Positions 1-59,139 of a stretch of 59,139 bases of DNA are shown here, one piece after another. This DNA comes from Desulfovibrionaceae bacterium (lineage in GTDB: Bacteria; Desulfobacterota; Desulfovibrionia; Desulfovibrionales; Desulfovibrionaceae): NCBI GenBank assembly GCA_015233395.1, contig JADFXV010000012.1:1-59139 (forward strand). The letters run 5' to 3'. The notes beneath the pieces were generated by a model. The model saw nothing but the letters and a program-made list of their open reading frames with translations, did no database searches and had not been told where the DNA came from. Positions within the stretch are counted from its first letter, which is position 1. Each line of letters begins with the position of its first letter. The translations under genes and the position numbers were made by a program.

Positions 1-1
1 G

Positions 2-637
2 GCCGGGAAAGCGGCGTCCAAGCAGGGCGAGCGCCAAGCCAAGCCGTTTGTTCCCACGGGCAAGGCCGGCCAGGCCGAATCCGCGCAGGCCACGCCCTTT
101 CCGACCCCGGCCGCGCCCAGTGGGACCGGTACGCCCGGTTCGTCCGGTTCGCCCGGCGCCATGGCCGCGCCCGTCACGGTCGCGCCCGTCGCTCCGGCCG
201 CGCCCGCAACGCCCCCCACGCCCCCAGTTCCCCAGGTCGCATCCGCGGCCGCCTTCGCCGGAAGCGAGGGCGCCATGTACGACGAGGGCCTGCGGCTTCT
301 CAAGGACGGCAAACCCGACGAAACGCGCAAGCTCATGAACGACCTTCTCGCCCGCTATCCCTCAAGCAACCTCGCCCCGGGCGCCCTGTTCTGGATCGGC
401 GAATCCGACTACCGCGAGGGCAATTACGCCCAGGCCATCTTGACCTTCAAGGAAGTGACCAAGCGCTATCCCGCGACCGGCAAAGCCGCCGATTCGCTTT
501 TCAAAGCGGGTATGGCCTACGAAAAGCTCGGCGACAAGGCCAACGCCTCGGCCCAGTATCAGGCCGTGGCTCGGGATTTTCCCGCCTCCGAGGCAGCCGC
601 TGCGGCCAAGACGAAACTCAAGCAGCTCGGCAAATAA
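2..637 (+). CDS. cpoB: Tol-Pal system protein CpoB/YbgF, C-terminal part (5' end outside window)
   Basis: The frame is open from the first complete codon at base 2, so the start lies upstream of the window. What is visible is a Pro/Ala/Gly/Thr-rich low-complexity linker of about 85 residues, then a C-terminal TPR region of about 120 residues beginning near EGAMYDEGL. It shows repeated A-rich helices with the YPSS, YPAT and FPAS turns typical of the YbgF/CpoB TPR domain. Family members are periplasmic, bind TolA and coordinate outer-membrane constriction with septal peptidoglycan synthesis. The N-terminal coiled coil and signal peptide would be outside the window. dprA follows 31 bases downstream. 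The TPR assignment is fairly sure; the exact family name is inferred from the linker plus the C-terminal TPR arrangement. Confidence 0.75.
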   Translation, partial: AGKAASKQGERQAKPFVPTGKAGQAESAQATPFPTPAAPSGTGTPGSSGSPGAMAAPVTVAPVAPAAPATPPTPPVPQVASAAAFAGSEGAMYDEGLRLLKDGKPDETRKLMNDLLARYPSSNLAPGALFWIGESDYREGNYAQAILTFKEVTKRYPATGKAADSLFKAGMAYEKLGDKANASAQYQAVARDFPASEAAAAAKTKLKQLGK

Positions 638-668
638 CCACCACCCCGGGCCTTTGCCCGACGCGCGG

Positions 669-1865
669 ATGAAAAAATCCCGCCAGGCCGCCAAGGCCCT
701 CGATTTGGACCGCGAGTTGTGGGCTGTTTTGGCCCTGCGCCACACCCCGGGCGTGGGTCCGCGCATCCTCAAAAAAATTCTCTCCGGATACTCAAGCGCG
801 TACGACGCGGTCACGGCCGCCGCGCACTGGCCGTCGCGCCGTCTGGCCAGCAAGGACGCAGCTGCGGCCTTTATCTCGCGCGTTTGGCAGGAAGGCGCGG
901 TGCAGGAGCACGGCCAGGCGGTCAAAGCCGGGATGTCCTTTCTGCCCTGCACCGCCCCCGCCTATCCCGCCAGGCTTCGCGAACTGCCCGACCCGCCGGC
1001 CGTCTTGTATTACCGGGGGGACGCGCGTCTTTTGGAAGGCCCCGGCCTGGCCGTGGTCGGCTCCAGGCAGGCCTCCCGCCAGGGGCTGGCCGCCGCCCGG
1101 ACTATCGCCTCCGGGTTTTCCCGGGCCGGAATCTGCGTGGTTTCCGGCCTGGCGCTCGGCATCGACCGCGCCGCCCATCTGGGCGCCCTGACCGGACCGG
1201 GCTCCTCGATCGCCGTGCTCGGGACCGGGCTTGACGTCGTCTACCCGCCGCGCAACCGGGACCTGATCCTGGCCTTGGCCGAACAGGGCCTGATCGTAAG
1301 CGAATTCGCTCCCGGCGCGCCGCCGCTGCCGCAGCATTTCCCGGTGCGCAACCGGATCATCGCCGGGTTGTCCCTGGCCGTGGTCGTGGTCGAGGCTCCG
1401 GAAAAAAGCGGCAGCCTGATCACCGCCAGGCTCGCCATGGAGCAGGGGGCCGAGGTGTTCGCCGTGCCCGGAGCCTTCGACACGGCGGGGCACAAAGGCT
1501 GCCACGCTCTGATCAACCAGGGCGCGCGGCTGTTTGAATCCGTGGAGAGGGCGCTCTTGGAATTGTCGCCGCTGCTTGGCCAATACGCGGCGCGGCCGCA
1601 AAGACCGGCGCCCGCCGCCGCAACCGGCGGCCCGCCCCTCGAAGGTCCCGACGCCCCCGATTCCCCCGGGGCCGGGCCTCCGAACGATTTGAGCGAACTC
1701 GAAGCGGCCGTCTGGACCGGGTTGTCCAGGGACGAGCCCAGGCACATCGACGCCGTCGGCCGCGAGCTTGGCGTCGGCAGCGCCGCGATCAGCCGGGCAT
1801 TGCTCGGCCTTGAGGTGCGGGGGCTTGTGAGAAAGCGCCCGGGAATGTATTACACCAAAAGTTGA
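669..1865 (+). CDS. dprA: DNA-processing protein DprA
   Basis: This 398-residue protein is a DNA-protecting recombination mediator that loads RecA on incoming single-stranded DNA during transformation. It has an N-terminal helix-hairpin-helix region (HTPGVGPRIL), a central Rossmann-like DprA/Smf domain with VVGSRQAS, VVSGLALGIDRAAH, AVLGTGLDVVYPPRN and FPVRNRIIAGLS, the late motif SGSLITARLA, a Pro-rich linker and a C-terminal winged-helix (DML1-like) domain ending KRPGMYYTKS. The ATG at 669 was chosen over a TTG at 654 because it gives the usual length; neither has a strong ribosome binding site. It lies between cpoB and a cluster of small signalling genes, with xerC 2.4 kb downstream. Confidence 0.95.
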   Translation: MKKSRQAAKALDLDRELWAVLALRHTPGVGPRILKKILSGYSSAYDAVTAAAHWPSRRLASKDAAAAFISRVWQEGAVQEHGQAVKAGMSFLPCTAPAYPARLRELPDPPAVLYYRGDARLLEGPGLAVVGSRQASRQGLAAARTIASGFSRAGICVVSGLALGIDRAAHLGALTGPGSSIAVLGTGLDVVYPPRNRDLILALAEQGLIVSEFAPGAPPLPQHFPVRNRIIAGLSLAVVVVEAPEKSGSLITARLAMEQGAEVFAVPGAFDTAGHKGCHALINQGARLFESVERALLELSPLLGQYAARPQRPAPAAATGGPPLEGPDAPDSPGAGPPNDLSELEAAVWTGLSRDEPRHIDAVGRELGVGSAAISRALLGLEVRGLVRKRPGMYYTKS

Positions 1866-1917
1866 GCCGGGGGCGCAGGCGGCCCTGGCCGGGCGCTGTC
1901 CGCGCAAAGGCGATGGT

Positions 1918-2298
1918 ATGCAAAAAATTCCTCTCAATCTGGCCAAACCGGGCATGGTGCTGGCCAAACCGGTTCCGAGGCAGGACGGCATCGTGGTCGT
2001 GGCCTCGGGCACGGAAATCACCGAGGGCCTGCTCGACAAGCTCGAGTCCATGGACGTGGAGACCATCGTGGTCGAAGGCAACCCGGTCAACTTAGACGGG
2101 GTCATGGCCGGCAGTTCCTACGCCACCCGCGCCGGCCGCTTGGACCATTTGTTCCGCAAATTTCCGGACGATCCCTGGATGGGCCGGGTCAAGGAGATGT
2201 TCCGGAGCTATTTCACGATCAAGGCCGCCTCCGGACCGGCCAGTTCGGCCGAATCGGGCGCGACCCAAGGCGAACAGCCGCCCAAGGCCGGAGGGTAG
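1918..2298 (+). CDS. Small protein resembling the N-terminal domain of HD-GYP proteins
   Basis: This 126-residue protein is not a recognised named gene. Its first 60 residues (LAKPGMVLAKPV, then D-G-I-V-V-V-A-S-G-T-E-I-T, then a helix and V-E-T-I-V-V-E) closely resemble the module that precedes HD-GYP c-di-GMP phosphodiesterase domains, but no HD-GYP domain follows. The C-terminus is a low-complexity Ala/Ser/Gly tail. AAAGG at about 1908 precedes the ATG. The gene ends 5 bases before the HDOD gene, so the two are probably co-transcribed, and the pair looks like a split HD-GYP/HDOD signalling unit. The function is inferred only. Confidence 0.7.
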   Translation: MQKIPLNLAKPGMVLAKPVPRQDGIVVVASGTEITEGLLDKLESMDVETIVVEGNPVNLDGVMAGSSYATRAGRLDHLFRKFPDDPWMGRVKEMFRSYFTIKAASGPASSAESGATQGEQPPKAGG

Positions 2299-2303
2299 GG
2301 CGC

Positions 2304-3143
2304 ATGGAAGAAGATCTCAAGACCGAACGCAAAGGCCAGCTCCTGGCCGTCAAGGATCTGCCGACCCTGCCCACGGTGCTCGACGAGGTGTCCAAACTCG
2401 TGGCCCGGCCCGAATCGACCACCGAGCAGGTCGCCCGCCTGATTTCCATGGACCAGGTGCTTTCGGCCAAAGTGCTCAAGATGGTCAACTCGCCGATCTA
2501 CGGCTTTCCCGGCCGCATCAGCTCCATCAGCCACGCGCTCATGCTGCTCGGCTTCAACGTCATCCGGGGCATCATCGTCTCCACCTCGGTCTTCGACGTC
2601 ATGACCAAGAACATGGTCGGCCTGTGGGAGCACAGCATCGCCACCGCCCTGGCCAGCTCGACCATCGCCCGGTCATGCGGCCTGCGCGATCCGGACGAAT
2701 ATTCCGTGGCCGGGCTGCTGCACGACCTGGGCAAGGTCGTGGCCACGGTGCAGTTGCCCGAGCTCAAAACGGCCATCGAGAGCCTGGTCAAACAAAAGGA
2801 TCTGACCTACCTGGCCGCCGAACGCGAACTGCTGGGTTTCGGCCACGACCGAATCAACGCCTGGCTGGCCGCGCACTGGAAATTGCCGCCCAACATCAAG
2901 GAGGGCATGGACCACCACCACAGCCCCCAGACCGCCCAGCTCTATCCGGAGATGGCGGCGGTGGTGCATCTGGCCGACTTTCTGGCCAGGCTTTACGAAT
3001 TCGGTTCCGGCGGCGACGACAACGTGCCCTTTGTCCAGTCCGAGGCTTTCAAGATCCTGAAAATCAAGCCCAAGGATCTGGAGGCGATCTGCGACACCCT
3101 CAACGAACGCTTCGTCGAGGTGTCCGACCTCAAGTTCACCTAA
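2304..3143 (+). CDS. HDOD domain signalling protein
   Basis: This 279-residue protein is almost entirely an HDOD domain, the non-catalytic-looking relative of HD hydrolases found in bacterial signalling proteins. Typical features are the opening LPTLPTVLDEVSKLV, then DQVLSAKVLKMVNSPIYG, ISSISHALMLLGFNVIRGI, the HD-like AGLLHDLGKVV, and MDHHHSP. There is no attached kinase, receiver or GGDEF domain. It starts 5 bases after the small HD-GYP-N-like gene and is followed by a hairpin-rich repeat and a receiver-GGDEF gene. A role in c-di-GMP or cell-cycle signalling is inferred from the family and neighbours. Confidence 0.9.
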   Translation: MEEDLKTERKGQLLAVKDLPTLPTVLDEVSKLVARPESTTEQVARLISMDQVLSAKVLKMVNSPIYGFPGRISSISHALMLLGFNVIRGIIVSTSVFDVMTKNMVGLWEHSIATALASSTIARSCGLRDPDEYSVAGLLHDLGKVVATVQLPELKTAIESLVKQKDLTYLAAERELLGFGHDRINAWLAAHWKLPPNIKEGMDHHHSPQTAQLYPEMAAVVHLADFLARLYEFGSGGDDNVPFVQSEAFKILKIKPKDLEAICDTLNERFVEVSDLKFT

Positions 3144-3144
3144 C

Positions 3145-3294
3145 AGCCTGTTGAAAAACGGGCTGCTGCGCGCCAGGGATGGCGCGCCGGATTGCGGGCA
3201 AATTTTTTGCCCGCAATCCGAGAGGGTTGGCGAAATTCACTTTCGCCAACCCGAAGTTGAAAAATGCCAGGACGGCGTTTTTCAACAGACTGCT
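3145..3294. repeat. Hairpin-rich MITE-like intergenic element
   Basis: A 150-bp element begins one base after the HDOD stop codon. Its ends are inverted copies of CTGTTGAAAAACG (3148-3160 and 3276-3288). Between them lie two perfect hairpins: 15-bp arms at 3188-3202/3206-3220 with a TTT loop, and 12-bp arms at 3224-3235/3241-3252 with a TTCAC loop. No convincing coding frame is present. The structure fits a small non-autonomous mobile element or REP-like repeat; it may also end transcription of the upstream operon. No second copy was found in this window. Confidence 0.75.
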
Positions 3295-3345
3295 AAGACC
3301 GGCGCGAAAGCGGAAACGCACTGCCGGGGAACCCGAGGCGATAGT

Positions 3346-4329
3346 ATGGAGCAAGCACTGGCGGGCTGCGTTTTTTCCCGGCCCCAACGCATCATGCTCT
3401 TGACCCCGGATGCGGGGCTCAGGGACATGCTGACGACCCTGTGGGAGCCCGGGCAGGTGGAATGGACCCACTCCGAGCGCGGCCGCGGCGCCATCGAACA
3501 CCTGTTCACCGAACCGCCCGACTTGCTCATCGTGGACAACGACCTGCCCGACATCAAGGGGCTTGAAGTCGCAAGCATCGTCAAGAGCGAAAACGTCTAC
3601 CGCCAATTGCCGATCATCCTGGCGGCCAGCGAAGAGGCCGTCGCCGCAAGCTCCTGGTGCGGCGTGGAGGTCGACGAACTGCTCATCACGCCGTCGAGCC
3701 CCACGCGGGTCAAGGCGCTGATCTATCTCACCCTGGCTCGGGCCTCGCGCTCGTTCGACGCCAATCCCCTGACGCGGCTGCCGGGAAACTCCTCGATCAT
3801 CCAGCGCATCCAGGAAATGATGGACCGCAAGGAAGATTTCGCCCTGGCCTACGCCGACCTGGATTTTTTCAAGTCCTTCAACGACAAGTACGGCTTTTCC
3901 CGGGGCGACGAGGTGCTCATGATGACCGCGCGGGTCATCGTCACCACCATCCGTTCCTTTACCGGCGTCAGATCCTTCGTCGGCCACGTCGGCGGCGACG
4001 ATTACGTCTTCATTCTGCCGCCGGACACGGTGGAAGCCGCCTGCCAGCGCGTGGTGGAATCCTTCGACAGCATCGTGCCCCATTTCTACGACGAAGAGGA
4101 CCGCGCGCGCGGCTCGATCGTGTCCACGGACCGCGAAGGGGCGATCAAGACCTTCCCGCTCATGGCAATCTCCATCGCCGTGGTCTTCAACGAAGGCGGC
4201 CGGCTCACCCACTACGGCCAGGCCTCGCAGATCGCCATGTCGCTCAAGAAAAAGGCCAAGGAAAACAAAAAAAGCTGTTACGTCCTGGACAGCCGGGGCC
4301 GCAATGCCGTCCGCGAAGAACCCGAGTAA
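3346..4329 (+). CDS. Receiver-like plus GGDEF domain response regulator (variant GGDDY)
   Basis: This 327-residue protein has an N-terminal receiver-like domain (residues ~10-130), with acidic LLIVDNDLPDIKG holding the probable phosphorylation Asp, then a GGDEF domain. The GGDEF domain has the ADLDFFKSFNDKYG metal/nucleotide signature, but its active loop is GGDDY rather than GGDEF or GGEEF. No RxxD inhibitory site is visible five residues upstream. It may be a weak diguanylate cyclase or a c-di-GMP/GTP receptor. The ATG at 3346, after GAGGCGATAGT, was chosen because upstream codons run through the repeat element. The 3' end overlaps xerC by 26 bases. Confidence 0.85.
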   Translation: MEQALAGCVFSRPQRIMLLTPDAGLRDMLTTLWEPGQVEWTHSERGRGAIEHLFTEPPDLLIVDNDLPDIKGLEVASIVKSENVYRQLPIILAASEEAVAASSWCGVEVDELLITPSSPTRVKALIYLTLARASRSFDANPLTRLPGNSSIIQRIQEMMDRKEDFALAYADLDFFKSFNDKYGFSRGDEVLMMTARVIVTTIRSFTGVRSFVGHVGGDDYVFILPPDTVEAACQRVVESFDSIVPHFYDEEDRARGSIVSTDREGAIKTFPLMAISIAVVFNEGGRLTHYGQASQIAMSLKKKAKENKKSCYVLDSRGRNAVREEPE

Positions 4330-5296
4330 CCGCCGGACCGGTGAGACCGGCGCAAAGGAGGATCTTTCGCGGCACGCCCAGGCCTTCCTCGACCATCTCC
4401 TGGTCGAGAAGGGCTATTCCCCGGCCACGCTTGCCGCCTATCGGGGCGATCTTGCCCAGTTCGAGGCCTTTCTCGCGCGCAAGGGGACCAAACCCGAAAA
4501 TCCGGCGGCCACGGCCAAAAGCCACGTGCTCGGTTTCCTCGCCGAACTGCACCGCCTGGGGGTCAAAAAATCCTCGGTCTGCCGCAAGCTCTCCTGCCTG
4601 CGCGCCTACTACGCACGCCTGATCCGCCAAGGCCAGGCCGCATCCTCGCCGCTGGCCGGGCTGCGCAATCCAAAAACCGAAAACCGCCATCCGGCGACCA
4701 TCAACGTCGACCAGGCCTTTCACCTGCTCGCCCCGGACGCCGCCGATCCGGAATCGGCCCGGGATCTGGCCCTGGCCGAACTGCTCTACGGCAGCGGACT
4801 GCGGGTGAGCGAAGCCCTCGGCCTGAACGAGGAAGACGTCAGCCTGTCCTCGGCCATGGCCAAGGTGACCGGCAAAGGCGGCAAATCGCGCTACGCGCCG
4901 CTCACGAACGTGTGCGTGGACAGGCTGCGCCTGTATCTGCAACACCGCCGGACCTTTTCTCCGGCGCCGGGCGAACGGGCGATTTTTCTCGGGGCCAGGG
5001 GCGCGCGCCTCAACCGCCGCCAGGCTGCGCGCATTCTCGACCAACTCGCGGCCAAGGCCGCGCTGCCGCAAGCCATCCATCCGCACGCCCTGCGCCACAG
5101 CTTCGCCACCCACATGCTCGAATCCGGGGCCGACCTGCGCACGGTCCAGGAACTGCTCGGACACGCCAACCTGTCGACCACCCAGCGCTACACCCACCTC
5201 GATCTCGCCCACGTGACCCGCGTCTACGACGCCGCCCATCCCCGCTCGGGGACCGCCGCCAAGCCCGGCAAACCGAAAACGCCCGCCGGGAAATAA
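4304..5296 (+). CDS. xerC: Tyrosine recombinase XerC
   Basis: This 330-residue chromosomal site-specific recombinase should resolve chromosome dimers at dif with XerD and FtsK. The N-terminal SAM-like DNA-binding domain (about 20-110) is followed by the catalytic domain. Catalytic residues are visible: Arg167 (GLRVSEAL), Lys191 (TGKGGK), His261-x-x-Arg264 (HALRHSFATH), His287 (LLGHANLSTT) and nucleophile Tyr296 (RYTHLD). The C-terminal VYDAAHPR tail is characteristic of XerC rather than XerD. The start overlaps the upstream GGDEF gene by 26 bases, implying translational coupling. ftsK lies separately at 27.6 kb. Confidence 0.9.
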   Translation: MPSAKNPSNRRTGETGAKEDLSRHAQAFLDHLLVEKGYSPATLAAYRGDLAQFEAFLARKGTKPENPAATAKSHVLGFLAELHRLGVKKSSVCRKLSCLRAYYARLIRQGQAASSPLAGLRNPKTENRHPATINVDQAFHLLAPDAADPESARDLALAELLYGSGLRVSEALGLNEEDVSLSSAMAKVTGKGGKSRYAPLTNVCVDRLRLYLQHRRTFSPAPGERAIFLGARGARLNRRQAARILDQLAAKAALPQAIHPHALRHSFATHMLESGADLRTVQELLGHANLSTTQRYTHLDLAHVTRVYDAAHPRSGTAAKPGKPKTPAGK

Positions 5297-5411
5297 GGCG
5301 GTTTCGGACTTAACAAGGCCGCGTCTTCATGGTAGCGTCCACTTTTGTAACCGCCGATCCGGGCCGCGCGCGCCCGCGAACGGCGCATCGTCGCCGCGCA
5401 CCGAGGCAACC

Positions 5412-5930
5412 ATGGAAATGACAGATATCTGCCCGGCTACGGCCTGGGCGGCGCTCGAAGAAGACATCCACCGCCGTTTCGGGCTCAATGCCCGCATTTA
5501 CGACAGCAAAGGCTTTTCCTTCACCGGACATGTCACCTGGGGAAACCGGCTCTGCCCGGCGGTCAAGGCCAGTCCCCAAGCCGTCTCCGCCATCTGCTCC
5601 CTGGCCCAGACGGCCATGGCCGCACAGGCCAGGGACTCACGCGCTGCCGTGATCGACCAATGCGACGCCGGACTCTACAAAATCTGCGTGCCGGTCTTCG
5701 CGGGCGACGATTTCGTGGGCGTGGCCGGGGGCTGCGGCGCGCTGCCGCAAGACGGCGAGATCGAGTCCTTCCTGCTGGAAAAATCCGCCGGTCTCAGCGA
5801 AGATCAGACGGCCGAACTCTCCTTGGACGTCCCCGTCATGGACGAAGCCGCCGCCGCCGAAGCCGCAAAGTACATCGAAGAACGCGTGGCCGCACTGCTT
5901 GACGCCTATCGCGCCAAGCAAAATTCTTAA
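5412..5930 (+). CDS. PocR ligand-binding domain protein
   Basis: This 172-residue cytoplasmic protein resembles the PocR-type sensory domain. It has a central Cys-containing core (CPAVKASPQAVSAIC, then DQCDAGLYKICVPVF and VAGGCGALP) and a C-terminal helix that could dimerise. No output domain is attached. GAGG lies 6 bases before the ATG. It is 24 bases upstream of the HmcE-like gene, so it may sense a ligand or redox state for the membrane electron-transfer pair; this is inferred from context only. The 115 bases upstream, after xerC, hold no recognised gene and probably contain the promoter. Confidence 0.75.
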   Translation: MEMTDICPATAWAALEEDIHRRFGLNARIYDSKGFSFTGHVTWGNRLCPAVKASPQAVSAICSLAQTAMAAQARDSRAAVIDQCDAGLYKICVPVFAGDDFVGVAGGCGALPQDGEIESFLLEKSAGLSEDQTAELSLDVPVMDEAAAAEAAKYIEERVAALLDAYRAKQNS

Positions 5931-5954
5931 CCCTTTGCGCGAGATACACAGGTC

Positions 5955-6608
5955 ATGGACGCACTGTACACTCTGGCCACCGGGCCGCTGCTCATGTTCT
6001 CATTTGCGGTCTTCGCGCTCGGCGCCGCCGCCCGGGTCGCGCTCTTCGTCCGGCTGGCGCGGCGCAAAGACCTGCCCGTGCTCCAAGGCTTTCAGCCGCA
6101 CTGGGCGGCCCGCTCCATCCTGCATTGGCTCATCCCGGCCAACGTCACCGCCAAAGCCAGCCCCTTCGTGACCGGCTTCGGTTTCCTGTTCCATATCTCG
6201 TTTCTGGCCTGCGCCGTGTTCTGCCAGGCGCACGTCGTCCTGATCGACGCCGCCTGGAGCCTGTCCTGGTGGACGCTGCCCGACCAGGCCGCCGACCTGC
6301 TCGCCCAAGCCTTCCTCGCCGCCGCCGCCTTCTTCGCCGCCCGCCGGCTGCTCATCCCGGTCGTGAGAACCCTCACCACCCCGGCCGACTGGCTCGTCCT
6401 GGCCATAGCCGTCGCCCCCATGCTCACCGGCCTGCTCGCCGCCAGGCAAATCGGCGACTACAACCTCATGATCACCCTGCACGCGCTCGCCGGAAACCTG
6501 CTGCTCCTGGCCATACCCTTCACCAAACTCTCGCACATGATCCTGTTCTTCGTCTCCCGCGCGGTCACGGGCAGCGATTTCGGCAAACGACAGGTGGGAG
6601 CGTGGTAG
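5955..6608 (+). CDS. NarI-like membrane b-type cytochrome subunit (HmcE/TmcC type)
   Basis: This 217-residue integral membrane protein has about five predicted transmembrane helices. His176 and His194 sit 18 residues apart (TLHALAG and KLSHMILFF), the spacing of the haem b ligands in NarI. His80 and possibly His93 are candidate partners in the N-terminal half. This matches the membrane subunits HmcE, TmcC and DsrM, which pass electrons between menaquinone or periplasmic cytochromes and a cytoplasmic HdrD-like subunit. The HmcF-like partner follows after 101 bases. No periplasmic multihaem cytochrome gene is adjacent, so it is not a complete hmc or tmc operon. Confidence 0.85.
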   Translation: MDALYTLATGPLLMFSFAVFALGAAARVALFVRLARRKDLPVLQGFQPHWAARSILHWLIPANVTAKASPFVTGFGFLFHISFLACAVFCQAHVVLIDAAWSLSWWTLPDQAADLLAQAFLAAAAFFAARRLLIPVVRTLTTPADWLVLAIAVAPMLTGLLAARQIGDYNLMITLHALAGNLLLLAIPFTKLSHMILFFVSRAVTGSDFGKRQVGAW

Positions 6609-6673
6609 ATTGAACCAAGCTGATATTTTAACACAACATAATTGACATAAATCCCCGGCCCCCCGGCGGGGGT

Positions 6674-6694
6674 CCAGGGGGCAGCGCCCCCTGG
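6674..6694. promoter_or_regulatory. GC-rich hairpin just upstream of the HmcF-like ribosome binding site
   Basis: A 9-bp perfect stem (CCAGGGGGC / GCCCCCTGG, loop AGC) ends four bases before the GAGGAG ribosome binding site (6699-6704) of the Fe-S gene. It could influence mRNA processing or relative expression of the membrane and Fe-S subunits. The same GGGTCCAGGGGGC-type hairpin is common between genes in such genomes, so it may simply be a repeat. The rest of the 101-base gap is AT-rich. Confidence 0.5.
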
Positions 6695-6709
6695 TCACGA
6701 GGAGTGACT

Positions 6710-7945
6710 ATGCCCGTTGACGTTGCGGCGGTGAAAGAGGTTCTCGCGGCCAAGCAAGGCGCGCGCCTCAAGATGTGGCTTGAGATTTGCGCCCGGTGCG
6801 GCTTGTGCGCCGAGGGGTGTCATTTTTACCAGTCCGACCCCAGGCCGGAGTATGCGCCGGCCTATCGTCTCAAGCCCTTGATGGAAGTGATCCGGCGGGG
6901 CGGCGAGGTGGACGAGGAGCTGATAAAGCGTCTGTGTGAGGTGGATTACGGCACCTGCACCATGTGTCAGCGCTGCACGATGTATTGTCCGTACGGCATC
7001 GGCGTCAACGTTTTGGTGCGGGCGGCGCGTTCGATCGCCGTGGCCGCCGGGGCGACTCCGCTGGGTTTGGCGCGCGGCCAGGCCAATTTCGAGGAATCCG
7101 GCAACAATCTGGGCATGAGCGGGCCTGACTATCTTGAGACCGTGGAATGGCAGCTCGAGGAGTTGCAGGCGGAGCTTCCGGACGCGAAAGCGCCGATGGA
7201 CGCAGCCGGGGCGCGCACGATGGTCACCTTTCATCCCCGGGACATCAAGTTCTACCCGCAGAATCTGTATTCCTACCTCAAGATTTACAACGCCTGCGGC
7301 GAGGATTTCACGCTCACGAGCGAGGGTTGGGATTCGACGAATCTCGGGCTTTTTTCCGGCAACGACGCCATCGCGGCGAAAATGAGCGGCGCGGTGGTCG
7401 CGGCGGCGGAGCGTTTGGGGGTGCGCCGCGTCCTCACCGCCGAGTGAGGGCATTCACTCAGGGCCCTCAGGTTTGAGGCGCCGGGATGGTTGGGAAAAAA
7501 GTTCGGGTTCGAGGTGCTGCCGCCGCTGAAATTATGGGCGGACGCCTTTGCCGAGGGCCGGCTCAAGCTCAAGAAGCACTTTTACGACGAGCCGGCGACG
7601 TTCCAGGATTCGTGCAATTTCATCAGGAACGGCGGGTACTTCGATGAATCGCGCTTGCTTCTGCGGCGCGTCGCGAGCGACCTGCTCGAGATGAGTCCGA
7701 ACGGCAATTACACCTATTGCTGCGGCGGCGGCGGCGGGCACGCGCTGATGCCCGAGTACAAGAAAATCAAGCTGGCCACGGCCAAGGCCAAGGCCGAGTG
7801 CATCAAGGCCACGGGCGCGAAGACCGTCGTGGTCGCCTGCCACAATTGCGAGGACGCGATCCGGGAATGCGTGAAGGAATACGGCCTGGACTGCAAAGTG
7901 GAACTGTTCAGCAATTATTTGGCCGAGGCAGTGGAACTCGCCTAG
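6710..7945 (+). CDS. HmcF-type Fe-S/CCG-domain protein with probable selenocysteine (in-frame UGA at 7445)
   Basis: The frame runs from ATG 6710 (GAGGAG five bases upstream) to TAG 7943-7945, 411 residues, with one in-frame TGA at codon 246. Two [4Fe-4S] motifs are present: C27-C30-C33-C37 and C83-C86-C89-C93. The C-terminal CCG domain has Cys302, Cys337-Cys338 (CCGGGGG) and C377-x-x-C380, as in HdrB/HdrD/HmcF. The UGA lies in LTAE-U-GHSLRAL, where I recall relatives having ECGH, and coding similarity continues without a frame change (LRFEAPGWLGKKFGFE). A bSECIS-like hairpin follows. Translation as two genes is unlikely, because the TTG at 7490 has no ribosome binding site. It should reside on the cytoplasmic face with the HmcE-like subunit. 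The alternative is a nonsense mutation or sequencing error. Confidence 0.87.
7445..7482 (+). promoter_or_regulatory. Selenocysteine UGA codon and bSECIS-like hairpin
   Basis: UGA at 7445-7447 is followed by a stem: GGC 7462-7464 pairs with GCC 7480-7482, C7479 is a single bulge, and CCUCA 7465-7469 pairs with UGAGG 7474-7478. The tetraloop GGUU is at 7470-7473. The loop begins 22 nt after the UGA and opens with G, within the usual bacterial SECIS geometry (loop about 16-37 nt from the UGA, G in the first loop positions) and similar to the GGUC-type loop of E. coli fdhF. SelB binding is inferred. Confidence 0.8.
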
Positions 7946-8022
7946 AACCGGCGGCGATATCGCTGGAAATCGGGGGGAGCCTCGACCATCTCAAAACTTG
8001 AAAGTTTTTTGAGGAAGAGGGG

Positions 8023-8068
8023 TCTGGGGAGAAACCCCTTTTGTTCACAAAAGGGGTTTCTCCCCAGA
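8023..8068. repeat. Perfect intergenic palindrome (22-bp arms), possible bidirectional terminator
   Basis: Arms of 22 bp around a TC centre: TCTGGGGAGAAACCCC then TTTTGT, and its exact complement. It lies between the HmcF-like stop (7945) and the aminotransferase start (8092), flanked by an A/T-rich AAAGTTTTTTGAGGAAG arm. It is one of at least six palindromes of the same design in the window (11700, 19410, 30789, 34635, 46598). The position at a gene end and the stem strength suggest transcription termination. Confidence 0.75.
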
Positions 8069-8091
8069 TTCTCTCCTCCCCAAAGACCTCC

Positions 8092-9252
8092 ATGAACAAA
8101 GCCTGCGCCGCGATCACCTCTTTCCTCGTCATGGACATCCTGGAGCGCGCTCACGCGCTTGAGGCCCAGGGCCGCCGGGTCATCCATCTGGAGATCGGCG
8201 AGCCGGATTTCGCTCCGCCGCCGCCCGTGTCCGAGGCTGCGGCGCGGGCGATCCGGGACGGGGAGACGCATTATACCCATTCGCTGGGCCTGCCGGAGCT
8301 GCGCGCGGCCATTTGCGCCGATTACCTGGAAAAATACGGCGTTACCGTCTGTCCGGATCAGATCGTGGTCACGTCCGGCACTTCCCCAGCAATGCTTCTC
8401 GCCTTTTCCGTCCTGCTGGGGCAGGGCGACGCCGCCTGCCTGACCGATCCGCATTACGCTTGTTATCCCAATTTTTTGCGCCTGTTAGGCGCGATTCCCA
8501 GAACCATTCCGACGCGCGAGGAAAACGGCTTCCACTTCACCCCGGAACTGCTCGCCGCGCGGCTGGTCCAGGACGGGGTTCGGGCCTCGGCGGTGGTGGT
8601 CAATTCCCCGTCCAACCCGGCCGGCGCGCTCATGGACGAGGCCGATTTCGCGGCCGTCTGCCGGCTCGGCCCGGTGGTGATCTCCGATGAAATCTACCAC
8701 GGCCTGGTCTACCGGGGCCGGGCGCGCAGCGCCCTGGAATTCACGGACAACTGCTTCGTATTGAACGGTTTTTCCAAACTCTACGCCATGACCGGCTGGC
8801 GGCTGGGCTACGTCATCGCCCCGCCGCGCTACGTTGCGGCCTTGCAGCGCTTGCAGCAGAACCTGTTCATCTGCGCCGGCAGCGTGGCCCAATGGGCCGG
8901 GCTCGCCGCCCTGACCGAGCCGTCGGTCAAGGATTACGTGGCCGCCATGGTCGCCACCTACGACGAGCGGCGCACATATCTGGTCGCGCAACTGCGGAAA
9001 CTCGGCCTGGGAACGCGCGCCGAGCCCACGGGCGCCTTTTACGTCCTGGCGAACGTCAAGCATCTGGGCCGCGATTCGCTGAGCCTGGCCTACGACATCC
9101 TGGACAAGGCCTGCCTCGGCGTCACCCCGGGCATCGATTTTGGCCAGGGCGCGGAAGGGTACCTGCGCTTTTCCTACGCCAATTCGCTGGAAAACATCGA
9201 GGAGGGGATGGAGAGGCTCAAGAAATACTTGGAAAATTTTTCCAAGGAATAA
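8092..9252 (+). CDS. Fold-type I PLP-dependent aminotransferase
   Basis: This 386-residue class I/II aminotransferase has the family opening HLEIGEPDFAPP, THYTHSLGLPELRAAI, the substrate/PLP-contact SPSNPAG, the VISDEIYHGLVY aspartate region, the PLP lysine in NGFSKLYAMTGWRLGY and the C-terminal arginine in LRFSYANS. It likely transfers an amino group from an amino acid to a 2-oxoacid; aspartate or aromatic substrates are plausible but cannot be resolved here. ATG 8092 was chosen because upstream codons fall in a palindromic repeat. It is convergent with ribE, 12 bases away. Confidence 0.9.
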   Translation: MNKACAAITSFLVMDILERAHALEAQGRRVIHLEIGEPDFAPPPPVSEAAARAIRDGETHYTHSLGLPELRAAICADYLEKYGVTVCPDQIVVTSGTSPAMLLAFSVLLGQGDAACLTDPHYACYPNFLRLLGAIPRTIPTREENGFHFTPELLAARLVQDGVRASAVVVNSPSNPAGALMDEADFAAVCRLGPVVISDEIYHGLVYRGRARSALEFTDNCFVLNGFSKLYAMTGWRLGYVIAPPRYVAALQRLQQNLFICAGSVAQWAGLAALTEPSVKDYVAAMVATYDERRTYLVAQLRKLGLGTRAEPTGAFYVLANVKHLGRDSLSLAYDILDKACLGVTPGIDFGQGAEGYLRFSYANSLENIEEGMERLKKYLENFSKE

Positions 9253-9264
9253 AGCGCGTTCGCC

Positions 9265-9918
9265 TTAAAACCCGTGTTCGCGCAGAAATTCCAGCGACAG
9301 GCCGGGTTTGTTCCCGGATTCCCCGCCGGTCCACGGCCCGAGCATGCGGGCCACATATTTGCCGATCAGGTCGGTCTCCATGTTCACTCTGGTCCCAGGC
9401 CGCCAGGAGGCGATCGTGGTTGCGGCCTTGGTGCTCGGGATGATGTTGACCGTCAGGAAGTCCTGGCCGCATTCGTTGACCGTCAGGCTCACCCCGTCCA
9501 GCGCCACCGAGCCCTTGGGCACGACCAGGCGGCCGAACTCGCCGGGAAAATCGAGGGTGTACACGGTCGACTGGCCGGCCGCCGCGACGCCCGCGACGAC
9601 GGCCAGGCAGTCCACGTGGCCGCTGACCAGATGTCCGCCCAAGCGGTCGCCCATGCTCAAGGCCCGCTCCAGATTGACCGTGGCGCCCCGGTTCAACGCT
9701 CCCAGATTGGTCAGACCCATGGTCTCGCCCGAGGCGTAGGCGGTGAACCGGTTCGCGCCCGGCTCCTCCACGGTCAGGCAGACGCCGTTGACCGCGATGC
9801 TTTCGCCCGGCAGGGCGTCCGCCAGCTCAAAAAGCGTCCGGATGGCGAAGCGCGTCTCCCGGCCGCTGTGCGTGGCCGCCTCGACCTGTCCCAAACCTTG
9901 AATGAGTCCGGTGAACAT
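9265..9918 (-). CDS. ribE: Riboflavin synthase alpha subunit
   Basis: This 217-residue protein starts MFTGLIQGLGQVE, the hallmark N-terminus of riboflavin synthase. It has two lumazine-binding barrels: the first with NGVCLTVEE and LSMGDRLGGHLVSGHVD, the second with GSVALDGVSLTVN and KYVAR near the C-terminus. It dismutates two molecules of 6,7-dimethyl-8-ribityllumazine to riboflavin. It follows ribD and dCMP deaminase on the minus strand after an 80-base AT-rich gap. ribBA and ribH are not in the window. Confidence 0.95.
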   Translation of the reverse strand: MFTGLIQGLGQVEAATHSGRETRFAIRTLFELADALPGESIAVNGVCLTVEEPGANRFTAYASGETMGLTNLGALNRGATVNLERALSMGDRLGGHLVSGHVDCLAVVAGVAAAGQSTVYTLDFPGEFGRLVVPKGSVALDGVSLTVNECGQDFLTVNIIPSTKAATTIASWRPGTRVNMETDLIGKYVARMLGPWTGGESGNKPGLSLEFLREHGF

Positions 9919-9998
9919 GATTATTTCCAGTTATATCAAATGAAACAAGTTATAAAAAGAGAACTCAAATAGTAATACAATTGATTTATTCTATAACG

Positions 9999-11147
9999 TT
10001 ACAAGTCGAGGTTTTCCGGTCCGGACAGGCCGTCGACAGCCCCGTCCGGCCGGTACCGCAGCCAGACGTCGCCCTGAAGTTCCTTGACCGACAGCAGGGT
10101 CAGGCCAAGGGCGCGGTCCATGGCGGCGACCTCGTTGCCGGTGAGCGCGGCCACGGCCGAGCCGTCGCCAAGCGCTTTGGGAGCCAGGAAAAGCCACAGT
10201 TCGTGAATCAGCCCCTGGCGCATCAGGGACATGGCGAGCCTGCCGCCGCCCTCGCACAGGACGTGGTGACAGGAAAGCTCGGAGCGAAGACGCGTCAGAG
10301 CGGGCCGCAGGTCGAGTCCGCGTTCGGTCCGGGGGGATAACCAGGGCATGGCCCAGACGCGCGCTCCGGCTGATGTGAGCCGCTCGGCGCGCTGCGTGGC
10401 GGCGCTTTCCTCGGAGGTCAGAAAGATCGTTTCCTGGGCGCGCTCGCGCAACAACACGAGCGCGTCCGGGTTATCCGGAAGCGTGGTCCCGGCCACCACG
10501 GCCAGGGGCTGGCGCGCCGGGGTCTCGTCCCCCAGGCGGGCGGTCAACCTCGGGTTGTCGGCGGCGGCGGTGCCCGCGCCGACCAGCACCGCGCCCACCG
10601 CCGCGCGCAACGCATGCACTTGCCCGCGCGAGGCGGCGTTGCTCACAAAGGCGGAATGACCGGTGCGGGTGGCGATGCGGCCGTCGATGGTCGTGGCCAG
10701 CTTGAGGAATACATAGGGCAGGGGGCTTGACTTCCAGACCACGAAATCGGCGATCAGATCCCGGCATTGCCCGGCCAGCACCCCGGTTGCGACCGCAATG
10801 CCGCGCTCGCGCAAAAAGGCGACCCCGCCCCCGGCCACGTCCGGGTTGGGATCGTACGCCCCCACGGCCACCGACCGGATTCCGGCTTCGACGATCGCCC
10901 GGGTGCAGGGCGGCGTTTTCCCGAAATGATTGCAGGGTTCGAGCGTGACATACAAGACGCAGCCGGCGGGATCGACGCCCTTGGCGCGCGCGTCGGCCAG
11001 GCAATTGATCTCGGCGTGCGGTCCGCCGTATGCGGCGTGCCAGCCCTCGGCCACGACGCGGCCGCCCTCGACCAGAACCGCGCCCACGCACGGATTCGGG
11101 GCGACAGAGCCGAAACCGCGAGCGGCCAGCTCCACGGCCCGGGCCAT
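9999..11147 (-). CDS. ribD: Bifunctional diaminohydroxyphosphoribosylaminopyrimidine deaminase / 5-amino-6-(5-phosphoribosylamino)uracil reductase
   Basis: This 382-residue protein carries out two riboflavin-pathway steps. The N-terminal deaminase domain has the zinc ligands of HAEINCL and PCNHFGKTPPC with the catalytic Glu. The C-terminal reductase domain has FLKLATTIDGRIAT, VGAGTAAADNPRLT and the NADPH-site CEGGGRLAMSL. ATG 11147 gives the expected N-terminus (MARAVELAARGFGSVAPNPCVG). The gene begins 10 bases after the dCMP deaminase stop, so the two are probably co-transcribed. Confidence 0.93.
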   Translation of the reverse strand: MARAVELAARGFGSVAPNPCVGAVLVEGGRVVAEGWHAAYGGPHAEINCLADARAKGVDPAGCVLYVTLEPCNHFGKTPPCTRAIVEAGIRSVAVGAYDPNPDVAGGGVAFLRERGIAVATGVLAGQCRDLIADFVVWKSSPLPYVFLKLATTIDGRIATRTGHSAFVSNAASRGQVHALRAAVGAVLVGAGTAAADNPRLTARLGDETPARQPLAVVAGTTLPDNPDALVLLRERAQETIFLTSEESAATQRAERLTSAGARVWAMPWLSPRTERGLDLRPALTRLRSELSCHHVLCEGGGRLAMSLMRQGLIHELWLFLAPKALGDGSAVAALTGNEVAAMDRALGLTLLSVKELQGDVWLRYRPDGAVDGLSGPENLDL

Positions 11148-11157
11148 GAAGCCCGGA

Positions 11158-11652
11158 TCAGCGGGCCGGGTTGGACGGGGAATTGACCACCACCGCGTCG
11201 CCTGGCTCAAGCAGCTCAAAATTGACTCCGGCCTCGGTCAGCATGTTCTGGGACAACGGATCGGCATACCCCTGGGCGTAATAAATATTCCGCACGCCGC
11301 AGTTGATCAGAAGCTTGGCGCAAATCAGGCACGGCTGGGTCGTGCAGTAGAAATCCGCGCCGTGGATGCCGATGCCGTGCACCGCCGCCTGCACGATCAC
11401 GTTCTGCTCGGCGTGCAACCCCCGGCAGATCTCGTGGCGCTCGCCGGACGGCACGCCCATCTGCTCCCGCAAACAGCCCGTCTCCAGACAATGCAACATG
11501 CCCGACGGCGCGCCGTTGTAGCCCGTGGCCAGGATGCGCTTGTCCTTGACCGCGATCGCGCCGACCTTGCGGCGCAAACAGGTGCAACGCTCGGCGACCA
11601 TAAAGGTGATGCGCATGAAATACTGAGGCCAGGACAGTCGATCGTCGTTCAT
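11158..11652 (-). CDS. dCMP deaminase (ComEB-like)
   Basis: This 164-residue zinc cytidine/deoxycytidylate deaminase begins [16 protein letters not shown], with a start chosen to match family length. Zinc and catalytic residues are [11 protein letters not shown] and [36 protein letters not shown] is the substrate-loop region of dCMP deaminases. It makes dUMP from dCMP for dTMP synthesis. Translation upstream of 11652 would run into a palindromic repeat and was rejected. The zinc-deaminase fold is shared with the ribD neighbour, but the substrate family differs. Confidence 0.9.
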
Positions 11653-11699
11653 GGGAATCCGGGGGAGGCAAGGAGGTTGAGTTGAGTATGGAGAGGAGA

Positions 11700-11745
11700 C
11701 CAGGGGGAGGGAACCCTTTGTGAACAAAGGGTTCCCTCCCCCTGG
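11700..11745. repeat. Perfect intergenic palindrome (22-bp arms)
   Basis: CCAGGGGGAGGGAACCCTTTGT-type arms with a GA centre, each 22 bp and exactly complementary. It occupies the 294-base gap between the glyA stop and the dCMP deaminase start. A second, decayed half-copy (AAAGTTTTTTGGGGAAAGGGG followed by TTTCCCCCC) lies at about 11893-11935. Nothing else was recognised in the gap. It probably separates the glyA and rib transcripts. Confidence 0.7.
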
Positions 11746-11946
11746 ACCCCCACCCTCCCAAAAACTTTGTCGGTTATCTGGGTTTGAGGGAGTCCATCGT
11801 CTGCAACACCATTAGTGTATGCCGGGGACAATCGTCAAATACGAATGGAGCAAGGAATCCATGAAGGAATTATTTTATCTCCCAAACCCCGAAAAAGTTT
11901 TTTGGGGAAAGGGGTTTCCCCCCTAGATTCTCTTCTCCCCCCTCTT

Positions 11947-13185
11947 TTACCAGGCGAACATCGGGTATTCGCGGGCGAAGGTTTCGACTTCGCGGCGGAT
12001 GCCGGCCAGGACGGAATCGTTGTCGCATTGGCTTATGGCGGCATCGATCCAGGCGGCGACTTTGGCCATTTCCGGTTCGCGCATGCCCCGGGTGGTGAGC
12101 GCGGGCGTTCCCAGGCGGACGCCGCTGGTGACGAAGGGCGAGCGGGTTTCAAAGGGCACGGTGTTTTTGTTGACGGTGACGCCGGCTTTGTCGAGGGCGA
12201 TTTCGGCGTCTTTTCCGGTGATGTTTTTGTCCGTCAGATCGAGCAGCATGAGGTGGTTGTCGGTGCCGCCGGAGACCAGTTTGTAGCCCGCGCCGGTCAG
12301 GTGTCCGGCCAGGGCGCTCGCGTTGTCGACGACCTGTTTCTGATAGACTTTGAAGGCCGGGCGCAGGGCTTCGCCGAAGGCCACGGCTTTGGCGGCGATG
12401 GCGTGCATGAGCGGGCCGCCCTGGATGCCGGGGAAGATGTTGGAGTTGAGCGTCTTGCCGAATTCCTCGCCGGCCAGGATCATGCCGCCGCGCGGGCCTC
12501 TCAGGGTCTTATGGGTGGTTGTTGTGGTGTAATGGGCATGGTCGATCGGCGAGGGATGCAGGCCGGCGGCGACCAGTCCGGCGATGTGGGCCATGTCGAC
12601 CATGAGTTTCGCTCCGACTTCGTCGGCGATGGCGCGGAAGCGGGCGAAGTCGATGACCCGGGGATAGGCGCTGGCCCCGGCCACGATGATTTTGGGGCGG
12701 TGCGACCTGGCCAGGCCGGCGAGTTCCTCGTAGTCGATGGTTCCGGTCTCTTTGGAGACGCCGTAGAAGGCGACGTTGTAGAGCTTGCCGGAGAAGTTCA
12801 CCGGGCTGCCGTGGGTGAGGTGGCCGCCGTGGCTGAGGTTCATGCCGAGCAGGGCGTCGCCGGGCTCAAGGGCGGCGAAGTACACGGCCATGTTGGCCTG
12901 GGAGCCGGAATGGGGCTGGACGTTCGCGTACTGCGCCGCAAAAAGGGTCTTGGCGCGTTCGATGGCCAGGTCTTCGGCGACGTCCACGAATTCGCAGCCG
13001 CCGTAGTAGCGTTTGTGCGGATAGCCCTCGGCGTACTTGTTGGTCATGACGCTGCCTTGGGCCTGGCGCACGGCCGTGGAGGTGAAGTTTTCCGAGGCGA
13101 TCAGTTCGAGTTTGGAAATCTGGCGTTCGACTTCGTCCGCGATGGCCTGGGCGACGGCCGGGTCCTGTGCGAAAAGTTCTTCCAT
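11947..13185 (-). CDS. glyA: Serine hydroxymethyltransferase
   Basis: This 412-residue PLP enzyme interconverts serine and glycine with tetrahydrofolate. Diagnostic segments include [42 protein letters not shown], the active-site [14 protein letters not shown] with its PLP lysine, and DNHLMLLDL. The length matches the family. It sits at the 3' side of the fab cluster, 98 bases from fabF, with a palindromic hairpin (13214-13240) between them. Confidence 0.97.
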
Positions 13186-13213
13186 GGCGGTTCTCCGGGG
13201 CTGGAAACGATGA

Positions 13214-13240
13214 GGGGAAGTTCCGCGCAGGAACTTCCCC
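13214..13240. terminator. Hairpin between fabF and glyA
   Basis: GGGGAAGTTCC / GGAACTTCCCC with a GCGCA loop, an 11-bp perfect stem in the 98-base gap upstream of glyA. No T-run follows on either strand, so this may be an attenuator or mRNA-stabilising hairpin rather than a classical terminator. Confidence 0.5.
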
Positions 13241-13283
13241 GGGGAAAGACGCTATTTTGAAGACTGGGCCGCAAGTCTGCCGG

Positions 13284-14528
13284 TTATTCCTCGAAACGTT
13301 TGTAGAGCACGCAGGCGTTGGTGCCGCCGAAGCCGAAGGAATTGCACAGGACGTAATTGACCTTTTGCTTCCGGGCGACGTTGGGGCAGTAGTCGAGATC
13401 GCATTCCGGATCCGGGGTGTCGAGGTTGATGGTGGGCGGAATGACTCCCTCGATGAGGGTCTTGACGCTGATGACCGATTCGATGCCGCCGGCGGCGCCG
13501 AGCGTGTGGCCGATCATGGACTTGTTGCTGGTGGCCACCAGTTCGTAGGCGTGTTTGCCGAAGACGGTTTTGATGGCCCGCGTTTCGCACAGGTCGTTGA
13601 GCTGTGTCGAGGTGCCGTGGGCGTTGATGTGGTCGACGTCTCCCGGGGCGACCCCGGCTTCGCGCAGGGCGGCTTTCATGGCCAGGGCCATGCCTTCGCC
13701 GGTCTCGGGCGGGGCGGTCATGTGATAGGCGTCGCCCGAGGCGCCGAACCCGGCGATTTCGGCCAGGATGGTCGCTCCGCGCGCCTTGGCGTGCTCCAGG
13801 GATTCAAGCAGGAGCAGGCCGCAGCCTTCGCCCATGACAAAGCCGTCGCGGTCCTTGTCGAAGGGGCGCGAGGCTTTTTCCGGCTCGTCGTTGCGCGTGG
13901 ACAGGGCCTTCATGGCGTTGAAGCCCGACACCGCCAGGGGCGTGATGGCGCCCTCGACGCCGCCGCAGACCATGACGTCGCAGCGGTCGAGCAGAATGTC
14001 GGAATAGGCGTAGCCCACCGAATGCATGCCCGAGGCGCAGGCCGAGGTGGTGGTCAGGTTGGGGCCCTTGGCGCCGGACATGATCGAGATGTGTCCCGGG
14101 GCGATGTTGGAGATGAGCACCGGGATGAAAAAGGGCCACATGCGCGACGGCCCCTGTTCCAGGAGTTTTTTGTGATAGGTTTCCAGGGTGTGGATGCCGC
14201 CCATGCCGCAGCCCACGATCACGCCGGCGCGGTGGGCGTTTTCGGGATCGACCTTGAAACCGGAGTTTTCAAAGAGCATGGCGGCCGCGCCCACGGCGAA
14301 ATGGGTGAAGCGGTCCATGCGCCGGACCTGCTTGGCCGGGACGTATTTCGCCGGGTCGAAATTCTTGATCTCGCAGCAAAACCTGGTGTCGTAGCCTTCG
14401 GGATCGAAACCCGTGATGGGTCCGGTCCCGGAAACGCCGGCAAGCAGGTTGCTCCAGGTGGTCTCCAGATCGTTTCCGATCGGAGTGACGGCGGAAAAGC
14501 CCGTAACGACAACGCGTTTTTTGTTCAT
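13284..14528 (-). CDS. fabF: 3-oxoacyl-ACP synthase II
   Basis: This 414-residue beta-ketoacyl-ACP synthase II elongates acyl chains on ACP with malonyl-ACP. It begins KKRVVVTGFSAVTPIG. The nucleophile Cys is in TTSACASGMHS, and the catalytic histidines are in NAHGTSTQLND and KSMIGHTLGAAGGIE. The C-terminal GFGGTNACVLYKRF is standard. It is downstream of acpP, separated by a 115-base gap holding a strong hairpin that could tune ACP versus FabF expression. Confidence 0.97.
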   Translation of the reverse strand: MNKKRVVVTGFSAVTPIGNDLETTWSNLLAGVSGTGPITGFDPEGYDTRFCCEIKNFDPAKYVPAKQVRRMDRFTHFAVGAAAMLFENSGFKVDPENAHRAGVIVGCGMGGIHTLETYHKKLLEQGPSRMWPFFIPVLISNIAPGHISIMSGAKGPNLTTTSACASGMHSVGYAYSDILLDRCDVMVCGGVEGAITPLAVSGFNAMKALSTRNDEPEKASRPFDKDRDGFVMGEGCGLLLLESLEHAKARGATILAEIAGFGASGDAYHMTAPPETGEGMALAMKAALREAGVAPGDVDHINAHGTSTQLNDLCETRAIKTVFGKHAYELVATSNKSMIGHTLGAAGGIESVISVKTLIEGVIPPTINLDTPDPECDLDYCPNVARKQKVNYVLCNSFGFGGTNACVLYKRFEE

Positions 14529-14581
14529 GATGCGTGAGTCTCCCAGTCAGCGGGGTTCGGCTGGGGCGGTTTGGGAAAACG

Positions 14582-14620
14582 GGCAAGGCTCCCGGACGCG
14601 CTACGCGCCGGGGCCTTGCC
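14582..14620. promoter_or_regulatory. Strong hairpin between acpP and fabF
   Basis: GGCAAGGCTCCCGG (14582-14595) pairs with CCGGGGCCTTGCC (14608-14620), with one bulged base and a GC-rich loop. It lies in the 115-base gap between acpP and fabF on the transcript. There is no T-tract, so partial attenuation or protection of the abundant acpP mRNA 3' end is a reasonable inference. Confidence 0.5.
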
Positions 14621-14643
14621 GCGAAATCGTTTGAGAAATACGG

Positions 14644-14880
14644 CTATTTCTTGTGATTCTCGATATAATCGTAGGCGTCCTGGACTTTGAGGATTTTCTG
14701 GGCGTCCTCGTCGGCGATCTCGACGCCGAAGGCCTCTTCCATGGCCATGATCAGCTCGGTCAGATCGAGCGAATCCGCGCCCAGGTCCTCGACGAACGAG
14801 GCTTCGGGCTTGACGTCTCCGGCAGCGACGCCGAGCTGGTCGACAATGATTTCCTTCACTTTTTCCGCAGTGGACGACAT
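14644..14880 (-). CDS. acpP: Acyl carrier protein
   Basis: This 78-residue acidic protein carries the phosphopantetheine attachment Ser in [16 protein letters not shown]. It is the acyl carrier in fatty-acid and phospholipid synthesis. The N-terminus is [16 protein letters not shown] and the C-terminus ends YIENHKK, both typical. A good purine-rich ribosome site (GGAGGAA) lies just upstream. fabG lies 45 bases upstream and fabF downstream. Confidence 0.97.
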
Positions 14881-14925
14881 GTTCTTCCTCCGGCAATGGT
14901 ATATTGAAAGTTAAACTTCAGAAAA

Positions 14926-15669
14926 CTACATGTACATGCCGCCGTTGACCGACAACACCTGTCCGGTCACGTAAGCCGCCTGGTCGGACGCCAGGTACGA
15001 CACCGCTGCGGCGACGTCCTCGGCCTGGCCCAGGCGTTTGAGCGGAATGCGACCGAGCAGCTCCTCGCGCACCTTCTCGGGCAAGGAGGCGGTCATGTCC
15101 GTCTCGATGAACCCCGGGGCCACGGCGTTGACCGTCACCCCGCGCGAAGCGAGCTCCAGGGCGGCGGCCTTGGTCAGGCCGATCAGGCCGGCCTTGGCGC
15201 TGGCGTAATTGGCCTGGCCCGCGTTGCCGGTCATGCCGACCACCGAAGTAATGTTGACGATCCGGCCGCTTCGCTGCTTGAGCATGATCTTCGCGGCCTC
15301 GCGCAGGCAGGCGAAAGCGCCGCTCAAATTCACGCCGATGACAGCGTCCCAGTCCTCGTCCTTCATGCGCATGATCAGGCCGTCCCGGGTGACGCCGGCG
15401 TTGTTCACCAGCACCTGCAAAACGCCCTGGTCCTTGATCTCGCTTCCAAAGAACGCCGCTACCGCATCGCGGTCGGCGGTGTCCAGGGCGAAGGCCCTGG
15501 CCGTCCCGCCCCCGGCGGCGATGGCCTCGCACACCGCCTGGGCTGCTTCGGGCCTGCTCACGTACGTCAAATACACCGAAAACCCGTCGGCGGCCAATCG
15601 CTTGGCGCAGGCCGCGCCGATACCCCGGGAACCGCCGGTGACCAAAGCAATCCGCTGGGTCGAGGTCAT
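14926..15669 (-). CDS. fabG: 3-oxoacyl-ACP reductase
   Basis: This 247-residue short-chain dehydrogenase reduces 3-oxoacyl-ACP with NADPH. The nucleotide site is VTGGSRGIGAACAKRL. Also present are NNAGVTRDGL, the catalytic Ser in NITSVVGMTGN, YASAKAGLIGLTKA with Tyr and Lys, and PGFIETDMT. The C-terminus VLSVNGGMYM is typical of FabG. It is the first fab gene downstream of the inserted 265-bp repeat, so it may need a promoter within or beside that element. Confidence 0.95.
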   Translation of the reverse strand: MTSTQRIALVTGGSRGIGAACAKRLAADGFSVYLTYVSRPEAAQAVCEAIAAGGGTARAFALDTADRDAVAAFFGSEIKDQGVLQVLVNNAGVTRDGLIMRMKDEDWDAVIGVNLSGAFACLREAAKIMLKQRSGRIVNITSVVGMTGNAGQANYASAKAGLIGLTKAAALELASRGVTVNAVAPGFIETDMTASLPEKVREELLGRIPLKRLGQAEDVAAAVSYLASDQAAYVTGQVLSVNGGMYM

Positions 15670-15820
15670 GAAAATAAAACTCCCCTGGGGACGGTGCGTC
15701 CTGAAAAAACGTTCCTATACCAATCCGCCGCGAATTTCAAACACTCCGGAGGGGCAATCAGACCGGGGCTCCGCCCCAGATCCCGCCGGGAGGGGCGCAG
15801 TGATAGTCTGCAATAAATAA

Positions 15821-16085
15821 AGGGGCTGTCCTAGCTAAGGAATTCGCTTTCCGCTTTCATGGGGGCCGGGGGCGAAGCCCCCTGGGAAAAAACCAGTGGT
15901 TCTGGCTTTCCTCTTCAAAGAGCTGCCGCGTTCAGGCTAGAAAGCAGAAAACCAAAACCACTCTTTTTTTCCCAGGGGGCCTGCGGCCCCCGGCCCCCGC
16001 TTGAAGACAAACAAAGAATCCACTTCAACAGTCTAATAACATTGCGAAAAATGTGGATCGTCGCTTGTTAGCTAGGACAGCCCCT
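15821..16085. mobile_element. MITE-like element with 18-bp perfect terminal inverted repeats
   Basis: Ends AGGGGCTGTCCTAGCTAA (15821-15838) and its exact complement (16068-16085) bound a 265-bp segment with no transposase. Internally there is a second large inverted repeat: GGGGGCCGGGGGCGAAGCC, CCAGTGGTTCTGG and AGCAGAAAACC-type segments face one another. The flanks AATAAATAA (15812-15820 and 16087-16095) could be a target duplication, but they are low complexity. A related half-copy lies at 39002-39151 and a fragment at 29972-30030. The element sits between fabH and fabG in the 493-base gap 15670-16162; the remainder of that gap shows only a decayed palindrome near 16096-16160. Confidence 0.8.
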
Positions 16086-16162
16086 AAATAAATAAAGTTT
16101 TTGGGGATTCGAAGCGTCTTCCCGCTGCAAAAGGGGTTTTCCCCCCAGATTCCTCTTCTTCC

Positions 16163-17155
16163 CTAAAATTCCAGCAACACCGCGCCCCAGGTGAAGCCGC
16201 CGCCGAAGGAGGTGAGCAGGACGCGGTGTCCCGGTCGTATCGCGCCGGATTGGTAGGCTTCTGTCAGGGCGATGGGGATCGAAGCCGCCGAGGTGTTGCC
16301 GTATTTTTGCACGTTGACGAAGACCTTGTCCATGGAGATTTCGAGTCGTTTGCCCAGGCCTTCGATGATGCGCAGGTTGGCCTGATGGGGGATGAAGAGG
16401 TTGATGTCGTCGGGCGTGAGGTTGTTTTTCGCCAGCAGGTCGCGGCAGATGGTTTCCATGTAGCGCACGGCGTGTTTGTAGACTTCGCGTCCGGCCATCT
16501 GGATGAAGAATTCGTCGCCGGCCTGTTCTCCCCGGCGCAGGGGGAATGCCGAGCCGCCGCCCTTGACGGTCAGGAGATTCCACAGGGCGCCGTTGGAGGA
16601 CAGGGCGATGTCGCGGATCGAGGCTTTGGCGGCGATGTTTTTTTGGTTGCGCATGACGACCGCCCCGGCCCCGTCGCCGAAGAGTACGCAGGTGGTCCGG
16701 TCGTCGAAATTGGTGCGCGAGGTGAGCACTTCGACGGCCACGGTCAGGACGACGGCGTCCGGATGCAGGGCGAGCAGGCCCCGGGTGACTTCCAGGGCGT
16801 ACAAAAAACCCGAACAGGCGGCGTTGACGTCCAGGCAGACTTTTTCGCTCACGCCCAGCTTTTCGGAGACGATCACGGCCGCGTTCGGGCAGTAGCAATC
16901 GGGCGTCAGGGTGGCGAGCACGATATGGGTCAGTTCGCCGGCGTTTATTCCGGCGTCGGCCAGGGCGGCCTTGGCCGCTTCCAGGGCGAGGTCGCTCGTG
17001 GCCTGGCCCGGGGCGGCGAAACGGCGTTCCTTGATGCCCGTGCGGGTGGTGATCCATTCGTCGCTGGTCTCGACGAGGGTTTCCATTTCCGCGTTGGTGA
17101 CGACGCGTTCCGGAACGTAATAGCCGAATCCGGCGATGATGTAGGGTGATGGCAT
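16163..17155 (-). CDS. fabH: 3-oxoacyl-ACP synthase III
   Basis: This 330-residue initiating condensing enzyme joins acetyl-CoA to malonyl-ACP. It has MPSPYIIAGFGYYVPERVVTN, ETSDEWITTRTGIKERR, the nucleophile in VNAACSGFLYAL, the His in FIPHQANLRIIEG, and Asn in QKYGNTSAASIPIAL. The C-terminal FGGGFTWGAVLLEF is characteristic. It follows plsX after 23 bases on the same strand and is separated from fabG by the MITE-like element. Confidence 0.96.
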   Translation of the reverse strand: MPSPYIIAGFGYYVPERVVTNAEMETLVETSDEWITTRTGIKERRFAAPGQATSDLALEAAKAALADAGINAGELTHIVLATLTPDCYCPNAAVIVSEKLGVSEKVCLDVNAACSGFLYALEVTRGLLALHPDAVVLTVAVEVLTSRTNFDDRTTCVLFGDGAGAVVMRNQKNIAAKASIRDIALSSNGALWNLLTVKGGGSAFPLRRGEQAGDEFFIQMAGREVYKHAVRYMETICRDLLAKNNLTPDDINLFIPHQANLRIIEGLGKRLEISMDKVFVNVQKYGNTSAASIPIALTEAYQSGAIRPGHRVLLTSFGGGFTWGAVLLEF

Positions 17156-17178
17156 GGGGCTTCCGGAGGGAAATAAGG

Positions 17179-18225
17179 TTAAGGCTGATCGGAACGCTTG
17201 TGGGCGAAAAGAGTGAAATCCTTGTTGACGGCCAAATTTTCTTCCAGGTGGTCGTTGGCCTTTTTGGTCACGAAGGTGGCGGCCATGTCCACGGCGTTGG
17301 CGATGGCCTTGGCGTTGGATTTCCCGTGGCAGACGATGGCGATGCCCTTGAGTCCGATCAGCGGCGCGCCGCCGTATTCGGCGTAGTCCATCAGCCGTGA
17401 GAAGCGTTTGAGCGCGGCCAGGGCCAGGATCGTGCCGATCTTGGCGAAGAATCCGCGCTTGAGTTCTCCGCGCAGGATGCGGCCGAGCGAGGAGCCCAGG
17501 CCTTCGGCGAGTTTCAGAGCGACGTTGCCCACGAATCCGTCGCAGACCACCACGTCGACGTCGCCGGTAAACAGGTCGCGGCCCTCGACGTTGCCCACGA
17601 AATTGAGCGAACTCATGCGGAACAGTTCAAAGGCCTCGATGACCTGGAGATTGCCTTTGCCTTCCTCCTCGCCGATGGACATCAGTCCCACGCGGGGATT
17701 GGAAAAGCCCAGCAGGTCGCGGGCGAGCACGTCGGCCATGATGCCGAACTGCATCAGATGCAGCGGCTTGCAGTCCACGTTGGCGCCCACGTCGATGAGC
17801 ACGATCGGGCGTTTTTCCGTGGGCAGGAAGGCGGCCAGGGCCGGGCGTTCGACCCCGGGGATGCGGCCGATGATGAACATGCCGCAGGCCAGTGTGGTGC
17901 CCGAGTTGCCGGCGCTGACCAGCCCGTCGGCCAGGCCGTCGCGGACCAGCTTGGAGCACACCTGGATGGAGGTGTCCTTCTTGCGGCGCATGGTCTCGGT
18001 GGGCTTCTCGTCCATGCCCGCGATCTCGGTGGCCGGGGCGATCTTGATGCCCACGCCGCGCACGTCGAGCTTGCCGAGCGCGGCGTTGATGCGCGACTCG
18101 ACGCCGACCAGGATCAGGTCGATCTTTCTGCCCCGGGCGGCGGCCACGGCCCCGGGAACGACCACATCCGGGCCGAAATCCCCTCCCATGGCGTCGACCG
18201 CCACGCAGGGTCTAATTTTCGCCAT
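17179..18225 (-). CDS. plsX: Phosphate acyltransferase PlsX
   Basis: This 348-residue enzyme converts acyl-ACP to acyl-phosphate for phospholipid synthesis. Family motifs are VAVDAMGGDFGPDVVVPGA, VSAGNSGTTLACGMFI, ERPALAAFLPT, LIDVGANVDCKPLHLMQFG, VGLMSIGEEEGKGN, FVGNVEGRD and VVCDGFVGNVALK. The start overlaps the rpmF 3' end by 14 bases, and the rpmF-plsX-fabH order is the usual operon in many bacteria. It ends KRSDQP. Confidence 0.96.
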   Translation of the reverse strand: MAKIRPCVAVDAMGGDFGPDVVVPGAVAAARGRKIDLILVGVESRINAALGKLDVRGVGIKIAPATEIAGMDEKPTETMRRKKDTSIQVCSKLVRDGLADGLVSAGNSGTTLACGMFIIGRIPGVERPALAAFLPTEKRPIVLIDVGANVDCKPLHLMQFGIMADVLARDLLGFSNPRVGLMSIGEEEGKGNLQVIEAFELFRMSSLNFVGNVEGRDLFTGDVDVVVCDGFVGNVALKLAEGLGSSLGRILRGELKRGFFAKIGTILALAALKRFSRLMDYAEYGGAPLIGLKGIAIVCHGKSNAKAIANAVDMAATFVTKKANDHLEENLAVNKDFTLFAHKRSDQP

Positions 18226-18397
18226 TTTCCTTGGCGACCATCTGGCGGCCTTTGTAGGTCCCGCAGCTCGGACAGATGCGGTGGGGCAGGGCGGGTTCGC
18301 CGCAAGAGCACAAAATCACCGTGGGCACGGCGACATGGTCGTGGGAACGACGCATCCCCTTGCGGGATTTGGAGATTTTTTTCTTGGGTACGGCCAT
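18212..18397 (-). CDS. rpmF: 50S ribosomal protein L32
   Basis: This 61-residue protein begins MAVPKKKISKSRKGMRRSHD, standard for L32, and carries a zinc ribbon (CSCGEPALPHRICPSCG). The 3' end overlaps plsX by 14 bases, and the start lies 2 bases after the yceD stop. That arrangement ties ribosome, lipid and 23S-processing functions in one transcript, as in many bacteria. Confidence 0.97.
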   Translation of the reverse strand: MAVPKKKISKSRKGMRRSHDHVAVPTVILCSCGEPALPHRICPSCGTYKGRQMVAKENGEN

Positions 18398-18399
18398 GG

Positions 18400-18930
18400 C
18401 TATTTCTTCCTTTCGATTTTGAGATTGCTGAGTATCGCCAGCCTGGGATCGCCTGTCTTGGACTTGCAGGCGCAGCCCGCGACGTTTTGATTGCCGCCGC
18501 AGACCGGGCACAGTCCGGCGCAATCCGGGGCGCATAACGGCTTGACCGGCATGGCCAGCTCGAAATGTTCCCACAAAAGCCCGCCGGCGTCGAGTTCCAA
18601 TGTCTTGCCGCGGGCGGCGAGATGGCCGCCGTCGAGCGGATCGGCCTGCTCCCCCGGCTTGTCCTCGAAGTCGTCGAAACGCGCGGCGATGCGCACCAAG
18701 GCGTCCTCGGCGCAACGCGAACAAGGGACCGCGACGACCCCGTCGATCCGCCCCCGGACCAAAAATCCGTCCTTCTCCGGCACGATGCGCAATTCCGCCC
18801 GCAGCGGCTCGCGCATGGTGTACGGCAGGCTGAATTCCTTCCAGGCCGCGGTCCAGACACCAGGGTCCTCGAAAACAAATTCCCGGCCCTCGGCCGGGAT
18901 ATCGGTGACGTTGAGCATGACCCGCGACAT
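18400..18930 (-). CDS. YceD family protein (DUF177)
   Basis: This 176-residue protein is linked in the family to 23S rRNA accumulation or processing. It has the YceD domain with a Cys pair in VAVPCSRCAEDAL, PLCAPDCAGLCPVCG near the C-terminus and further cysteines in VAGCACKSKTGDPR, so a zinc site is likely. ATG 18930 (MSRVMLNVTD) was chosen; codons upstream have no family similarity. It lies directly upstream of rpmF (2 bases), the conserved position. Confidence 0.88.
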   Translation of the reverse strand: MSRVMLNVTDIPAEGREFVFEDPGVWTAAWKEFSLPYTMREPLRAELRIVPEKDGFLVRGRIDGVVAVPCSRCAEDALVRIAARFDDFEDKPGEQADPLDGGHLAARGKTLELDAGGLLWEHFELAMPVKPLCAPDCAGLCPVCGGNQNVAGCACKSKTGDPRLAILSNLKIERKK

Positions 18931-19190
18931 GGTTGTCCGCTTCCGGCCGCAGCGCGCCGGCGTCGATACGAAAAAACCCGGGACAACCCCGGAACGCGCG
19001 CCGCAAAGCACCGCCGGCGCCGCCGCGCGACGGGAAAACCTCCGGCACGCCGCAGTTCGTATATGAAAAAGTTCTGCCGTGTCAAGAACAAGCTCTTGCC
19101 TTTTTCAAAGAGTTCGGCTAACAGCCCCTCTTTCCGTTGAACCCCAAGATCGTTTTGACGCCGCCAGCGGCGCCCAAGGAGCATACGGCC

Positions 19191-19397
19191 ATGAGCAAAG
19201 TCTGCGAAAAATGCGGCAAACGTCCGCAATCCGGCAATAACGTCAGCCACGCCAACAACAAGTCCAAGCGCCGCTTCGAACCGAACCTGTGCAACGTGCG
19301 CTGTCAGATGCCCTCAGGCGAAGTCAAAACCATCACCGTCTGCACCCGCTGCCTGCGCTCCGGAACGGTCGTCAAACCGGTGGCCAAAACGGCGTAA
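19191..19397 (+). CDS. rpmB: 50S ribosomal protein L28
   Basis: This 68-residue ribosomal protein has a four-cysteine zinc site: CEKCGKRP near the N-terminus and CTRCLRSG near the C-terminus. [20 protein letters not shown] is the conserved rRNA-binding segment. The ATG at 19191 is preceded by CAAGGAGCATACGGCC. It stands alone, divergent from yceD, and is followed by two hairpins likely to end transcription. Confidence 0.96.
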
Positions 19398-19409
19398 GAA
19401 AAGAGAAGA

Positions 19410-19443
19410 CCGGGGGAAACTTTTTGAAAAAAGTTTCCCCCGG
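19410..19443. terminator. Palindrome after rpmB (16-bp arms)
   Basis: CCGGGGGAAACTTTTT, a GA centre, then its exact complement, starting 12 bases after the rpmB stop. It belongs to the same palindrome family as those at 8023 and 11700. The stem with adjacent A/T tracts suits bidirectional termination between rpmB and the convergent ARMT1-like gene. Confidence 0.7.
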
Positions 19444-19463
19444 ACCCCTTTCAAAAACTTTGA

Positions 19464-19494
19464 CCCGTCCGGGCGTGTTGCGCGCCCGGACGGG
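19464..19494 (+). terminator. Second hairpin after rpmB
   Basis: CCCGTCCGGGCG (19464-19475) and CGCCCGGACGGG (19483-19494) form a 12-bp perfect stem with a 7-base loop, followed by TTTGCGTTTG. It is a probable rho-independent terminator, imperfect in its T-tract. The rest of the 244-base gap to 19642 shows nothing clear. Confidence 0.65.
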
Positions 19495-19641
19495 TTTGCG
19501 TTTGTAAAAGGGGGGCAGGGGAGATATTTTGCGGTTGCGGACGCGTCCACGGGTTGTACGCGGCCCGGCGTTCGGTTTTCTGAATACGGCAATCCGGGGA
19601 GTGGGGGAGCTCCTCCCGATTTTCTCCTGTCTGCTCCTTTC

Positions 19642-21393
19642 CTACTCTATCCCGGCGTCGAAAAATTTGCCGATCCCGTATTCTCTGCGCCGGAAGAATT
19701 TCTCCGGGTTGGGTCCGATGATTTGCAATTCCGGCTGTTTGGCCTGGACGCTCAGCGCGATGTGCATTTCCTTGGTGCAGCCGGTGGAGTAGGTGGAGTC
19801 TTTTCCGGCCCAGATGGCGGTCATTTTTTCGCCCATGAGTTCGAAGCTCTTTTCGATGTCGTAGTGGGTCTGGAACCGCCAGACGTCGATTTGTCCGCTG
19901 CGTTGCACCTTTTCCCACATATACATCAGGTCGTCGCCGTCGAGTCCTTCCTCGAAGTGTTCGGCCGGATTGACGATGAACGTGCCGGGCATGATTTCTC
20001 GCAGGTATTTGATGAAGCCGTTGAGAATCTTGATGGCCATATCGGTCTGGTGCGGGATCGAGCCGATGATGGCGGAATAGAACATGACGTTGCGTCCGGC
20101 GGCGCGGGCCTCGCGCATCTGGGCGACGATCGTCTCGGCCTTGCCCAGGATCTCGGCCTCGGTGAATTTGCGCACGCCTTCGGCCTTGGGCTTGAAGGCC
20201 AGGTGCAGGTCGTCGAACCGGCCGCGATAGAAGCAGATCACGTCGCGGGTGAACTTGTGCGAGGTGAGCATCAGGCGGCGGTAGTTGAGCGGACCTTTGG
20301 CGAGGACCAGGTCGGCTTCCTTCCAGGCCCGGGCGAAGGTGACGCTGACGCGGTGCAGGTTGAGCCGTTCGCGGGTGCCGTCGGAGATGATCACGAACGG
20401 ATTTTCGCGCATGACCTTGAGCAGTTCGTTCTTGCTGGCCCGGTTGTCGGAGAGAAAATAGGACCCTTCCAATGCCTTGGCGAGCACGGGATCGGAGTCC
20501 GCGTCCCAGACCGTGGGCGCGTCGAAGTAGAAGCCTTCCTTGAGGCTCATGACCACCCGGTGTCCGAGACGCAAAAGCGTCCTGACCGCCAGCAGGTCAA
20601 AAAGCACGCCGCCGGAGGCGTCGGCCAGATAAAGGATGCGCAGCCTGCCCGCCGCCCTTGGGTCGATCATCTCGCGCAGTTTGTTGAAATCGCCGTGGGC
20701 GCGGTCGAGCTTGCGCTCCATCTCGTCGGCGGTCGGCCGGTAGGCGTCGCGCTCCCAGATCTCGCTCCAGGTGGACATGCACAGCAGGCGGCGCAGTTCC
20801 AGCGAATCGAGTTCGAAGCGCATTTCGCGCATGGAGCGGCAATTGAGGTTTTCCGGGATGCAGTAGTTGAGGGCGCGGTCGAAAAAGGGGTCGGCGATGA
20901 ACTCGCCGGCGCGCCGGTTGAACACGCGCTTGCGTTCCCGGTGCGGGTCGTCGAGTCCGGACTGGGTCAGGAAGATGGTGTTCAGGCGCTTCATCAGGCG
21001 CGAGGGGATCAGCACCGGCGAAGCCATGGCCTGCTTGATCTTATACTCGCACAGCGACATGATTTTTTTCTTGGCGAAGCTGCCGGTGACGAAGCGGTCG
21101 ATGAGCGAGCGCACGGTGTTCCAGCGGGTGTTGTAATCGTCGAGCAGTGGGGATTCGAGATTCTTGTCCAGCAGGTAGCGCAGCATTTCGTCGCTGCACG
21201 GCGTGTAGATCCGGTCCGGTCCGAGCGCCACCATGAAGCGCAGCATTTCGGGCGAAGCGTTGTTGACCGGATCGACCGTGTACTCGATGTTGTTCTCGGT
21301 CATGAAATGCAAAAGCCAAGCGTCGAGTTCGGGGTCGCGGCCGTAGGCGAGATCGGTGACCGAGGTGAAGCTGGGGGTGCTGTGCATGCTCAT
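19642..21393 (-). CDS. ARMT1-like (DUF89 family) protein
   Basis: This 583-residue protein has an N-terminal helical region followed by a domain resembling the DUF89/ARMT1-like metal-dependent phosphatases: YLADASGGVLFDLLAVRTLLRLG, VMSLKEGFYFDAPTVWDAD and later VIISDGTRERLNLHRV, LVLAKGPLNYRRL. The usual family D-N-A-G-E motif is ADASGG here. DUF89 enzymes remove phosphates from damaged or toxic phosphometabolites. The gene start overlaps the nadK stop by 4 bases (ATGA), so translation is coupled. The length exceeds a bare DUF89 domain, and the N-terminal about 250 residues were not recognised. Confidence 0.7.
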   Translation of the reverse strand: MSMHSTPSFTSVTDLAYGRDPELDAWLLHFMTENNIEYTVDPVNNASPEMLRFMVALGPDRIYTPCSDEMLRYLLDKNLESPLLDDYNTRWNTVRSLIDRFVTGSFAKKKIMSLCEYKIKQAMASPVLIPSRLMKRLNTIFLTQSGLDDPHRERKRVFNRRAGEFIADPFFDRALNYCIPENLNCRSMREMRFELDSLELRRLLCMSTWSEIWERDAYRPTADEMERKLDRAHGDFNKLREMIDPRAAGRLRILYLADASGGVLFDLLAVRTLLRLGHRVVMSLKEGFYFDAPTVWDADSDPVLAKALEGSYFLSDNRASKNELLKVMRENPFVIISDGTRERLNLHRVSVTFARAWKEADLVLAKGPLNYRRLMLTSHKFTRDVICFYRGRFDDLHLAFKPKAEGVRKFTEAEILGKAETIVAQMREARAAGRNVMFYSAIIGSIPHQTDMAIKILNGFIKYLREIMPGTFIVNPAEHFEEGLDGDDLMYMWEKVQRSGQIDVWRFQTHYDIEKSFELMGEKMTAIWAGKDSTYSTGCTKEMHIALSVQAKQPELQIIGPNPEKFFRRREYGIGKFFDAGIE

Positions 21394-22262
21394 GGCCTGA
21401 AGTAGATCCCCTTTTTCCTGATGCGTTCAAAAAAACCGGCCGCGCCCGGGCTGGCCAGGAGCAGATCTTCTCGCGACTTGTGAATGCGCACCACGTCGAG
21501 CGGCTCAAGCGGCGTCAAGGTCTGGCCGTCGCAGGTGAGGTAGGTCTCGCCTTTGTCGGCCATGATGGACACGTCCTGGTCGCAGGGTAGAACCAGCGGT
21601 TTGACGTGGCTTAAAAAGGGACAGATCGGGGTGACGCACATGACGTCGAGCGAAGGATGGATGAGCGGGCCGCCGGCCGAAACGCAGTACGCGGTCGAGC
21701 CCGAAGGCGTGGACACGGCCACGCCGTCGGCTCGCAGTTCGGTGATCAGTTCGCCGCCGCGCATCAGGCGCAGATTGACCAGCCTGGCCAGGGCGCCCCG
21801 CGAGATCACGGCGTCGTTGGCCACGCGGCAGGTGAAAACGTCTTCGCCGCCGCGCACGACATGCACCGACAGGCGAATGCGGGGTTTGACCTTGACCCCG
21901 CCGCGTACGATCGACTCCAGCGCGGCCGGCCAATCCTGGGCGTCGCATTCGGCCAGGAAGCCGACCTTGCCGCAGTTTACGCCGAGCAGGACGATTTTGC
22001 GGCAGCACAGGCGGTTGGCGACGTTGAGCATGGTGCCGTCGCCGCCGAGCGCCAGGGTCAGGTCCGTGCGCTCCAAAAAAGCCTCGACCGTCTCCTTGGC
22101 CTTTTCTCCCGGAAGCGGCAGATCCGAGGCGTCGACGGTCAGACTGTCGATCTTGCGGGCGGCGAGCCAGGGCTCGATCTCCAGGGCCAGAGCCTTGGCC
22201 CGTTCGTTGCCGCGCATGCGGACGATCAAAACGGTGCGCACGGGCGGAGTGTGAGACGTCAT
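21390..22262 (-). CDS. nadK: NAD kinase
   Basis: This 290-residue ATP-NAD kinase makes NADP. Seen are the GGDGTMLNVANRL diphosphate motif, GVNCGKVGFLAE, LRADGVAVSTPSGSTAYCVSAGGP and PICPFLSHVKPLVLP, all diagnostic of the family. It is the first gene of a two-gene minus-strand unit, with its stop overlapping the ARMT1-like start by 4 bases. It is divergent from a small plus-strand gene across 157 bases that should hold both promoters. Confidence 0.93.
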   Translation of the reverse strand: MTSHTPPVRTVLIVRMRGNERAKALALEIEPWLAARKIDSLTVDASDLPLPGEKAKETVEAFLERTDLTLALGGDGTMLNVANRLCCRKIVLLGVNCGKVGFLAECDAQDWPAALESIVRGGVKVKPRIRLSVHVVRGGEDVFTCRVANDAVISRGALARLVNLRLMRGGELITELRADGVAVSTPSGSTAYCVSAGGPLIHPSLDVMCVTPICPFLSHVKPLVLPCDQDVSIMADKGETYLTCDGQTLTPLEPLDVVRIHKSREDLLLASPGAAGFFERIRKKGIYFRP

Positions 22263-22419
22263 TGGGCCATTCTAGACAAAAAAAGGACATCGGACAATAT
22301 TGCCCGGCAGACTCCCCCTGGACGCGGACGGCCATGGGGATACTCCGCTTCCCGCGCTTGGCGCCTATTTTGCTTGATACCCGGAAAACGTGCGTCAACG
22401 GCAAATCAAGGAGGGCGTT

Positions 22420-22758
22420 ATGTCGCTGTCCGCCGATGAACTCAAGCAGACCCTGTCCGAACACCATGTCGCCGAGGCCGAACGCCTCCACGAAATCGCC
22501 ACCGAAGACGTTTCCATCTCCATCGAGGCCGTGGCGGCCATCAAGCACGCGGCCGTCGATATCCTGGCCCGGTTCATGCCCGGCGACAGGCTCGGCGGCA
22601 TGAGCACGGCCGACATCATCCAGCTGTTCGCCGAAAAGCTTTTCTGGAACGAAAAGACCGGCGGCCTGCTCCTATGCTCCGAACTCGGCGACGGCGCTTA
22701 CTGCCTGCCCATCCCGAAAGAGCATTGGACCGTCAGCCACAAAGGCGTCTTCCACTAG
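22420..22758 (+). CDS. Conserved hypothetical protein, 112 aa
   Basis: I do not recognise this gene. It encodes a 112-residue, mildly acidic, soluble protein (MSLSADELKQTLSEHHVAE...) with no signal peptide or membrane segment. A strong AAGGAGG lies 8 bases upstream of ATG 22420, which decides the start over an upstream ATG at 22390. The C-terminus (ELGDGAYCLPIPKEHW) has a single Cys. It is transcribed away from nadK. Codon use resembles the neighbours, so it looks like a resident gene. Confidence 0.75.
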   Translation: MSLSADELKQTLSEHHVAEAERLHEIATEDVSISIEAVAAIKHAAVDILARFMPGDRLGGMSTADIIQLFAEKLFWNEKTGGLLLCSELGDGAYCLPIPKEHWTVSHKGVFH

Positions 22759-22960
22759 CCGGCCGGGAAGTCCGTCGAGGGACGCGGCTTCCCTGCCGTT
22801 TTTTTTGTGGTTTTTTAACGCCTCCGGCTTTACAACAATATCTGCTTTGCAATTTCCTCCGTATCGAGGCCCCGGTCGAGGCCGGTCGATTTGCGCGTGT
22901 CACGGCGAGGAGCGCGCGTTACATATTTGTAACTGTTACAACCAGCGAAACAAAATTGTC

Positions 22961-23851
22961 ATGGCGCGCGAAGTCAGAAACATCACCGTCACCCCTGAAG
23001 AAGCCGGCCAGAAGATCGTCGCCTTCATCAATCGCAGGCTCGGCGAAACCGTGCCGCAATCGGCCGTGATGCGCTGGATCAGGACCGGACAGGTCCGTCT
23101 CGACGGCGGCCGCACCAGGCCGTTTGTGCGCGTGGCCGCAGGCCAGAGCGTGCGCCTGCCGCCGTGCGAGCTGCGCGCCATGCCGGTCCGGACGGCCGGC
23201 CCGGCGCCGCCCTTTCCCGTGATCTACGAAGACGACGCGCTCACGGCCGTAAACAAGCCCTCCGGGCTGCCCGTGCATCCGGGTTCGGGCTGGTCCGATT
23301 CCGTCCAGACCAGGCTTGAGGCCGCCTGCCCCGGCGCGAGCTTCGCCCCGACTCCGGCCCACCGGCTCGACCGCGACACCACGGGCATTCTTTTGATCGC
23401 CAAGACGTTTGAAAAATTGCGCGAACTCCACCAGCTGTTCCGGGATCATCGCGTCGGCAAGGAATACCTCGCCTGGGTCGCCGGCCGCTTCCCGGGCGAT
23501 CCGGGCCGTTTCACGCTGCTTGAGGACAACCTGGAAAAAAAAGGCCCGCCCGGTCTGGAGCGCATGCAGACCGGTTCTGGCAAGCAGGCGTTGACCGAGG
23601 CGTACGTCCTGCGCGCCGGCGACGGCGCGTCCCTGCTGCGGCTGCGCATCCTCACCGGCCGCACCCACCAGATCCGCGCCCAGCTCGCCGCGCGCGGCCA
23701 TCCCCTGATCGGCGACCGCAAATACGGCGGCCCGCCCGGGGCCATCATGCTCCACGCCTGGCGCGTGACCCTGCCCGACCTGATCCTGGCCTGGCCGCCG
23801 GACTGGACAGGGGAGTGGGCCGTTGCGGCCGGGCTGCCGGAGACGGCCTAG
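22961..23851 (+). CDS. rluC: RluA-family 23S rRNA pseudouridine synthase (RluC-like)
   Basis: This 296-residue protein has an N-terminal S4 RNA-binding domain (VRNITVTPEEAGQKIVAFIN) and a RluA-type catalytic domain with the Asp in HRLDRDTTGILLIAK, a VNKPSGLPVHPG segment and the C-terminal GRTHQIRAQLAARGHPLIGD. The S4 region aligns best with RluC, but RluD/RluA-type cannot be excluded. The ATG at 22961 was chosen because upstream codons do not resemble the family. The 202-base gap before it carries TTTTTTAACGCC, also seen in the 34508/44897 repeats, but no clear gene. Confidence 0.85.
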   Translation: MAREVRNITVTPEEAGQKIVAFINRRLGETVPQSAVMRWIRTGQVRLDGGRTRPFVRVAAGQSVRLPPCELRAMPVRTAGPAPPFPVIYEDDALTAVNKPSGLPVHPGSGWSDSVQTRLEAACPGASFAPTPAHRLDRDTTGILLIAKTFEKLRELHQLFRDHRVGKEYLAWVAGRFPGDPGRFTLLEDNLEKKGPPGLERMQTGSGKQALTEAYVLRAGDGASLLRLRILTGRTHQIRAQLAARGHPLIGDRKYGGPPGAIMLHAWRVTLPDLILAWPPDWTGEWAVAAGLPETA

Positions 23852-23944
23852 CGGCGGGCGTAACCGGCAAGCGCTTTCGGGACGCGTTTTCAGGCGGGGC
23901 TCCGGCTGGAACGCATTGCGGACCGGGCGGCCGGGGATTTGCGC

Positions 23945-25276
23945 TTATTGCGTTTTGGGCTCCGGACGCGGCAAGCGGCGCACCGACCGGTCCAGGAATG
24001 CTTTCGCCAAGGCGCTGTAGAGCGGTTGCGGACAAACCAGCCGCGACACCGCAAAAGCGATGAACGCGACGGTCATGAGCGGTATGGTGAAGCTCTGGTC
24101 GCTGGTCATCTCCACGACGATGATGACCGCCGTGAGCGGGGCCTGCACCACGGCCGCAAAATAGCCGGCCATGCCGAGAATGACCAGCGCCTCGACCGGC
24201 GCCTGGGGAATCAAGGGCGACAAGCTCGCGCCCAGACCGGCGCCGACCGCCAGCGAGGGGGCGAAAATGCCTCCCGGGATGCCGCTGACATACGAAACGA
24301 CAGTCGCGCAGAGCTTCATCAGCCAGAAGGTTCCCGGCAGGCTGCCGCCTTCGAGCAGTCCCCGGGCCTGCTCGTAACCGGCGCCGTACACCGTCGCGTC
24401 GGAGAGCAGGCCGAGCGAGGCCAGGCACAATCCGCACAACGCGGCGAACCATACGGGACGGTTCCGGGCCAGCGCGCCGAGGCGGCCGGGAAGTCCGCCA
24501 GGCAGCGCGATGAGAAGCCGGGCGAACAGCCCGCCGCACAATCCCCCGCCCAGGCCGCAGGCAAGCGCCGGCCGCCACGCCTCCGAGAGGCTCAACACCA
24601 CGCCGGTGCGGCCGAAATAGGTGTAATTGCCCAGAATCGCCATCGAGGTGAACCCGGCGACGATCACGGCGGTCAGCACGGTCCCGCTCGTGCGTTCCTC
24701 GAAGGAGCGCGACAATTCCTCGATGGCGAACACGATGCCGGCCAGCGGCGTGTTGAAGGCGGCGGAGATGCCCGCCGCGCCTCCGGCCAGGATGAGCGCG
24801 CGCTCCATGTCCCGGCTCGGCAAGCGGATGAAGCGGCCGAGGCTGTGCATGATCGCCGCGCCGATCTGCACCGTGGGCCCCTCGCGGCCGGCCGAGGCGC
24901 CGCCGCACAAGGCCAGGCTCGTCAGCAAGATCTTGCCAAGCGCGATACGCAGGGACAAAACGCTTCGCCTGCCGGCCAATTCGGGAATCTTGAGGGCGGC
25001 GATGGTCTGGGGAATGCCGCTGCCCTCGGCCCCGGGAAACACCCGGCGGGTCAGCCAGACCACACCGGCGAAAACTCCCGGCGTGACGACGAACGCGAGC
25101 CAGGGCCGAGCCTGGACGATGCCGACGAAGAACCGGTTTCCCGCGGCGCTGGTCTGGGCGAACACGATGGCGGCCAGCGCGACCGTCACCGCGGCGCCCC
25201 AGAAGACCAGGCGGCGAAGCAGGCGCCGGACCGGGCGGCCGGGATGACGGGGCAGATGAAAAAATCGATGGTTCAT
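23945..25276 (-). CDS. ClC-family chloride channel / H+ antiporter
   Basis: This 443-residue membrane protein has the three signatures of ClC transporters: GSGIPQ, GREGP (with the external gating Glu) and GGIFAPSLAVG, and a PLYSALAKAF region holding the conserved ion-path Tyr. The Glu in the FAIEELSRSFEER segment matches the internal proton Glu of exchangers, suggesting a Cl-/H+ antiporter. The start (MNHRFFHLPRHPG) was taken at 25276 because upstream codons lack similarity and run toward the next gene. It is convergent with the pseudouridine synthase. Confidence 0.9.
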   Translation of the reverse strand: MNHRFFHLPRHPGRPVRRLLRRLVFWGAAVTVALAAIVFAQTSAAGNRFFVGIVQARPWLAFVVTPGVFAGVVWLTRRVFPGAEGSGIPQTIAALKIPELAGRRSVLSLRIALGKILLTSLALCGGASAGREGPTVQIGAAIMHSLGRFIRLPSRDMERALILAGGAAGISAAFNTPLAGIVFAIEELSRSFEERTSGTVLTAVIVAGFTSMAILGNYTYFGRTGVVLSLSEAWRPALACGLGGGLCGGLFARLLIALPGGLPGRLGALARNRPVWFAALCGLCLASLGLLSDATVYGAGYEQARGLLEGGSLPGTFWLMKLCATVVSYVSGIPGGIFAPSLAVGAGLGASLSPLIPQAPVEALVILGMAGYFAAVVQAPLTAVIIVVEMTSDQSFTIPLMTVAFIAFAVSRLVCPQPLYSALAKAFLDRSVRRLPRPEPKTQ

Positions 25277-25355
25277 AGTAAGTCCGGATCGCATCCCGGG
25301 GGGATTTTTTACTCTTCGAAAAGACAACCAGGCGGCCCGCCCCGGGTTTGCGGGT

Positions 25356-26186
25356 TTATGCGCCCGTTGCCTCTGCCCCCAGCCGGGCGAACCAGTCCGG
25401 GTGTTCGGCGGCGAATTCCAGGGTGTGCTCGATATCTTCCGGGGTATGTGGTTCAAAGGTCACGGTCGGGGTCAGCGAGCGCCTAGCGAGTTCCCCGAAC
25501 ACGGCCTCCCAGGGGATTCCCCCGCGTCCAAGCCCCAGGTGCTGGTCGAAGGCGCCGTCGTTGTCGTGCAGGTGCAGGTGTCCGAGATGCGGCGCGAAAA
25601 CGTCGAACCACTCGGCCAGGTGTTTTTTTACGCAGCCTTGCCCGAAGCTGAACCAGTGTCCGAGGTCGAAACAGATGCCGGTGCGCACCGGTCCGGGCGA
25701 GAGCTCGGCCAAGGCGTCGGCCAGTCCGGCCACGTGGACGGGATTTGTTTCGTGGGTGTTTTCCAGGAACAGGGGCGGATGCTCCGGCCAGCCTTCCAGA
25801 GCCAGAGCGAAAGAACGCGCCGCCCGGTCGCGCCAATCCTGGTAGGAATGGATGTACAAAAACCGGTCGTAGGCCGCGTGGGCGATGAGGTGGCGCGGCT
25901 GGTAGATGGCGGCCGTGTCCACGGCTTGGCGCAGCCTGGTCCGGGCGGCGGCCAGGACGAGCGGGTCGACGCTGCCGGGCTGCAGATCGAAAAAGGGCAA
26001 ATGGACCGAACAGGCCAGGCCCGCGTCCGCGATGCGCCCGGCCGTTTCCCGGTGCCAGGCCGGAGGCAGGCTGTCGAGCATGAGCGGGTCCATGCCCAGT
26101 TCCGGGTTGAGCCGCTTGTCCGCAAAGCTGTCCAGGCGCGAGGGCTCGCGGTGCAGCGCCCGCAAGGCGAGATTGACGAAGAACAT
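25356..26186 (-). CDS. Sugar phosphate isomerase/epimerase family TIM barrel protein
   Basis: This 276-residue protein has an AP-endonuclease-2/xylose-isomerase-like fold. It shows strand-end metal-ligand candidates typical of the family: HLIAHAAYDRF, PLFLENTHETN, GICFDLGHWF, GHLHLHDNDG and VTFEPHTPE. The substrate is unknown. ATG 26186 (MFFVNLALRALH) gives the family-like N-terminus. It lies upstream of the ClC gene on the minus strand (79 bases apart) and faces aroQ across a 299-base divergent gap in which I see no gene. Confidence 0.8.
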   Translation of the reverse strand: MFFVNLALRALHREPSRLDSFADKRLNPELGMDPLMLDSLPPAWHRETAGRIADAGLACSVHLPFFDLQPGSVDPLVLAAARTRLRQAVDTAAIYQPRHLIAHAAYDRFLYIHSYQDWRDRAARSFALALEGWPEHPPLFLENTHETNPVHVAGLADALAELSPGPVRTGICFDLGHWFSFGQGCVKKHLAEWFDVFAPHLGHLHLHDNDGAFDQHLGLGRGGIPWEAVFGELARRSLTPTVTFEPHTPEDIEHTLEFAAEHPDWFARLGAEATGA

Positions 26187-26485
26187 GCTGCCGTCCCGGA
26201 CGCGGGGAGTTTGGGGAGTGCGGGGAAACCGGGCTCCGGCGGCCGGACCGGGTCCGTAGCCGCGTCGGAATGGCGCGTCCGGGCAGGGCATAAATGAATT
26301 TGCGCCAGGCTTCAAGCGCCGGCCGGGGCGCCCCTCATCGTATTGTGAATCGCCATGATGCGTTGTACAGCGCATCCCGGCGGCGCGAAACGGCCGCGTC
26401 CCCGGAAAGCCTTGCGGGACGTCCTTGTGAGATGCGGCGATTTTGGCTATGAATCCGCCGATCCGCACAGCCCAGGGGAGGGGAC

Positions 26486-26950
26486 ATGAACGCGAAGTGC
26501 CGCATTGTAGTTGTCAACGGCCCCAATCTCGGGCATCTGGGCGTGCGCCAGCCGGAAATCTACGGCTCGCAGACGCTCGACGACCTGCCGCTGCTCCTGC
26601 GGCAGATGCTCGGACAGGCGTCCGAAGAGGTCGAACTGGATTTTTTTCAATCCAACAGCGAGGGCGCGCTCATCGACAGGCTGGAGCGGGCCTGGCGCGA
26701 GTCGGCCGACGGCATCGTGATCAACGCCGGGGCTTACACCCACACCAGCCTGGCCTTGGCCGACGCCTTGGCCTGGATCGGGATCGCCTGCGTCGAAGTG
26801 CATTTGAGCAATATCTGGGCGCGAACCGAAGACCCGGTGCGCCAGAAAAGTCATCTCGGGAAAAATTGCCTGGGCGTGATCGCCGGTTTCGGACTTTCGA
26901 GCTACGCCCTGGCCGTGGCCGCCCTGTGGCGGCGATGGAAAACACCGTAA
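26486..26950 (+). CDS. aroQ: 3-dehydroquinate dehydratase type II
   Basis: This 154-residue enzyme dehydrates 3-dehydroquinate in the shikimate pathway. NGPNLGHLGVRQPEIYG carries Arg21 and the catalytic Tyr26. FFQSNSEGALIDRL, GIVINAGAYTHTS and CVEVHLSNIWAR (with the catalytic His) complete the site. The usual HAREEF lid segment is WARTED here, a modest variation. ATG 26486 follows GGGGAC. efp starts 9 bases later, so the two are co-transcribed. Confidence 0.95.
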   Translation: MNAKCRIVVVNGPNLGHLGVRQPEIYGSQTLDDLPLLLRQMLGQASEEVELDFFQSNSEGALIDRLERAWRESADGIVINAGAYTHTSLALADALAWIGIACVEVHLSNIWARTEDPVRQKSHLGKNCLGVIAGFGLSSYALAVAALWRRWKTP

Positions 26951-26959
26951 GGAGCGAGG

Positions 26960-27517
26960 ATGTTATCGACCACGGATTTCAGGCGCGGGCTCAAGATCGA
27001 GATGGACGGGATTCCCTACGAAATAGTCGAGTTCCAGCACGTCAAACCGGGCAAGGGCGGCGCCTTCATACGCACCAAGCTCAAGAACATATTGAACGGC
27101 CGGGTGGTGGAGAACACCTTCCGTTCCGGCGAAAAAGTGGACAAGCCGGACATGGAAACTCGGGAAATGCAGTTCCTGTACCGCGAGGCCGAAGGCTTCG
27201 TGTTCATGGACATGACCACCTACGAACAGACCCACGTGGGTTTTAGCCAGATGGGCGACAAGGGCTCGTTCCTCAAGGACGGCCAGGAACTCAAAATGCT
27301 CCTGTACAAGGGAACGCCCATCGACGCCGACCTGCCCGCCTCGGTGGTCATGGAAGTGGTCGAAACCGAACCGGGCGTCCGGGGCGACACGGTCAGCGGC
27401 GCGACCAAACCGGCCAAGATCGAATCCGGAGTCAACGTCAACGTGCCGCTCTTCATCAACACCGGCGATAAAATCAAAGTGGACACCCGCACCGGCGAAT
27501 ACATCGGCAGGGAATAG
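26960..27517 (+). CDS. efp: Elongation factor P
   Basis: This 185-residue translation factor relieves ribosome stalling at polyproline. The N-terminal KOW-like domain carries the modifiable Lys32 in [14 protein letters not shown]. Later motifs are [20 protein letters not shown], the central OB folds, and the C-terminal [21 protein letters not shown]. It follows aroQ by 9 bases with AAGGAGCGAGG upstream. No epmA/epmB-type modification genes are adjacent. Confidence 0.97.
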
Positions 27518-27578
27518 GGAAGGGGAGAGGAATCGGGGGAAAACCCCTTTCCTTAAAAATTTTTTACTGGTTTTGTGA

Positions 27579-29954
27579 TTGGCGCAACGATTTGGCGTCA
27601 CTTGGGACAGCACCTGTGAGACCGTAGCCGGTTTGGCGTCCCACGGGACCACACCCGGCAAGGAGCCGCATACGGACGAGCGCAAGATCGTCAGAGAGCT
27701 ATTCGGCGCGGGACTGCTGTTCGCGGCGGTCTACCTGATGTTGGCCCTGACGTCGTACGATCCCCGCGATCCGACGTTCAATCACGCCGTCGGCAATCAG
27801 GTTGTGCACAACGCCGCCGGCCGGCTTGGGGCCTACACCGCAGGCATCCTGGTCGATTTTTTCGGCCTGTGCTCCTTTTTCGTATCCCTGTGGCTGGGCT
27901 ATTTCGGCCTGGGACGACTGTTCACCATCGCCCGCCTGTCCGCTTCGCGCTTGGCCGGGTATTGGCTGCTCGCCTTTGCCGTGCTCACGGTCACGTCGAC
28001 CCAGTGGGGGCAGGGCTTTTTCGCCTTCGGCCAAGTCATCTCCCAGATTCCCGGCAAAAGCGGAACCTCCCCGGCGGATTGGAAATTCATCCCCCGGCTG
28101 TCCGGCGGCGGGGTGTTCGGCAACTATTTCGTGAGCGTCGGCGCCGACCTGTTGGGCGATGCCGGCGCGTTTTTGTTGTGGCTGGCGATCCTGGCCGCCG
28201 GAATCCAGTTGGTGGCCGGGGTGACCTGGGACTCCATCAGCAAGCGCGCCCACGGCCTGGTCAAGGATTTCTGGCTCAAGCACCGCGAGCGCATCATCAA
28301 GCGCATCAAAAAAATCGAATTTTTCCGGTTAAGCGACGAGCCGCGCGAAGGCCCGTCGCCCGAGGTTGTCGACGGCCTCTTGAAAAGAATCACCGGCCCG
28401 GGATCGCCCGCAAGTCCGGCCGCCCCGGACGATCCGTCCCCGGAAATGGTCGTGCGCAGCGTCCCCAAAACGCCCAGACCCCAGGCCCAGCCCGCCGCCC
28501 GGCCGCACTCGCCGCAATTGCCGCAAGTCTCCATGCTCACTCCGGCGCCGGTCGCCAAGACCGCCGTGTCCGAGGAGGCGCTCAAGGATAAAGCCGCCAA
28601 GCTGGTGGCCTGCCTGGGAGATTTCGGCATCGAAGGCGAACTGCGCCAGATCGTGCCCGGCCCCGTGGTCACCATGTTCGAATACAAGCCCGCTCCCGGC
28701 ATCAAGATCAGCCGCATCTCCGGGCTTTCCGACGACCTGGCCCTGGCGCTCAAGGCCACGTCCGTGCGCATCGAGGCCCCCATTCCGGGCAAAGACACCG
28801 TGGGCGTGGAAATTCCCAACGACGTCCGCGAAACCGTCTACCTGCGCGAGATCATGGAGTCGCAGGCCTTCTCCGCCTCCGCCTCGCCTCTGACCATCGT
28901 CATCGGCAAGGATATCCAGGGCCGTCCCCAGGTAGCCGACCTGGCCAAGATGCCCCACCTGCTCGTGGCCGGCGCGACCGGGGCGGGCAAGTCCGTGGGA
29001 CTCAACGACTTTCTGCTCTCCTTTTTGTTCAAAGCCACGCCCGACATGGTCAAGCTGTTGCTCATCGACCCCAAGCGCATCGAGCTGTCCACCTACGCCG
29101 GCCTGCCCCATCTGGTGCATCCGGTGGTCACGGACACCGTCGTGGCCAAGACCGCGCTCGAATGGGCCGTGCACGAGATGGACAAGCGCTACGAAGCCAT
29201 GGAGCGAATGGCCGTGCGCAACATCGCCGGCTACAACGAAAAATTGGCCAAACTCGATGGCGAGCAGGCCGAAGAGTTCGCCGGCGTCGAACCCATGCCG
29301 TACCTGGTCATCGTCATCGACGAACTGGCCGATCTCATGATGACCGCCTCCAAGGAAGTCGAACTGTGCATCGTGCGCCTGGCCCAACTCGCCCGCGCCG
29401 CAGGCATCCACATGATCCTGGCCACCCAGCGCCCGAGCGTGGACGTGGTCACCGGACTGATCAAGGCCAACTTCCCCACCCGCGTCGCCTTTCAGGTCAC
29501 CAGCAAACACGATTCGCGCACCATCCTCGACACCGGGGGCGCGGAAAAACTGCTCGGCCGCGGCGACATGCTCTTTAAGCCCTCGGGCGGCCGCATGGTG
29601 CGCATGCACGCCGCCTACGTCACCGACGAGGACATCAGCCAGGTCGTCGATTTCTGGAAAGACCAGGCCCAGCCCCGGTTCGAACTCGATTTCAGCCAAT
29701 GGAAAAAAGACGAAGCCCCGCTCGGCCTCGAAACCGGCAACGGCGACGACCCAGGCGACATCGAGGGCGACCCGGTCTACGACCAGGCCCTGGAATTCGT
29801 GCTCGAACAGGGCAAGGCCTCGATCTCGCTCATCCAGCGCCGCTTCCGTATCGGCTTTAACCGCGCCGCGCGCTACATCGAACAAATGGAGCGCGACGGC
29901 ATCCTCGGCGCCGCCGACGGCGCCAAACCAAGAAGCGTCATCAGGAGAGATTGA
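27579..29954 (+). CDS. ftsK: DNA translocase FtsK
   Basis: This protein has about 791 residues from the farthest upstream TTG start. N-terminal membrane segments (LFAAVYLMLALTSY, FFGLCSFFVSLWLGY and others) are followed by a Pro/Ala linker and the motor domain: Walker A GATGAGKSVGLN, Walker B VIVIDELADLMM, then a C-terminal winged helix (SISLIQRRFRIGFNRAARYIEQME) that reads KOPS and activates XerCD. The start is uncertain: no ATG or GTG is in frame before the first membrane helix, and a duplicated 24-bp segment (27591/27632) occupies the first codons. A later start near AAGGAG at 27660 is possible. Confidence 0.93.
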   Translation: MAQRFGVTWDSTCETVAGLASHGTTPGKEPHTDERKIVRELFGAGLLFAAVYLMLALTSYDPRDPTFNHAVGNQVVHNAAGRLGAYTAGILVDFFGLCSFFVSLWLGYFGLGRLFTIARLSASRLAGYWLLAFAVLTVTSTQWGQGFFAFGQVISQIPGKSGTSPADWKFIPRLSGGGVFGNYFVSVGADLLGDAGAFLLWLAILAAGIQLVAGVTWDSISKRAHGLVKDFWLKHRERIIKRIKKIEFFRLSDEPREGPSPEVVDGLLKRITGPGSPASPAAPDDPSPEMVVRSVPKTPRPQAQPAARPHSPQLPQVSMLTPAPVAKTAVSEEALKDKAAKLVACLGDFGIEGELRQIVPGPVVTMFEYKPAPGIKISRISGLSDDLALALKATSVRIEAPIPGKDTVGVEIPNDVRETVYLREIMESQAFSASASPLTIVIGKDIQGRPQVADLAKMPHLLVAGATGAGKSVGLNDFLLSFLFKATPDMVKLLLIDPKRIELSTYAGLPHLVHPVVTDTVVAKTALEWAVHEMDKRYEAMERMAVRNIAGYNEKLAKLDGEQAEEFAGVEPMPYLVIVIDELADLMMTASKEVELCIVRLAQLARAAGIHMILATQRPSVDVVTGLIKANFPTRVAFQVTSKHDSRTILDTGGAEKLLGRGDMLFKPSGGRMVRMHAAYVTDEDISQVVDFWKDQAQPRFELDFSQWKKDEAPLGLETGNGDDPGDIEGDPVYDQALEFVLEQGKASISLIQRRFRIGFNRAARYIEQMERDGILGAADGAKPRSVIRRD

Positions 29955-29971
29955 GCGGGGAACTCCGATAA

Positions 29972-30030
29972 GCGGGGGCCGGGGGCGGCAGCCCCCCGGG
30001 GAAAAACCAGTGGTTCTGGCTTTTTCTTCG
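29972..30030. repeat. Fragment of the MITE-like element
   Basis: A 59-bp segment (GGGGGCCGGGGGCGGCAGCC, then AAAAACCAGTGGTTCTGGC) matches the left interior of the element at 15821-16085 and the copy at 39002-39151. It lacks the terminal inverted repeats. It lies between ftsK and lolA and begins 18 bases after the ftsK stop; the GGGGGC/GCCCCC hairpin could terminate transcription. Confidence 0.65.
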
Positions 30031-30077
30031 CCTGTCTCCTTGAATTTGATTCCAACATGCCGTGAAGCAGGTTCGAC

Positions 30078-30758
30078 ATGAAATTATTCAAGCTGTACTT
30101 GATTGTTTTTGCGCTGCTGGCCGCGACGGCCGCGATCGCCTGGGCCGGCCCCGAGATCGCCGGAAAGATCCAGAAGCAATACCAGTCCATCGGCTCGTTT
30201 ACGGCCGCATTCAATCAGGAGCTGGTCAACGCCGCCAGCAAGGATCACGAGCTGCGCGCGGGCACGATCGCCTTCAGCCAGCCCGGGCTTATCCGCTGGC
30301 AGACCGTCACCCCGGAAAAGGAACTCCTGATCGTGGGCCGCGAGGTCGTCTGGGACTACTTTGAGGACGAAAAGACCGCCTACGAATACCCCCTCGAAGA
30401 AATCCTCAATTCCAAGACCATGCTCAAATTCCTAAGCGGCAAGGCCAATCTGACGGAGGATTTCCTGGTTTCCGAGGAAAAAGACCAGGCCGCCAAGGAC
30501 CAAGGCCTGGTCGCCCTGCGCCTGATCCCCAAGGAGGCCGAACCCGGGCTGGTCCTGGCCCAGGCCTGGGTGGACGCCAAAACCTTCCTGCTGCGCCGCA
30601 TCGTCCTGCGCGATTTCTACGGCAACACCAACGACCTGCGCCTGTCCGACATCAAAATCAACGCCCAACTCCCCAAAAACGACTTCGACTTCACGCCCCC
30701 AAAAGGCGTGGAAATCATGGACCAGACCAAACCCAAGGAACGCGCCCTGCCGCGCTGA
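30078..30758 (+). CDS. lolA: Outer-membrane lipoprotein carrier protein LolA
   Basis: This 226-residue periplasmic chaperone carries lipoproteins from LolCDE to the outer membrane. A signal peptide (KLFKLYLIVFALLAATAAIAWA) is followed by YQSIGSFTAAFNQEL, AGTIAFSQPGLIRWQTVTP, LIVGREVVWDYFEDEKTAYEYPL and a C-terminal FTPPKGVEI, matching the LolA open barrel. It follows ftsK, the common arrangement. A perfect palindrome lies 30 bases after the stop. Confidence 0.93.
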   Translation: MKLFKLYLIVFALLAATAAIAWAGPEIAGKIQKQYQSIGSFTAAFNQELVNAASKDHELRAGTIAFSQPGLIRWQTVTPEKELLIVGREVVWDYFEDEKTAYEYPLEEILNSKTMLKFLSGKANLTEDFLVSEEKDQAAKDQGLVALRLIPKEAEPGLVLAQAWVDAKTFLLRRIVLRDFYGNTNDLRLSDIKINAQLPKNDFDFTPPKGVEIMDQTKPKERALPR

Positions 30759-30788
30759 GCCGGGCGGGCCGGAAGACGGAAATGAAGA

Positions 30789-30830
30789 CTGGGGAAAAAC
30801 CCTTTTTTATAAAAAAGGGTTTTTCCCCAG
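30789..30830. terminator. Palindrome after lolA (20-bp arms)
   Basis: Arms CTGGGGAAAAACCCTTTTTT and exact complement around an AT centre. It is of the same family as 8023, 11700, 19410, 34635 and 46598. A probable terminator of lolA. It sits in the 406-base gap 30759-31164, which also holds the repeat at 30901-31032; no gene is seen there. Confidence 0.7.
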
Positions 30831-30900
30831 ACCCCTTTTCCTAAAAAATTTTAGTGATAAAGAAAGGGCAGTCCCAAAAACAGTGGGTCCGGAGCCTTTT

Positions 30901-31032
30901 GCAGCATTCATTTGCCGCCATGCCAGACTCGCAACACGACCGAGCAACTCATGAAAATGAGGCGGGATTCCAAAAGGGCTGCGTCCTTTGGCCGCCGGAA
31001 GCGTTAAAAACCTCTATTTTGCAGTTCCCTCC
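30901..31032. repeat. 130-bp intergenic repeat, copy 1
   Basis: The segment GCAGCATTCATTTGCCGCC ... CTATTTTGCAGTTCCCTCC is closely similar to the reverse complement of 44897-45029, sharing CAGACTCGCAACACG, GAGCAACTC and AAAATGA. An internal GGCCGCCGGAAGCGTTAAAA part also matches 34508-34553. It is non-coding in all frames that I could assess. It lies in the gap upstream of the VOC gene. Confidence 0.7.
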
Positions 31033-31164
31033 AGCGATTATTTTTTCTTTCCCCCGTTGTTTCGCCGCGCGCGGCGTGCTACCTTGAAAGCTGGACCATC
31101 CGCGTCCGGGCCGCGACTGTCGCGCCCGGCGACCAGAAACAACCCTCAAGCGCAGGAGCCTCCG

Positions 31165-31527
31165 ATGCCCAATCCCTTCGTGCATGTCGAACTGCTCACG
31201 AACGACGTCCCCAAGGCCAAGCAATTCTACTCGGAACTCTTTGCCTGGGAACTCGAAGACCATCCTGGCATGGCGTACACCATGATCAACGTCGGGGAAG
31301 GAACCGGCGGCGGCATGATGCAGATCCCCATGCCGGACATGCCCTCGCATTGGATCGCCTACGTGCAGGTCGACGACGTCGCCGCCTCGACCGCCAAGGC
31401 CAAGTCCCTGGGCGCCACGATCGTCAAGGAAGTGAGCGAAGTACCCGGCGTCGGCTCGTTTAGCGTGTTTGTCGACCCGACCGGCGCCGCCCTAGCCATG
31501 TGGCAACCGCTGCCGATGAAAAAATAG
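31165..31527 (+). CDS. VOC (glyoxalase/bleomycin resistance-like) family protein
   Basis: This 120-residue single VOC module has paired beta-alpha-beta-beta-beta units: FVHVELLTNDVPKAKQFYSELFAWELE, then WIAYVQVDDVAASTAKAKSLGATIVKE and FSVFVDPTGAALAMWQP. It could bind a metal or small molecule; the substrate is unknown. AGGAG at 31154-31158 precedes ATG 31165. It is a likely single-gene unit followed by a toxin-antitoxin pair. Confidence 0.85.
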   Translation: MPNPFVHVELLTNDVPKAKQFYSELFAWELEDHPGMAYTMINVGEGTGGGMMQIPMPDMPSHWIAYVQVDDVAASTAKAKSLGATIVKEVSEVPGVGSFSVFVDPTGAALAMWQPLPMKK

Positions 31528-31676
31528 GCGGCGCTCCGTGGAATACCGGGAAAAGAGATTTCCGCAATAATCCGCTCGCCGCGATGGGAGCGCATTCAGG
31601 CAGGGGGAGGGACGGAAACGGGCTTCCCTCTGCTTTTGCGCCCGGCGCTCGCGGTCCGAGGAATTTTTTGTTGCCA

Positions 31677-31725
31677 CGATGATGTCATGGTGATATCGTG
31701 ATGCTATCGTTTTGAGGGAGGAAGC
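31677..31725 (+). promoter_or_regulatory. Repeated half-sites upstream of the toxin-antitoxin pair
   Basis: The stretch ACGATGATGTCATGGTGAT followed by ATCGTGATGCTATCG contains several GATnTC/ATCG-like half-sites in direct and inverted order, next to GAGGGAGGAA before the antitoxin ATG. This is where RHH antitoxins usually bind to repress their own operon. No binding data; the reading is inferred from position. Confidence 0.4.
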
Positions 31726-31729
31726 CGCA

Positions 31730-31963
31730 ATGACCGTCGCCAGCACGATCCGCACGGACGAGGAAACCCTGGCCCGCCTGGACAGCGTGGCGAAGCAGAT
31801 GGGCAGAAGCCGCAATTGGGCGCTCAACAAAGCGATCGAGGATTTCATCGACTACCACGAATGGTATCTCGCCAAGGTCCGGGAGGGCATTCAGGCAGCG
31901 GAAGCGGGGCAATTCGCCGCTCCCGGCGCAATCGATGCGGTCTTTGCCGATTTCGGCGCCTAG
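31730..31963 (+). CDS. Ribbon-helix-helix antitoxin
   Basis: This 77-residue protein has an N-terminal RHH DNA-binding motif (STIRTDEETLARLDSVAKQM and GRSRNWALNKAIEDFID) and a C-terminal tail (WYLAKVREGIQAAEAGQFAA) typical of CopG/ParD-like antitoxins, which neutralise ParE toxins and repress their operon. ATG 31730 follows GAGGGAGGAAGCCGCA. The stop is 2 bases before the toxin start. The pair is a probable addiction module in an otherwise core region. Confidence 0.85.
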   Translation: MTVASTIRTDEETLARLDSVAKQMGRSRNWALNKAIEDFIDYHEWYLAKVREGIQAAEAGQFAAPGAIDAVFADFGA

Positions 31964-31965
31964 CC

Positions 31966-32241
31966 ATGCCGGCCTGGACCGTCCTGGCGGCAAACGATTT
32001 GAGGGCGCAGCTTACATATATCGCCCGAGAAAACCCCGAGGCCGCGAAGAATGCGGCGATAACGATAAAAGTCGCCTGCGCCGCTCTCGATCAGTTTCCG
32101 AAAATCGGACGCCAAGGCGCGGTCAAGGACACAAGAGAGCTGGTCGTTCCCGGAACGCCGTATATTTGCGTGTATCGCATCGTGAGCCGGCGGGTGGAAA
32201 TCCTGCGGCTGCTGCATGCGAAAATGATGTGGCCGCAATGA
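31966..32241 (+). CDS. ParE/RelE superfamily toxin
   Basis: This 91-residue basic protein has the ParE fold: AANDLRAQLTYIARENPEAAKNAA, DQFPKIGRQGAVKDTRELVV, PYICVYRIVSRRVEILRLLHAKMMWP, with the C-terminal Arg/His segment usual in the family. ParE toxins block gyrase; RelE relatives cut mRNA, and the two cannot be distinguished by eye. It is co-transcribed with the RHH antitoxin (gap 2 bases) and convergent with the glycosyltransferase. Confidence 0.87.
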   Translation: MPAWTVLAANDLRAQLTYIARENPEAAKNAAITIKVACAALDQFPKIGRQGAVKDTRELVVPGTPYICVYRIVSRRVEILRLLHAKMMWPQ

Positions 32242-32262
32242 CCGCGCGAGAAAAATCCGCGT

Positions 32263-33819
32263 TCACGCCCCGGGCGCGTCCGGCGCGTCCACCCCGAGCG
32301 TTTCGAGCAGCTCCGCCACCCGGTGGCGGTAAGTGTGTCTGGCGGCGATCTCCTCGCGCCAGGCGGCCGCCAGTTCCCGCTTGGCCGCCTGGCTTGACTG
32401 GGCGGCCCGGGCGACGTCCACGATGTCCGAGGACCGGGAGAACGTGACCGGTTCGGTCAGTTCCCCGGGAAAAAGGTCCAGGCCGGGCGTCTTGTCGGTC
32501 AAAAGAAAGCCGCCGGCGGCCCAGACGTCGAAATGCCGCTGGGTCAGGCCGCGCGGGAGCAGGGGGCTGGTCAGGTTGAGCGTCAGGGCCGCGTCGTGGT
32601 AGATGGCGCCAAGCGCCCCGTAATAGTCCACCTCGGCCAGCACGTTTTCCACCTCGGGCAACAGCTCGCGCCAATCCTTGGGGCCGAAAATGGCCAGAGG
32701 CAGGCCTCTGGCCGCCTCGCGCAGACACATCACCCGCCAGACCAGGCCGGTCTGTTCGGCCGCGAAGCCCGCCTGGCGCACCTGCCTGCCGGGCCAGGCT
32801 TGCGTGATGCCGAGCTGTTCCAGCCACCAGCCGAAATCCGCCCGTTCGCCCGACGACAACAAGGCCAGGGCGCGGTGAAAGGCGCCGTCCGGCACGGTCA
32901 GGCCGGAAAAAAACCGCTTCTTGTCCGGAAAACCCGGCCGGCCGACGAAAATGGCCATGTTTTCCAGATGCGCGAACCGCACCGGCCGCGCTGCCGCGGC
33001 AAAAAAATGGCCGGCCGCCGCCAGGGGCAGGTGGTGGACGCTTTGCGCCCCGAGCGCGGTCAAGCCCGCGATGAACCAGTCGTCGGTCACGAACAGGGGA
33101 AGCTCTTTCCAGAACGGGGATTTCAGGGCCGAGAGCAGGTGGTAGGGATTGTCCACGCACCACGCGGCCGCCGGGATGCCGGCCTCGGCGAGCGAGGCGA
33201 AAACTTCGCCGTGCGCATCGAGCCCTTTGAAGTTGATGGACAAAAAAAGCGCCGGGGTGAACAGGCCGAGTTCGGCGCGCAGCTTGTCGCCGGTGATGTC
33301 GCCATTGCGAAGCAGCGTCTTGAAACCGAAGCTCTCAAGCGTCGCCGCCAGTTCGTGGGCGAGCAGGGTGGTCTCGTCCCCAGGCAGGATGACCACCGGT
33401 TTTTTCGGCCCAAGTTCGCGCGGCCCGAGCGCCGCGCGTTTGCAATAGGCCAGGACCGGATTCCAGAATGTGGGAAAAAGCCTCGGGTTCGGCTCGTAGT
33501 ACAGGACCTGGCGCTCGTGGACGTCGAGTTGCGCCAGGTCTTGGGGGGTAACGCGCCGCCAGTGCTCGGGAATGGCCAACCGCCAGTCGGGCAGAGTCTG
33601 GGCCTCAAAGCCCGGGTGTTCGACATAGGCTGCGTCCCGGCAGCCGGAGGCGAGCATCCTGGCCACGGCCGGGTCCGGCCCCAGGCCCAGGATCAGGACG
33701 CCGGCGCCTTGGCCGAGCCTGGCGAAGGTCTGCGGGCCTTCCGGCAGGGTGCGCGGCATGCCGGATTCGTCCAGGATGCGCATCCGATGCGGCCGGGGAG
33801 TTGGGTCGGGCGTGTTCAT
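32263..33819 (-). CDS. CgeB/YkvP-type glycosyltransferase-like protein
   Basis: This 518-residue protein has a DUF3880-like N-terminal half and a C-terminal glycosyltransferase-like (YkvP/CgeB) half, with AIFGPKDWRELLPEVENVLAEV, LTLNLTSPLLPRGLTQRHFDVWAAGGFLLTDKTPGLDLF and SSDIVDVARAAQ. Similar genes are common in Desulfovibrio, often with surface polysaccharide loci; the acceptor is unknown. ATG 33819 (MNTPDPTP) was preferred over an upstream start. It is divergent from rlmE across 54 bases. Confidence 0.75.
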   Translation of the reverse strand: MNTPDPTPRPHRMRILDESGMPRTLPEGPQTFARLGQGAGVLILGLGPDPAVARMLASGCRDAAYVEHPGFEAQTLPDWRLAIPEHWRRVTPQDLAQLDVHERQVLYYEPNPRLFPTFWNPVLAYCKRAALGPRELGPKKPVVILPGDETTLLAHELAATLESFGFKTLLRNGDITGDKLRAELGLFTPALFLSINFKGLDAHGEVFASLAEAGIPAAAWCVDNPYHLLSALKSPFWKELPLFVTDDWFIAGLTALGAQSVHHLPLAAAGHFFAAAARPVRFAHLENMAIFVGRPGFPDKKRFFSGLTVPDGAFHRALALLSSGERADFGWWLEQLGITQAWPGRQVRQAGFAAEQTGLVWRVMCLREAARGLPLAIFGPKDWRELLPEVENVLAEVDYYGALGAIYHDAALTLNLTSPLLPRGLTQRHFDVWAAGGFLLTDKTPGLDLFPGELTEPVTFSRSSDIVDVARAAQSSQAAKRELAAAWREEIAARHTYRHRVAELLETLGVDAPDAPGA

Positions 33820-33873
33820 GGCCGGTACGGTCTTGCCAATGTGGCGGTTTGCGCTTACCTGATTGCCCGCAGC

Positions 33874-34533
33874 ATGAAAAAATACCGCGATCATTATTTC
33901 GAGAAGGCCAAGCGGGAGAACTATCCCGCCCGGTCGGTCTACAAGCTCAAGGAAATCGACAAGGCCTTGAAAATCCTGCGTCCGGGCGCGAAAATCCTCG
34001 ATCTCGGGGCTTCGCCCGGCTCCTGGAGCCTGTTCGCCGCCGAGCGGATCGGCCCGGGCGGCCTGGTCGTGGCCGTGGATTTAAATCCGCCCGGCGCGGA
34101 GTTTCCCAGAAACGTGACCTTTGTGCAAGACGACGCCTTTGCGCCCGGGCCGGAACTGGCCCGCCTGCTCGCGGCCGTATCGCCGTTTGACCTCGTCATC
34201 AGCGACATGGCCCCGAAAACCACCGGCATCAAACTCACCGACCAGACGCGCTCGCTGGAACTGTGCGAATGCGCCTTCGAACTCTCCAAACGCCACCTGC
34301 GCCAAGGCGGACACCTGCTGGTCAAAATCTTCCAAGGCCCGGACTTCAAAGCCTTCATGGACTCGCTCAAACCGTTTTTCACCACCATCAAAGGCTTCAA
34401 ACCCGAAAGCTCGCGCGCCGAAAGCAAGGAAATGTTCCTGGCCGCCCTCGGCGCCAAATTCCACCCGGATAAGGGCGAGGGCGCGAGCGAAGGCGCGGCG
34501 GAGAAGAACGCCTCCGGCGGCCAAAGGGACTGA
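33874..34533 (+). CDS. rlmE: 23S rRNA (uridine-2'-O-)-methyltransferase RlmE
   Basis: This 219-residue SAM enzyme modifies U2552 of 23S rRNA. It shows AKRENYPARSVYKLKEID (first catalytic Lys), the SAM loop LDLGASPGSWS, the catalytic Asp in VISDMAPKTTG, the Lys in LLVKIFQGPDF and the Glu in SSRAESKEMFL. The start at 33874 fits family length. The final residues KNASGGQRD and the stop codon lie inside an intergenic repeat (34508-34553), so the C-terminal tail is likely repeat-derived. Confidence 0.93.
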   Translation: MKKYRDHYFEKAKRENYPARSVYKLKEIDKALKILRPGAKILDLGASPGSWSLFAAERIGPGGLVVAVDLNPPGAEFPRNVTFVQDDAFAPGPELARLLAAVSPFDLVISDMAPKTTGIKLTDQTRSLELCECAFELSKRHLRQGGHLLVKIFQGPDFKAFMDSLKPFFTTIKGFKPESSRAESKEMFLAALGAKFHPDKGEGASEGAAEKNASGGQRD

Positions 34534-34553
34534 GTCCCTTTGGAATCCCCATT
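34508..34553. repeat. Partial intergenic repeat overlapping the rlmE stop
   Basis: AACGCCTCCGGCGGCCAAAG then GGACTGAGTCCCTTTGGAATCCCC matches the inverted form of part of the repeat at 30901-31032 and, less well, 44897-45029. It overlaps the last 9 codons and stop of rlmE. The AAAGGGACT/AGTCCCTTT hairpin could act as a terminator. Confidence 0.65.
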
Positions 34554-34634
34554 CAATTTGGAACCCCTTTCCGGTCTATATTTGATTTGACAGCATCCCT
34601 CATTCATTACTACAAATTTTTTCGGAAAAAGGGC

Positions 34635-34676
34635 CTGGGGAAAAACCCTTTTTGATCAAAAAGAGTTTTTCCCCGG
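34635..34676. repeat. Near-perfect palindrome upstream of yebC
   Basis: CTGGGGAAAAACCCTTTTTG, AT, then CAAAAAGAGTTTTTCCCCGG: 20-bp arms with one mismatch and one G-T pair. It lies between rlmE and yebC, the same family as 8023/11700/19410/30789/46598. It probably separates the two transcripts; the yebC promoter must lie within or just beyond it. Confidence 0.65.
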
Positions 34677-34711
34677 ATCTTTTCCCCAACATTCTCCGGA
34701 GGATTCGTTGC

Positions 34712-35461
34712 ATGGCTGGACATAGCAAGTGGAAGAACATCCAGGTTCGCAAGACCGCCCAGGACAGCAAGAAGAGCAAGTATTTCACCAAGGTGACCAA
34801 GGAACTCATGCTCGCGGCCAAGGCTGCGGGCTCCGACCCGTTCACCAACGCAAGGCTGCGTTCGGCCATCGCCGCGGCCAAGGCGGTCAACCTGCCCAAG
34901 GACAAGATCGACGTGGCGATCAAGAAGGGTTCGGGCGAAATCGCCGGCGAATCTTACGACGAGGTCAACTACGAGGGCTACGGCCCAAACGGCGTGGCCA
35001 TCTTCGTCGAGGCGGCCACGGACAACCGCAACCGCACCGTGGCCGAGATCCGCAGCATCATGAGCAAGAACGGCGGCAACATGGGCGAAGCCGGCTGCGT
35101 GGGCTGGATGTTCGAAAAAAAGGGCGTCCTGCGATTTCCCAAGGCCCCGGGGGTCACCGAAGACAAGCTCATGGAGATCGGCCTTGAGGCCGGGGTCCAG
35201 GACATTTTCGACGACGGCGACGCCTTTGTGGTCCAGACCGATCCCGAGGATTTTTCCCCGGCCCAGGCCGCTTTCGAGGCCGTTGGCCTCGCCCCGGAAT
35301 CGGCCGAGCTGACGCTTGAACCGGGCAACACCGTGACCGTGGACGCCGAGACCGCGCGCAAGTTGTTCAAGCTCATCGAGGCTCTGGAGGACAACGACGA
35401 CGTGCAGAAGGTGCACGCCAACTTCGATGTGCCCGAAGACGTCCTGGCCGCGATGGGCTAG
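34712..35461 (+). CDS. yebC: YebC/PmpR family transcriptional regulator or translation factor
   Basis: This 249-residue protein begins MAGHSKWKNIQVRKTAQDSKK, the signature of the YebC/TACO1 family. Conserved stretches include NARLRSAIAAAKAVNLPKD, YEGYGPNGVAIFVEAATDNRNRT and AEIRSIMSKNGGNMGEAGCVGWMF. These proteins act as DNA-binding regulators or relieve ribosome stalling. CGGAGGA precedes ATG 34712. It ends 3 bases before ruvC, the common linkage with Holliday-junction genes. Confidence 0.95.
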   Translation: MAGHSKWKNIQVRKTAQDSKKSKYFTKVTKELMLAAKAAGSDPFTNARLRSAIAAAKAVNLPKDKIDVAIKKGSGEIAGESYDEVNYEGYGPNGVAIFVEAATDNRNRTVAEIRSIMSKNGGNMGEAGCVGWMFEKKGVLRFPKAPGVTEDKLMEIGLEAGVQDIFDDGDAFVVQTDPEDFSPAQAAFEAVGLAPESAELTLEPGNTVTVDAETARKLFKLIEALEDNDDVQKVHANFDVPEDVLAAMG

Positions 35462-35464
35462 CCG

Positions 35465-35989
35465 GTGACCACGGCCCTCACGACCGGTTCGGTCACCGTC
35501 CTCGGCCTTGACCCGGGGTCGCGCGTGACCGGTTACGGCCTGGTGCGCGAGGCTTCCGGGGCGCTCACCCTGGTCGCCGCCGGGACCATCCGCACCGAAA
35601 GCCTGGCGACAAGCGACCTGGCCGGCCGCCTGGGCCTGATATTCAAGGGCGTCACCCGGATCATGCGGGAATATCCGCCAGACGAAGCGGCCGTGGAGAA
35701 CGTCTTCGGCGGCAAGTCCGTGGCCTCGGCGCTCAAGCTCGGCCAGGCGCGCGGCGCGGCCCTGGCCGCCCTGGCCTCCGGGGACATCCCGGTCTTCGCC
35801 TACGAACCGACCAAGGTGAAAAAGAGCCTGGTCGGCGCCGGACGCGCCGAAAAGACCCAGGTCGCCTTCATGATCGCTCAACTTCTGGGGAGCAGGCAAA
35901 AATTCGCCGCCGACGCCACCGACGCCTTGGCCGTGGCCGTGTGCCACCTGAATCACCGGCGCTTTCTGAGGATGGGGGGAACCGGATGA
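35465..35989 (+). CDS. ruvC: Holliday junction resolvase RuvC
   Basis: This 174-residue endonuclease cleaves Holliday junctions. Acidic catalytic residues are seen in VLGLDPGSRVTGYGLV, EAAVENVFGG and ADATDALAVAVCH. GTG 35465 was taken as start because yebC ends at 35461 and the family N-terminus follows directly. The stop overlaps ruvA by 4 bases (ATGA), so resolvase and branch-migration proteins are translated together. Confidence 0.95.
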   Translation: MTTALTTGSVTVLGLDPGSRVTGYGLVREASGALTLVAAGTIRTESLATSDLAGRLGLIFKGVTRIMREYPPDEAAVENVFGGKSVASALKLGQARGAALAALASGDIPVFAYEPTKVKKSLVGAGRAEKTQVAFMIAQLLGSRQKFAADATDALAVAVCHLNHRRFLRMGGTG

Positions 35990-36594
35990 TCGCTTACGTG
36001 CATGGAACGCTCTTGTCCAAGCAGGAAAAATCCTGCGTCGTGCTCACCCCGGGCGGGGTGGGGTACGAGCTGGCCATCTCGATCAAGCTCGCGGCCGCGC
36101 TGCCGGCGCCCGGCGAAAAAATCGAACTCTACGTCCAGACCATCGTGCGCGAGGACGCCATCGATCTCTACGGCTTTCCCACCCAGGACGAGCGCGGCGC
36201 CTTCGCGGTCCTGATCGGCATCGACCGCCTCGGCCCCAAGACCGCCCTGACCATCCTGTCCATGTATTCGCCGCAGGAGCTGCTCACCATCGCCGTGACC
36301 GGCGATCCTTCCGCGCTTGAGCGGGTCTCAGGGATCGGCAAAAAAAGCGCCCAGCGCATCTTTCTGGAACTCAAATACCGCTTCGAGGGCAAAGCCGCGC
36401 CCGCGCCCCTGGCCGGCGGCGCGGGCGCGGCCGCCGGGATTTTCCTGGACTCCCTGGCGGGTCTGGCCAATCTGGGCTACAAGGATCCCGAAGCCAGGGC
36501 CGCCCTGGCCAAGGTCCTTGAAAACGAGCCCGACCTGGACGTCGCCGGGGCTCTGCGCAAGGCGCTCAAATTCTTGGCGAAGCAGAACTCATGA
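35986..36594 (+). CDS. ruvA: Holliday junction branch migration protein RuvA
   Basis: This 202-residue protein binds the junction and loads RuvB. It begins [15 protein letters not shown], with [10 protein letters not shown]-type residues ([13 protein letters not shown]), the helix-hairpin-helix [17 protein letters not shown] and [17 protein letters not shown], and a C-terminal domain III ([17 protein letters not shown]) that contacts RuvB. The start overlaps the ruvC stop, and the stop overlaps the ruvB ATG, as ATGA in both cases. Confidence 0.96.
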
Positions 36595-37559
36595 CCGACA
36601 AGAGCCCAGCCCCCGACGAAACCATCCGGCCGCACCGGCTAGAGGACTTCATCGGCCAGGACGACATCCGGGCCAATCTCTCGGTCTATCTCCAGGCGGC
36701 CAGAGAACGCGGCCAGGCCCTGGACCACACCCTGTTCTACGGCAGCCCGGGCCTGGGCAAGACCACCCTGGCCCAGATCATGGCCTCGGAACTGGGCGTC
36801 AACCTGGTCACCACCTCCGGCCCGGTGCTCGAGCGCAGCGGCGACCTGGCCGCCATCCTGACCAATCTCGGCCGGCACGACATCCTGTTCATCGACGAAA
36901 TCCACCGCATGCCGGCCACGGTCGAGGAGATCCTCTATCCCGCCCTGGAAGACTTCAAGCTCGACCTCATCATCGGCCAGGGACCGGGCGCGCGCACGGT
37001 CAAGATCGATCTGGAGCCCTTCACCCTGGCCGGGGCCACCACCCGCATCGGGTTGCTCACCTCGCCGCTGCGCGACCGTTTCGGGGTCATCTTCCGCCTG
37101 GAATTCTACACCCCGCACGATCTGGCCCGGATCGTCACCCGGGCGGCGCGGATCGTGGGCGTGGAAATCACCCCGGACGGGGCGCTCACGCTCGGCCAAC
37201 GCAGCCGGGGCACGCCGCGCATCGCCAACCGCCTGTTGCGCCGGGTGCGCGACTTCGCGCTGGTCGAAGGCGTGCGCCGCATCGACATGGACATCTGCAA
37301 GCTGGCGCTCGACCGCATGGACGTCGACCCGCACGGCCTGGACCAGATGGACCGCAAGATTCTCTCCACCTTGATCGCCAACTACGGCGGCGGCCCGGTC
37401 GGGGTCAAAACCCTGGCCATCGCCTGCGCCGAGGAAGTGCGCACCATGGAGGAAATCTACGAGCCCTACCTGATCCAGTGCGGCCTGATCAAACGCACCT
37501 CGCGCGGCCGCGTGGCCACGCCCAAGGCGTACGCGCATCTGAAGATGGTGATGGAGTAA
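36591..37559 (+). CDS. ruvB: Holliday junction DNA helicase RuvB
   Basis: This 322-residue AAA+ motor drives branch migration. It shows [19 protein letters not shown], Walker [16 protein letters not shown], Walker [12 protein letters not shown], sensor [18 protein letters not shown], the arginine-finger region and a C-terminal winged helix ([19 protein letters not shown] ... [13 protein letters not shown]). It is the last gene of the yebC-ruvCAB unit. A decayed half-palindrome follows at about 37566-37605. Confidence 0.97.
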
Positions 37560-37670
37560 GAGGAATCGGGGGGAAACCCCTTTTCACACAAAAAACTTTG
37601 GGGCGGTTCTGGCTAAATCCGCTGCTTCGTGGTAGGATGGCAACGAACGCATCAACCATGGAGGCTGCCG

Positions 37671-38138
37671 ATGACGCCGCGGACTCGCGAAAAAATCTAT
37701 TTTTCCCTCGCCTGGCTGCTGGTTCTTCTGGCCGCTCCGGTCGCCTGGGCCGGTCCGGCCGATGACGTGCGCGACGCGGCTGCGGCCTGGGTCGCGGCGT
37801 TCAACAGCCACGATCCGGATGCAATCCTCGCCCTCTACGACCCCGAGGCGGTCTTTTGGGGCACGACCTCGCCCGTCCTGCGCGCGGCGCCCGAGGCGAT
37901 CCGCGAATACTTCCAAGGCCTTCCTGGCCGTCCCATGGTCAAAATCACCCTGGGCGACGCCGTCGCCCGGGTTTCCGGCGACATCGGAATCTGCGCCGGC
38001 AGCTACACGGTTTCCGACGAACGCGATGGCCGGCCCGTGGTCGCCCCGGCCCGCTTCAGCTTCACTTTTCGCAAGCGCGACGGCAAATGGCTGATCCTCG
38101 ACCACCATTCGTCCGTGCAGCCCAAAGCGCCTCAATAA
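37671..38138 (+). CDS. Exported SnoaL-like (DUF4440) protein
   Basis: This 155-residue protein has a signal peptide (REKIYFSLAWLLVLLAAPVAWA) followed by an NTF2-like SnoaL/DUF4440 fold: AAAAWVAAFNSHDPDAILALY, AVFWGTTSPVL, IREYFQGLPG and FSFTFRKRDGKWLILDHHSS. Such domains bind small hydrophobic ligands; no catalytic set is certain. GGAGG lies 6 bases before ATG 37671. It may be in one unit with the SDR gene that begins 56 bases after its stop. Confidence 0.8.
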   Translation: MTPRTREKIYFSLAWLLVLLAAPVAWAGPADDVRDAAAAWVAAFNSHDPDAILALYDPEAVFWGTTSPVLRAAPEAIREYFQGLPGRPMVKITLGDAVARVSGDIGICAGSYTVSDERDGRPVVAPARFSFTFRKRDGKWLILDHHSSVQPKAPQ

Positions 38139-38194
38139 CCGGGAAATACGGGACGGGGATCAATCCCGCCAGGCATCGAACAGGAGACGCAATC

Positions 38195-38965
38195 ATGGAC
38201 ATGACAGGCAACACCATCCTCATCACCGGCGGCGGGTCCGGCATCGGCAAGGCGCTGGCCGTGGAATTTCACAAACTCGGAAACCGGGTGATCGTCGCCG
38301 GACGCCGCCAGGCGGCGCTTGACGCGGTCACGGCGGCCAATCCGGGAATGCAGTCCGCCGTCGTCGATCTGCAAGATCCGGCCGCGCTTGACGCCTTTGC
38401 CGCCACGGTCGCCTCGGAGTATCCCTCACTCAACGCGCTTTTTAACAACGCGGGCGTCATGAAACCGGAAAACCTGCTGTCCCCGGACGAAAGCTTCGCC
38501 GTCGCCGAAGCGACCGTGGCCACCAACCTGCTCGCCCCGATGCGCCTGACCAAGGCGCTTTTGCCCGTGCTCCTCAAGCAGGACCGGGCCACGATCCTCA
38601 ACGTCTCCTCCGGCCTGGCCTTCCTGCCGCTGGCCATGACCCCCACGTACAGCGCCACCAAGGCCGCGATCCATTCCTACTCGCAGTCGCTGCGCTATCA
38701 GCTCAAGGGCGCCGGGGTGGAAGTTCTCGAACTGGCCCCGCCTTACGTGGCCACCGAACTGATGGGCGCCGGGCAGCTCAAGGACCCGCGCGCCATGCCG
38801 CTTACCGAGTTCATCGCGCAAGTCATGGAGATCCTGAGCACGCAGCCGCAGGCGACGGAAATTCTGGTGAAAAACGTCTACCCGCTGCGCTTCGCCGAAG
38901 AACAGGGCCACGACAAGTACGAAACGTTCTTTGCGACCTTCAACGACGCCATGACCGGCCACTAG
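38195..38965 (+). CDS. Short-chain dehydrogenase/reductase (DltE-like)
   Basis: This 256-residue Rossmann oxidoreductase has the cofactor loop ITGGGSGIGKALAVEF, basic GRRQAAL suggesting NADPH, NNAGVMKPENL, the catalytic Ser in NVSSGLAFLPLA, Tyr-x3-Lys in YSATKAAIHSYSQSL and PPYVATELMG after it. Similar DltE/YuxG-like SDRs have unknown substrates. AGGAGA precedes ATG 38195. It ends just before the half-MITE at 39002 and is convergent with the AhpF-like gene. Confidence 0.88.
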   Translation: MDMTGNTILITGGGSGIGKALAVEFHKLGNRVIVAGRRQAALDAVTAANPGMQSAVVDLQDPAALDAFAATVASEYPSLNALFNNAGVMKPENLLSPDESFAVAEATVATNLLAPMRLTKALLPVLLKQDRATILNVSSGLAFLPLAMTPTYSATKAAIHSYSQSLRYQLKGAGVEVLELAPPYVATELMGAGQLKDPRAMPLTEFIAQVMEILSTQPQATEILVKNVYPLRFAEEQGHDKYETFFATFNDAMTGH

Positions 38966-39001
38966 AAGGCTGCGGGCGAGCAGGGGAGAAGTGAGAGGAA
39001 T

Positions 39002-39151
39002 AGTGGTTTTGCTTTTCTGCTTTCAAGCCTGAACGCGGCGGCCCTTTGAAGAGCAAAGCCAGAACCACTGGTTTTTTCCCAGGGGGCTTCGCCCCCGGCC
39101 CCCCGGTCCCCAGGAAAGCGGAAAGCGAATTCCTTAGCTAGGACAGCCCCT
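39002..39151. mobile_element. Half-copy of the MITE-like element
   Basis: The segment runs from the interior (TTCTGCTTTCAAGCCTGAACG) to the inverted end TTAGCTAGGACAGCCCCT (39134-39151), matching the reverse complement of the left half of 15821-16085 over about 145 bp with a few indels. The other terminal repeat is missing. The last two bases (39150-39151) form the final AG of the TAG stop of the minus-strand flavoprotein gene. Confidence 0.8.
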
Positions 39152-40820
39152 ATTTCTTTTCCCGCGACAAATCCTCGAAGATCGACATGGCCGCCACGGC
39201 GCCCTGGCCCACGGCGGTGACGATCTGGCGCGTCCCGCCGCCGCCGGTCACGTCGCCGGCGGCGTAGACCCGGGGGATCGTGGTGCGCATGCCCTCGTCC
39301 ACCTTGATGTCGCCCCCCGCGGTCAATTCGCAGCCGAGCGCGAGCGCCGGTTCGGTGTTGGCCGTCTCGCCGATGGCCACGAACACGCCGTCCACGGCGA
39401 TTTCGCGGCTTTTCCCGGTTTTTGACTCCTTGACGCGCACGGCCTTGACCGCCTTATCGCCGACGATCGCCTCCACCTGGGCTTGCATGACCAGGGGGAT
39501 GTTTTCCCTGGCGACCGAATCCTGCAAATATTGCTCGGCCCTGAAGCGGTCGCGGCGGTGGATGACGGTCACGCTTACGCCCAGGTTCTTCAGATACAAG
39601 GCGTCGGTGAGCGCGGTGTTGCCGCCGCCGACCACGGCCACCGCGCGGCCCTTGTACAGGTAGCCGTCGCAGGTGGCGCAATAGTTGACGCCGTGGCCGA
39701 AAAATTCGCTCTCGCCCGGAACGTCGAGCTTCTTCCAGGTCGCCCCGGTGGCGATGAGCAGGGCGCGGGCCCGGATCTCCAAGGTCGCCGTCTTGACCGT
39801 CAGGCCGGCTGGCCCGGCCTCGTATGCGACCGGCTCTTCGTTGACGATTTCACAGTACCGCCTGGCCTGGGCGGCGGTGACGTCCATGAGGGCCACGCCC
39901 GCGATCTTGGAGAAACCCGGATAATTCTCGACTACCGGAGTCAGCGACACCTGGCCGCCAAGGACGTTTTTCTCCAGGATCACGGCCTTGAGCCCGGCGC
40001 GGCCGGCGTAGATGCCGGCGGTCAAACCGGCCGGTCCGGCGCCGAGGATCACGACGTCGGCCTGGCTCGTCTCGCCGGGCCGGCGGCGCAGGGTCGCGCT
40101 CAGGCTCGCGGCGTCCCGGAGCGTCGCTAGCTCGGCCACGAAACGCTGTTCCGGCTCAAGGCCCATCATGGTGAGCTGGTCGTTGATCACCGTATGCGGC
40201 ACGCTGCTGACGCCATGGAGCTCGGCCAGCTCGCGGGCCTGGGAAATGTCCACGCACCAGGCTTCGATCAGCTTCGGGCGCTCGACCGCGGCCCGAAAGG
40301 CGTTGAGGACCTGGCTTGGGCAATAGGGACAAGTCGGGCTCACGAACACTTTGATCAATCTCCCGGAATCCAGCACCGACAACAATTCCCGGGACTCCTT
40401 GCTCAAACCGGAGTCGCGAAGGGAAATCATGAGAATGGTCTCGATGAACGACCGGCCCTCTTCGGCGAGCGGCGCGCCGAGGTAGCGGATGGAGTACCGC
40501 TGCGGCTCCAGAAGCAGGGTGGGGGAGAAGTCCACGCCCTGAGTGCGGGCCTCTTGCGCGCCCAACTCTTCGCGATGCAAAATGATCTTGTCCGAGAGGC
40601 GGGAGAGGTCGCGGCAAAAAGACACGGCGAATTCGCCCACCGGATCGCTTGGGCCCGGCCGGGTGAAAAGGTGAATGTTGACCGGGTTGACAAGAGATTC
40701 AAACAGTTTGGCGAGCTGTTCGCGATGCTTCTCGGGCAGTATCCAGGCGTCGGCTGCCGGTTGGGCCGGCGCCGGTTGGCCGGTTTGTGAAGACGGGGCG
40801 GGGGAGGACTTGTCGCTCAT
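39150..40820 (-). CDS. AhpF-like thioredoxin-domain/thioredoxin reductase fusion
   Basis: This 556-residue protein has N-terminal paired thioredoxin folds (the first without Cys pair, the second with VFVSPTCPYCPSQ) joined to a TrxR-type flavoprotein: FAD motif VVILGAGPAGLTAGIYAG, redox pair VNYCATCDGYLYKG, NADPH motif AVVGGGNTALTDALYLKNLG and C-terminal YAAGDVTGGG. The domain order equals AhpF, so it may reduce a peroxiredoxin, but no ahpC is next to it. The start at 40820 follows AAAGGATCC; a longer start at 40868 adds MKLFDAIAGLFGKGSI. The stop codon borrows its last two bases from the repeat end. Confidence 0.87.
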   Translation of the reverse strand: MSDKSSPAPSSQTGQPAPAQPAADAWILPEKHREQLAKLFESLVNPVNIHLFTRPGPSDPVGEFAVSFCRDLSRLSDKIILHREELGAQEARTQGVDFSPTLLLEPQRYSIRYLGAPLAEEGRSFIETILMISLRDSGLSKESRELLSVLDSGRLIKVFVSPTCPYCPSQVLNAFRAAVERPKLIEAWCVDISQARELAELHGVSSVPHTVINDQLTMMGLEPEQRFVAELATLRDAASLSATLRRRPGETSQADVVILGAGPAGLTAGIYAGRAGLKAVILEKNVLGGQVSLTPVVENYPGFSKIAGVALMDVTAAQARRYCEIVNEEPVAYEAGPAGLTVKTATLEIRARALLIATGATWKKLDVPGESEFFGHGVNYCATCDGYLYKGRAVAVVGGGNTALTDALYLKNLGVSVTVIHRRDRFRAEQYLQDSVARENIPLVMQAQVEAIVGDKAVKAVRVKESKTGKSREIAVDGVFVAIGETANTEPALALGCELTAGGDIKVDEGMRTTIPRVYAAGDVTGGGGTRQIVTAVGQGAVAAMSIFEDLSREKK

Positions 40821-40983
40821 GATGGATCCTTTGCCGAACAAGCCGGCGATGGCGTCGAAAAGTTTCATGATCGTTCATGGAAATTTTTCGCCAAAGAGTC
40901 AATCCCTCTTGCAAGGCCGCCTGGATACCGGATAGACAGCCGGAAACACGTTGCGCCGCACAAAAAGCGCCCAAGGAGAAGGC

Positions 40984-41391
40984 ATGGCCCTGATGGAATG
41001 GAACGAGAAACTGGCCACCGGTCTTACGGAAATCGACGCCCAGCACAAACGCCTGGTGGCCATGGTCAACAGCCTTCACGAGGCCATGAAGATCGGCAAA
41101 AGCCGCGAGATGGCCGCGGGCTTGATCGGGGATCTCAAAAATTACGCCAAAACCCATTTCGACACCGAAGAAAAGCTCATGGAACGCTTCAAGTTTCCCG
41201 AGCTTGCCGGCCACCGCGTCGAACACAACCGGTTCATCGAAAAAGTCCTGGACTTCGACCTGAATCTCCAGGAAGGAACAACCCTGGCCCCCATGGACGT
41301 CATGATGTTCCTCAAAAATTGGCTCAGCAGCCATATCCTGGACACGGACCAAAAATACGCCCCCTTCCTCAAGGAAAAAGGCATCAGATAG
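40984..41391 (+). CDS. Bacteriohemerythrin
   Basis: This 135-residue hemerythrin binds O2 at a diiron centre. Ligand motifs are seen in order: GLTEIDAQHKRL, KTHFDTEEKLM, GHRVEHNRF and WLSSHILDTDQKY, supplying the His and Glu/Asp ligands. AAGGAG lies 8 bases before ATG 40984. It is divergent from the AhpF-like gene and together they suggest oxygen defence. The last codons and stop are part of a 20-bp tandem duplication (41381-41420). Confidence 0.93.
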   Translation: MALMEWNEKLATGLTEIDAQHKRLVAMVNSLHEAMKIGKSREMAAGLIGDLKNYAKTHFDTEEKLMERFKFPELAGHRVEHNRFIEKVLDFDLNLQEGTTLAPMDVMMFLKNWLSSHILDTDQKYAPFLKEKGIR

Positions 41392-41420
41392 AAGAGAAAG
41401 GCGTCAGATAGAAGAGAAAG
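41381..41420. repeat. 20-bp tandem duplication at the hemerythrin 3' end
   Basis: GCATCAGATAGAAGAGAAAG is followed at once by GCGTCAGATAGAAGAGAAAG, 19 of 20 bases equal. The first copy carries the final Ile-Arg codons and stop of the hemerythrin gene. It looks like slippage or an unequal duplication of the gene end, with no frame effect. Confidence 0.7.
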
Positions 41421-41446
41421 GAACCGGGGCTCCGCCCCGGCCCCTG

Positions 41447-41469
41447 CCGGGGGTGATAATCACCCCCGG
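41447..41469. terminator. Hairpin after hemerythrin
   Basis: CCGGGGGTGAT-A-ATCACCCCCGG: an 11-bp perfect stem around a central A, 55 bases after the hemerythrin stop. It probably ends that transcript, though no T-run follows. The remainder of the 331-base gap 41392-41722 is the likely promoter region of the hybrid kinase; no gene is seen in it. Confidence 0.55.
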
Positions 41470-41722
41470 ACCCCCGTGACAAATTACAGCTTTTCGTAAG
41501 CATAACCCGCGCAACGCCTATCGATTCCCGATCATGACCCCAACCCTGCCCCCTCTCGTTGTCTCGGCTCCACACGCGGCCCACGGAACTTTGGCCGGCC
41601 CATCCGGCGCAATCACCCGCTATTATTAACAATCTCTTTTACTTGTCTTATCGTGACAGGTCTGTTAGCGAACACACAAGACGATTTGGCTTTAGAATCC
41701 GTACAGTTAGTAAGGCTCACCC

Positions 41723-44700
41723 ATGGCTCACGCGCTGTTGTACAGTCTGCGCGCCCGTCTCATCCTCATCGTCCTGGCCGCCCTGGTCCCGTGCGGCGTG
41801 TATGCCTATTTCACCTACGGCGAATCGGTGAAATACGCCCGCATCGAGGCCGTCGAGGACGCCCGCAGGCTGGCGATTCTCACCGCCGGCAACGGCCGGG
41901 AGCTCTTCGACGGCGGCCACCGGCTGCTCGCGGCCATCGGCCAGTTGCCCCGGGACGTCCTGCTAGACCAGGCGAAATGCGGCAAATTTTTCGAAAGCCT
42001 GCTGGCGGACAATTCCAGCTACGCCAACTTCGCCCTGGCCGATGCAAAGGGCCTCCCGGTCTGCTCTTCCCTGCCGGTCCCGGACGGGCTTTCGGTCGAA
42101 GGCAACCCCTGGTTCACGCAGGCCCTGCTGGGCAAGGACTTCGTGATCAGCGACCCGCTTTTTTGCCGGATCGCGAAAAAGCCGGCGATCATCATGTCCG
42201 CCCCGGTGCGCGGCGAGTCCGGCAAGGTGAGCCATGTTTTGGCTCTGACCATGGAAAGCGGCTGGCTGGAAAGGATCGCGGCCGGCCTGCCTCTGCCCGA
42301 GGGCACGACCCTTTCGGTCGTCGACCGCGCCGGCAAATTTTGGGCCAGGTATCCGCAGGCCGGCGACTGGCTTGAAAAGCCCATCCCCGGGAGCGACGCC
42401 ATCCTTGCCGCCGTGACCGGAGGCGGCCCGGACACCGCCGAGGCCGTAGGCGTCGACGGGGTCGAGCGCCTGTACGCCTTTGCCCCGCTTTTTACCGCTC
42501 CAGGGGCCGAAATGTTCATGCGCATCGGCATCCCGGCCCGGGTGGCGTACGCCCAGGCGGAAAAATCGCTTCGGCGCAACCTGCTCGTCATCGCCTCGGT
42601 CGGAGCGCTGGCCATCCTGGCCACGGCCGTGTTCGGCAACATCTTCATCCTGCGCCACACCAACGTGCTGCTGACCGCGACCAAGCGCCTGGCCAGCGGA
42701 GACATGAGCTTTCGCATCGGCGGACCCCATTCCAAAGGCGAGCTGGCCCAGATCGCCAGGTCCTTCGACATCATGGCCGACTCCCTCGATAAACAGGCGG
42801 CGGACCTCAAGCAGGCCGAGGAAAACTACCGGAGCATTTTCGAAAACGCGACCGAGGGCATCTTCCGGACCAACCCTCGGGGGAGCTTTATCCTGGCCAA
42901 TCCGACCCTGGCCAAAATCTTCGGCTACGAATCGGCCGCCGAGCTCCTTGACGCGGTCAAGGACATCGGCGCCCAACTGTACGTCGAGCCGCAAAAACGC
43001 CGCGAGGTCATCGGCGAACTCGAACTGCGGGGGTCGGTTTCCGATTTCGAATTCGAAGCCTACCGCAAGGACGGTTCGAAAATCTGGCTGAGCCTGAGCG
43101 TCAGGGCCGTGCGCGGCGACCGGGGCGGGGTCGTATACATGGAAGGCTTCGCCATGGACATCACCCGGCGCAAGCAGGCCGAGGCGCAACTGACCCAGTC
43201 CACCCGGCGCAAGGCGAAAATGGCCCTCAAGCTGGCCAGCAAGGTCATGGAGCTTCGGGCGGCCCGGAAGGCGGCCGAGCAGGCCAACCGGGCCAAAAGC
43301 GATTTTCTGGCCAGGATGAGCCACGAGATCCGCACCCCCATCCACGCCGTGCTCGGCTTGACCGACGCCGCCCTGCACACGGCGCTGAGCGCCGAACAGC
43401 GCGACTATCTGGAAACGGTGCGGGAATCGGGCGGGGCGCTCTTGAATCTCATCAACGACATCCTGGACTTTTCCAAGATCGAGGCCCGAAAGCTGCGCCT
43501 GGAAAACATCGATTTCGACCTGCGCGAGGTGGTGTATTCGACCGTGCGGACCATGTCCGCCTCCGCCAAGGCGAAAGGTCTGTGCCTGGACCTGGATTTC
43601 GCCGCCGAGGTTCCGCGCGTGGTCAAGGGCGACCCGGCGAGACTGCGCCAGATCCTCGTCAACCTGGTGGGCAACGCGGTCAAATTCACCGCCCAAGGCG
43701 GGGTTTCGATCACGGTCGGCCTGGACGGCCTGGACGCTTTGGACCGTGGACGCGACGGCGCGGCAACGGTTCTTTTCGAGGTCAGAGACACCGGCGAGGG
43801 CATGGACCAGGACCGGCTCGCCGGCGTCTTCGATGAATTTTGCCAAAGCGACGACTCCATTTCCCGCAAATACGGCGGAAGCGGCCTTGGGCTGTCGATC
43901 AGCAAGCAGCTCGTGGAGATGATGCACGGCAGGATCTGGGCGCACAGCGAGCCCGGCTCGGGAAGCGTCTTCTCCTTCACGGCGGAGTTCGCCAAGGGAG
44001 AGGCGGCGAACATCGTAAACGCGCCCGCGCCGCCGGAGGCCGCCGCCGCGTCGCGGCCCCTCAATGTCCTGCTGGTCGAGGACAATCCCATCAACGTCAA
44101 GGTCGGCCTGTCCTATCTGCGCCGCATGGGGCATGCGTGCACCGTGGCCGACAGCGGCAGGCAGGCGATCCGGACCTTGTCGGACTTTCGTTTCGACGCC
44201 GTGCTCATGGATCTGGAGATGCCGGATATGGACGGCTTTGAGACCACCCGCCGCATCCGGGCCGGCGAGGCCGGGGAAGCGGGCAAAAGCGTCGCGATCA
44301 TCGCCCTGACGGCGCACGCGGTGGCCGACTACAAAGCGCGCTGCCTAGCCGCCGGCATGGACGACTACATCTCCAAGCCGGTGAATTTTGTGGAGATGAC
44401 GGCCATTCTTGAACGCTTCGCCAGAGATGGGGATGTTTTGCCCGAGGCTGCGGCCCAAAAGGTCCCAGGCCCCTCGGGCGCTCCGGGCGCCCAGGCCGAC
44501 CCGGCGATCCTCGACGAGGACGCCGCCCTGGACCGCCTGGACGGCGACCGGGCTCTGTTCCGCGAGATCGTCGCGAGTTTCCTTGGCGACCTGTCCGCCA
44601 AGATCGACCGCATGCGCCAGGCGGCGGCCGCAGCGGACTTCGTCAAGCTGCGGCTGACGGCCCACGGCATCAAGAACAACGCCCTGACCCTCGGGGCCGG

Positions 44701-44827
44701 CCAGTGCGCCGCCTGGGCGGAAAAGCTGGAAGAAGCGGCCAGAAAAGGCCTGCGGGAACAGATCGCGGAACTGACGGAACAAACCGAAGCCGAGCTGCTC
44801 CGGGTCAAAAATCTGCTGACGGCCTGA
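41723..44827 (+). CDS. Hybrid sensor histidine kinase (Cache-like, HAMP, PAS, HisKA, HATPase, receiver, Hpt)
   Basis: This 1034-residue protein has domains in this order: TM1 (about 8-30), a periplasmic Cache-like sensor, TM2 (about 285-305), HAMP, PAS (NYRSIFENATEGIF), HisKA H-box FLARMSHEIRTPIHAVLGL, HATPase with LRQILVNLVGNAVKF, VRDTGEGM and GSGLGLSI, a receiver with LVEDNPINVKVGL, phospho-Asp LMDLEMPDMDGFE, ALTAHAV and ISKPV, and a C-terminal Hpt with His in LTAHGIKNNALTLG. The layout fits an ArcB/BarA-type multistep phosphorelay. The ligand is unknown and no cognate free regulator is adjacent. Confidence 0.92.
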   Translation: MAHALLYSLRARLILIVLAALVPCGVYAYFTYGESVKYARIEAVEDARRLAILTAGNGRELFDGGHRLLAAIGQLPRDVLLDQAKCGKFFESLLADNSSYANFALADAKGLPVCSSLPVPDGLSVEGNPWFTQALLGKDFVISDPLFCRIAKKPAIIMSAPVRGESGKVSHVLALTMESGWLERIAAGLPLPEGTTLSVVDRAGKFWARYPQAGDWLEKPIPGSDAILAAVTGGGPDTAEAVGVDGVERLYAFAPLFTAPGAEMFMRIGIPARVAYAQAEKSLRRNLLVIASVGALAILATAVFGNIFILRHTNVLLTATKRLASGDMSFRIGGPHSKGELAQIARSFDIMADSLDKQAADLKQAEENYRSIFENATEGIFRTNPRGSFILANPTLAKIFGYESAAELLDAVKDIGAQLYVEPQKRREVIGELELRGSVSDFEFEAYRKDGSKIWLSLSVRAVRGDRGGVVYMEGFAMDITRRKQAEAQLTQSTRRKAKMALKLASKVMELRAARKAAEQANRAKSDFLARMSHEIRTPIHAVLGLTDAALHTALSAEQRDYLETVRESGGALLNLINDILDFSKIEARKLRLENIDFDLREVVYSTVRTMSASAKAKGLCLDLDFAAEVPRVVKGDPARLRQILVNLVGNAVKFTAQGGVSITVGLDGLDALDRGRDGAATVLFEVRDTGEGMDQDRLAGVFDEFCQSDDSISRKYGGSGLGLSISKQLVEMMHGRIWAHSEPGSGSVFSFTAEFAKGEAANIVNAPAPPEAAAASRPLNVLLVEDNPINVKVGLSYLRRMGHACTVADSGRQAIRTLSDFRFDAVLMDLEMPDMDGFETTRRIRAGEAGEAGKSVAIIALTAHAVADYKARCLAAGMDDYISKPVNFVEMTAILERFARDGDVLPEAAAQKVPGPSGAPGAQADPAILDEDAALDRLDGDRALFREIVASFLGDLSAKIDRMRQAAAAADFVKLRLTAHGIKNNALTLGAGQCAAWAEKLEEAARKGLREQIAELTEQTEAELLRVKNLLTA

Positions 44828-44896
44828 CGCGACTGCCCGCCCTTGACCGGCAAACGCCCGCGCCCCGCCCCGTATTCCGTCCCGGACTAAGGATTC

Positions 44897-45029
44897 GAGG
44901 GACTTGCAAAATAGTGGTTTTTTTAACGCCGCAGGCTTCCAAAGGGCTACGCCCTTTGGAAGCCTGCATCATTTTCCCGAGTTGCTCAGCCGTGTTGCGA
45001 GTCTGACAGGGCGGCAAATGAATTGTGCA
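44897..45029. repeat. 130-bp intergenic repeat, copy 2 (inverted)
   Basis: The reverse complement matches 30901-31032 over most of its length: AATTCATTTGCCGCC, CAGACTCGCAACACG, GAGCAACTC and GTTAAAAA-type segments are shared. An inner AAAGGGC/GCCCTTT hairpin is present. It fills most of the 252-base gap between the hybrid kinase and the convergent NlpC/P60 gene. Confidence 0.7.
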
Positions 45030-45079
45030 AGAGACTCCAATGATAAAGTGAGGAGGGGGTCCTCCCTCCGGCTGCGCGC

Positions 45080-46546
45080 TCAAATATTCCCTTCGACGTC
45101 GCCGGAGTCGCCGGGTTCGCCCGGCGGCGGGCAGGTTCCGATTTCGGAAGGGGCGATCAGGGTCATGCCCTCGACGCGGTTGATGAGCAGCTTGTCGGCG
45201 CGGACGTTTTGCAGTTCGCGGCCGGGCGACAGCGTGGTGATCACGGTTTTGCCTATCACCTCGCGGCCGCTGGAGCCGTCGGGTTCGAAGGTGCGCACTC
45301 CCCAGACATTGTGGAAGACCAGCGGGTGGCCGTTTTTTTGGCCGATATAGAGCATGATGTGGCCCTTGATCCAGATCAGGGTCAGGTAGGGCACGCCCTG
45401 GGCGAGGATGGTTTTCTCTTTTTCCTGAGCGGTCATGAAGGACAAGGGGATATAGGCGCCGCGCTTGGCCTGGGCCGCCGAGTTGCGCGGCAGCCAGATG
45501 CCGAAGGGCAAAAAAAGGTCGCGCATGGTCGCCGAGCAGTCGCGGTGCCCGTTCGTCCCGCCCCAGCCGTAGGTTTCGCCCATGAACTGGTTGGCCACGG
45601 AGGCGATGTTGGCCGGCGTGGCCGCAAACGGCATGGCTGCGGCCTGGTCCCTGGTGAAGCGCACGGTGGTAAGCCGGGCCTGTCCGTTTTCGCCCCGGAC
45701 GGCGGCGTAGGCGGTCAAGCCGTCTTTTGCGGCCTGGACCACGGGGTAGATGGTCCCGATCCGGGCGGTCAGGTCCGCCGGACAGGCGTCGCCCGAGACC
45801 GGAATCTTGTCCTTGACCACGGCTGCGTAAGAGCCGGTTTCAAAGGACCGCATGAAGGCCTCGTCCACGAAGGCGACGTCCGCGGCCGGCATCCAGCCGT
45901 GGGAAAAGGGCGCTTCGACCAGAACCCAGGCCCCGTCCTTGGAGGTGTGGGAGATGAAGACCGGGGTGTTGGCCCAGACCGAGGAATTTTGCAGATAGTC
46001 GAAGGCCTGCTCGCCGCTTGACGTGGCCTGGCCGTTATAGCGCGGGGCCGCGGTCGGCAGGGCGCGCAGGCTGGTGTTGACCAGGGTGACGCCCTTGCGC
46101 CTGGTGTTGGGGTAATGCTTGAGGTCGGCCAGCGGGGCGAGCTGCGCCGCCAGGCCGGAGGGATGTCTTTTGCTCACCTTGCGGAAGGCCCACAGGGCTT
46201 TCGCCTTGGGATTGCCCGGCGCCTCGCGCCGCCAGGGGCCGAACTGGGCTTCCAGGCAGGCCTGCCCGTAGACGCGGGCGGCCTCGGGCGAGACCAGCGC
46301 CGACGACGCCTTGGCGTCGAGGTAATAGGAGGCGTCCTGGGGCAGGACGCGCAGGTCCTCGATGCTGGCGTCCGGGATGCCGCCCCTGGCCGCCTTGCCG
46401 GTGAACGCCGGCCCGCCCGGCTCGGGCCTTGGCCCCTTGGCGCAACCCGCCGCCAGCAAGAGAACCAGAACCAGCCACGCAAAACGCGCCCGGCCCGAAC
46501 TTCGGAAACCCGCACTCACCCACCCGGTATGCATATTGAAAGACAT
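45080..46546 (-). CDS. SH3-domain NlpC/P60 lipoprotein (paralog 1)
   Basis: This 488-residue lipoprotein (LLLAAGCAKG lipobox) has a middle SH3-like region (HTSKDGAWVLVEAPFSHGWMP) and a C-terminal NlpC/P60 hydrolase: Cys in GTNGHRDCSATMRDLFLP, His in WIKGHIMLYIG and polar LVFHNVWGVR. It probably cleaves peptidoglycan stem peptides (D-Glu/DAP type) in the periplasm. The tail (PPPGEPGDSGDVEG) is Gly/Pro rich. It lies beside a tandem paralog at 46670-48112. Start is uncertain; no ribosome site is clear, and ATG 46534 is an alternative. Confidence 0.87.
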   Translation of the reverse strand: MSFNMHTGWVSAGFRSSGRARFAWLVLVLLLAAGCAKGPRPEPGGPAFTGKAARGGIPDASIEDLRVLPQDASYYLDAKASSALVSPEAARVYGQACLEAQFGPWRREAPGNPKAKALWAFRKVSKRHPSGLAAQLAPLADLKHYPNTRRKGVTLVNTSLRALPTAAPRYNGQATSSGEQAFDYLQNSSVWANTPVFISHTSKDGAWVLVEAPFSHGWMPAADVAFVDEAFMRSFETGSYAAVVKDKIPVSGDACPADLTARIGTIYPVVQAAKDGLTAYAAVRGENGQARLTTVRFTRDQAAAMPFAATPANIASVANQFMGETYGWGGTNGHRDCSATMRDLFLPFGIWLPRNSAAQAKRGAYIPLSFMTAQEKEKTILAQGVPYLTLIWIKGHIMLYIGQKNGHPLVFHNVWGVRTFEPDGSSGREVIGKTVITTLSPGRELQNVRADKLLINRVEGMTLIAPSEIGTCPPPGEPGDSGDVEGNI

Positions 46547-46597
46547 CAGATCATATCCATTGTAAATAAATAAAGTTTTTTGGGGAAAGGGGGTCTT

Positions 46598-46635
46598 GGG
46601 GAAAACCCCTTTTGTTCACAAAAGGGGTTTTCCCC
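46598..46635. repeat. Palindrome between the two NlpC/P60 genes
   Basis: GGGGAAAACCCCTTTTGT, TC centre, then its exact complement (18-bp arms), preceded by AAAGTTTTTTGGGGAAAGGGG. It is of the same family as 8023 and others. It lies just after the second paralog and upstream of the first, so it should separate the two transcripts. Confidence 0.7.
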
Positions 46636-46669
46636 CGGTTTTCCCTTCTCTTCTCTTGCCTTCCCCCGC

Positions 46670-48112
46670 TCATCTCCCCAAAAACGTCATGCCGTCCACG
46701 CGTCCGATGATATTGCGGTCGCGGTCGTAATCCGGCAATTCCCGGCCCGGCGTCAAGGTCGTGATCACGGTTGCGCCGATGACCCGGCGGCCTTCGCTCC
46801 CCGTGGCGTCGCGCGTGCGCACGCCCCAGATGTCGTGGAGCATGACCGGCCGGCCCTCGAAAGTTCCGATGTAGAGCCCGATGTGGCCGGGCAGCGTGAT
46901 CAGGGTCAGAAACGGAACGCCGTCGCGCAGGATCGCCTGTTCCTTTTGCTCGGGCGTGAGCCCGGCCAGGGAGGTCGACGGCGCGGCCTTGGCCTGGGCG
47001 GACGAATTGCGCGGCAGCCAGACGCCAAACGGGGTGAAAAGGTCGCGCACCATGAGCGAGCAGTCGCGTTTGCCGTCAAGCCCCCCCCAGCCGTAGGTCT
47101 GGCCGATCAGTTGCCGGGCCGCGGCCGCGATGTTCGCCGGGGTCGCCTCCAGGGGGATGAGCGCGGCCTGATCGGCCCCGACGGCGCAGTGCGCCAACCG
47201 GGCCCGGTCGCCCTGACGCACGGCTGCCAGGGCCGTGAGTCCCGAGGCGCCAGAAGGGCCGATAGCGCCTTGACTCTCCACCGGGAAAACGCTTCCCAGG
47301 CCGCCGCGCAGCCTGCCGTTTGCGTCCGCAAGCGCGAGATCGACGCCCTCGCGGATGAAGGCGGCGTACGAACCGGTCTGGAAGGCGCTCATGAAGGCCT
47401 CGTCGACGAAAGCGACCGCGCTGCTTGGCAGCCAGCCCTGGCCCATGGCCATTTCCACGAAAATCCACTGCCCGTCGCGGCTTGCGTGCCTGGCCGTAAG
47501 CGGCGTGTTTTGCGGGACGTTCGCGTATTGCAGGTAGTCGAAGGGATAGCCTTCGCCGGGCCGAGACGGGTCGAGATAGGACGGGGCCATGGTCGGCAGG
47601 GCGCGCAGGGCGGCGGCTTCGACGGTCACCGCCGGACGGTTCAGGTTGGGATAGCTCGGAAGGCCGGCGTTCGCTTCAAGCTGCGCGGCGAAGTCCGGAG
47701 GGTTGGGCAGATTGTCGGCTGCGTAGCCGGGACTGGCGGCGAAGGCGCGAAACGGGGCGGCCGCGTCGCGCTTTGCCACCGGCTTTGCGCCTCCCCGCCA
47801 GGGCGCGAAATAGGCCTGGATGAAGTCGTCGGCCAGGGCGGCCTTGGCCTGCGCAGTGAGAAGCGGCCGGTCCTTGCCCGGCCCGTTCGCGAAATAAGCC
47901 GGATCCTGGGGAATGCGGACAAGATCGAGAACAGGGGCTTGCGGGACGGCGGGCGCGGGCTTGGGAACGGGCGCGCAACCGGTGAAACACAAGGCGGCGA
48001 ACCACAAGACGGCGAACCACGGGCAGACCCACGGCAAGGCCCGCCTCGGCGCGGCCGACCGGCGGGCAAATGCGGCCCGGACGCGGGGCGTTGCGATACG
48101 AAGGGGCGGCAC
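46670..48112 (-). CDS. SH3-domain NlpC/P60 lipoprotein (paralog 2)
   Basis: This 480-residue paralog of the previous gene has a lipobox (ALCFTGCAPV), a similar SH3-like region (ASRDGQWIFVEMAMGQGWLP), and an NlpC/P60 domain with Cys in LDGKRDCSLMVRDLF, His in TLPGHIGLYIG and LHDIWGVR. Shared framework motifs are VAFVDEAFM, TPANIAA and VWLPRNS. Divergence is spread along the length, so this is an old tandem duplication. The cupin gene upstream (48116-48514, same strand) ends 3 bases before this start codon, so the two may be co-transcribed. Confidence 0.87.
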   Translation of the reverse strand: MPPLRIATPRVRAAFARRSAAPRRALPWVCPWFAVLWFAALCFTGCAPVPKPAPAVPQAPVLDLVRIPQDPAYFANGPGKDRPLLTAQAKAALADDFIQAYFAPWRGGAKPVAKRDAAAPFRAFAASPGYAADNLPNPPDFAAQLEANAGLPSYPNLNRPAVTVEAAALRALPTMAPSYLDPSRPGEGYPFDYLQYANVPQNTPLTARHASRDGQWIFVEMAMGQGWLPSSAVAFVDEAFMSAFQTGSYAAFIREGVDLALADANGRLRGGLGSVFPVESQGAIGPSGASGLTALAAVRQGDRARLAHCAVGADQAALIPLEATPANIAAAARQLIGQTYGWGGLDGKRDCSLMVRDLFTPFGVWLPRNSSAQAKAAPSTSLAGLTPEQKEQAILRDGVPFLTLITLPGHIGLYIGTFEGRPVMLHDIWGVRTRDATGSEGRRVIGATVITTLTPGRELPDYDRDRNIIGRVDGMTFLGR

Positions 48113-48115
48113 GGC

Positions 48116-48514
48116 TTAAAAATCCGAGAACGGGTAGTCGTCGCGCTTGTCGTAGACCGCGTCGTAGTATTCGATGACCCGGGTTTCCTCTTCGGCGACG
48201 AAGCGGTGGGCCAGACCCGGAAAAATCGTGACCTTGCCGCCGGCGGCGAGCAGGTGGACGGCTTTTTCGCCGCTGTCCAGATCGTGGATGGACAGCCTGG
48301 CTTTGCCCGCGATCACGTAAAAGAATTCGGTCTTGACGCGGTGGTAATGGCCGCCGCGAAAATGCGGTCCGGGAACCAGGGAGAAATAGGCCAGATGCCG
48401 GAACGGGGAACCGTCCACGATCAGGGCCAGTTCGCCGCGCTCCTGGATCAGGCGGCGCTCGGGGAGGAACTCGCCGGTGACCGGCAGTTCGGAAATCACG
48501 ATTTTATCGCTCAC
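48116..48514 (-). CDS. Cupin domain protein
   Basis: This 132-residue single cupin has both motifs: GGHYHRVKTEFFYVIAG (H-x-H-x3-E) and VTIFPGLAHRF (P-G-x2-H), so a metal site is likely. The family includes sugar-nucleotide isomerases and small-molecule dioxygenases; no specific substrate is shown. Upstream 48515-48890 holds no gene that I could support. It is transcribed toward the second NlpC/P60 gene with its stop 3 bases before that start codon. Confidence 0.85.
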   Translation of the reverse strand: MSDKIVISELPVTGEFLPERRLIQERGELALIVDGSPFRHLAYFSLVPGPHFRGGHYHRVKTEFFYVIAGKARLSIHDLDSGEKAVHLLAAGGKVTIFPGLAHRFVAEEETRVIEYYDAVYDKRDDYPFSDF

Positions 48515-48890
48515 GCGTTACGGCCTCGTTTGCGTCGTATTGTCCCGGGCGGCGAAAACGCAAGCGTCCCGGCCCGTCCGTTGCATCGGCCCAGCCTAGC
48601 ACCAAGGCCGGCGGCCGGCAACCCGTCGCGCGCCGCCGTGGGGTCTCGGACCCCTTGCGTTCTTTCGGCGAGGCCTTTTTGGGGAGACGCCCATGCGACC
48701 GGCTTGCGCAAGCGGGATGTTCAGCTGCTCGGCCACGATCGCCGCATGGCGCATCTTGGAGCATCTTGGGGTTGCTTTGTCCGGAAATACAGCCTAAGCG
48801 TTGAATGCGGAATATCTTTGCGCCGGGCGGCTTGCGCCCGGAACCGGCGGGAGAGGCCGGGCGGGCTTTGCGAACGGACGGTCGCCATCC
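48515..48890. other. Divergent intergenic region without a gene
   Basis: 376 bases lie between the cupin gene (minus) and the diguanylate cyclase (plus). Only short GC-rich frames are present, none with good coding properties or a ribosome site. It should contain both promoters, but no clear -35/-10 pair was identified. Nothing else was recognised. Confidence 0.5.
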
Positions 48891-50069
48891 ATGCGATTAC
48901 ACAAATATTCCATCGCCATTTTAGTATCCTACGGGGTATTTTCCTTGGGGCTTCTGGCGACCTGCCTGCGGGTTGTCGCGCAGGTGGACGAGGTTCTGAG
49001 CGCCTCCGAAGCGCTCTATGTCCATCCCTTCGCCGTGAGCAACGCCGCCCTGGACGCCAAGTCCGCCGTCGCCGACCTGCGCGAACGGACCGTCTTCGCG
49101 GTCTTGTCGCGCGACGAGGCCGTGGTCCGGGCCGCGCGCGAAGACGAAAAGTCGCTTTCCGCGAGGTTCGCGCGGGATCTGGACACGATCGAGGCCAATT
49201 ATCTGGGGGACCTTCAGGAAGTGGCCGCTGTCCGGCGGTTAAGCGAGGACTGGAAAATCAGGCGCGGGCAAATCCTGGACGCCGCCTGGAACGGCGATTT
49301 CGACCAGGCGGGCGAGCTGGTCCTGAGTAGCGGCACCCCGGCCTACATCGAACTGCACCGGACCCTGGAGGGCATCGCCGAATTCGCCAGGAACAAGGCG
49401 GCCTTCCTCATGAACGAGGCGCGCAGGCAGGGCGCGCGGGCCAGGAACATCGTGTACGCCACGATCTTTCTCGGCTTCGCGGCCAGTTTCCTGGCCGGCC
49501 TGTTCGTCGTGCGGCGCGTGCAGCGGGTGGTGCGCGACAACGAAGAAATCCTGGCCCACAAAGCCAACTACGACCACCTGACCGGGCTGCCCAACCGCGC
49601 CCTGTTCTTCGACCGCCTGGGCCAGGCTCTGGAGGCCGCGAAGCGCGCGCAGTCCCTGGTGGCGGTGATGTTCATCGATCTGGACGGGTTTAAGGGAATC
49701 AACGACCGGCTCGGCCACGAGGCCGGAGACGAGCTGCTCGTGCTCGCCGCCGGGCGCCTGACCTCGGCCCTGAGGCGCAGCGATACGGTGGCGCGCCTGG
49801 GCGGCGACGAGTTCGCGGTCGTGATCGCCGGCGCGCGCGGCAGTGAGGAGATTTACCTGGTGGCGGACAAAATCGCGGCCAGGCTTAACGCGATGGCCCT
49901 GGTCAAGGGCTCGCCCGTCGAGGTGCGGGGCAGTTTCGGGGTGGCCGTCTTTCCCCGGGACGGACGCGACACGCCCACGCTCATGGCCAAGGCCGACCAG
50001 GCCATGTACCGGGCCAAATCCGGGGCTGCCGGAGCAGCCGGAGCAGCCGGTCGCGTCGTTCCTGCCTGA
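48891..50069 (+). CDS. Membrane diguanylate cyclase with 4HB-like sensor
   Basis: This 392-residue protein has TM1 near residues 8-28, an extracytoplasmic helical region (about 30-185), TM2 (YATIFLGFAASFLAGLFVV), then a GGDEF domain. The active motif is RLGGDEFAVVIAG, metal residues are in FIDLDGFKGINDRLGHEAGDELL, and an RRSD inhibitory site lies five residues before GGDEF, so it is a product-regulated c-di-GMP synthase. ATG 48891 starts a good signal anchor; longer reading upstream was rejected. The C-terminus ends in a short Ala/Gly-rich tail (AGAAGAAGRVVPA). Confidence 0.9.
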   Translation: MRLHKYSIAILVSYGVFSLGLLATCLRVVAQVDEVLSASEALYVHPFAVSNAALDAKSAVADLRERTVFAVLSRDEAVVRAAREDEKSLSARFARDLDTIEANYLGDLQEVAAVRRLSEDWKIRRGQILDAAWNGDFDQAGELVLSSGTPAYIELHRTLEGIAEFARNKAAFLMNEARRQGARARNIVYATIFLGFAASFLAGLFVVRRVQRVVRDNEEILAHKANYDHLTGLPNRALFFDRLGQALEAAKRAQSLVAVMFIDLDGFKGINDRLGHEAGDELLVLAAGRLTSALRRSDTVARLGGDEFAVVIAGARGSEEIYLVADKIAARLNAMALVKGSPVEVRGSFGVAVFPRDGRDTPTLMAKADQAMYRAKSGAAGAAGAAGRVVPA

Positions 50070-50102
50070 CCGGCTTGCTGACGGCCCCGCTCGCCGCCGC
50101 CC

Positions 50103-52586
50103 TCAGGCCGCTTCCAGAGGCAGCAAGACTGCGAAGGTGGCGCCGCGGCCCGGTTCGGACGACACGGTAATCGTTCCCCCGTGCTTCTGGACGATGAAAT
50201 AAGACACCGAAAGCCCCAGACCCGTGCCTTCCCCCACCGCCTTGGTGGTGAAAAAAGGCTCGAACACCCGCTTGCGCGCGGCTTCGGTCATGCCCGCGCC
50301 GTTGTCGCTGATCTCGATGCGCGCCATGTCGCCGTCGCGCGCGGCCTTCAGGCCGATATGCGCGGCTGCGGCGGAAGCCGGGCGGCCGGCCAGGGAATGG
50401 GCGGCGTTTTTGAGCAGGTTCAAGACGACCTGTTCGATTTCGATCGGCGTGCAGGGCACGTCCGGCAGGCCGGCCTCGTAATCGCGCGTGATGGCGATCT
50501 TCTTGAAATCGTACTGTTTTTTCAAATCGTAATCATTGGCCGCCAACTCGACGCTCCGGTCCAGGAGAGCGGGCAGGTTGACGCGCTCCCGGCGGGATTC
50601 GCTTTTCCTGCTGAAGGCCAGCATGTTGGAGACGATCCGCGCCGCCCGCTCGCCGCATTCCCGTATGCCTTCCAGAAAGGCCGGTATCTGTCGCCGCTCC
50701 AGGTAGCAGGGCAAGGCGGCCGCGATGTCGAGGCCGCACGCCGCGGCGTCCGAAACGTTCGCGGGAAGCTCCGGGGAGAAGCGGCGCTGGATGTTCTGGA
50801 CCCCCTGGATGATTCCGCCCAGGGGATTGTTGATCTCGTGGGCCATGCCCGCGGCCAGGCCGCCAAGCGAGACCATCTTCTCGGATTGGATCATGATCTC
50901 TTCCATGCGCACCCGCTCGGTGATGTCGTCGATGCGCACGACCGCGCCCGAGGGACTGTCCGGCTCCAGGGGGAAGACCATCAGATCGGCGTAGCGCGGC
51001 CCCTCGGCGGCGCGGAGTTCGATCTTTCTTTTGGTGAGCGGCTTGCCCGCGCTCAGGGCCGCCCGCAGGCCCGCGAGGTGGCTGGCGAAGCCGGGCAAAA
51101 GCCGGTCGATTTCTTTTCCCCGGGCGTCCTCGGCGGCGATGCCGGTGACCGCCCGGGCCCCGTCGTTCCACTGGGTGATGCGCCCGCCCGCATCGACCCC
51201 GGCGATGATCGAAGGCATGGAATTGATGATGTTCGCAAGCGTGTTGCGGGCTTCGCGCAGGGCCAGTTCGGCCTGCTTGCGGGCGGTGACGTCCACGCAC
51301 AGGCCTTCGATCTGCGTGCGCGCCCCGATCGCGTCCGTCTCGCCCGTCTCGCCGGAAACGGCGCGACCGGAAACGGCGCACCAAATGACCGTCCCGTCCT
51401 TTTTCCTTAGCCGGATCTCAAAGCCGGCGATTTCACCGCGAGAGCGTATCCGGCGTATGAATTCCACACGATCCTCCGGCGCCGCGTAGAGCTGCTCCCC
51501 GATGTTCGTGACCGAGGCCACCATGTCTTCGGGCGAATCGTAGCCGAACATGCGCGCCATGGACGGATTGACCGTGATGAACCTGGAATCGAGGGTGCTG
51601 CGGTATATCCCCTCCACGGCGTTCTCGAAAATATCGCGGTAGTTGCGCTCGCTTTCGCGCAGGGCGCGCAGGGCCTTGTCCCGCTCGGCCTCGCGGTTGC
51701 GGATGGTGTAAGTCATGGCGTTAAACGCCTCGGCCAGGCTCTGGAATTCGTCGCCGGAATTCTCCCGGTAGACCGGGCAATCAAGGCAGTCCCCGGTCCC
51801 CTGCGCCGCGTTTTCCTCTCCGGCGACGTTGCCGGCGGCGGCCATTTGCCAGCACCGGATCCCGGCGTTCGCCCGCGCCCGGCAGTCCGGTTGGTTGCAG
51901 TCCGTGCGCTCCCAGCAGCGGATCTCGGGGGCCGGCCCCGGCGCAAGGTCCATGTTCCCGAGGATCAGTTGCCGCGAGCGCTCCCGCAGGACGTTCAAAC
52001 GGCGGGTGAGGGTCCTGGCGAACACCGAGGCGCACAGCGCGGCGACGAGCACCGCCGCGGCGGTGGCGAGGAAGATGGTCCGCAAAAGCGGCCGCGTCAC
52101 CGCCTCCACCTTGTCGCGCGACAGTCCGACCCGGGCCGTGCCGAGCTCGTAATCGCCCACCGCGAGCCTGGCCGCAAAGTCGTAGATCAATTCCTGGCCG
52201 GTATCGAGCAGGACCAGCTTTTCGGTCTGCCCGGCCCCAAGGAGGTTGGCCTCGGTCAGGGCCACGGGGAACCCCCCCTTGAAGGTGTGGGCCACGACCG
52301 TCCGGCCCGCGTCCATGATAAAGGCGTACTGCATGTCGTCGTTGGCGTCTTTCACCTCGTCGACGATGTTCTGCAGGCGCAGCGAGTCCACGGCGAGCAG
52401 CGGATCCACGGCCTTGGTGGCGACCTGGCGGGCTTCGATGGCGCCGCGCCTGGCGATCTCGGTCAGCACGGAGCGCTTGGCCGCCTGGCTGACCACGGTC
52501 GCCAGCATCAGACCGAAAAGCATCAGGATCGCCGTGAGGCCAACGGTGATCTTGGCCCGTATCGATATCTGGTTCAAGCGTCGCAC
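50103..52586 (-). CDS. PAS-type sensor histidine kinase with a Cys-rich (two-CW-like) insert
   Basis: This 827-residue protein has TM1 (about 10-30), a periplasmic sensor, TM2 (FLATAAAVLVAALCASVFA), then a HAMP-like linker carrying Cys-rich CWERTDCNQPDC, IRCWQMAAAG and GDCLDCPVY, two PAS domains (ERNYRDIFENAVEGIY and NIINSMPSIIAGVDAGG), H-box MAHEINNPLGGIIQG, N-box VVLNLLKNAAHSL, and EPFFTTKAVGEGTGLGLSV. The two-CW-like segment is known in kinases and MCPs of anaerobes; redox or metal sensing is inferred. It follows the PhnD-like gene by 7 bases, so the two are co-transcribed. Confidence 0.9.
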   Translation of the reverse strand: MRRLNQISIRAKITVGLTAILMLFGLMLATVVSQAAKRSVLTEIARRGAIEARQVATKAVDPLLAVDSLRLQNIVDEVKDANDDMQYAFIMDAGRTVVAHTFKGGFPVALTEANLLGAGQTEKLVLLDTGQELIYDFAARLAVGDYELGTARVGLSRDKVEAVTRPLLRTIFLATAAAVLVAALCASVFARTLTRRLNVLRERSRQLILGNMDLAPGPAPEIRCWERTDCNQPDCRARANAGIRCWQMAAAGNVAGEENAAQGTGDCLDCPVYRENSGDEFQSLAEAFNAMTYTIRNREAERDKALRALRESERNYRDIFENAVEGIYRSTLDSRFITVNPSMARMFGYDSPEDMVASVTNIGEQLYAAPEDRVEFIRRIRSRGEIAGFEIRLRKKDGTVIWCAVSGRAVSGETGETDAIGARTQIEGLCVDVTARKQAELALREARNTLANIINSMPSIIAGVDAGGRITQWNDGARAVTGIAAEDARGKEIDRLLPGFASHLAGLRAALSAGKPLTKRKIELRAAEGPRYADLMVFPLEPDSPSGAVVRIDDITERVRMEEIMIQSEKMVSLGGLAAGMAHEINNPLGGIIQGVQNIQRRFSPELPANVSDAAACGLDIAAALPCYLERRQIPAFLEGIRECGERAARIVSNMLAFSRKSESRRERVNLPALLDRSVELAANDYDLKKQYDFKKIAITRDYEAGLPDVPCTPIEIEQVVLNLLKNAAHSLAGRPASAAAAHIGLKAARDGDMARIEISDNGAGMTEAARKRVFEPFFTTKAVGEGTGLGLSVSYFIVQKHGGTITVSSEPGRGATFAVLLPLEAA

Positions 52587-52593
52587 GGCGGGC

Positions 52594-53595
52594 CTACCAG
52601 ATTGCGTTCGGGCCGATTTTGGCGATCAGTTCGCGCACCGGGTCGAAATCGGCGTCCCCGGCGGCGATGATCCGGACGATGCCGGCCTTTTCGAGAATCC
52701 GGGCCTGTTCGGGATTTTCCGGGTCAAGCGCCAGAAGGGCGTCTCGCACCTTTGCGGCGACGGCCGGGTCAAGCCCCTTGCGCACGCTGAACACCCAGCC
52801 GGGATACCTGGGCGTGCTGGCCAGCACCCGGATGTCCTTGATGCGCGTGGAGCCGGTGATGACGTCAAGCGCGCCTTCCCGGATGGCGCCGAAATCGTAT
52901 TGCCCGGCCAGCACGGACATGACCACCTTTTCCTGTTTTCCGCCGGGGCCCGGGGCAAAGGCGATTTCGGCGAAATCCGCGGGGTTGATGCCGTGGTCGT
53001 GAAACAGGCCAAGCGCGTAAAGATAACCTCCGGCCGAGGTGGGGTCCACGGCGATCCAGCGCTTGCCCTTGCAGTCGTCCAGGCTGCGTATCTCCGCATT
53101 GTCCGCGCGCACGATGATTTGTCCCCTGAAGCTCGCGCCCGGGGAGTCCGGTCCCGCTTGCGCCCCGGAGCCGGGATCGCCCGGCTCCACGATCCGGGCG
53201 ACCGCCCGGGCGCCGTAGAGCCTGGACAGTTTCACGTACACGAACGGATTGGCGAAAGAGATGTCGATCATGCCCTGGCCCACGAGCTTGATGTGCTCGT
53301 CGAAGGTGCCGGGAAAGACCTGGCGGATACGCAGGCCAACGGCCCGGGACAGGTACTCGACCAGCTGGCGCTGGCGCTCAAGCGACACCCGGTGGGAGTA
53401 TTGCGGCAGATAGGCGTAAGTGATCTCGCCGCTTTTTTCCTGGGGATGGATCTCGATGCGCCGCGAAAGATCGACCGGGACCGGGGCCTGGTCGTCCCGG
53501 AGCCCGCCGAACGTCCAGACGCCGGCCAGGGCCAGCGCAAGGGCGAGCAGGGAAAGAAGCCCGCGCCGCAAGGAGGATGCGTCTCGTCTGGGCAT
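52594..53595 (-). CDS. PhnD-like phosphate/phosphonate-type substrate-binding protein
   Basis: This 333-residue exported protein has an N-terminal hydrophobic signal/anchor (LLSLLALALALAGVWTFGG) then a PBP domain: ITYAYLPQYSHRVSLERQRQLVEYLS, GQGMIDISFANPFVYVKL, FRGQIIVRADNAEIRSLDD, WIAVDPTSAGGYLYALGLF. Phosphonate-type binding proteins can be sensor partners. No permease or ATPase is adjacent; the kinase gene begins 7 bases after this stop, suggesting a periplasmic sensor for the kinase rather than uptake. Confidence 0.85.
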   Translation of the reverse strand: MPRRDASSLRRGLLSLLALALALAGVWTFGGLRDDQAPVPVDLSRRIEIHPQEKSGEITYAYLPQYSHRVSLERQRQLVEYLSRAVGLRIRQVFPGTFDEHIKLVGQGMIDISFANPFVYVKLSRLYGARAVARIVEPGDPGSGAQAGPDSPGASFRGQIIVRADNAEIRSLDDCKGKRWIAVDPTSAGGYLYALGLFHDHGINPADFAEIAFAPGPGGKQEKVVMSVLAGQYDFGAIREGALDVITGSTRIKDIRVLASTPRYPGWVFSVRKGLDPAVAAKVRDALLALDPENPEQARILEKAGIVRIIAAGDADFDPVRELIAKIGPNAIW

Positions 53596-53665
53596 ATCCG
53601 GCCATCGGCCGTGGCCACGGGCTGAAGATTGAGGGCGGCCGGCCCCGAGGCGGTGGACAGCCGCT

Positions 53666-54127
53666 TTACGACCTGAAATAGACGAGCTTGCCGGTGGTCA
53701 TGCGCAGGCGCTGGCTGATCATTTTGGCGACGTTGCGCAACATTTTGATGCCCAGGGCGGGCTGGTTGGCCAGGATGCAATCGAAATTGTCCCGGGAGAG
53801 GACGAGCAAGGTGGTTTTGTCCCTGGCCGTCGCCGACGCCGAACGCGGCTCGCCGTCGACAAAAGCCATCTCGCCGAAATGGGTGCTGCGCGAGAGGCTG
53901 ACCAGAACCCGTTCCGTGCGGTCCGAGGTTTCCTTGAGGATGTCCACGCAGCCTTCCACGATGAACGCCATGTAGTGTTCGCGGTCCCCTTCGCGGAAGA
54001 TGAGTTCGCCTGGTTCGTAGGCGTGCACGCTCATGTAGCTGGCGATCAGCTCGATCTCCTGGCGGGTGAAGTTGACGCTCCATTTCGTCTCGTCAAACAT
54101 GTCGGCGATGCTGGGAGGTGTCGGCAT
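53666..54127 (-). CDS. Cyclic nucleotide-binding domain protein
   Basis: This 153-residue stand-alone cNMP-binding domain has ASYMSVHAYEPGELIFREGDREHYMAFIVEG, followed by a phosphate-binding-cassette region (HFGEMAFVDGEPRSASATAR) with conserved Gly-Glu and Arg. No helix-turn-helix or catalytic domain is attached, so it is a sensor or regulatory subunit of unknown partner. ATG 54127 was chosen from length; the upstream 40 codons do not resemble the family. Confidence 0.83.
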   Translation of the reverse strand: MPTPPSIADMFDETKWSVNFTRQEIELIASYMSVHAYEPGELIFREGDREHYMAFIVEGCVDILKETSDRTERVLVSLSRSTHFGEMAFVDGEPRSASATARDKTTLLVLSRDNFDCILANQPALGIKMLRNVAKMISQRLRMTTGKLVYFRS

Positions 54128-54245
54128 AGCGGCGCCCTTTGCGTTAGAATGAACCGGGAGAAAGCGCGGCCGAGGCGGCGCGCCAGACCGCAGCAAAGCA
54201 AATTTCAACGAAGATGTCCAGCAAGGCCGGCGCGGGGGCGCGGAC

Positions 54246-54278
54246 AAAAAAAAGGGGCCGGGACAAAATCCCGGCCCC
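54246..54278 (-). terminator. Rho-independent terminator of the RRM gene
   Basis: On the minus strand: GGGGCCGGGA, loop TTTTG, TCCCGGCCCC (10-bp perfect stem at 54254-54278), followed by eight T residues (54246-54253 as A on the plus strand). This is the cleanest classical terminator in the window and lies 36 bases after the RNA-binding protein stop. Confidence 0.92.
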
Positions 54279-54314
54279 GAGTGCTGCTTTGGTCTCGCGA
54301 AGAAGGTCGCTGGC

Positions 54315-54608
54315 CTACCAGCGGCGATCCCCGCCGCGTCCGCCGCCGCCGCCGCTGGAGCGGGGCTTGTCTTCGGCTTCGTTCACCTTCAGGTTGCGGC
54401 CGTCGAGCTCCTTGCCGTTCATGCCCACGATGGCCGCCTTGGCGCCTTCGTCGTCCATCTCGACAAAGCCGAAGCCGCGCAGGCGTCCGGTTTCCCGGTC
54501 GGTGATGAGGTTGACGCTGAGGACTTCGCCGAAGTTGGCGAACTGGGCGCGCACGCCGTCTTCGGTGGAATGAAAGGAAAGATTGCCGACATAGAGTTTC
54601 TTGGACAT
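54315..54608 (-). CDS. RNA-binding protein with a single RRM
   Basis: This 97-residue RNA-recognition-motif protein has RNP2-like KLYVGNLSF and RNP1-like LRGFGFVEM, and a Gly/Arg-rich tail (SSGGGGGRGGDRRW). Single-RRM proteins of this type in bacteria are often cold- or stress-induced. ATG 54608 gives the conserved MSKKLYVGNL start, with GGGAGCAAGAGC upstream. The 439-base gap 54609-55047 carries its long AT-rich leader and the efflux promoter. Confidence 0.92.
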   Translation of the reverse strand: MSKKLYVGNLSFHSTEDGVRAQFANFGEVLSVNLITDRETGRLRGFGFVEMDDEGAKAAIVGMNGKELDGRNLKVNEAEDKPRSSGGGGGRGGDRRW

Positions 54609-54942
54609 GTGCTCTTGCTCCCGTTTTGGCATTTCATTTCGTATCGCTAGGAGCTGCACACAGGACACGCCCACGATCCAAATAATCCATGCTCGTTGAA
54701 TGGTTAATCCTAGTATATAAAACAGATTTCAATAAAAGCAACATATAATTTCAATTATTTGTAACAGACGGAAATCATTCGCGTTCACTGCGAGGGAGAG
54801 CCGGGATTTCCGGCGTTCCCGGGGGGATGCGCAAGGCTTTCCCCAGCTTTCCTTGGGCTCCACCCGATTCCCTTGATCCCCGGAGGCGGGCTCGGGCGCG
54901 AACCCGGCCCGGGGCAGGGCGGATTTTTTTTCGATTTCGCGC

Positions 54943-54994
54943 TTGACAAGGCAGGCGCCGTGATCTAGTTAGTTGCCTAACAAAGTTGTTAGGC
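54943..54994 (+). promoter_or_regulatory. Probable promoter and MarR operator for the efflux operon
   Basis: A TTGACA -35-like box (54943-54948) is followed, 17 bases later, by weak TAGTTA and then by a near-perfect palindrome GCCTAACAAAGTTGTTAGGC (54975-54994; nine-base arms). Palindromes with TTAGGC/GCCTAA arms suit MarR dimers. Overlap with the promoter start implies repression by the downstream MarR gene. The -10 assignment is uncertain. Confidence 0.6.
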
Positions 54995-55047
54995 CTCTAA
55001 TAATTGCTTAAGATACTAACGAGTTTCCCGAACCGGCGAAAGACGTC

Positions 55048-55575
55048 ATGATCATCAAGGACCTGCCCAGCTACCAGACGCTTCTGGGCTACGCCAAGCG
55101 CTATCCCTCCATGGATATCCAGGTGTGCGAGGCCTACCTGCACATCGTGCGCACGGGCGCCGTTCTGCACCAGTTCGTGGAGCAAAGCCTGGGCAAGTCC
55201 GGGCTTTCCTACGGACGGTTCATGATCTTGTCCCTGCTGACCCGCTTCAACGACCCGATCCCCGTGTGCAAGCTGGCCGAAATGGCCTGCGTGACCACGC
55301 CCACGGTCTCCGCCGTGCTCGCCGGCATGGTCCGCGACGGGCTGGTGGAGCGGGTCACCGATCCGTCCGACCGGCGCGTGGTGCGCATCGGGCTGATGCC
55401 GGCCGGGCAAAAGATGATCGACGACGTGGTCCCCGGATTGCTTGAGCACCAGACGAACGTGATGTCCGGGCTTGACGACCGGGAACTCAAAACAGTGGTC
55501 GCCCTGCTATCAAAGGTCCGGCTTGACGCCGGACCGTGTTCCAAGGAGCCGGAGAAATCATGCAAGACATCATGA
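55048..55575 (+). CDS. MarR family transcriptional regulator
   Basis: This 175-residue winged-helix regulator has SGLSYGRFMILSLL, LAEMACVTTPTVSAVLAGMVRDGLVERVTDPSDRRVVRIGLMPAG in overlapping helix-turn-helix and wing positions (split here by family comparison), and a C-terminal dimer helix. MarR proteins release DNA when bound by phenolic compounds or drugs. It heads an operon with EmrA- and EmrB-like genes and should repress it through the palindrome at 54975. Its 3' end overlaps the EmrA-like gene by 16 bases. Confidence 0.92.
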   Translation: MIIKDLPSYQTLLGYAKRYPSMDIQVCEAYLHIVRTGAVLHQFVEQSLGKSGLSYGRFMILSLLTRFNDPIPVCKLAEMACVTTPTVSAVLAGMVRDGLVERVTDPSDRRVVRIGLMPAGQKMIDDVVPGLLEHQTNVMSGLDDRELKTVVALLSKVRLDAGPCSKEPEKSCKTS

Positions 55576-56630
55576 AAGAAGACAAAGCGCGCAAACTCCC
55601 GGCCCCCGGCCGCAAGCGGTCCGGCGCGCCGGTCGCGCTGATCGCCTTGCTGGCCGTCCTGGCCGCCTGCGGCGCGGGGCTGTGGTGGTGGCGCTCCCAA
55701 GGCTATGAGTCCACCGACGACGCCTTCATCGCCGGGCACGTCGCCAGCGTCTCGCCCCGGGTTGCCGGGCGGGTGGTCGAAACGCCGGTGGACGACAACC
55801 AAAGCGTCCCGGCAGGGGGCGTGCTGGTCAGGCTCGATCCGGACACCTTCAAGGTGAAATGCAACCAGGCCGAGGCCGACGTAAGCGAAGCCGAACAGAA
55901 GCTCCAGGAAGCCCGCGCGCGCCACTTGGCCGCGCTTGCGTCCGCGGAGCAGTCCAAGGCGGACGCGGTCGCGATCGAGGCCGGGGCGGCCAACGCCGCC
56001 ACGGACCTTTTCCGTTACAACCACCTCATCGACAGCGGCGCCGTATCCCAACAGGCCCGCGACAACGCGGACACCGCCTCGCGCACCACCGCCGCCACTC
56101 TGCAGGCCGCCCGCAAACGCCAGGCCGCCGCCGAGGCCCAGGCCGCCGTGGCCGCCGCCCAGGTCAAGACCGCCGAGGCCGGGGTGGACAAATTCCGGGC
56201 CGCGCTCGAACAGGCCCGCCTTGAGCTTTCCTACACCGAAGTCAAGGCCAGCGTGGCCGGCCGGGTGACCAACAAGGCCGTCGAACCCGGCGACTACCTC
56301 CAGCCGGGCCAGGCCGTCATGAGCCTGGTGCGCGACGACGTCTGGGTGGTGGCCAACTTCAAGGAGACCCAACTCACCAGGATGCGTCCGGGACAGAGCG
56401 TGGCCATCGGCGTGGACGCGTTCCCGGACCACGAGTTCACGGGCCGCGTGGAAAGCCTCCAGGCCGGGACCGGGGCCGCCTTCAGCCTGCTGCCGCCCCA
56501 GAACGCCTCCGGCAACTACGTGAAGGTGGTGCAGCGCGTGCCGGTGAAGATCGTGTTCGATCAGCCGCCCGGCGAGGACTATCATCTGGCCCCGGGCATG
56601 TCCGTGGTGCCCCGGGTGCGGGTGCGTTGA
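55560..56630 (+). CDS. emrA: HlyD/EmrA-type membrane fusion protein
   Basis: This 356-residue periplasmic adaptor has one N-terminal membrane helix (PVALIALLAVLAACGAGLWWW), a first lipoyl half (YESTDDAFIAGHVASVSPRVAGRV), a long Ala/Gln-rich coiled coil (about 95-215), the second lipoyl half (SYTEVKASVAGRVTNKAVE) and beta-barrel. It bridges the inner-membrane pump and outer channel. ATG 55560 follows AAGGAGCCGGAGAAATC; an upstream start was rejected because the site decides it. It is 4 bases from the pump gene. Confidence 0.9.
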   Translation: MQDIMKEDKARKLPAPGRKRSGAPVALIALLAVLAACGAGLWWWRSQGYESTDDAFIAGHVASVSPRVAGRVVETPVDDNQSVPAGGVLVRLDPDTFKVKCNQAEADVSEAEQKLQEARARHLAALASAEQSKADAVAIEAGAANAATDLFRYNHLIDSGAVSQQARDNADTASRTTAATLQAARKRQAAAEAQAAVAAAQVKTAEAGVDKFRAALEQARLELSYTEVKASVAGRVTNKAVEPGDYLQPGQAVMSLVRDDVWVVANFKETQLTRMRPGQSVAIGVDAFPDHEFTGRVESLQAGTGAAFSLLPPQNASGNYVKVVQRVPVKIVFDQPPGEDYHLAPGMSVVPRVRVR

Positions 56631-56634
56631 GGCC

Positions 56635-58206
56635 ATGAGCGAGCTTCAGGACCAGTGGCGGCCGTCGGCCAGCCTGGGGGTCATCGCCATGTCGGTGATG
56701 CTGCCCACGATCATGGAGGTGCTCGACACCACCATGGCCAACGTCGCTTTGCCGCACATGGCCGGCAACCTCTCCGCCAGCCAGGACGAGGCCACCTGGG
56801 TGCTCACCAGCTACCTGGTGGCCAACGCCATCATTTTGCCCATGACCGGCTGGCTGTCCGTGCGCCTGGGCCGCAAGCGCTTCCTCATGGCCTGCGTGGT
56901 GCTTTTCACCCTGGCCTCGGCCATGTGCGGGGCGGCGGTCAGCATGCCCATGCTCATCCTGGCCCGCGTTCTCCAGGGCGCGGCCGGCGGCGCGCTGCAA
57001 CCGCTCTCCCAGGCCATCCTCATGGAGAGCGCCCCGCCCGCCAAACGCGGCATGGCCATGGCCATCTTCGGCATGGGCGTGGTGGTGGCCCCGATCATCG
57101 GTCCGGTCGTCGGCGGCTGGCTCACCGACAACTACTCCTGGCGCTGGATGTTCTTCATCAACCTGCCCATCGGGGTGCTGGCGCTGTTCATGTGCCAGAC
57201 CTTCATCGAGGACCCGCCCTACCTCGCGGCCGCCAGGGAGAAGATCGGCGCGGTGGATTACGTGGGTTTCGGCTTCATGGCCCTGTGGCTGGCCACCTTG
57301 CAGATCGTGCTGGACAAGGGGCAGCAGGAGAACTGGTTCGAGACCCCCTGGATCGCCTGGTTCTCGGCCGTCTCGCTGCTCTCCATGATCGCCTTCATCG
57401 TCTGGGAGCTGCGCGCCAAATACCCGATCGTGAACCTGAGGGTGCTCAAAAACGTCAATTTCGCCACCGGCACGGCCATGATGACCCTGCTCGGCATGGT
57501 CCTCTACGCCACCATCACCCTGCAACCGCTCTTTTTGCAGTACCTGTTGGGCTATTCCGCGCTCGACAGCGGCCTGGCGCTCAGCCCCCGGGGCGTCGGG
57601 GCGCTCGCCTCCATGGTGCTGGTGGGCAGGCTCATCGGCAAGGCGGACAGCCGGTTGCTGATCGGCTGCGGGTTCGCCATCCTGGCGCTCACCTCCTTCC
57701 ATTTCGCCGGCGTCAGCCTGGAGATCACCCAGGCCTATTTCACCATGCCCAACGTGATCATGGGCCTGTCGCTCGGGTTCATCTTCGTGCCCCTGACCAC
57801 CACGGCGCTCGGCGGTTTGCCCCAGGACCAGATGGGCAACGCGTCTGGCATCTTCAACCTCATGCGCAACATCGGCGGCGGCATCGGCATCTCCATCGTC
57901 ACCACCATGATTTCCCGGGGCGCCCAATCGCACCAGAACCTCCTGGCCCAGAACATGTTCGCCGCCAATCCCCGCTTCCAGGAATTATTCCACGGCGTGG
58001 CCGGCTACATGGCCCATGTCTTCGACCCGGTCCAGGCTCAGCACAAGGCGCTCGGCGTGCTTGGCGCCCTGCTCGGGCAGCAGGCCAGTCTGCTCGCCTA
58101 CATCGACAATTTCCGGTTTCTGGGCGTGTTGTCGCTGGTGTGCATCCCCGGCGTGTTCATCATGCGCCGCGCCCGAAAGGCGTCCGCCGACGTCCCCATG
58201 CATTGA
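56635..58206 (+). CDS. emrB: DHA2-type MFS multidrug efflux pump (EmrB/QacA family)
   Basis: This 523-residue transporter has about 14 membrane helices. Motifs are LDTTMANVALPHMAGNLSASQDEATWVLTSY (family motif D1; two blocks), WLSVRLGRKRF (motif A), LARVLQGAAGGALQPLSQAI (motif C-like) and GPVVGGWLTDNYSWRWMFFINLPIG. It exports hydrophobic compounds by proton exchange. It is preceded by the EmrA-like adaptor and followed by an outer-membrane factor, a complete tripartite system. Drug specificity is unknown. Confidence 0.92.
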   Translation: MSELQDQWRPSASLGVIAMSVMLPTIMEVLDTTMANVALPHMAGNLSASQDEATWVLTSYLVANAIILPMTGWLSVRLGRKRFLMACVVLFTLASAMCGAAVSMPMLILARVLQGAAGGALQPLSQAILMESAPPAKRGMAMAIFGMGVVVAPIIGPVVGGWLTDNYSWRWMFFINLPIGVLALFMCQTFIEDPPYLAAAREKIGAVDYVGFGFMALWLATLQIVLDKGQQENWFETPWIAWFSAVSLLSMIAFIVWELRAKYPIVNLRVLKNVNFATGTAMMTLLGMVLYATITLQPLFLQYLLGYSALDSGLALSPRGVGALASMVLVGRLIGKADSRLLIGCGFAILALTSFHFAGVSLEITQAYFTMPNVIMGLSLGFIFVPLTTTALGGLPQDQMGNASGIFNLMRNIGGGIGISIVTTMISRGAQSHQNLLAQNMFAANPRFQELFHGVAGYMAHVFDPVQAQHKALGVLGALLGQQASLLAYIDNFRFLGVLSLVCIPGVFIMRRARKASADVPMH

Positions 58207-58272
58207 ACGTAAACCTTGGCCGTTGCGGCGCCGCGACTGCGCGACGCCCCCGGCCGCCGGATGGATATTCGT

Positions 58273-59139
58273 ATGACGCAACGACTCGCGGTTCTCGGTT
58301 TTCTGGTTCTCCTGTGCGGCTGCGCGGCCGGCCCCAACTACCGCAAGCCGGAACTGCCGGCCGGTTCGGATTGGGTCGAAGCGGCCGGGCGACAGGCCGA
58401 AACGCCCGGCGACCAGCCGTGGTGGCTGGTCCTTGGCGACGCCCGCCTCAATGCGCTCATGGACAAGGCCCTGGCCGGGAACCTGAACGTGAAGGCCGCC
58501 CAGGCCAGGATCAAGGAAGCCCAGGCCGGAGAAGGCGGGGCGCAGGCCCAGCTGATGCCCAACGTGAACGGACAGCTCGTCGCGGCCCGGGCCAATCCGA
58601 GCACCGGCTACCACTTTCAGGATCAAAATCAGCTGCAGGCGAATCTGAACATCAGTTGGGAGATCGACCTGTTCGGCGCGGGACGGCGCGAGCTCGAAGC
58701 CAGGATGGCGGAAAAAGACGCCGCCTATCTGAACCGGGACGCCGTGCTGCTCGGCATGACCGTCGAGGTGGCCAGGGCCTACGCGCAGTTGTGCAACGCG
58801 GCCGCCCAGATCAAGGTGCTTCGGACCAACATCGAAACCCAAAGCGAAATGCTCACTCTGACCACCCTGCGCAAGCAGTACGGGCTCAGTTCGGCCCTGG
58901 AGGTCGCCCAGGCGGCCGGACAAGTCTCGGCCACCAAAGCGGACCTGCATCCGCTGCTTTCTTTGCGCGCCCAGGCCCGGCACCGTCTGGAGCTCCTGCT
59001 TGGCGGGCTTCCCGGGAGCCTGCCCGAACTGGACGCGATCGACGCCGGCCTGGAGCCGCCCCAGACCAAGCTGGTCCTGGCCTCTCCCGGCAGCGTGCTC
59101 GTCAGGCGGCCGGACGTGGCCTTGGCCGAGCGCGGGCTG
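58273..59139 (+). CDS. NodT-family outer-membrane efflux lipoprotein (3' end outside window)
   Basis: The frame remains open to the window end. The protein has a lipoprotein signal (RLAVLGFLVLLCGCAAGPNY; Cys about residue 16), PNYRKPELP, WWLVLGDARLNALMDKAL and repeated coiled-coil segments with NVKAAQARIKEAQAG and WEIDLFGAGRRELEA, as in NodT/OprM-type factors. Later PDVALAER also fits the family. It starts 66 bases after the pump stop (ATG 58261 is an alternative in-frame start) and forms the outer channel of the EmrAB-like system. Confidence 0.9.
   Translation, partial: MTQRLAVLGFLVLLCGCAAGPNYRKPELPAGSDWVEAAGRQAETPGDQPWWLVLGDARLNALMDKALAGNLNVKAAQARIKEAQAGEGGAQAQLMPNVNGQLVAARANPSTGYHFQDQNQLQANLNISWEIDLFGAGRRELEARMAEKDAAYLNRDAVLLGMTVEVARAYAQLCNAAAQIKVLRTNIETQSEMLTLTTLRKQYGLSSALEVAQAAGQVSATKADLHPLLSLRAQARHRLELLLGGLPGSLPELDAIDAGLEPPQTKLVLASPGSVLVRRPDVALAERGL

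Follow-up and report, generated by a model that had tools for sequence, protein, structure and literature searches.

A selenocysteine-containing HmcF/TmcB-like iron-sulfur protein predicted in a Desulfovibrionaceae bacterium

Introduction

Selenocysteine (Sec) usually marks residues that carry out redox chemistry. Iron-sulfur proteins with Sec have been reported in several forms. An entry “Fe-S oxidoreductase-like protein, PTHR43551, UGH” stands among the high-confidence predicted selenoproteins in Table 1 of PMC13188914. GlpC selenoproteins have been counted, one of them in Desulfovibrio vulgaris (PMC1794560), a TGA-containing Fe-S oxidoreductase of Desulfotalea psychrophila has been listed (PMC1914089), and HdrD4 and HdrF2 of Desulfobacterium autotrophicum HRM2 are selenoproteins (PMC2702500). 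Since these UGH, GlpC, Fe-S oxidoreductase and HdrD4/HdrF2 selenoproteins are in print, the kind of gene described here is, by the excerpts of these papers that we consulted, already known.

The gene lies in a 59,139-nt stretch of DNA from a Desulfovibrionaceae bacterium (the window). Judged by the same excerpts, it resembles the UGH Fe-S oxidoreductase and GlpC selenoproteins in its U-G-H motif, its occurrence in Deltaproteobacteria and a Sec at a position where relatives carry Cys. The operons described for those selenoproteins are glpC-hdrA-frhD-frhG-frhA, whereas the copy in the window is accompanied by a TmcC/HmcE-like membrane gene instead. Like HdrD4 and HdrF2 of the sulfate reducer D. 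autotrophicum, it combines a Sec with an HdrD-type protein that has an HdrC-like and an HdrB-like part (PMC2702500); HdrF2 has a built-in membrane part, whereas the membrane subunit of the window system is encoded by a separate gene.

A further system for comparison is EtfD of Mycobacterium smegmatis (PDB 9ojn). According to the accessible part of its description (PMC13083937), the noncubane [4Fe-4S] cluster is bound by Cys637, Cys672, Cys673, Cys709, Cys712 and His583, and a linear [3Fe-4S] cluster by Cys503, Cys538, Cys581 and Cys584. By the same account, the noncubane cluster of EtfD is non-catalytic owing to its His ligand (PMC13083937).

Within the accessible text of the papers found in our literature search, none joins selenocysteine with HmcF, and no TmcB with Sec is described. 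The same portions of the literature did not contain an HmcF/TmcB-like branch with a membrane partner, a link to the EtfD ligands, or Sec/Cys exchanges with loss of a hairpin.

A reading frame that continues through TGA

Read from ATG 6710, the frame meets TGA only once, as codon 246 (7445-7447), before it stops at the TAG of 7943-7945; its product has 411 residues. An earlier interpretation of this DNA (the sequence-only reading) had claimed that the frame runs from 6710 to 7945 through the TGA without a shift, and both the coordinates and the length of the product were confirmed. It had also predicted that the gene would be annotated as two broken genes if UGA recoding were ignored. Translation with table 11 indeed cuts the frame into ORFs of 247 amino acids (6704-7447, GTG start) and 151 amino acids (7490-7945, TTG start), and the annotation is corrected here to one selenoprotein gene in place of two broken genes. 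The gene, its parts and the two genes directly upstream are listed below; loci refer to the alignment described in the next section.

5412..5930, + strand: PocR-type sensory domain protein, a possible but uncertain member of the unit (Pfam PocR, PF10114, 8.1e-13)
5955..6608, + strand: TmcC/HmcE-like membrane subunit, likely partner (NCBIfam TmcC NF045723, 226 bits, under the cut-off of 240)
6700..6704, + strand: AGGAG, likely ribosome-binding site, 5 nt 5′ of ATG 6710 (read by eye)
6710..7945, + strand: predicted Sec-containing HmcF/TmcB-like iron-sulfur protein, Sec246 from UGA (profiles, fold, pLDDT 94.8)
6788..6820, + strand: first [4Fe-4S] motif, Cys27-Cys30-Cys33-Cys37 (all four Cys in 106/106 loci)
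6956..6988, + strand: second [4Fe-4S] motif, Cys83-Cys86-Cys89-Cys93 (each Cys in at least 105 of the 106 loci; a single locus is unreadable in this part)
7445..7447, + strand: UGA, predicted Sec246, in the motif E-U-G-H of residues 245-248 (Cys/TGA column, Sec machinery in the genome)
7451..7453, + strand: His248, counterpart of EtfD His583 (His in 104/106 loci; alignment to EtfD, ligands as given in the accessible part of PMC13083937)
7462..7482, + strand: hairpin of the bacterial SECIS type, with a GGUU loop (7470-7473) on a stem of 8 pairs with one bulge (folding, comparison of Sec and Cys copies)
7613..7849, + strand: complete CCG domain with Cys302, Cys337-Cys338, Cys377 and Cys380, predicted noncubane [4Fe-4S] site (Pfam CCG, 6.1e-11)

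The E-U-G-H motif at residues 245-248 corresponds to the UGH motif given for the Fe-S oxidoreductase-like entry in Table 1 of PMC13188914. The five Cys of the CCG domain are Cys in 101-105 of the 106 loci, the rest being gaps.

Cysteine and TGA at codon 246 of relatives

We aligned 106 loci, the one in the window included, which came from a search of 99 genomes (the host genome among them), a scan of assembled contigs and further stretches. The contig scan contributed 64 loci, 12 with TGA and 52 with Cys. From the 99-genome search, every one of the matches listed that carried a TGA was aligned. Another 12 loci were added to the alignment, seven of which had been picked for a TGA inside the match. 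The column of codon 246 holds Cys in 75 loci, TGA in 31 and nothing else, and TGA is absent from every other column. The proposal that relatives should carry Cys or UGA at position 246 thus held for all 106 loci. After removal of five same-contig duplicates (L055, L057, L060, L061 and L091) and the fragment L063, 100 non-redundant rows remained, 26 with Sec and 74 with Cys, a ratio that is no measure of prevalence because seven loci were chosen for having a TGA.

The same TGA is present at the same codon in other species. Identity to 16 non-redundant orthologues is similar on both sides of it, with 59-70% in the part upstream and 62-71% in the part downstream. When 348 genomes of the order were surveyed, 17 full-length copies with at least 60% identity were found (own genome included), each with one TGA, and no Cys copy at this level of identity was among the matches listed. 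A fragment at a contig edge (G248) has one TGA and one TAG. The survey also showed a TGA in two more distant copies (G113 and G115, 39-41% identity), which were left out of the alignment.

The Sec rows are distributed over several groups: 17 belong to the clade of the window copy (clade A), and L032, L033 and L115 form a group that also holds the Cys row L131. The others are L117-L119, L120, which is paired with the Cys row L124, and L121-L122. In a quick tree, whose deeper joins are unsure and whose branches are partly long, the Sec/Cys labels require five changes, four of them forced by well-supported branches. This tree implies no fewer than four exchanges between Sec and Cys at the one column within the sampled rows. 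L115 (Sec) and L131 (Cys) are sister copies in one genome, and the Cys copy is without the hairpin described below (3 pairs). The host genome further encodes L123, a relative of the Cys type that is accompanied by a separate membrane gene. The repeated exchange points at residue 246 as the working residue, in a family related to the sulfate-reducer subunits HmcF, TmcB and DsrK.

A hairpin downstream of the UGA codon

The hairpin at 7462-7482 begins 14 nt after the TGA and has its GGUU loop 22 nt after it; the stem consists of eight pairs with one bulged C. Stem length, bulge, loop and both distances are exactly as in the sequence-only reading. Taken alone, the fold of the window copy is only modest evidence for a hairpin: compared with shuffled sequences, z was –1.27 over 45 nt and –2.15 over 25 nt. 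When the codon order of the window copy was shuffled, eight pairs were reached in 6.3% of cases, in a test that has little power for any one sequence (0.7% to 28% of the shuffles did as well).

The comparison of Sec and Cys copies gave a much clearer picture. A stem of at least six pairs at the same offset is present in 25 of the 26 non-redundant Sec copies vs 3 of the 74 Cys copies, and a loop G-U at offsets 26-27 in 26/26 vs 13/74; rank tests of this difference are inflated by near-copies. The exceptions are the Sec copy L121 with a stem of only four pairs and three Cys copies that reach six or seven pairs. Pair by pair, in registers that were chosen after inspection of the Sec rows, five inner pairs hold throughout the 17 rows of clade A, with a closing pair that is A-U in nine rows and G-C in eight, and the outer pairs are less regular (standard in 7 to 16 rows). 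The nine other Sec rows have different letters in the stem that still pair: 89% of their inner pair cells are standard, compared with 32% in the Cys rows in the same register. The presence of the hairpin in Sec copies and its near absence from Cys copies is strong evidence for it.

In the bSECIS model of PMC13188914, as far as the excerpt gives it, the apical loop has 3-9 nt with a G in the first two positions, the upper stem 4-16 bp, and the distance to the UGA is 16-37 nt. Loop, stem and spacing of the window hairpin lie within these limits. The prediction of a SECIS-type hairpin is thereby borne out, both by these three features of the published model and by the association with Sec copies. 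Rfam gave no match to a SECIS family, neither in the whole window at the gathering threshold nor in 7430-7520 at E values up to 10; four weak matches to Rfam in 7430-7520 were far under their gathering scores.

Selenocysteine machinery of the host genome

The sequence-only reading had proposed a search for selA, selB, selC and selD, and all four were found in the host genome, which has 3.37 Mb and a stated completeness of 98.9%. SelA, SelB and SelD matched with 612, 340.5 and 321.6 bits, all over their cut-offs. A tRNA-Sec was detected with 85.7 bits (cut-off 47) and called tRNA-SeC with the anticodon TCA by ARAGORN, which was run on this place; two more places barely reach the cut-off (47.2 and 47.0 bits). 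Within the window itself, ARAGORN found no tRNA. The host SelD match (G000:C66:24610-25530) has one in-frame TGA, and SelD is therefore likely a selenoprotein too.

With the Cys/TGA column and the hairpin, we regard it as nearly certain that the gene encodes one 411-residue selenoprotein, in which the UGA at 7445-7447 would be decoded via SelA, SelB, SelC and SelD and the hairpin at 7462-7482. The finding of Sec is well supported, for a kind of protein that is already catalogued.

Protein family and fold

By Pfam, the 411-residue protein has a 4Fe-4S dicluster domain together with a single CCG domain (residues 297-382). The NCBIfam models for HmcF (NF045711), TmcB (NF045724) and DsrK (NF045796) matched with 325.4, 307 and 180.9 bits, under their curated cut-offs of 750, 735 and 400, and an assignment to any of these three families proper was rejected on these scores. 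The functions of Hmc, Tmc and Dsr are therefore not simply transferable. The likeness consists in profile matches over nearly the full length and in the E-C-G-H that Cys-type relatives show at the Sec position; unlike HmcF, TmcB and DsrK, the window protein scores under the cut-offs, has Sec for Cys and shows no cytochrome c domain among nine neighboring ORFs (Pfam). Of the proposed HmcF/HdrD-type Sec subunit, the Sec and the type are thus supported, and HmcF itself, with 325 bits against 750, is not.

The AlphaFold model of the protein has a mean pLDDT of 94.8. Its best structural match is EtfD (PDB 9ojn; Z 26.3, rmsd 3.1, 378 residues). After it rank LutA (9a6l_A) with Z 20.9 and 3kwl, a protein of Helicobacter pylori, with Z 19.2. 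HdrB chains come next with Z 18.3-19.0 over residues 168-411, as expected for an HdrC-HdrB fold. The match to an HdrC chain is weaker (Z 7.5 over residues 9-223, a level that the tool calls common), with an HdrC profile match of 1.8e-07. Owing to these matches to EtfD, HdrB and HdrC, we consider a fused HdrC-HdrB fold the best reading of the protein. Two complete CCG domains with two noncubane clusters, as in HdrD or HdrB, are not present, since Pfam finds one CCG domain.

We aligned both the window protein and the family profile to EtfD, and in each alignment Sec246 corresponds to Cys581, His248 to His583 and Ser249 to Cys584. At the noncubane site, every one of the five Cys is retained (Cys302, Cys337, Cys338, Cys377 and Cys380), so that five Cys and the His correspond to the ligands named in the accessible part of PMC13083937; both proteins also have two further four-Cys cluster motifs. 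The second site differs. His is found at position 248 in 104 of the 106 loci and Cys at position 249 in none, and no conserved Cys stands opposite Cys503 and Cys538 in the family alignment. Cys196, the sole Cys between positions 93 and 246 of the window protein, is Cys in 3 of the 106 loci. With the counterparts of Cys503, Cys538 and Cys584 lost, one cluster site should be empty except for Sec246. EtfD carries the linear [3Fe-4S] cluster and a membrane part in one chain according to the same source, whereas the window protein has lost that cluster site bar Sec246. As His248, two residues on, matches a ligand of the noncubane cluster, we infer that Sec246 should lie close to this cluster. The predicted position of the Sec, together with the sister copies L115 and L131, makes the role of the conserved Cys directly testable.

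Membrane partner and genomic neighborhood

The TmcC/HmcE-like gene is located directly upstream of the Sec gene in all 22 clade-A rows, among them four same-contig duplicates and one fragment. Its product has four His that are invariant in 56/56 aligned relatives, duplicates included, a pattern in line with NarI-type b subunits, which carry two haems. Within clade A, a neighboring PocR gene was seen for the window copy and L022 alone (L055 shares a contig), as far as the flanks of 1.5-5 kb in the other loci show. PocR-like genes were also seen just downstream of the distant Sec relatives L118 and L119, and a few kb or less upstream of the Cys genes L110 and L114.

In the nine neighboring ORFs (the two adjacent upstream and seven further out), Pfam identified PocR, HDOD, GGDEF, phage-integrase-type recombinase, aminotransferase and riboflavin-synthesis domains, and no cytochrome c domain. 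The sequence-only reading had suggested a site of electron bifurcation or heterodisulfide-type reduction. Nothing points to bifurcation, because Pfam finds no flavin-bifurcation, flavin or HdrA-type domain in the Sec protein or the nine neighboring ORFs.

For signs of a wider operon, neighbors of the window copy and ten clade-A loci were clustered by blast, with flanks of up to 5 kb. Beyond the membrane and Sec genes, shared clusters occur in at most 4 of the 11 loci, mainly in L051-L054 and L058, which are closely related. A larger cluster (10/11) was rejected, as it comes from antisense shadow frames in this GC-rich DNA.

Inspection by eye showed other arrangements in more distant Sec relatives. 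At L118, an 829-amino-acid HdrA-like protein and a ferredoxin-like protein precede the Sec gene (–2500 to –11), an arrangement that recalls the published glpC-hdrA operons. At L115 (G022:C10), a small protein with several CxxCH motifs is encoded after the Sec gene and a sigma-54-type regulator before the membrane gene. The L115 lineage may represent a Tmc-like complex with a Sec subunit.

Possible role of Sec246

Fold, motifs and gene order make it quite probable that the protein is a fused HdrC-HdrB-type subunit that docks at the membrane and transfers electrons between the quinone side and a cytoplasmic partner. It would contain two cubane [4Fe-4S] sites and one noncubane [4Fe-4S] site, and is probably docked on the TmcC/HmcE-like subunit encoded just upstream; from this docking it follows that electrons should pass between the membrane quinone side and the cytoplasmic partner.

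For Sec246 itself we propose a thiol/disulfide mechanism, tentatively and with somewhat less than an even chance of being right. The first CCG domain would have lost its own cluster and kept only Sec246, as a lone selenolate beside the noncubane [4Fe-4S] cluster. A thiol or disulfide substrate would be bonded transiently to Sec246 (Se-S), and the noncubane cluster would assist in breaking or making this bond, with electrons arriving singly along the clusters. Via the two cubane clusters, electrons would go to or come from the membrane subunit. Against this mechanism, the EtfD-like His248 could make the noncubane cluster a mere electron relay, by the accessible part of PMC13083937. That Cys suffices in many relatives (74/100 rows) also counts against our overall explanation. 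Sec decoding, architecture with docking, and mechanism taken together have about an even chance. In a more specific version that we consider doubtful, the lone Sec, in the emptied pocket of a degenerate CCG domain and facing an intact noncubane cluster, would replace the second noncubane cluster of HdrB. No solved structure with such an active site was found among the structural and profile matches. If it is true, the conserved Cys of DsrK, HmcF and TmcB would do the same job in electron-transfer complexes of sulfate reducers.

These proposals compete with three other explanations. A TGA terminates translation by default and a TTG at 7490 could start the downstream ORF, so the codon could be a true stop or a sequencing error, leaving a broken gene or separate proteins of 247 and 151 residues. 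We see virtually no chance for this: all 75 aligned relatives without the TGA have Cys in its place, the hairpin is linked to the TGA, and the Sec machinery is complete. Other species share the TGA, with similar conservation on both sides. A broken gene or sequencing error was accordingly rejected on the Cys/TGA column, the hairpin, the 348-genome survey and the two-sided conservation.

The other two accept the Sec and concern its purpose. In the main alternative, Sec246 would serve as a ligand, either to the noncubane cluster or to a small cluster at the former D1 site, and tune the redox potential without substrate chemistry; the protein would be only an electron wire that connects the membrane subunit with a cytoplasmic carrier. 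Sec246 is indeed aligned to the cluster ligand Cys581 of EtfD, which is read as an electron wire, and His248, which completes the noncubane cluster in EtfD, is kept (104/106). However, no conserved Cys matches the D1 ligands Cys503, Cys538 and Cys584, so that one residue would have to hold the cluster alone, and the retention of Sec or Cys despite the loss of the other ligands suggests a role of its own; we judge a ligand role rather unlikely. We give still less weight to the idea that Sec mainly protects an active-site thiol from irreversible over-oxidation, leaving the reaction unchanged. Such a benefit would agree with the frequent Cys at this position (74/100 rows) and with Sec and Cys sisters in one genome (L115 and L131), but all 17 full-length clade-A copies from the 348 genomes keep the TGA, which suggests steady selection, whatever its cause. 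The lone selenolate remains our preferred, if tentative, proposal for residue 246.

Repeated sequences around the gene

Two further features flank the Sec gene. At 8023-8068, 3′ of the gene, lies a perfect 22-base inverted repeat with a 2-base spacer, a possible terminator that lacks an extended run of T where it ends. The other feature, at 6674-6694 in the gap that separates the Sec gene from the membrane gene, is a GC-rich palindrome (CCAGGGGGC...GCCCCCTGG); it recurs with two mismatches at 15865-15885 and 39079-39099 of the window, and no such recurrence was found in shuffles.
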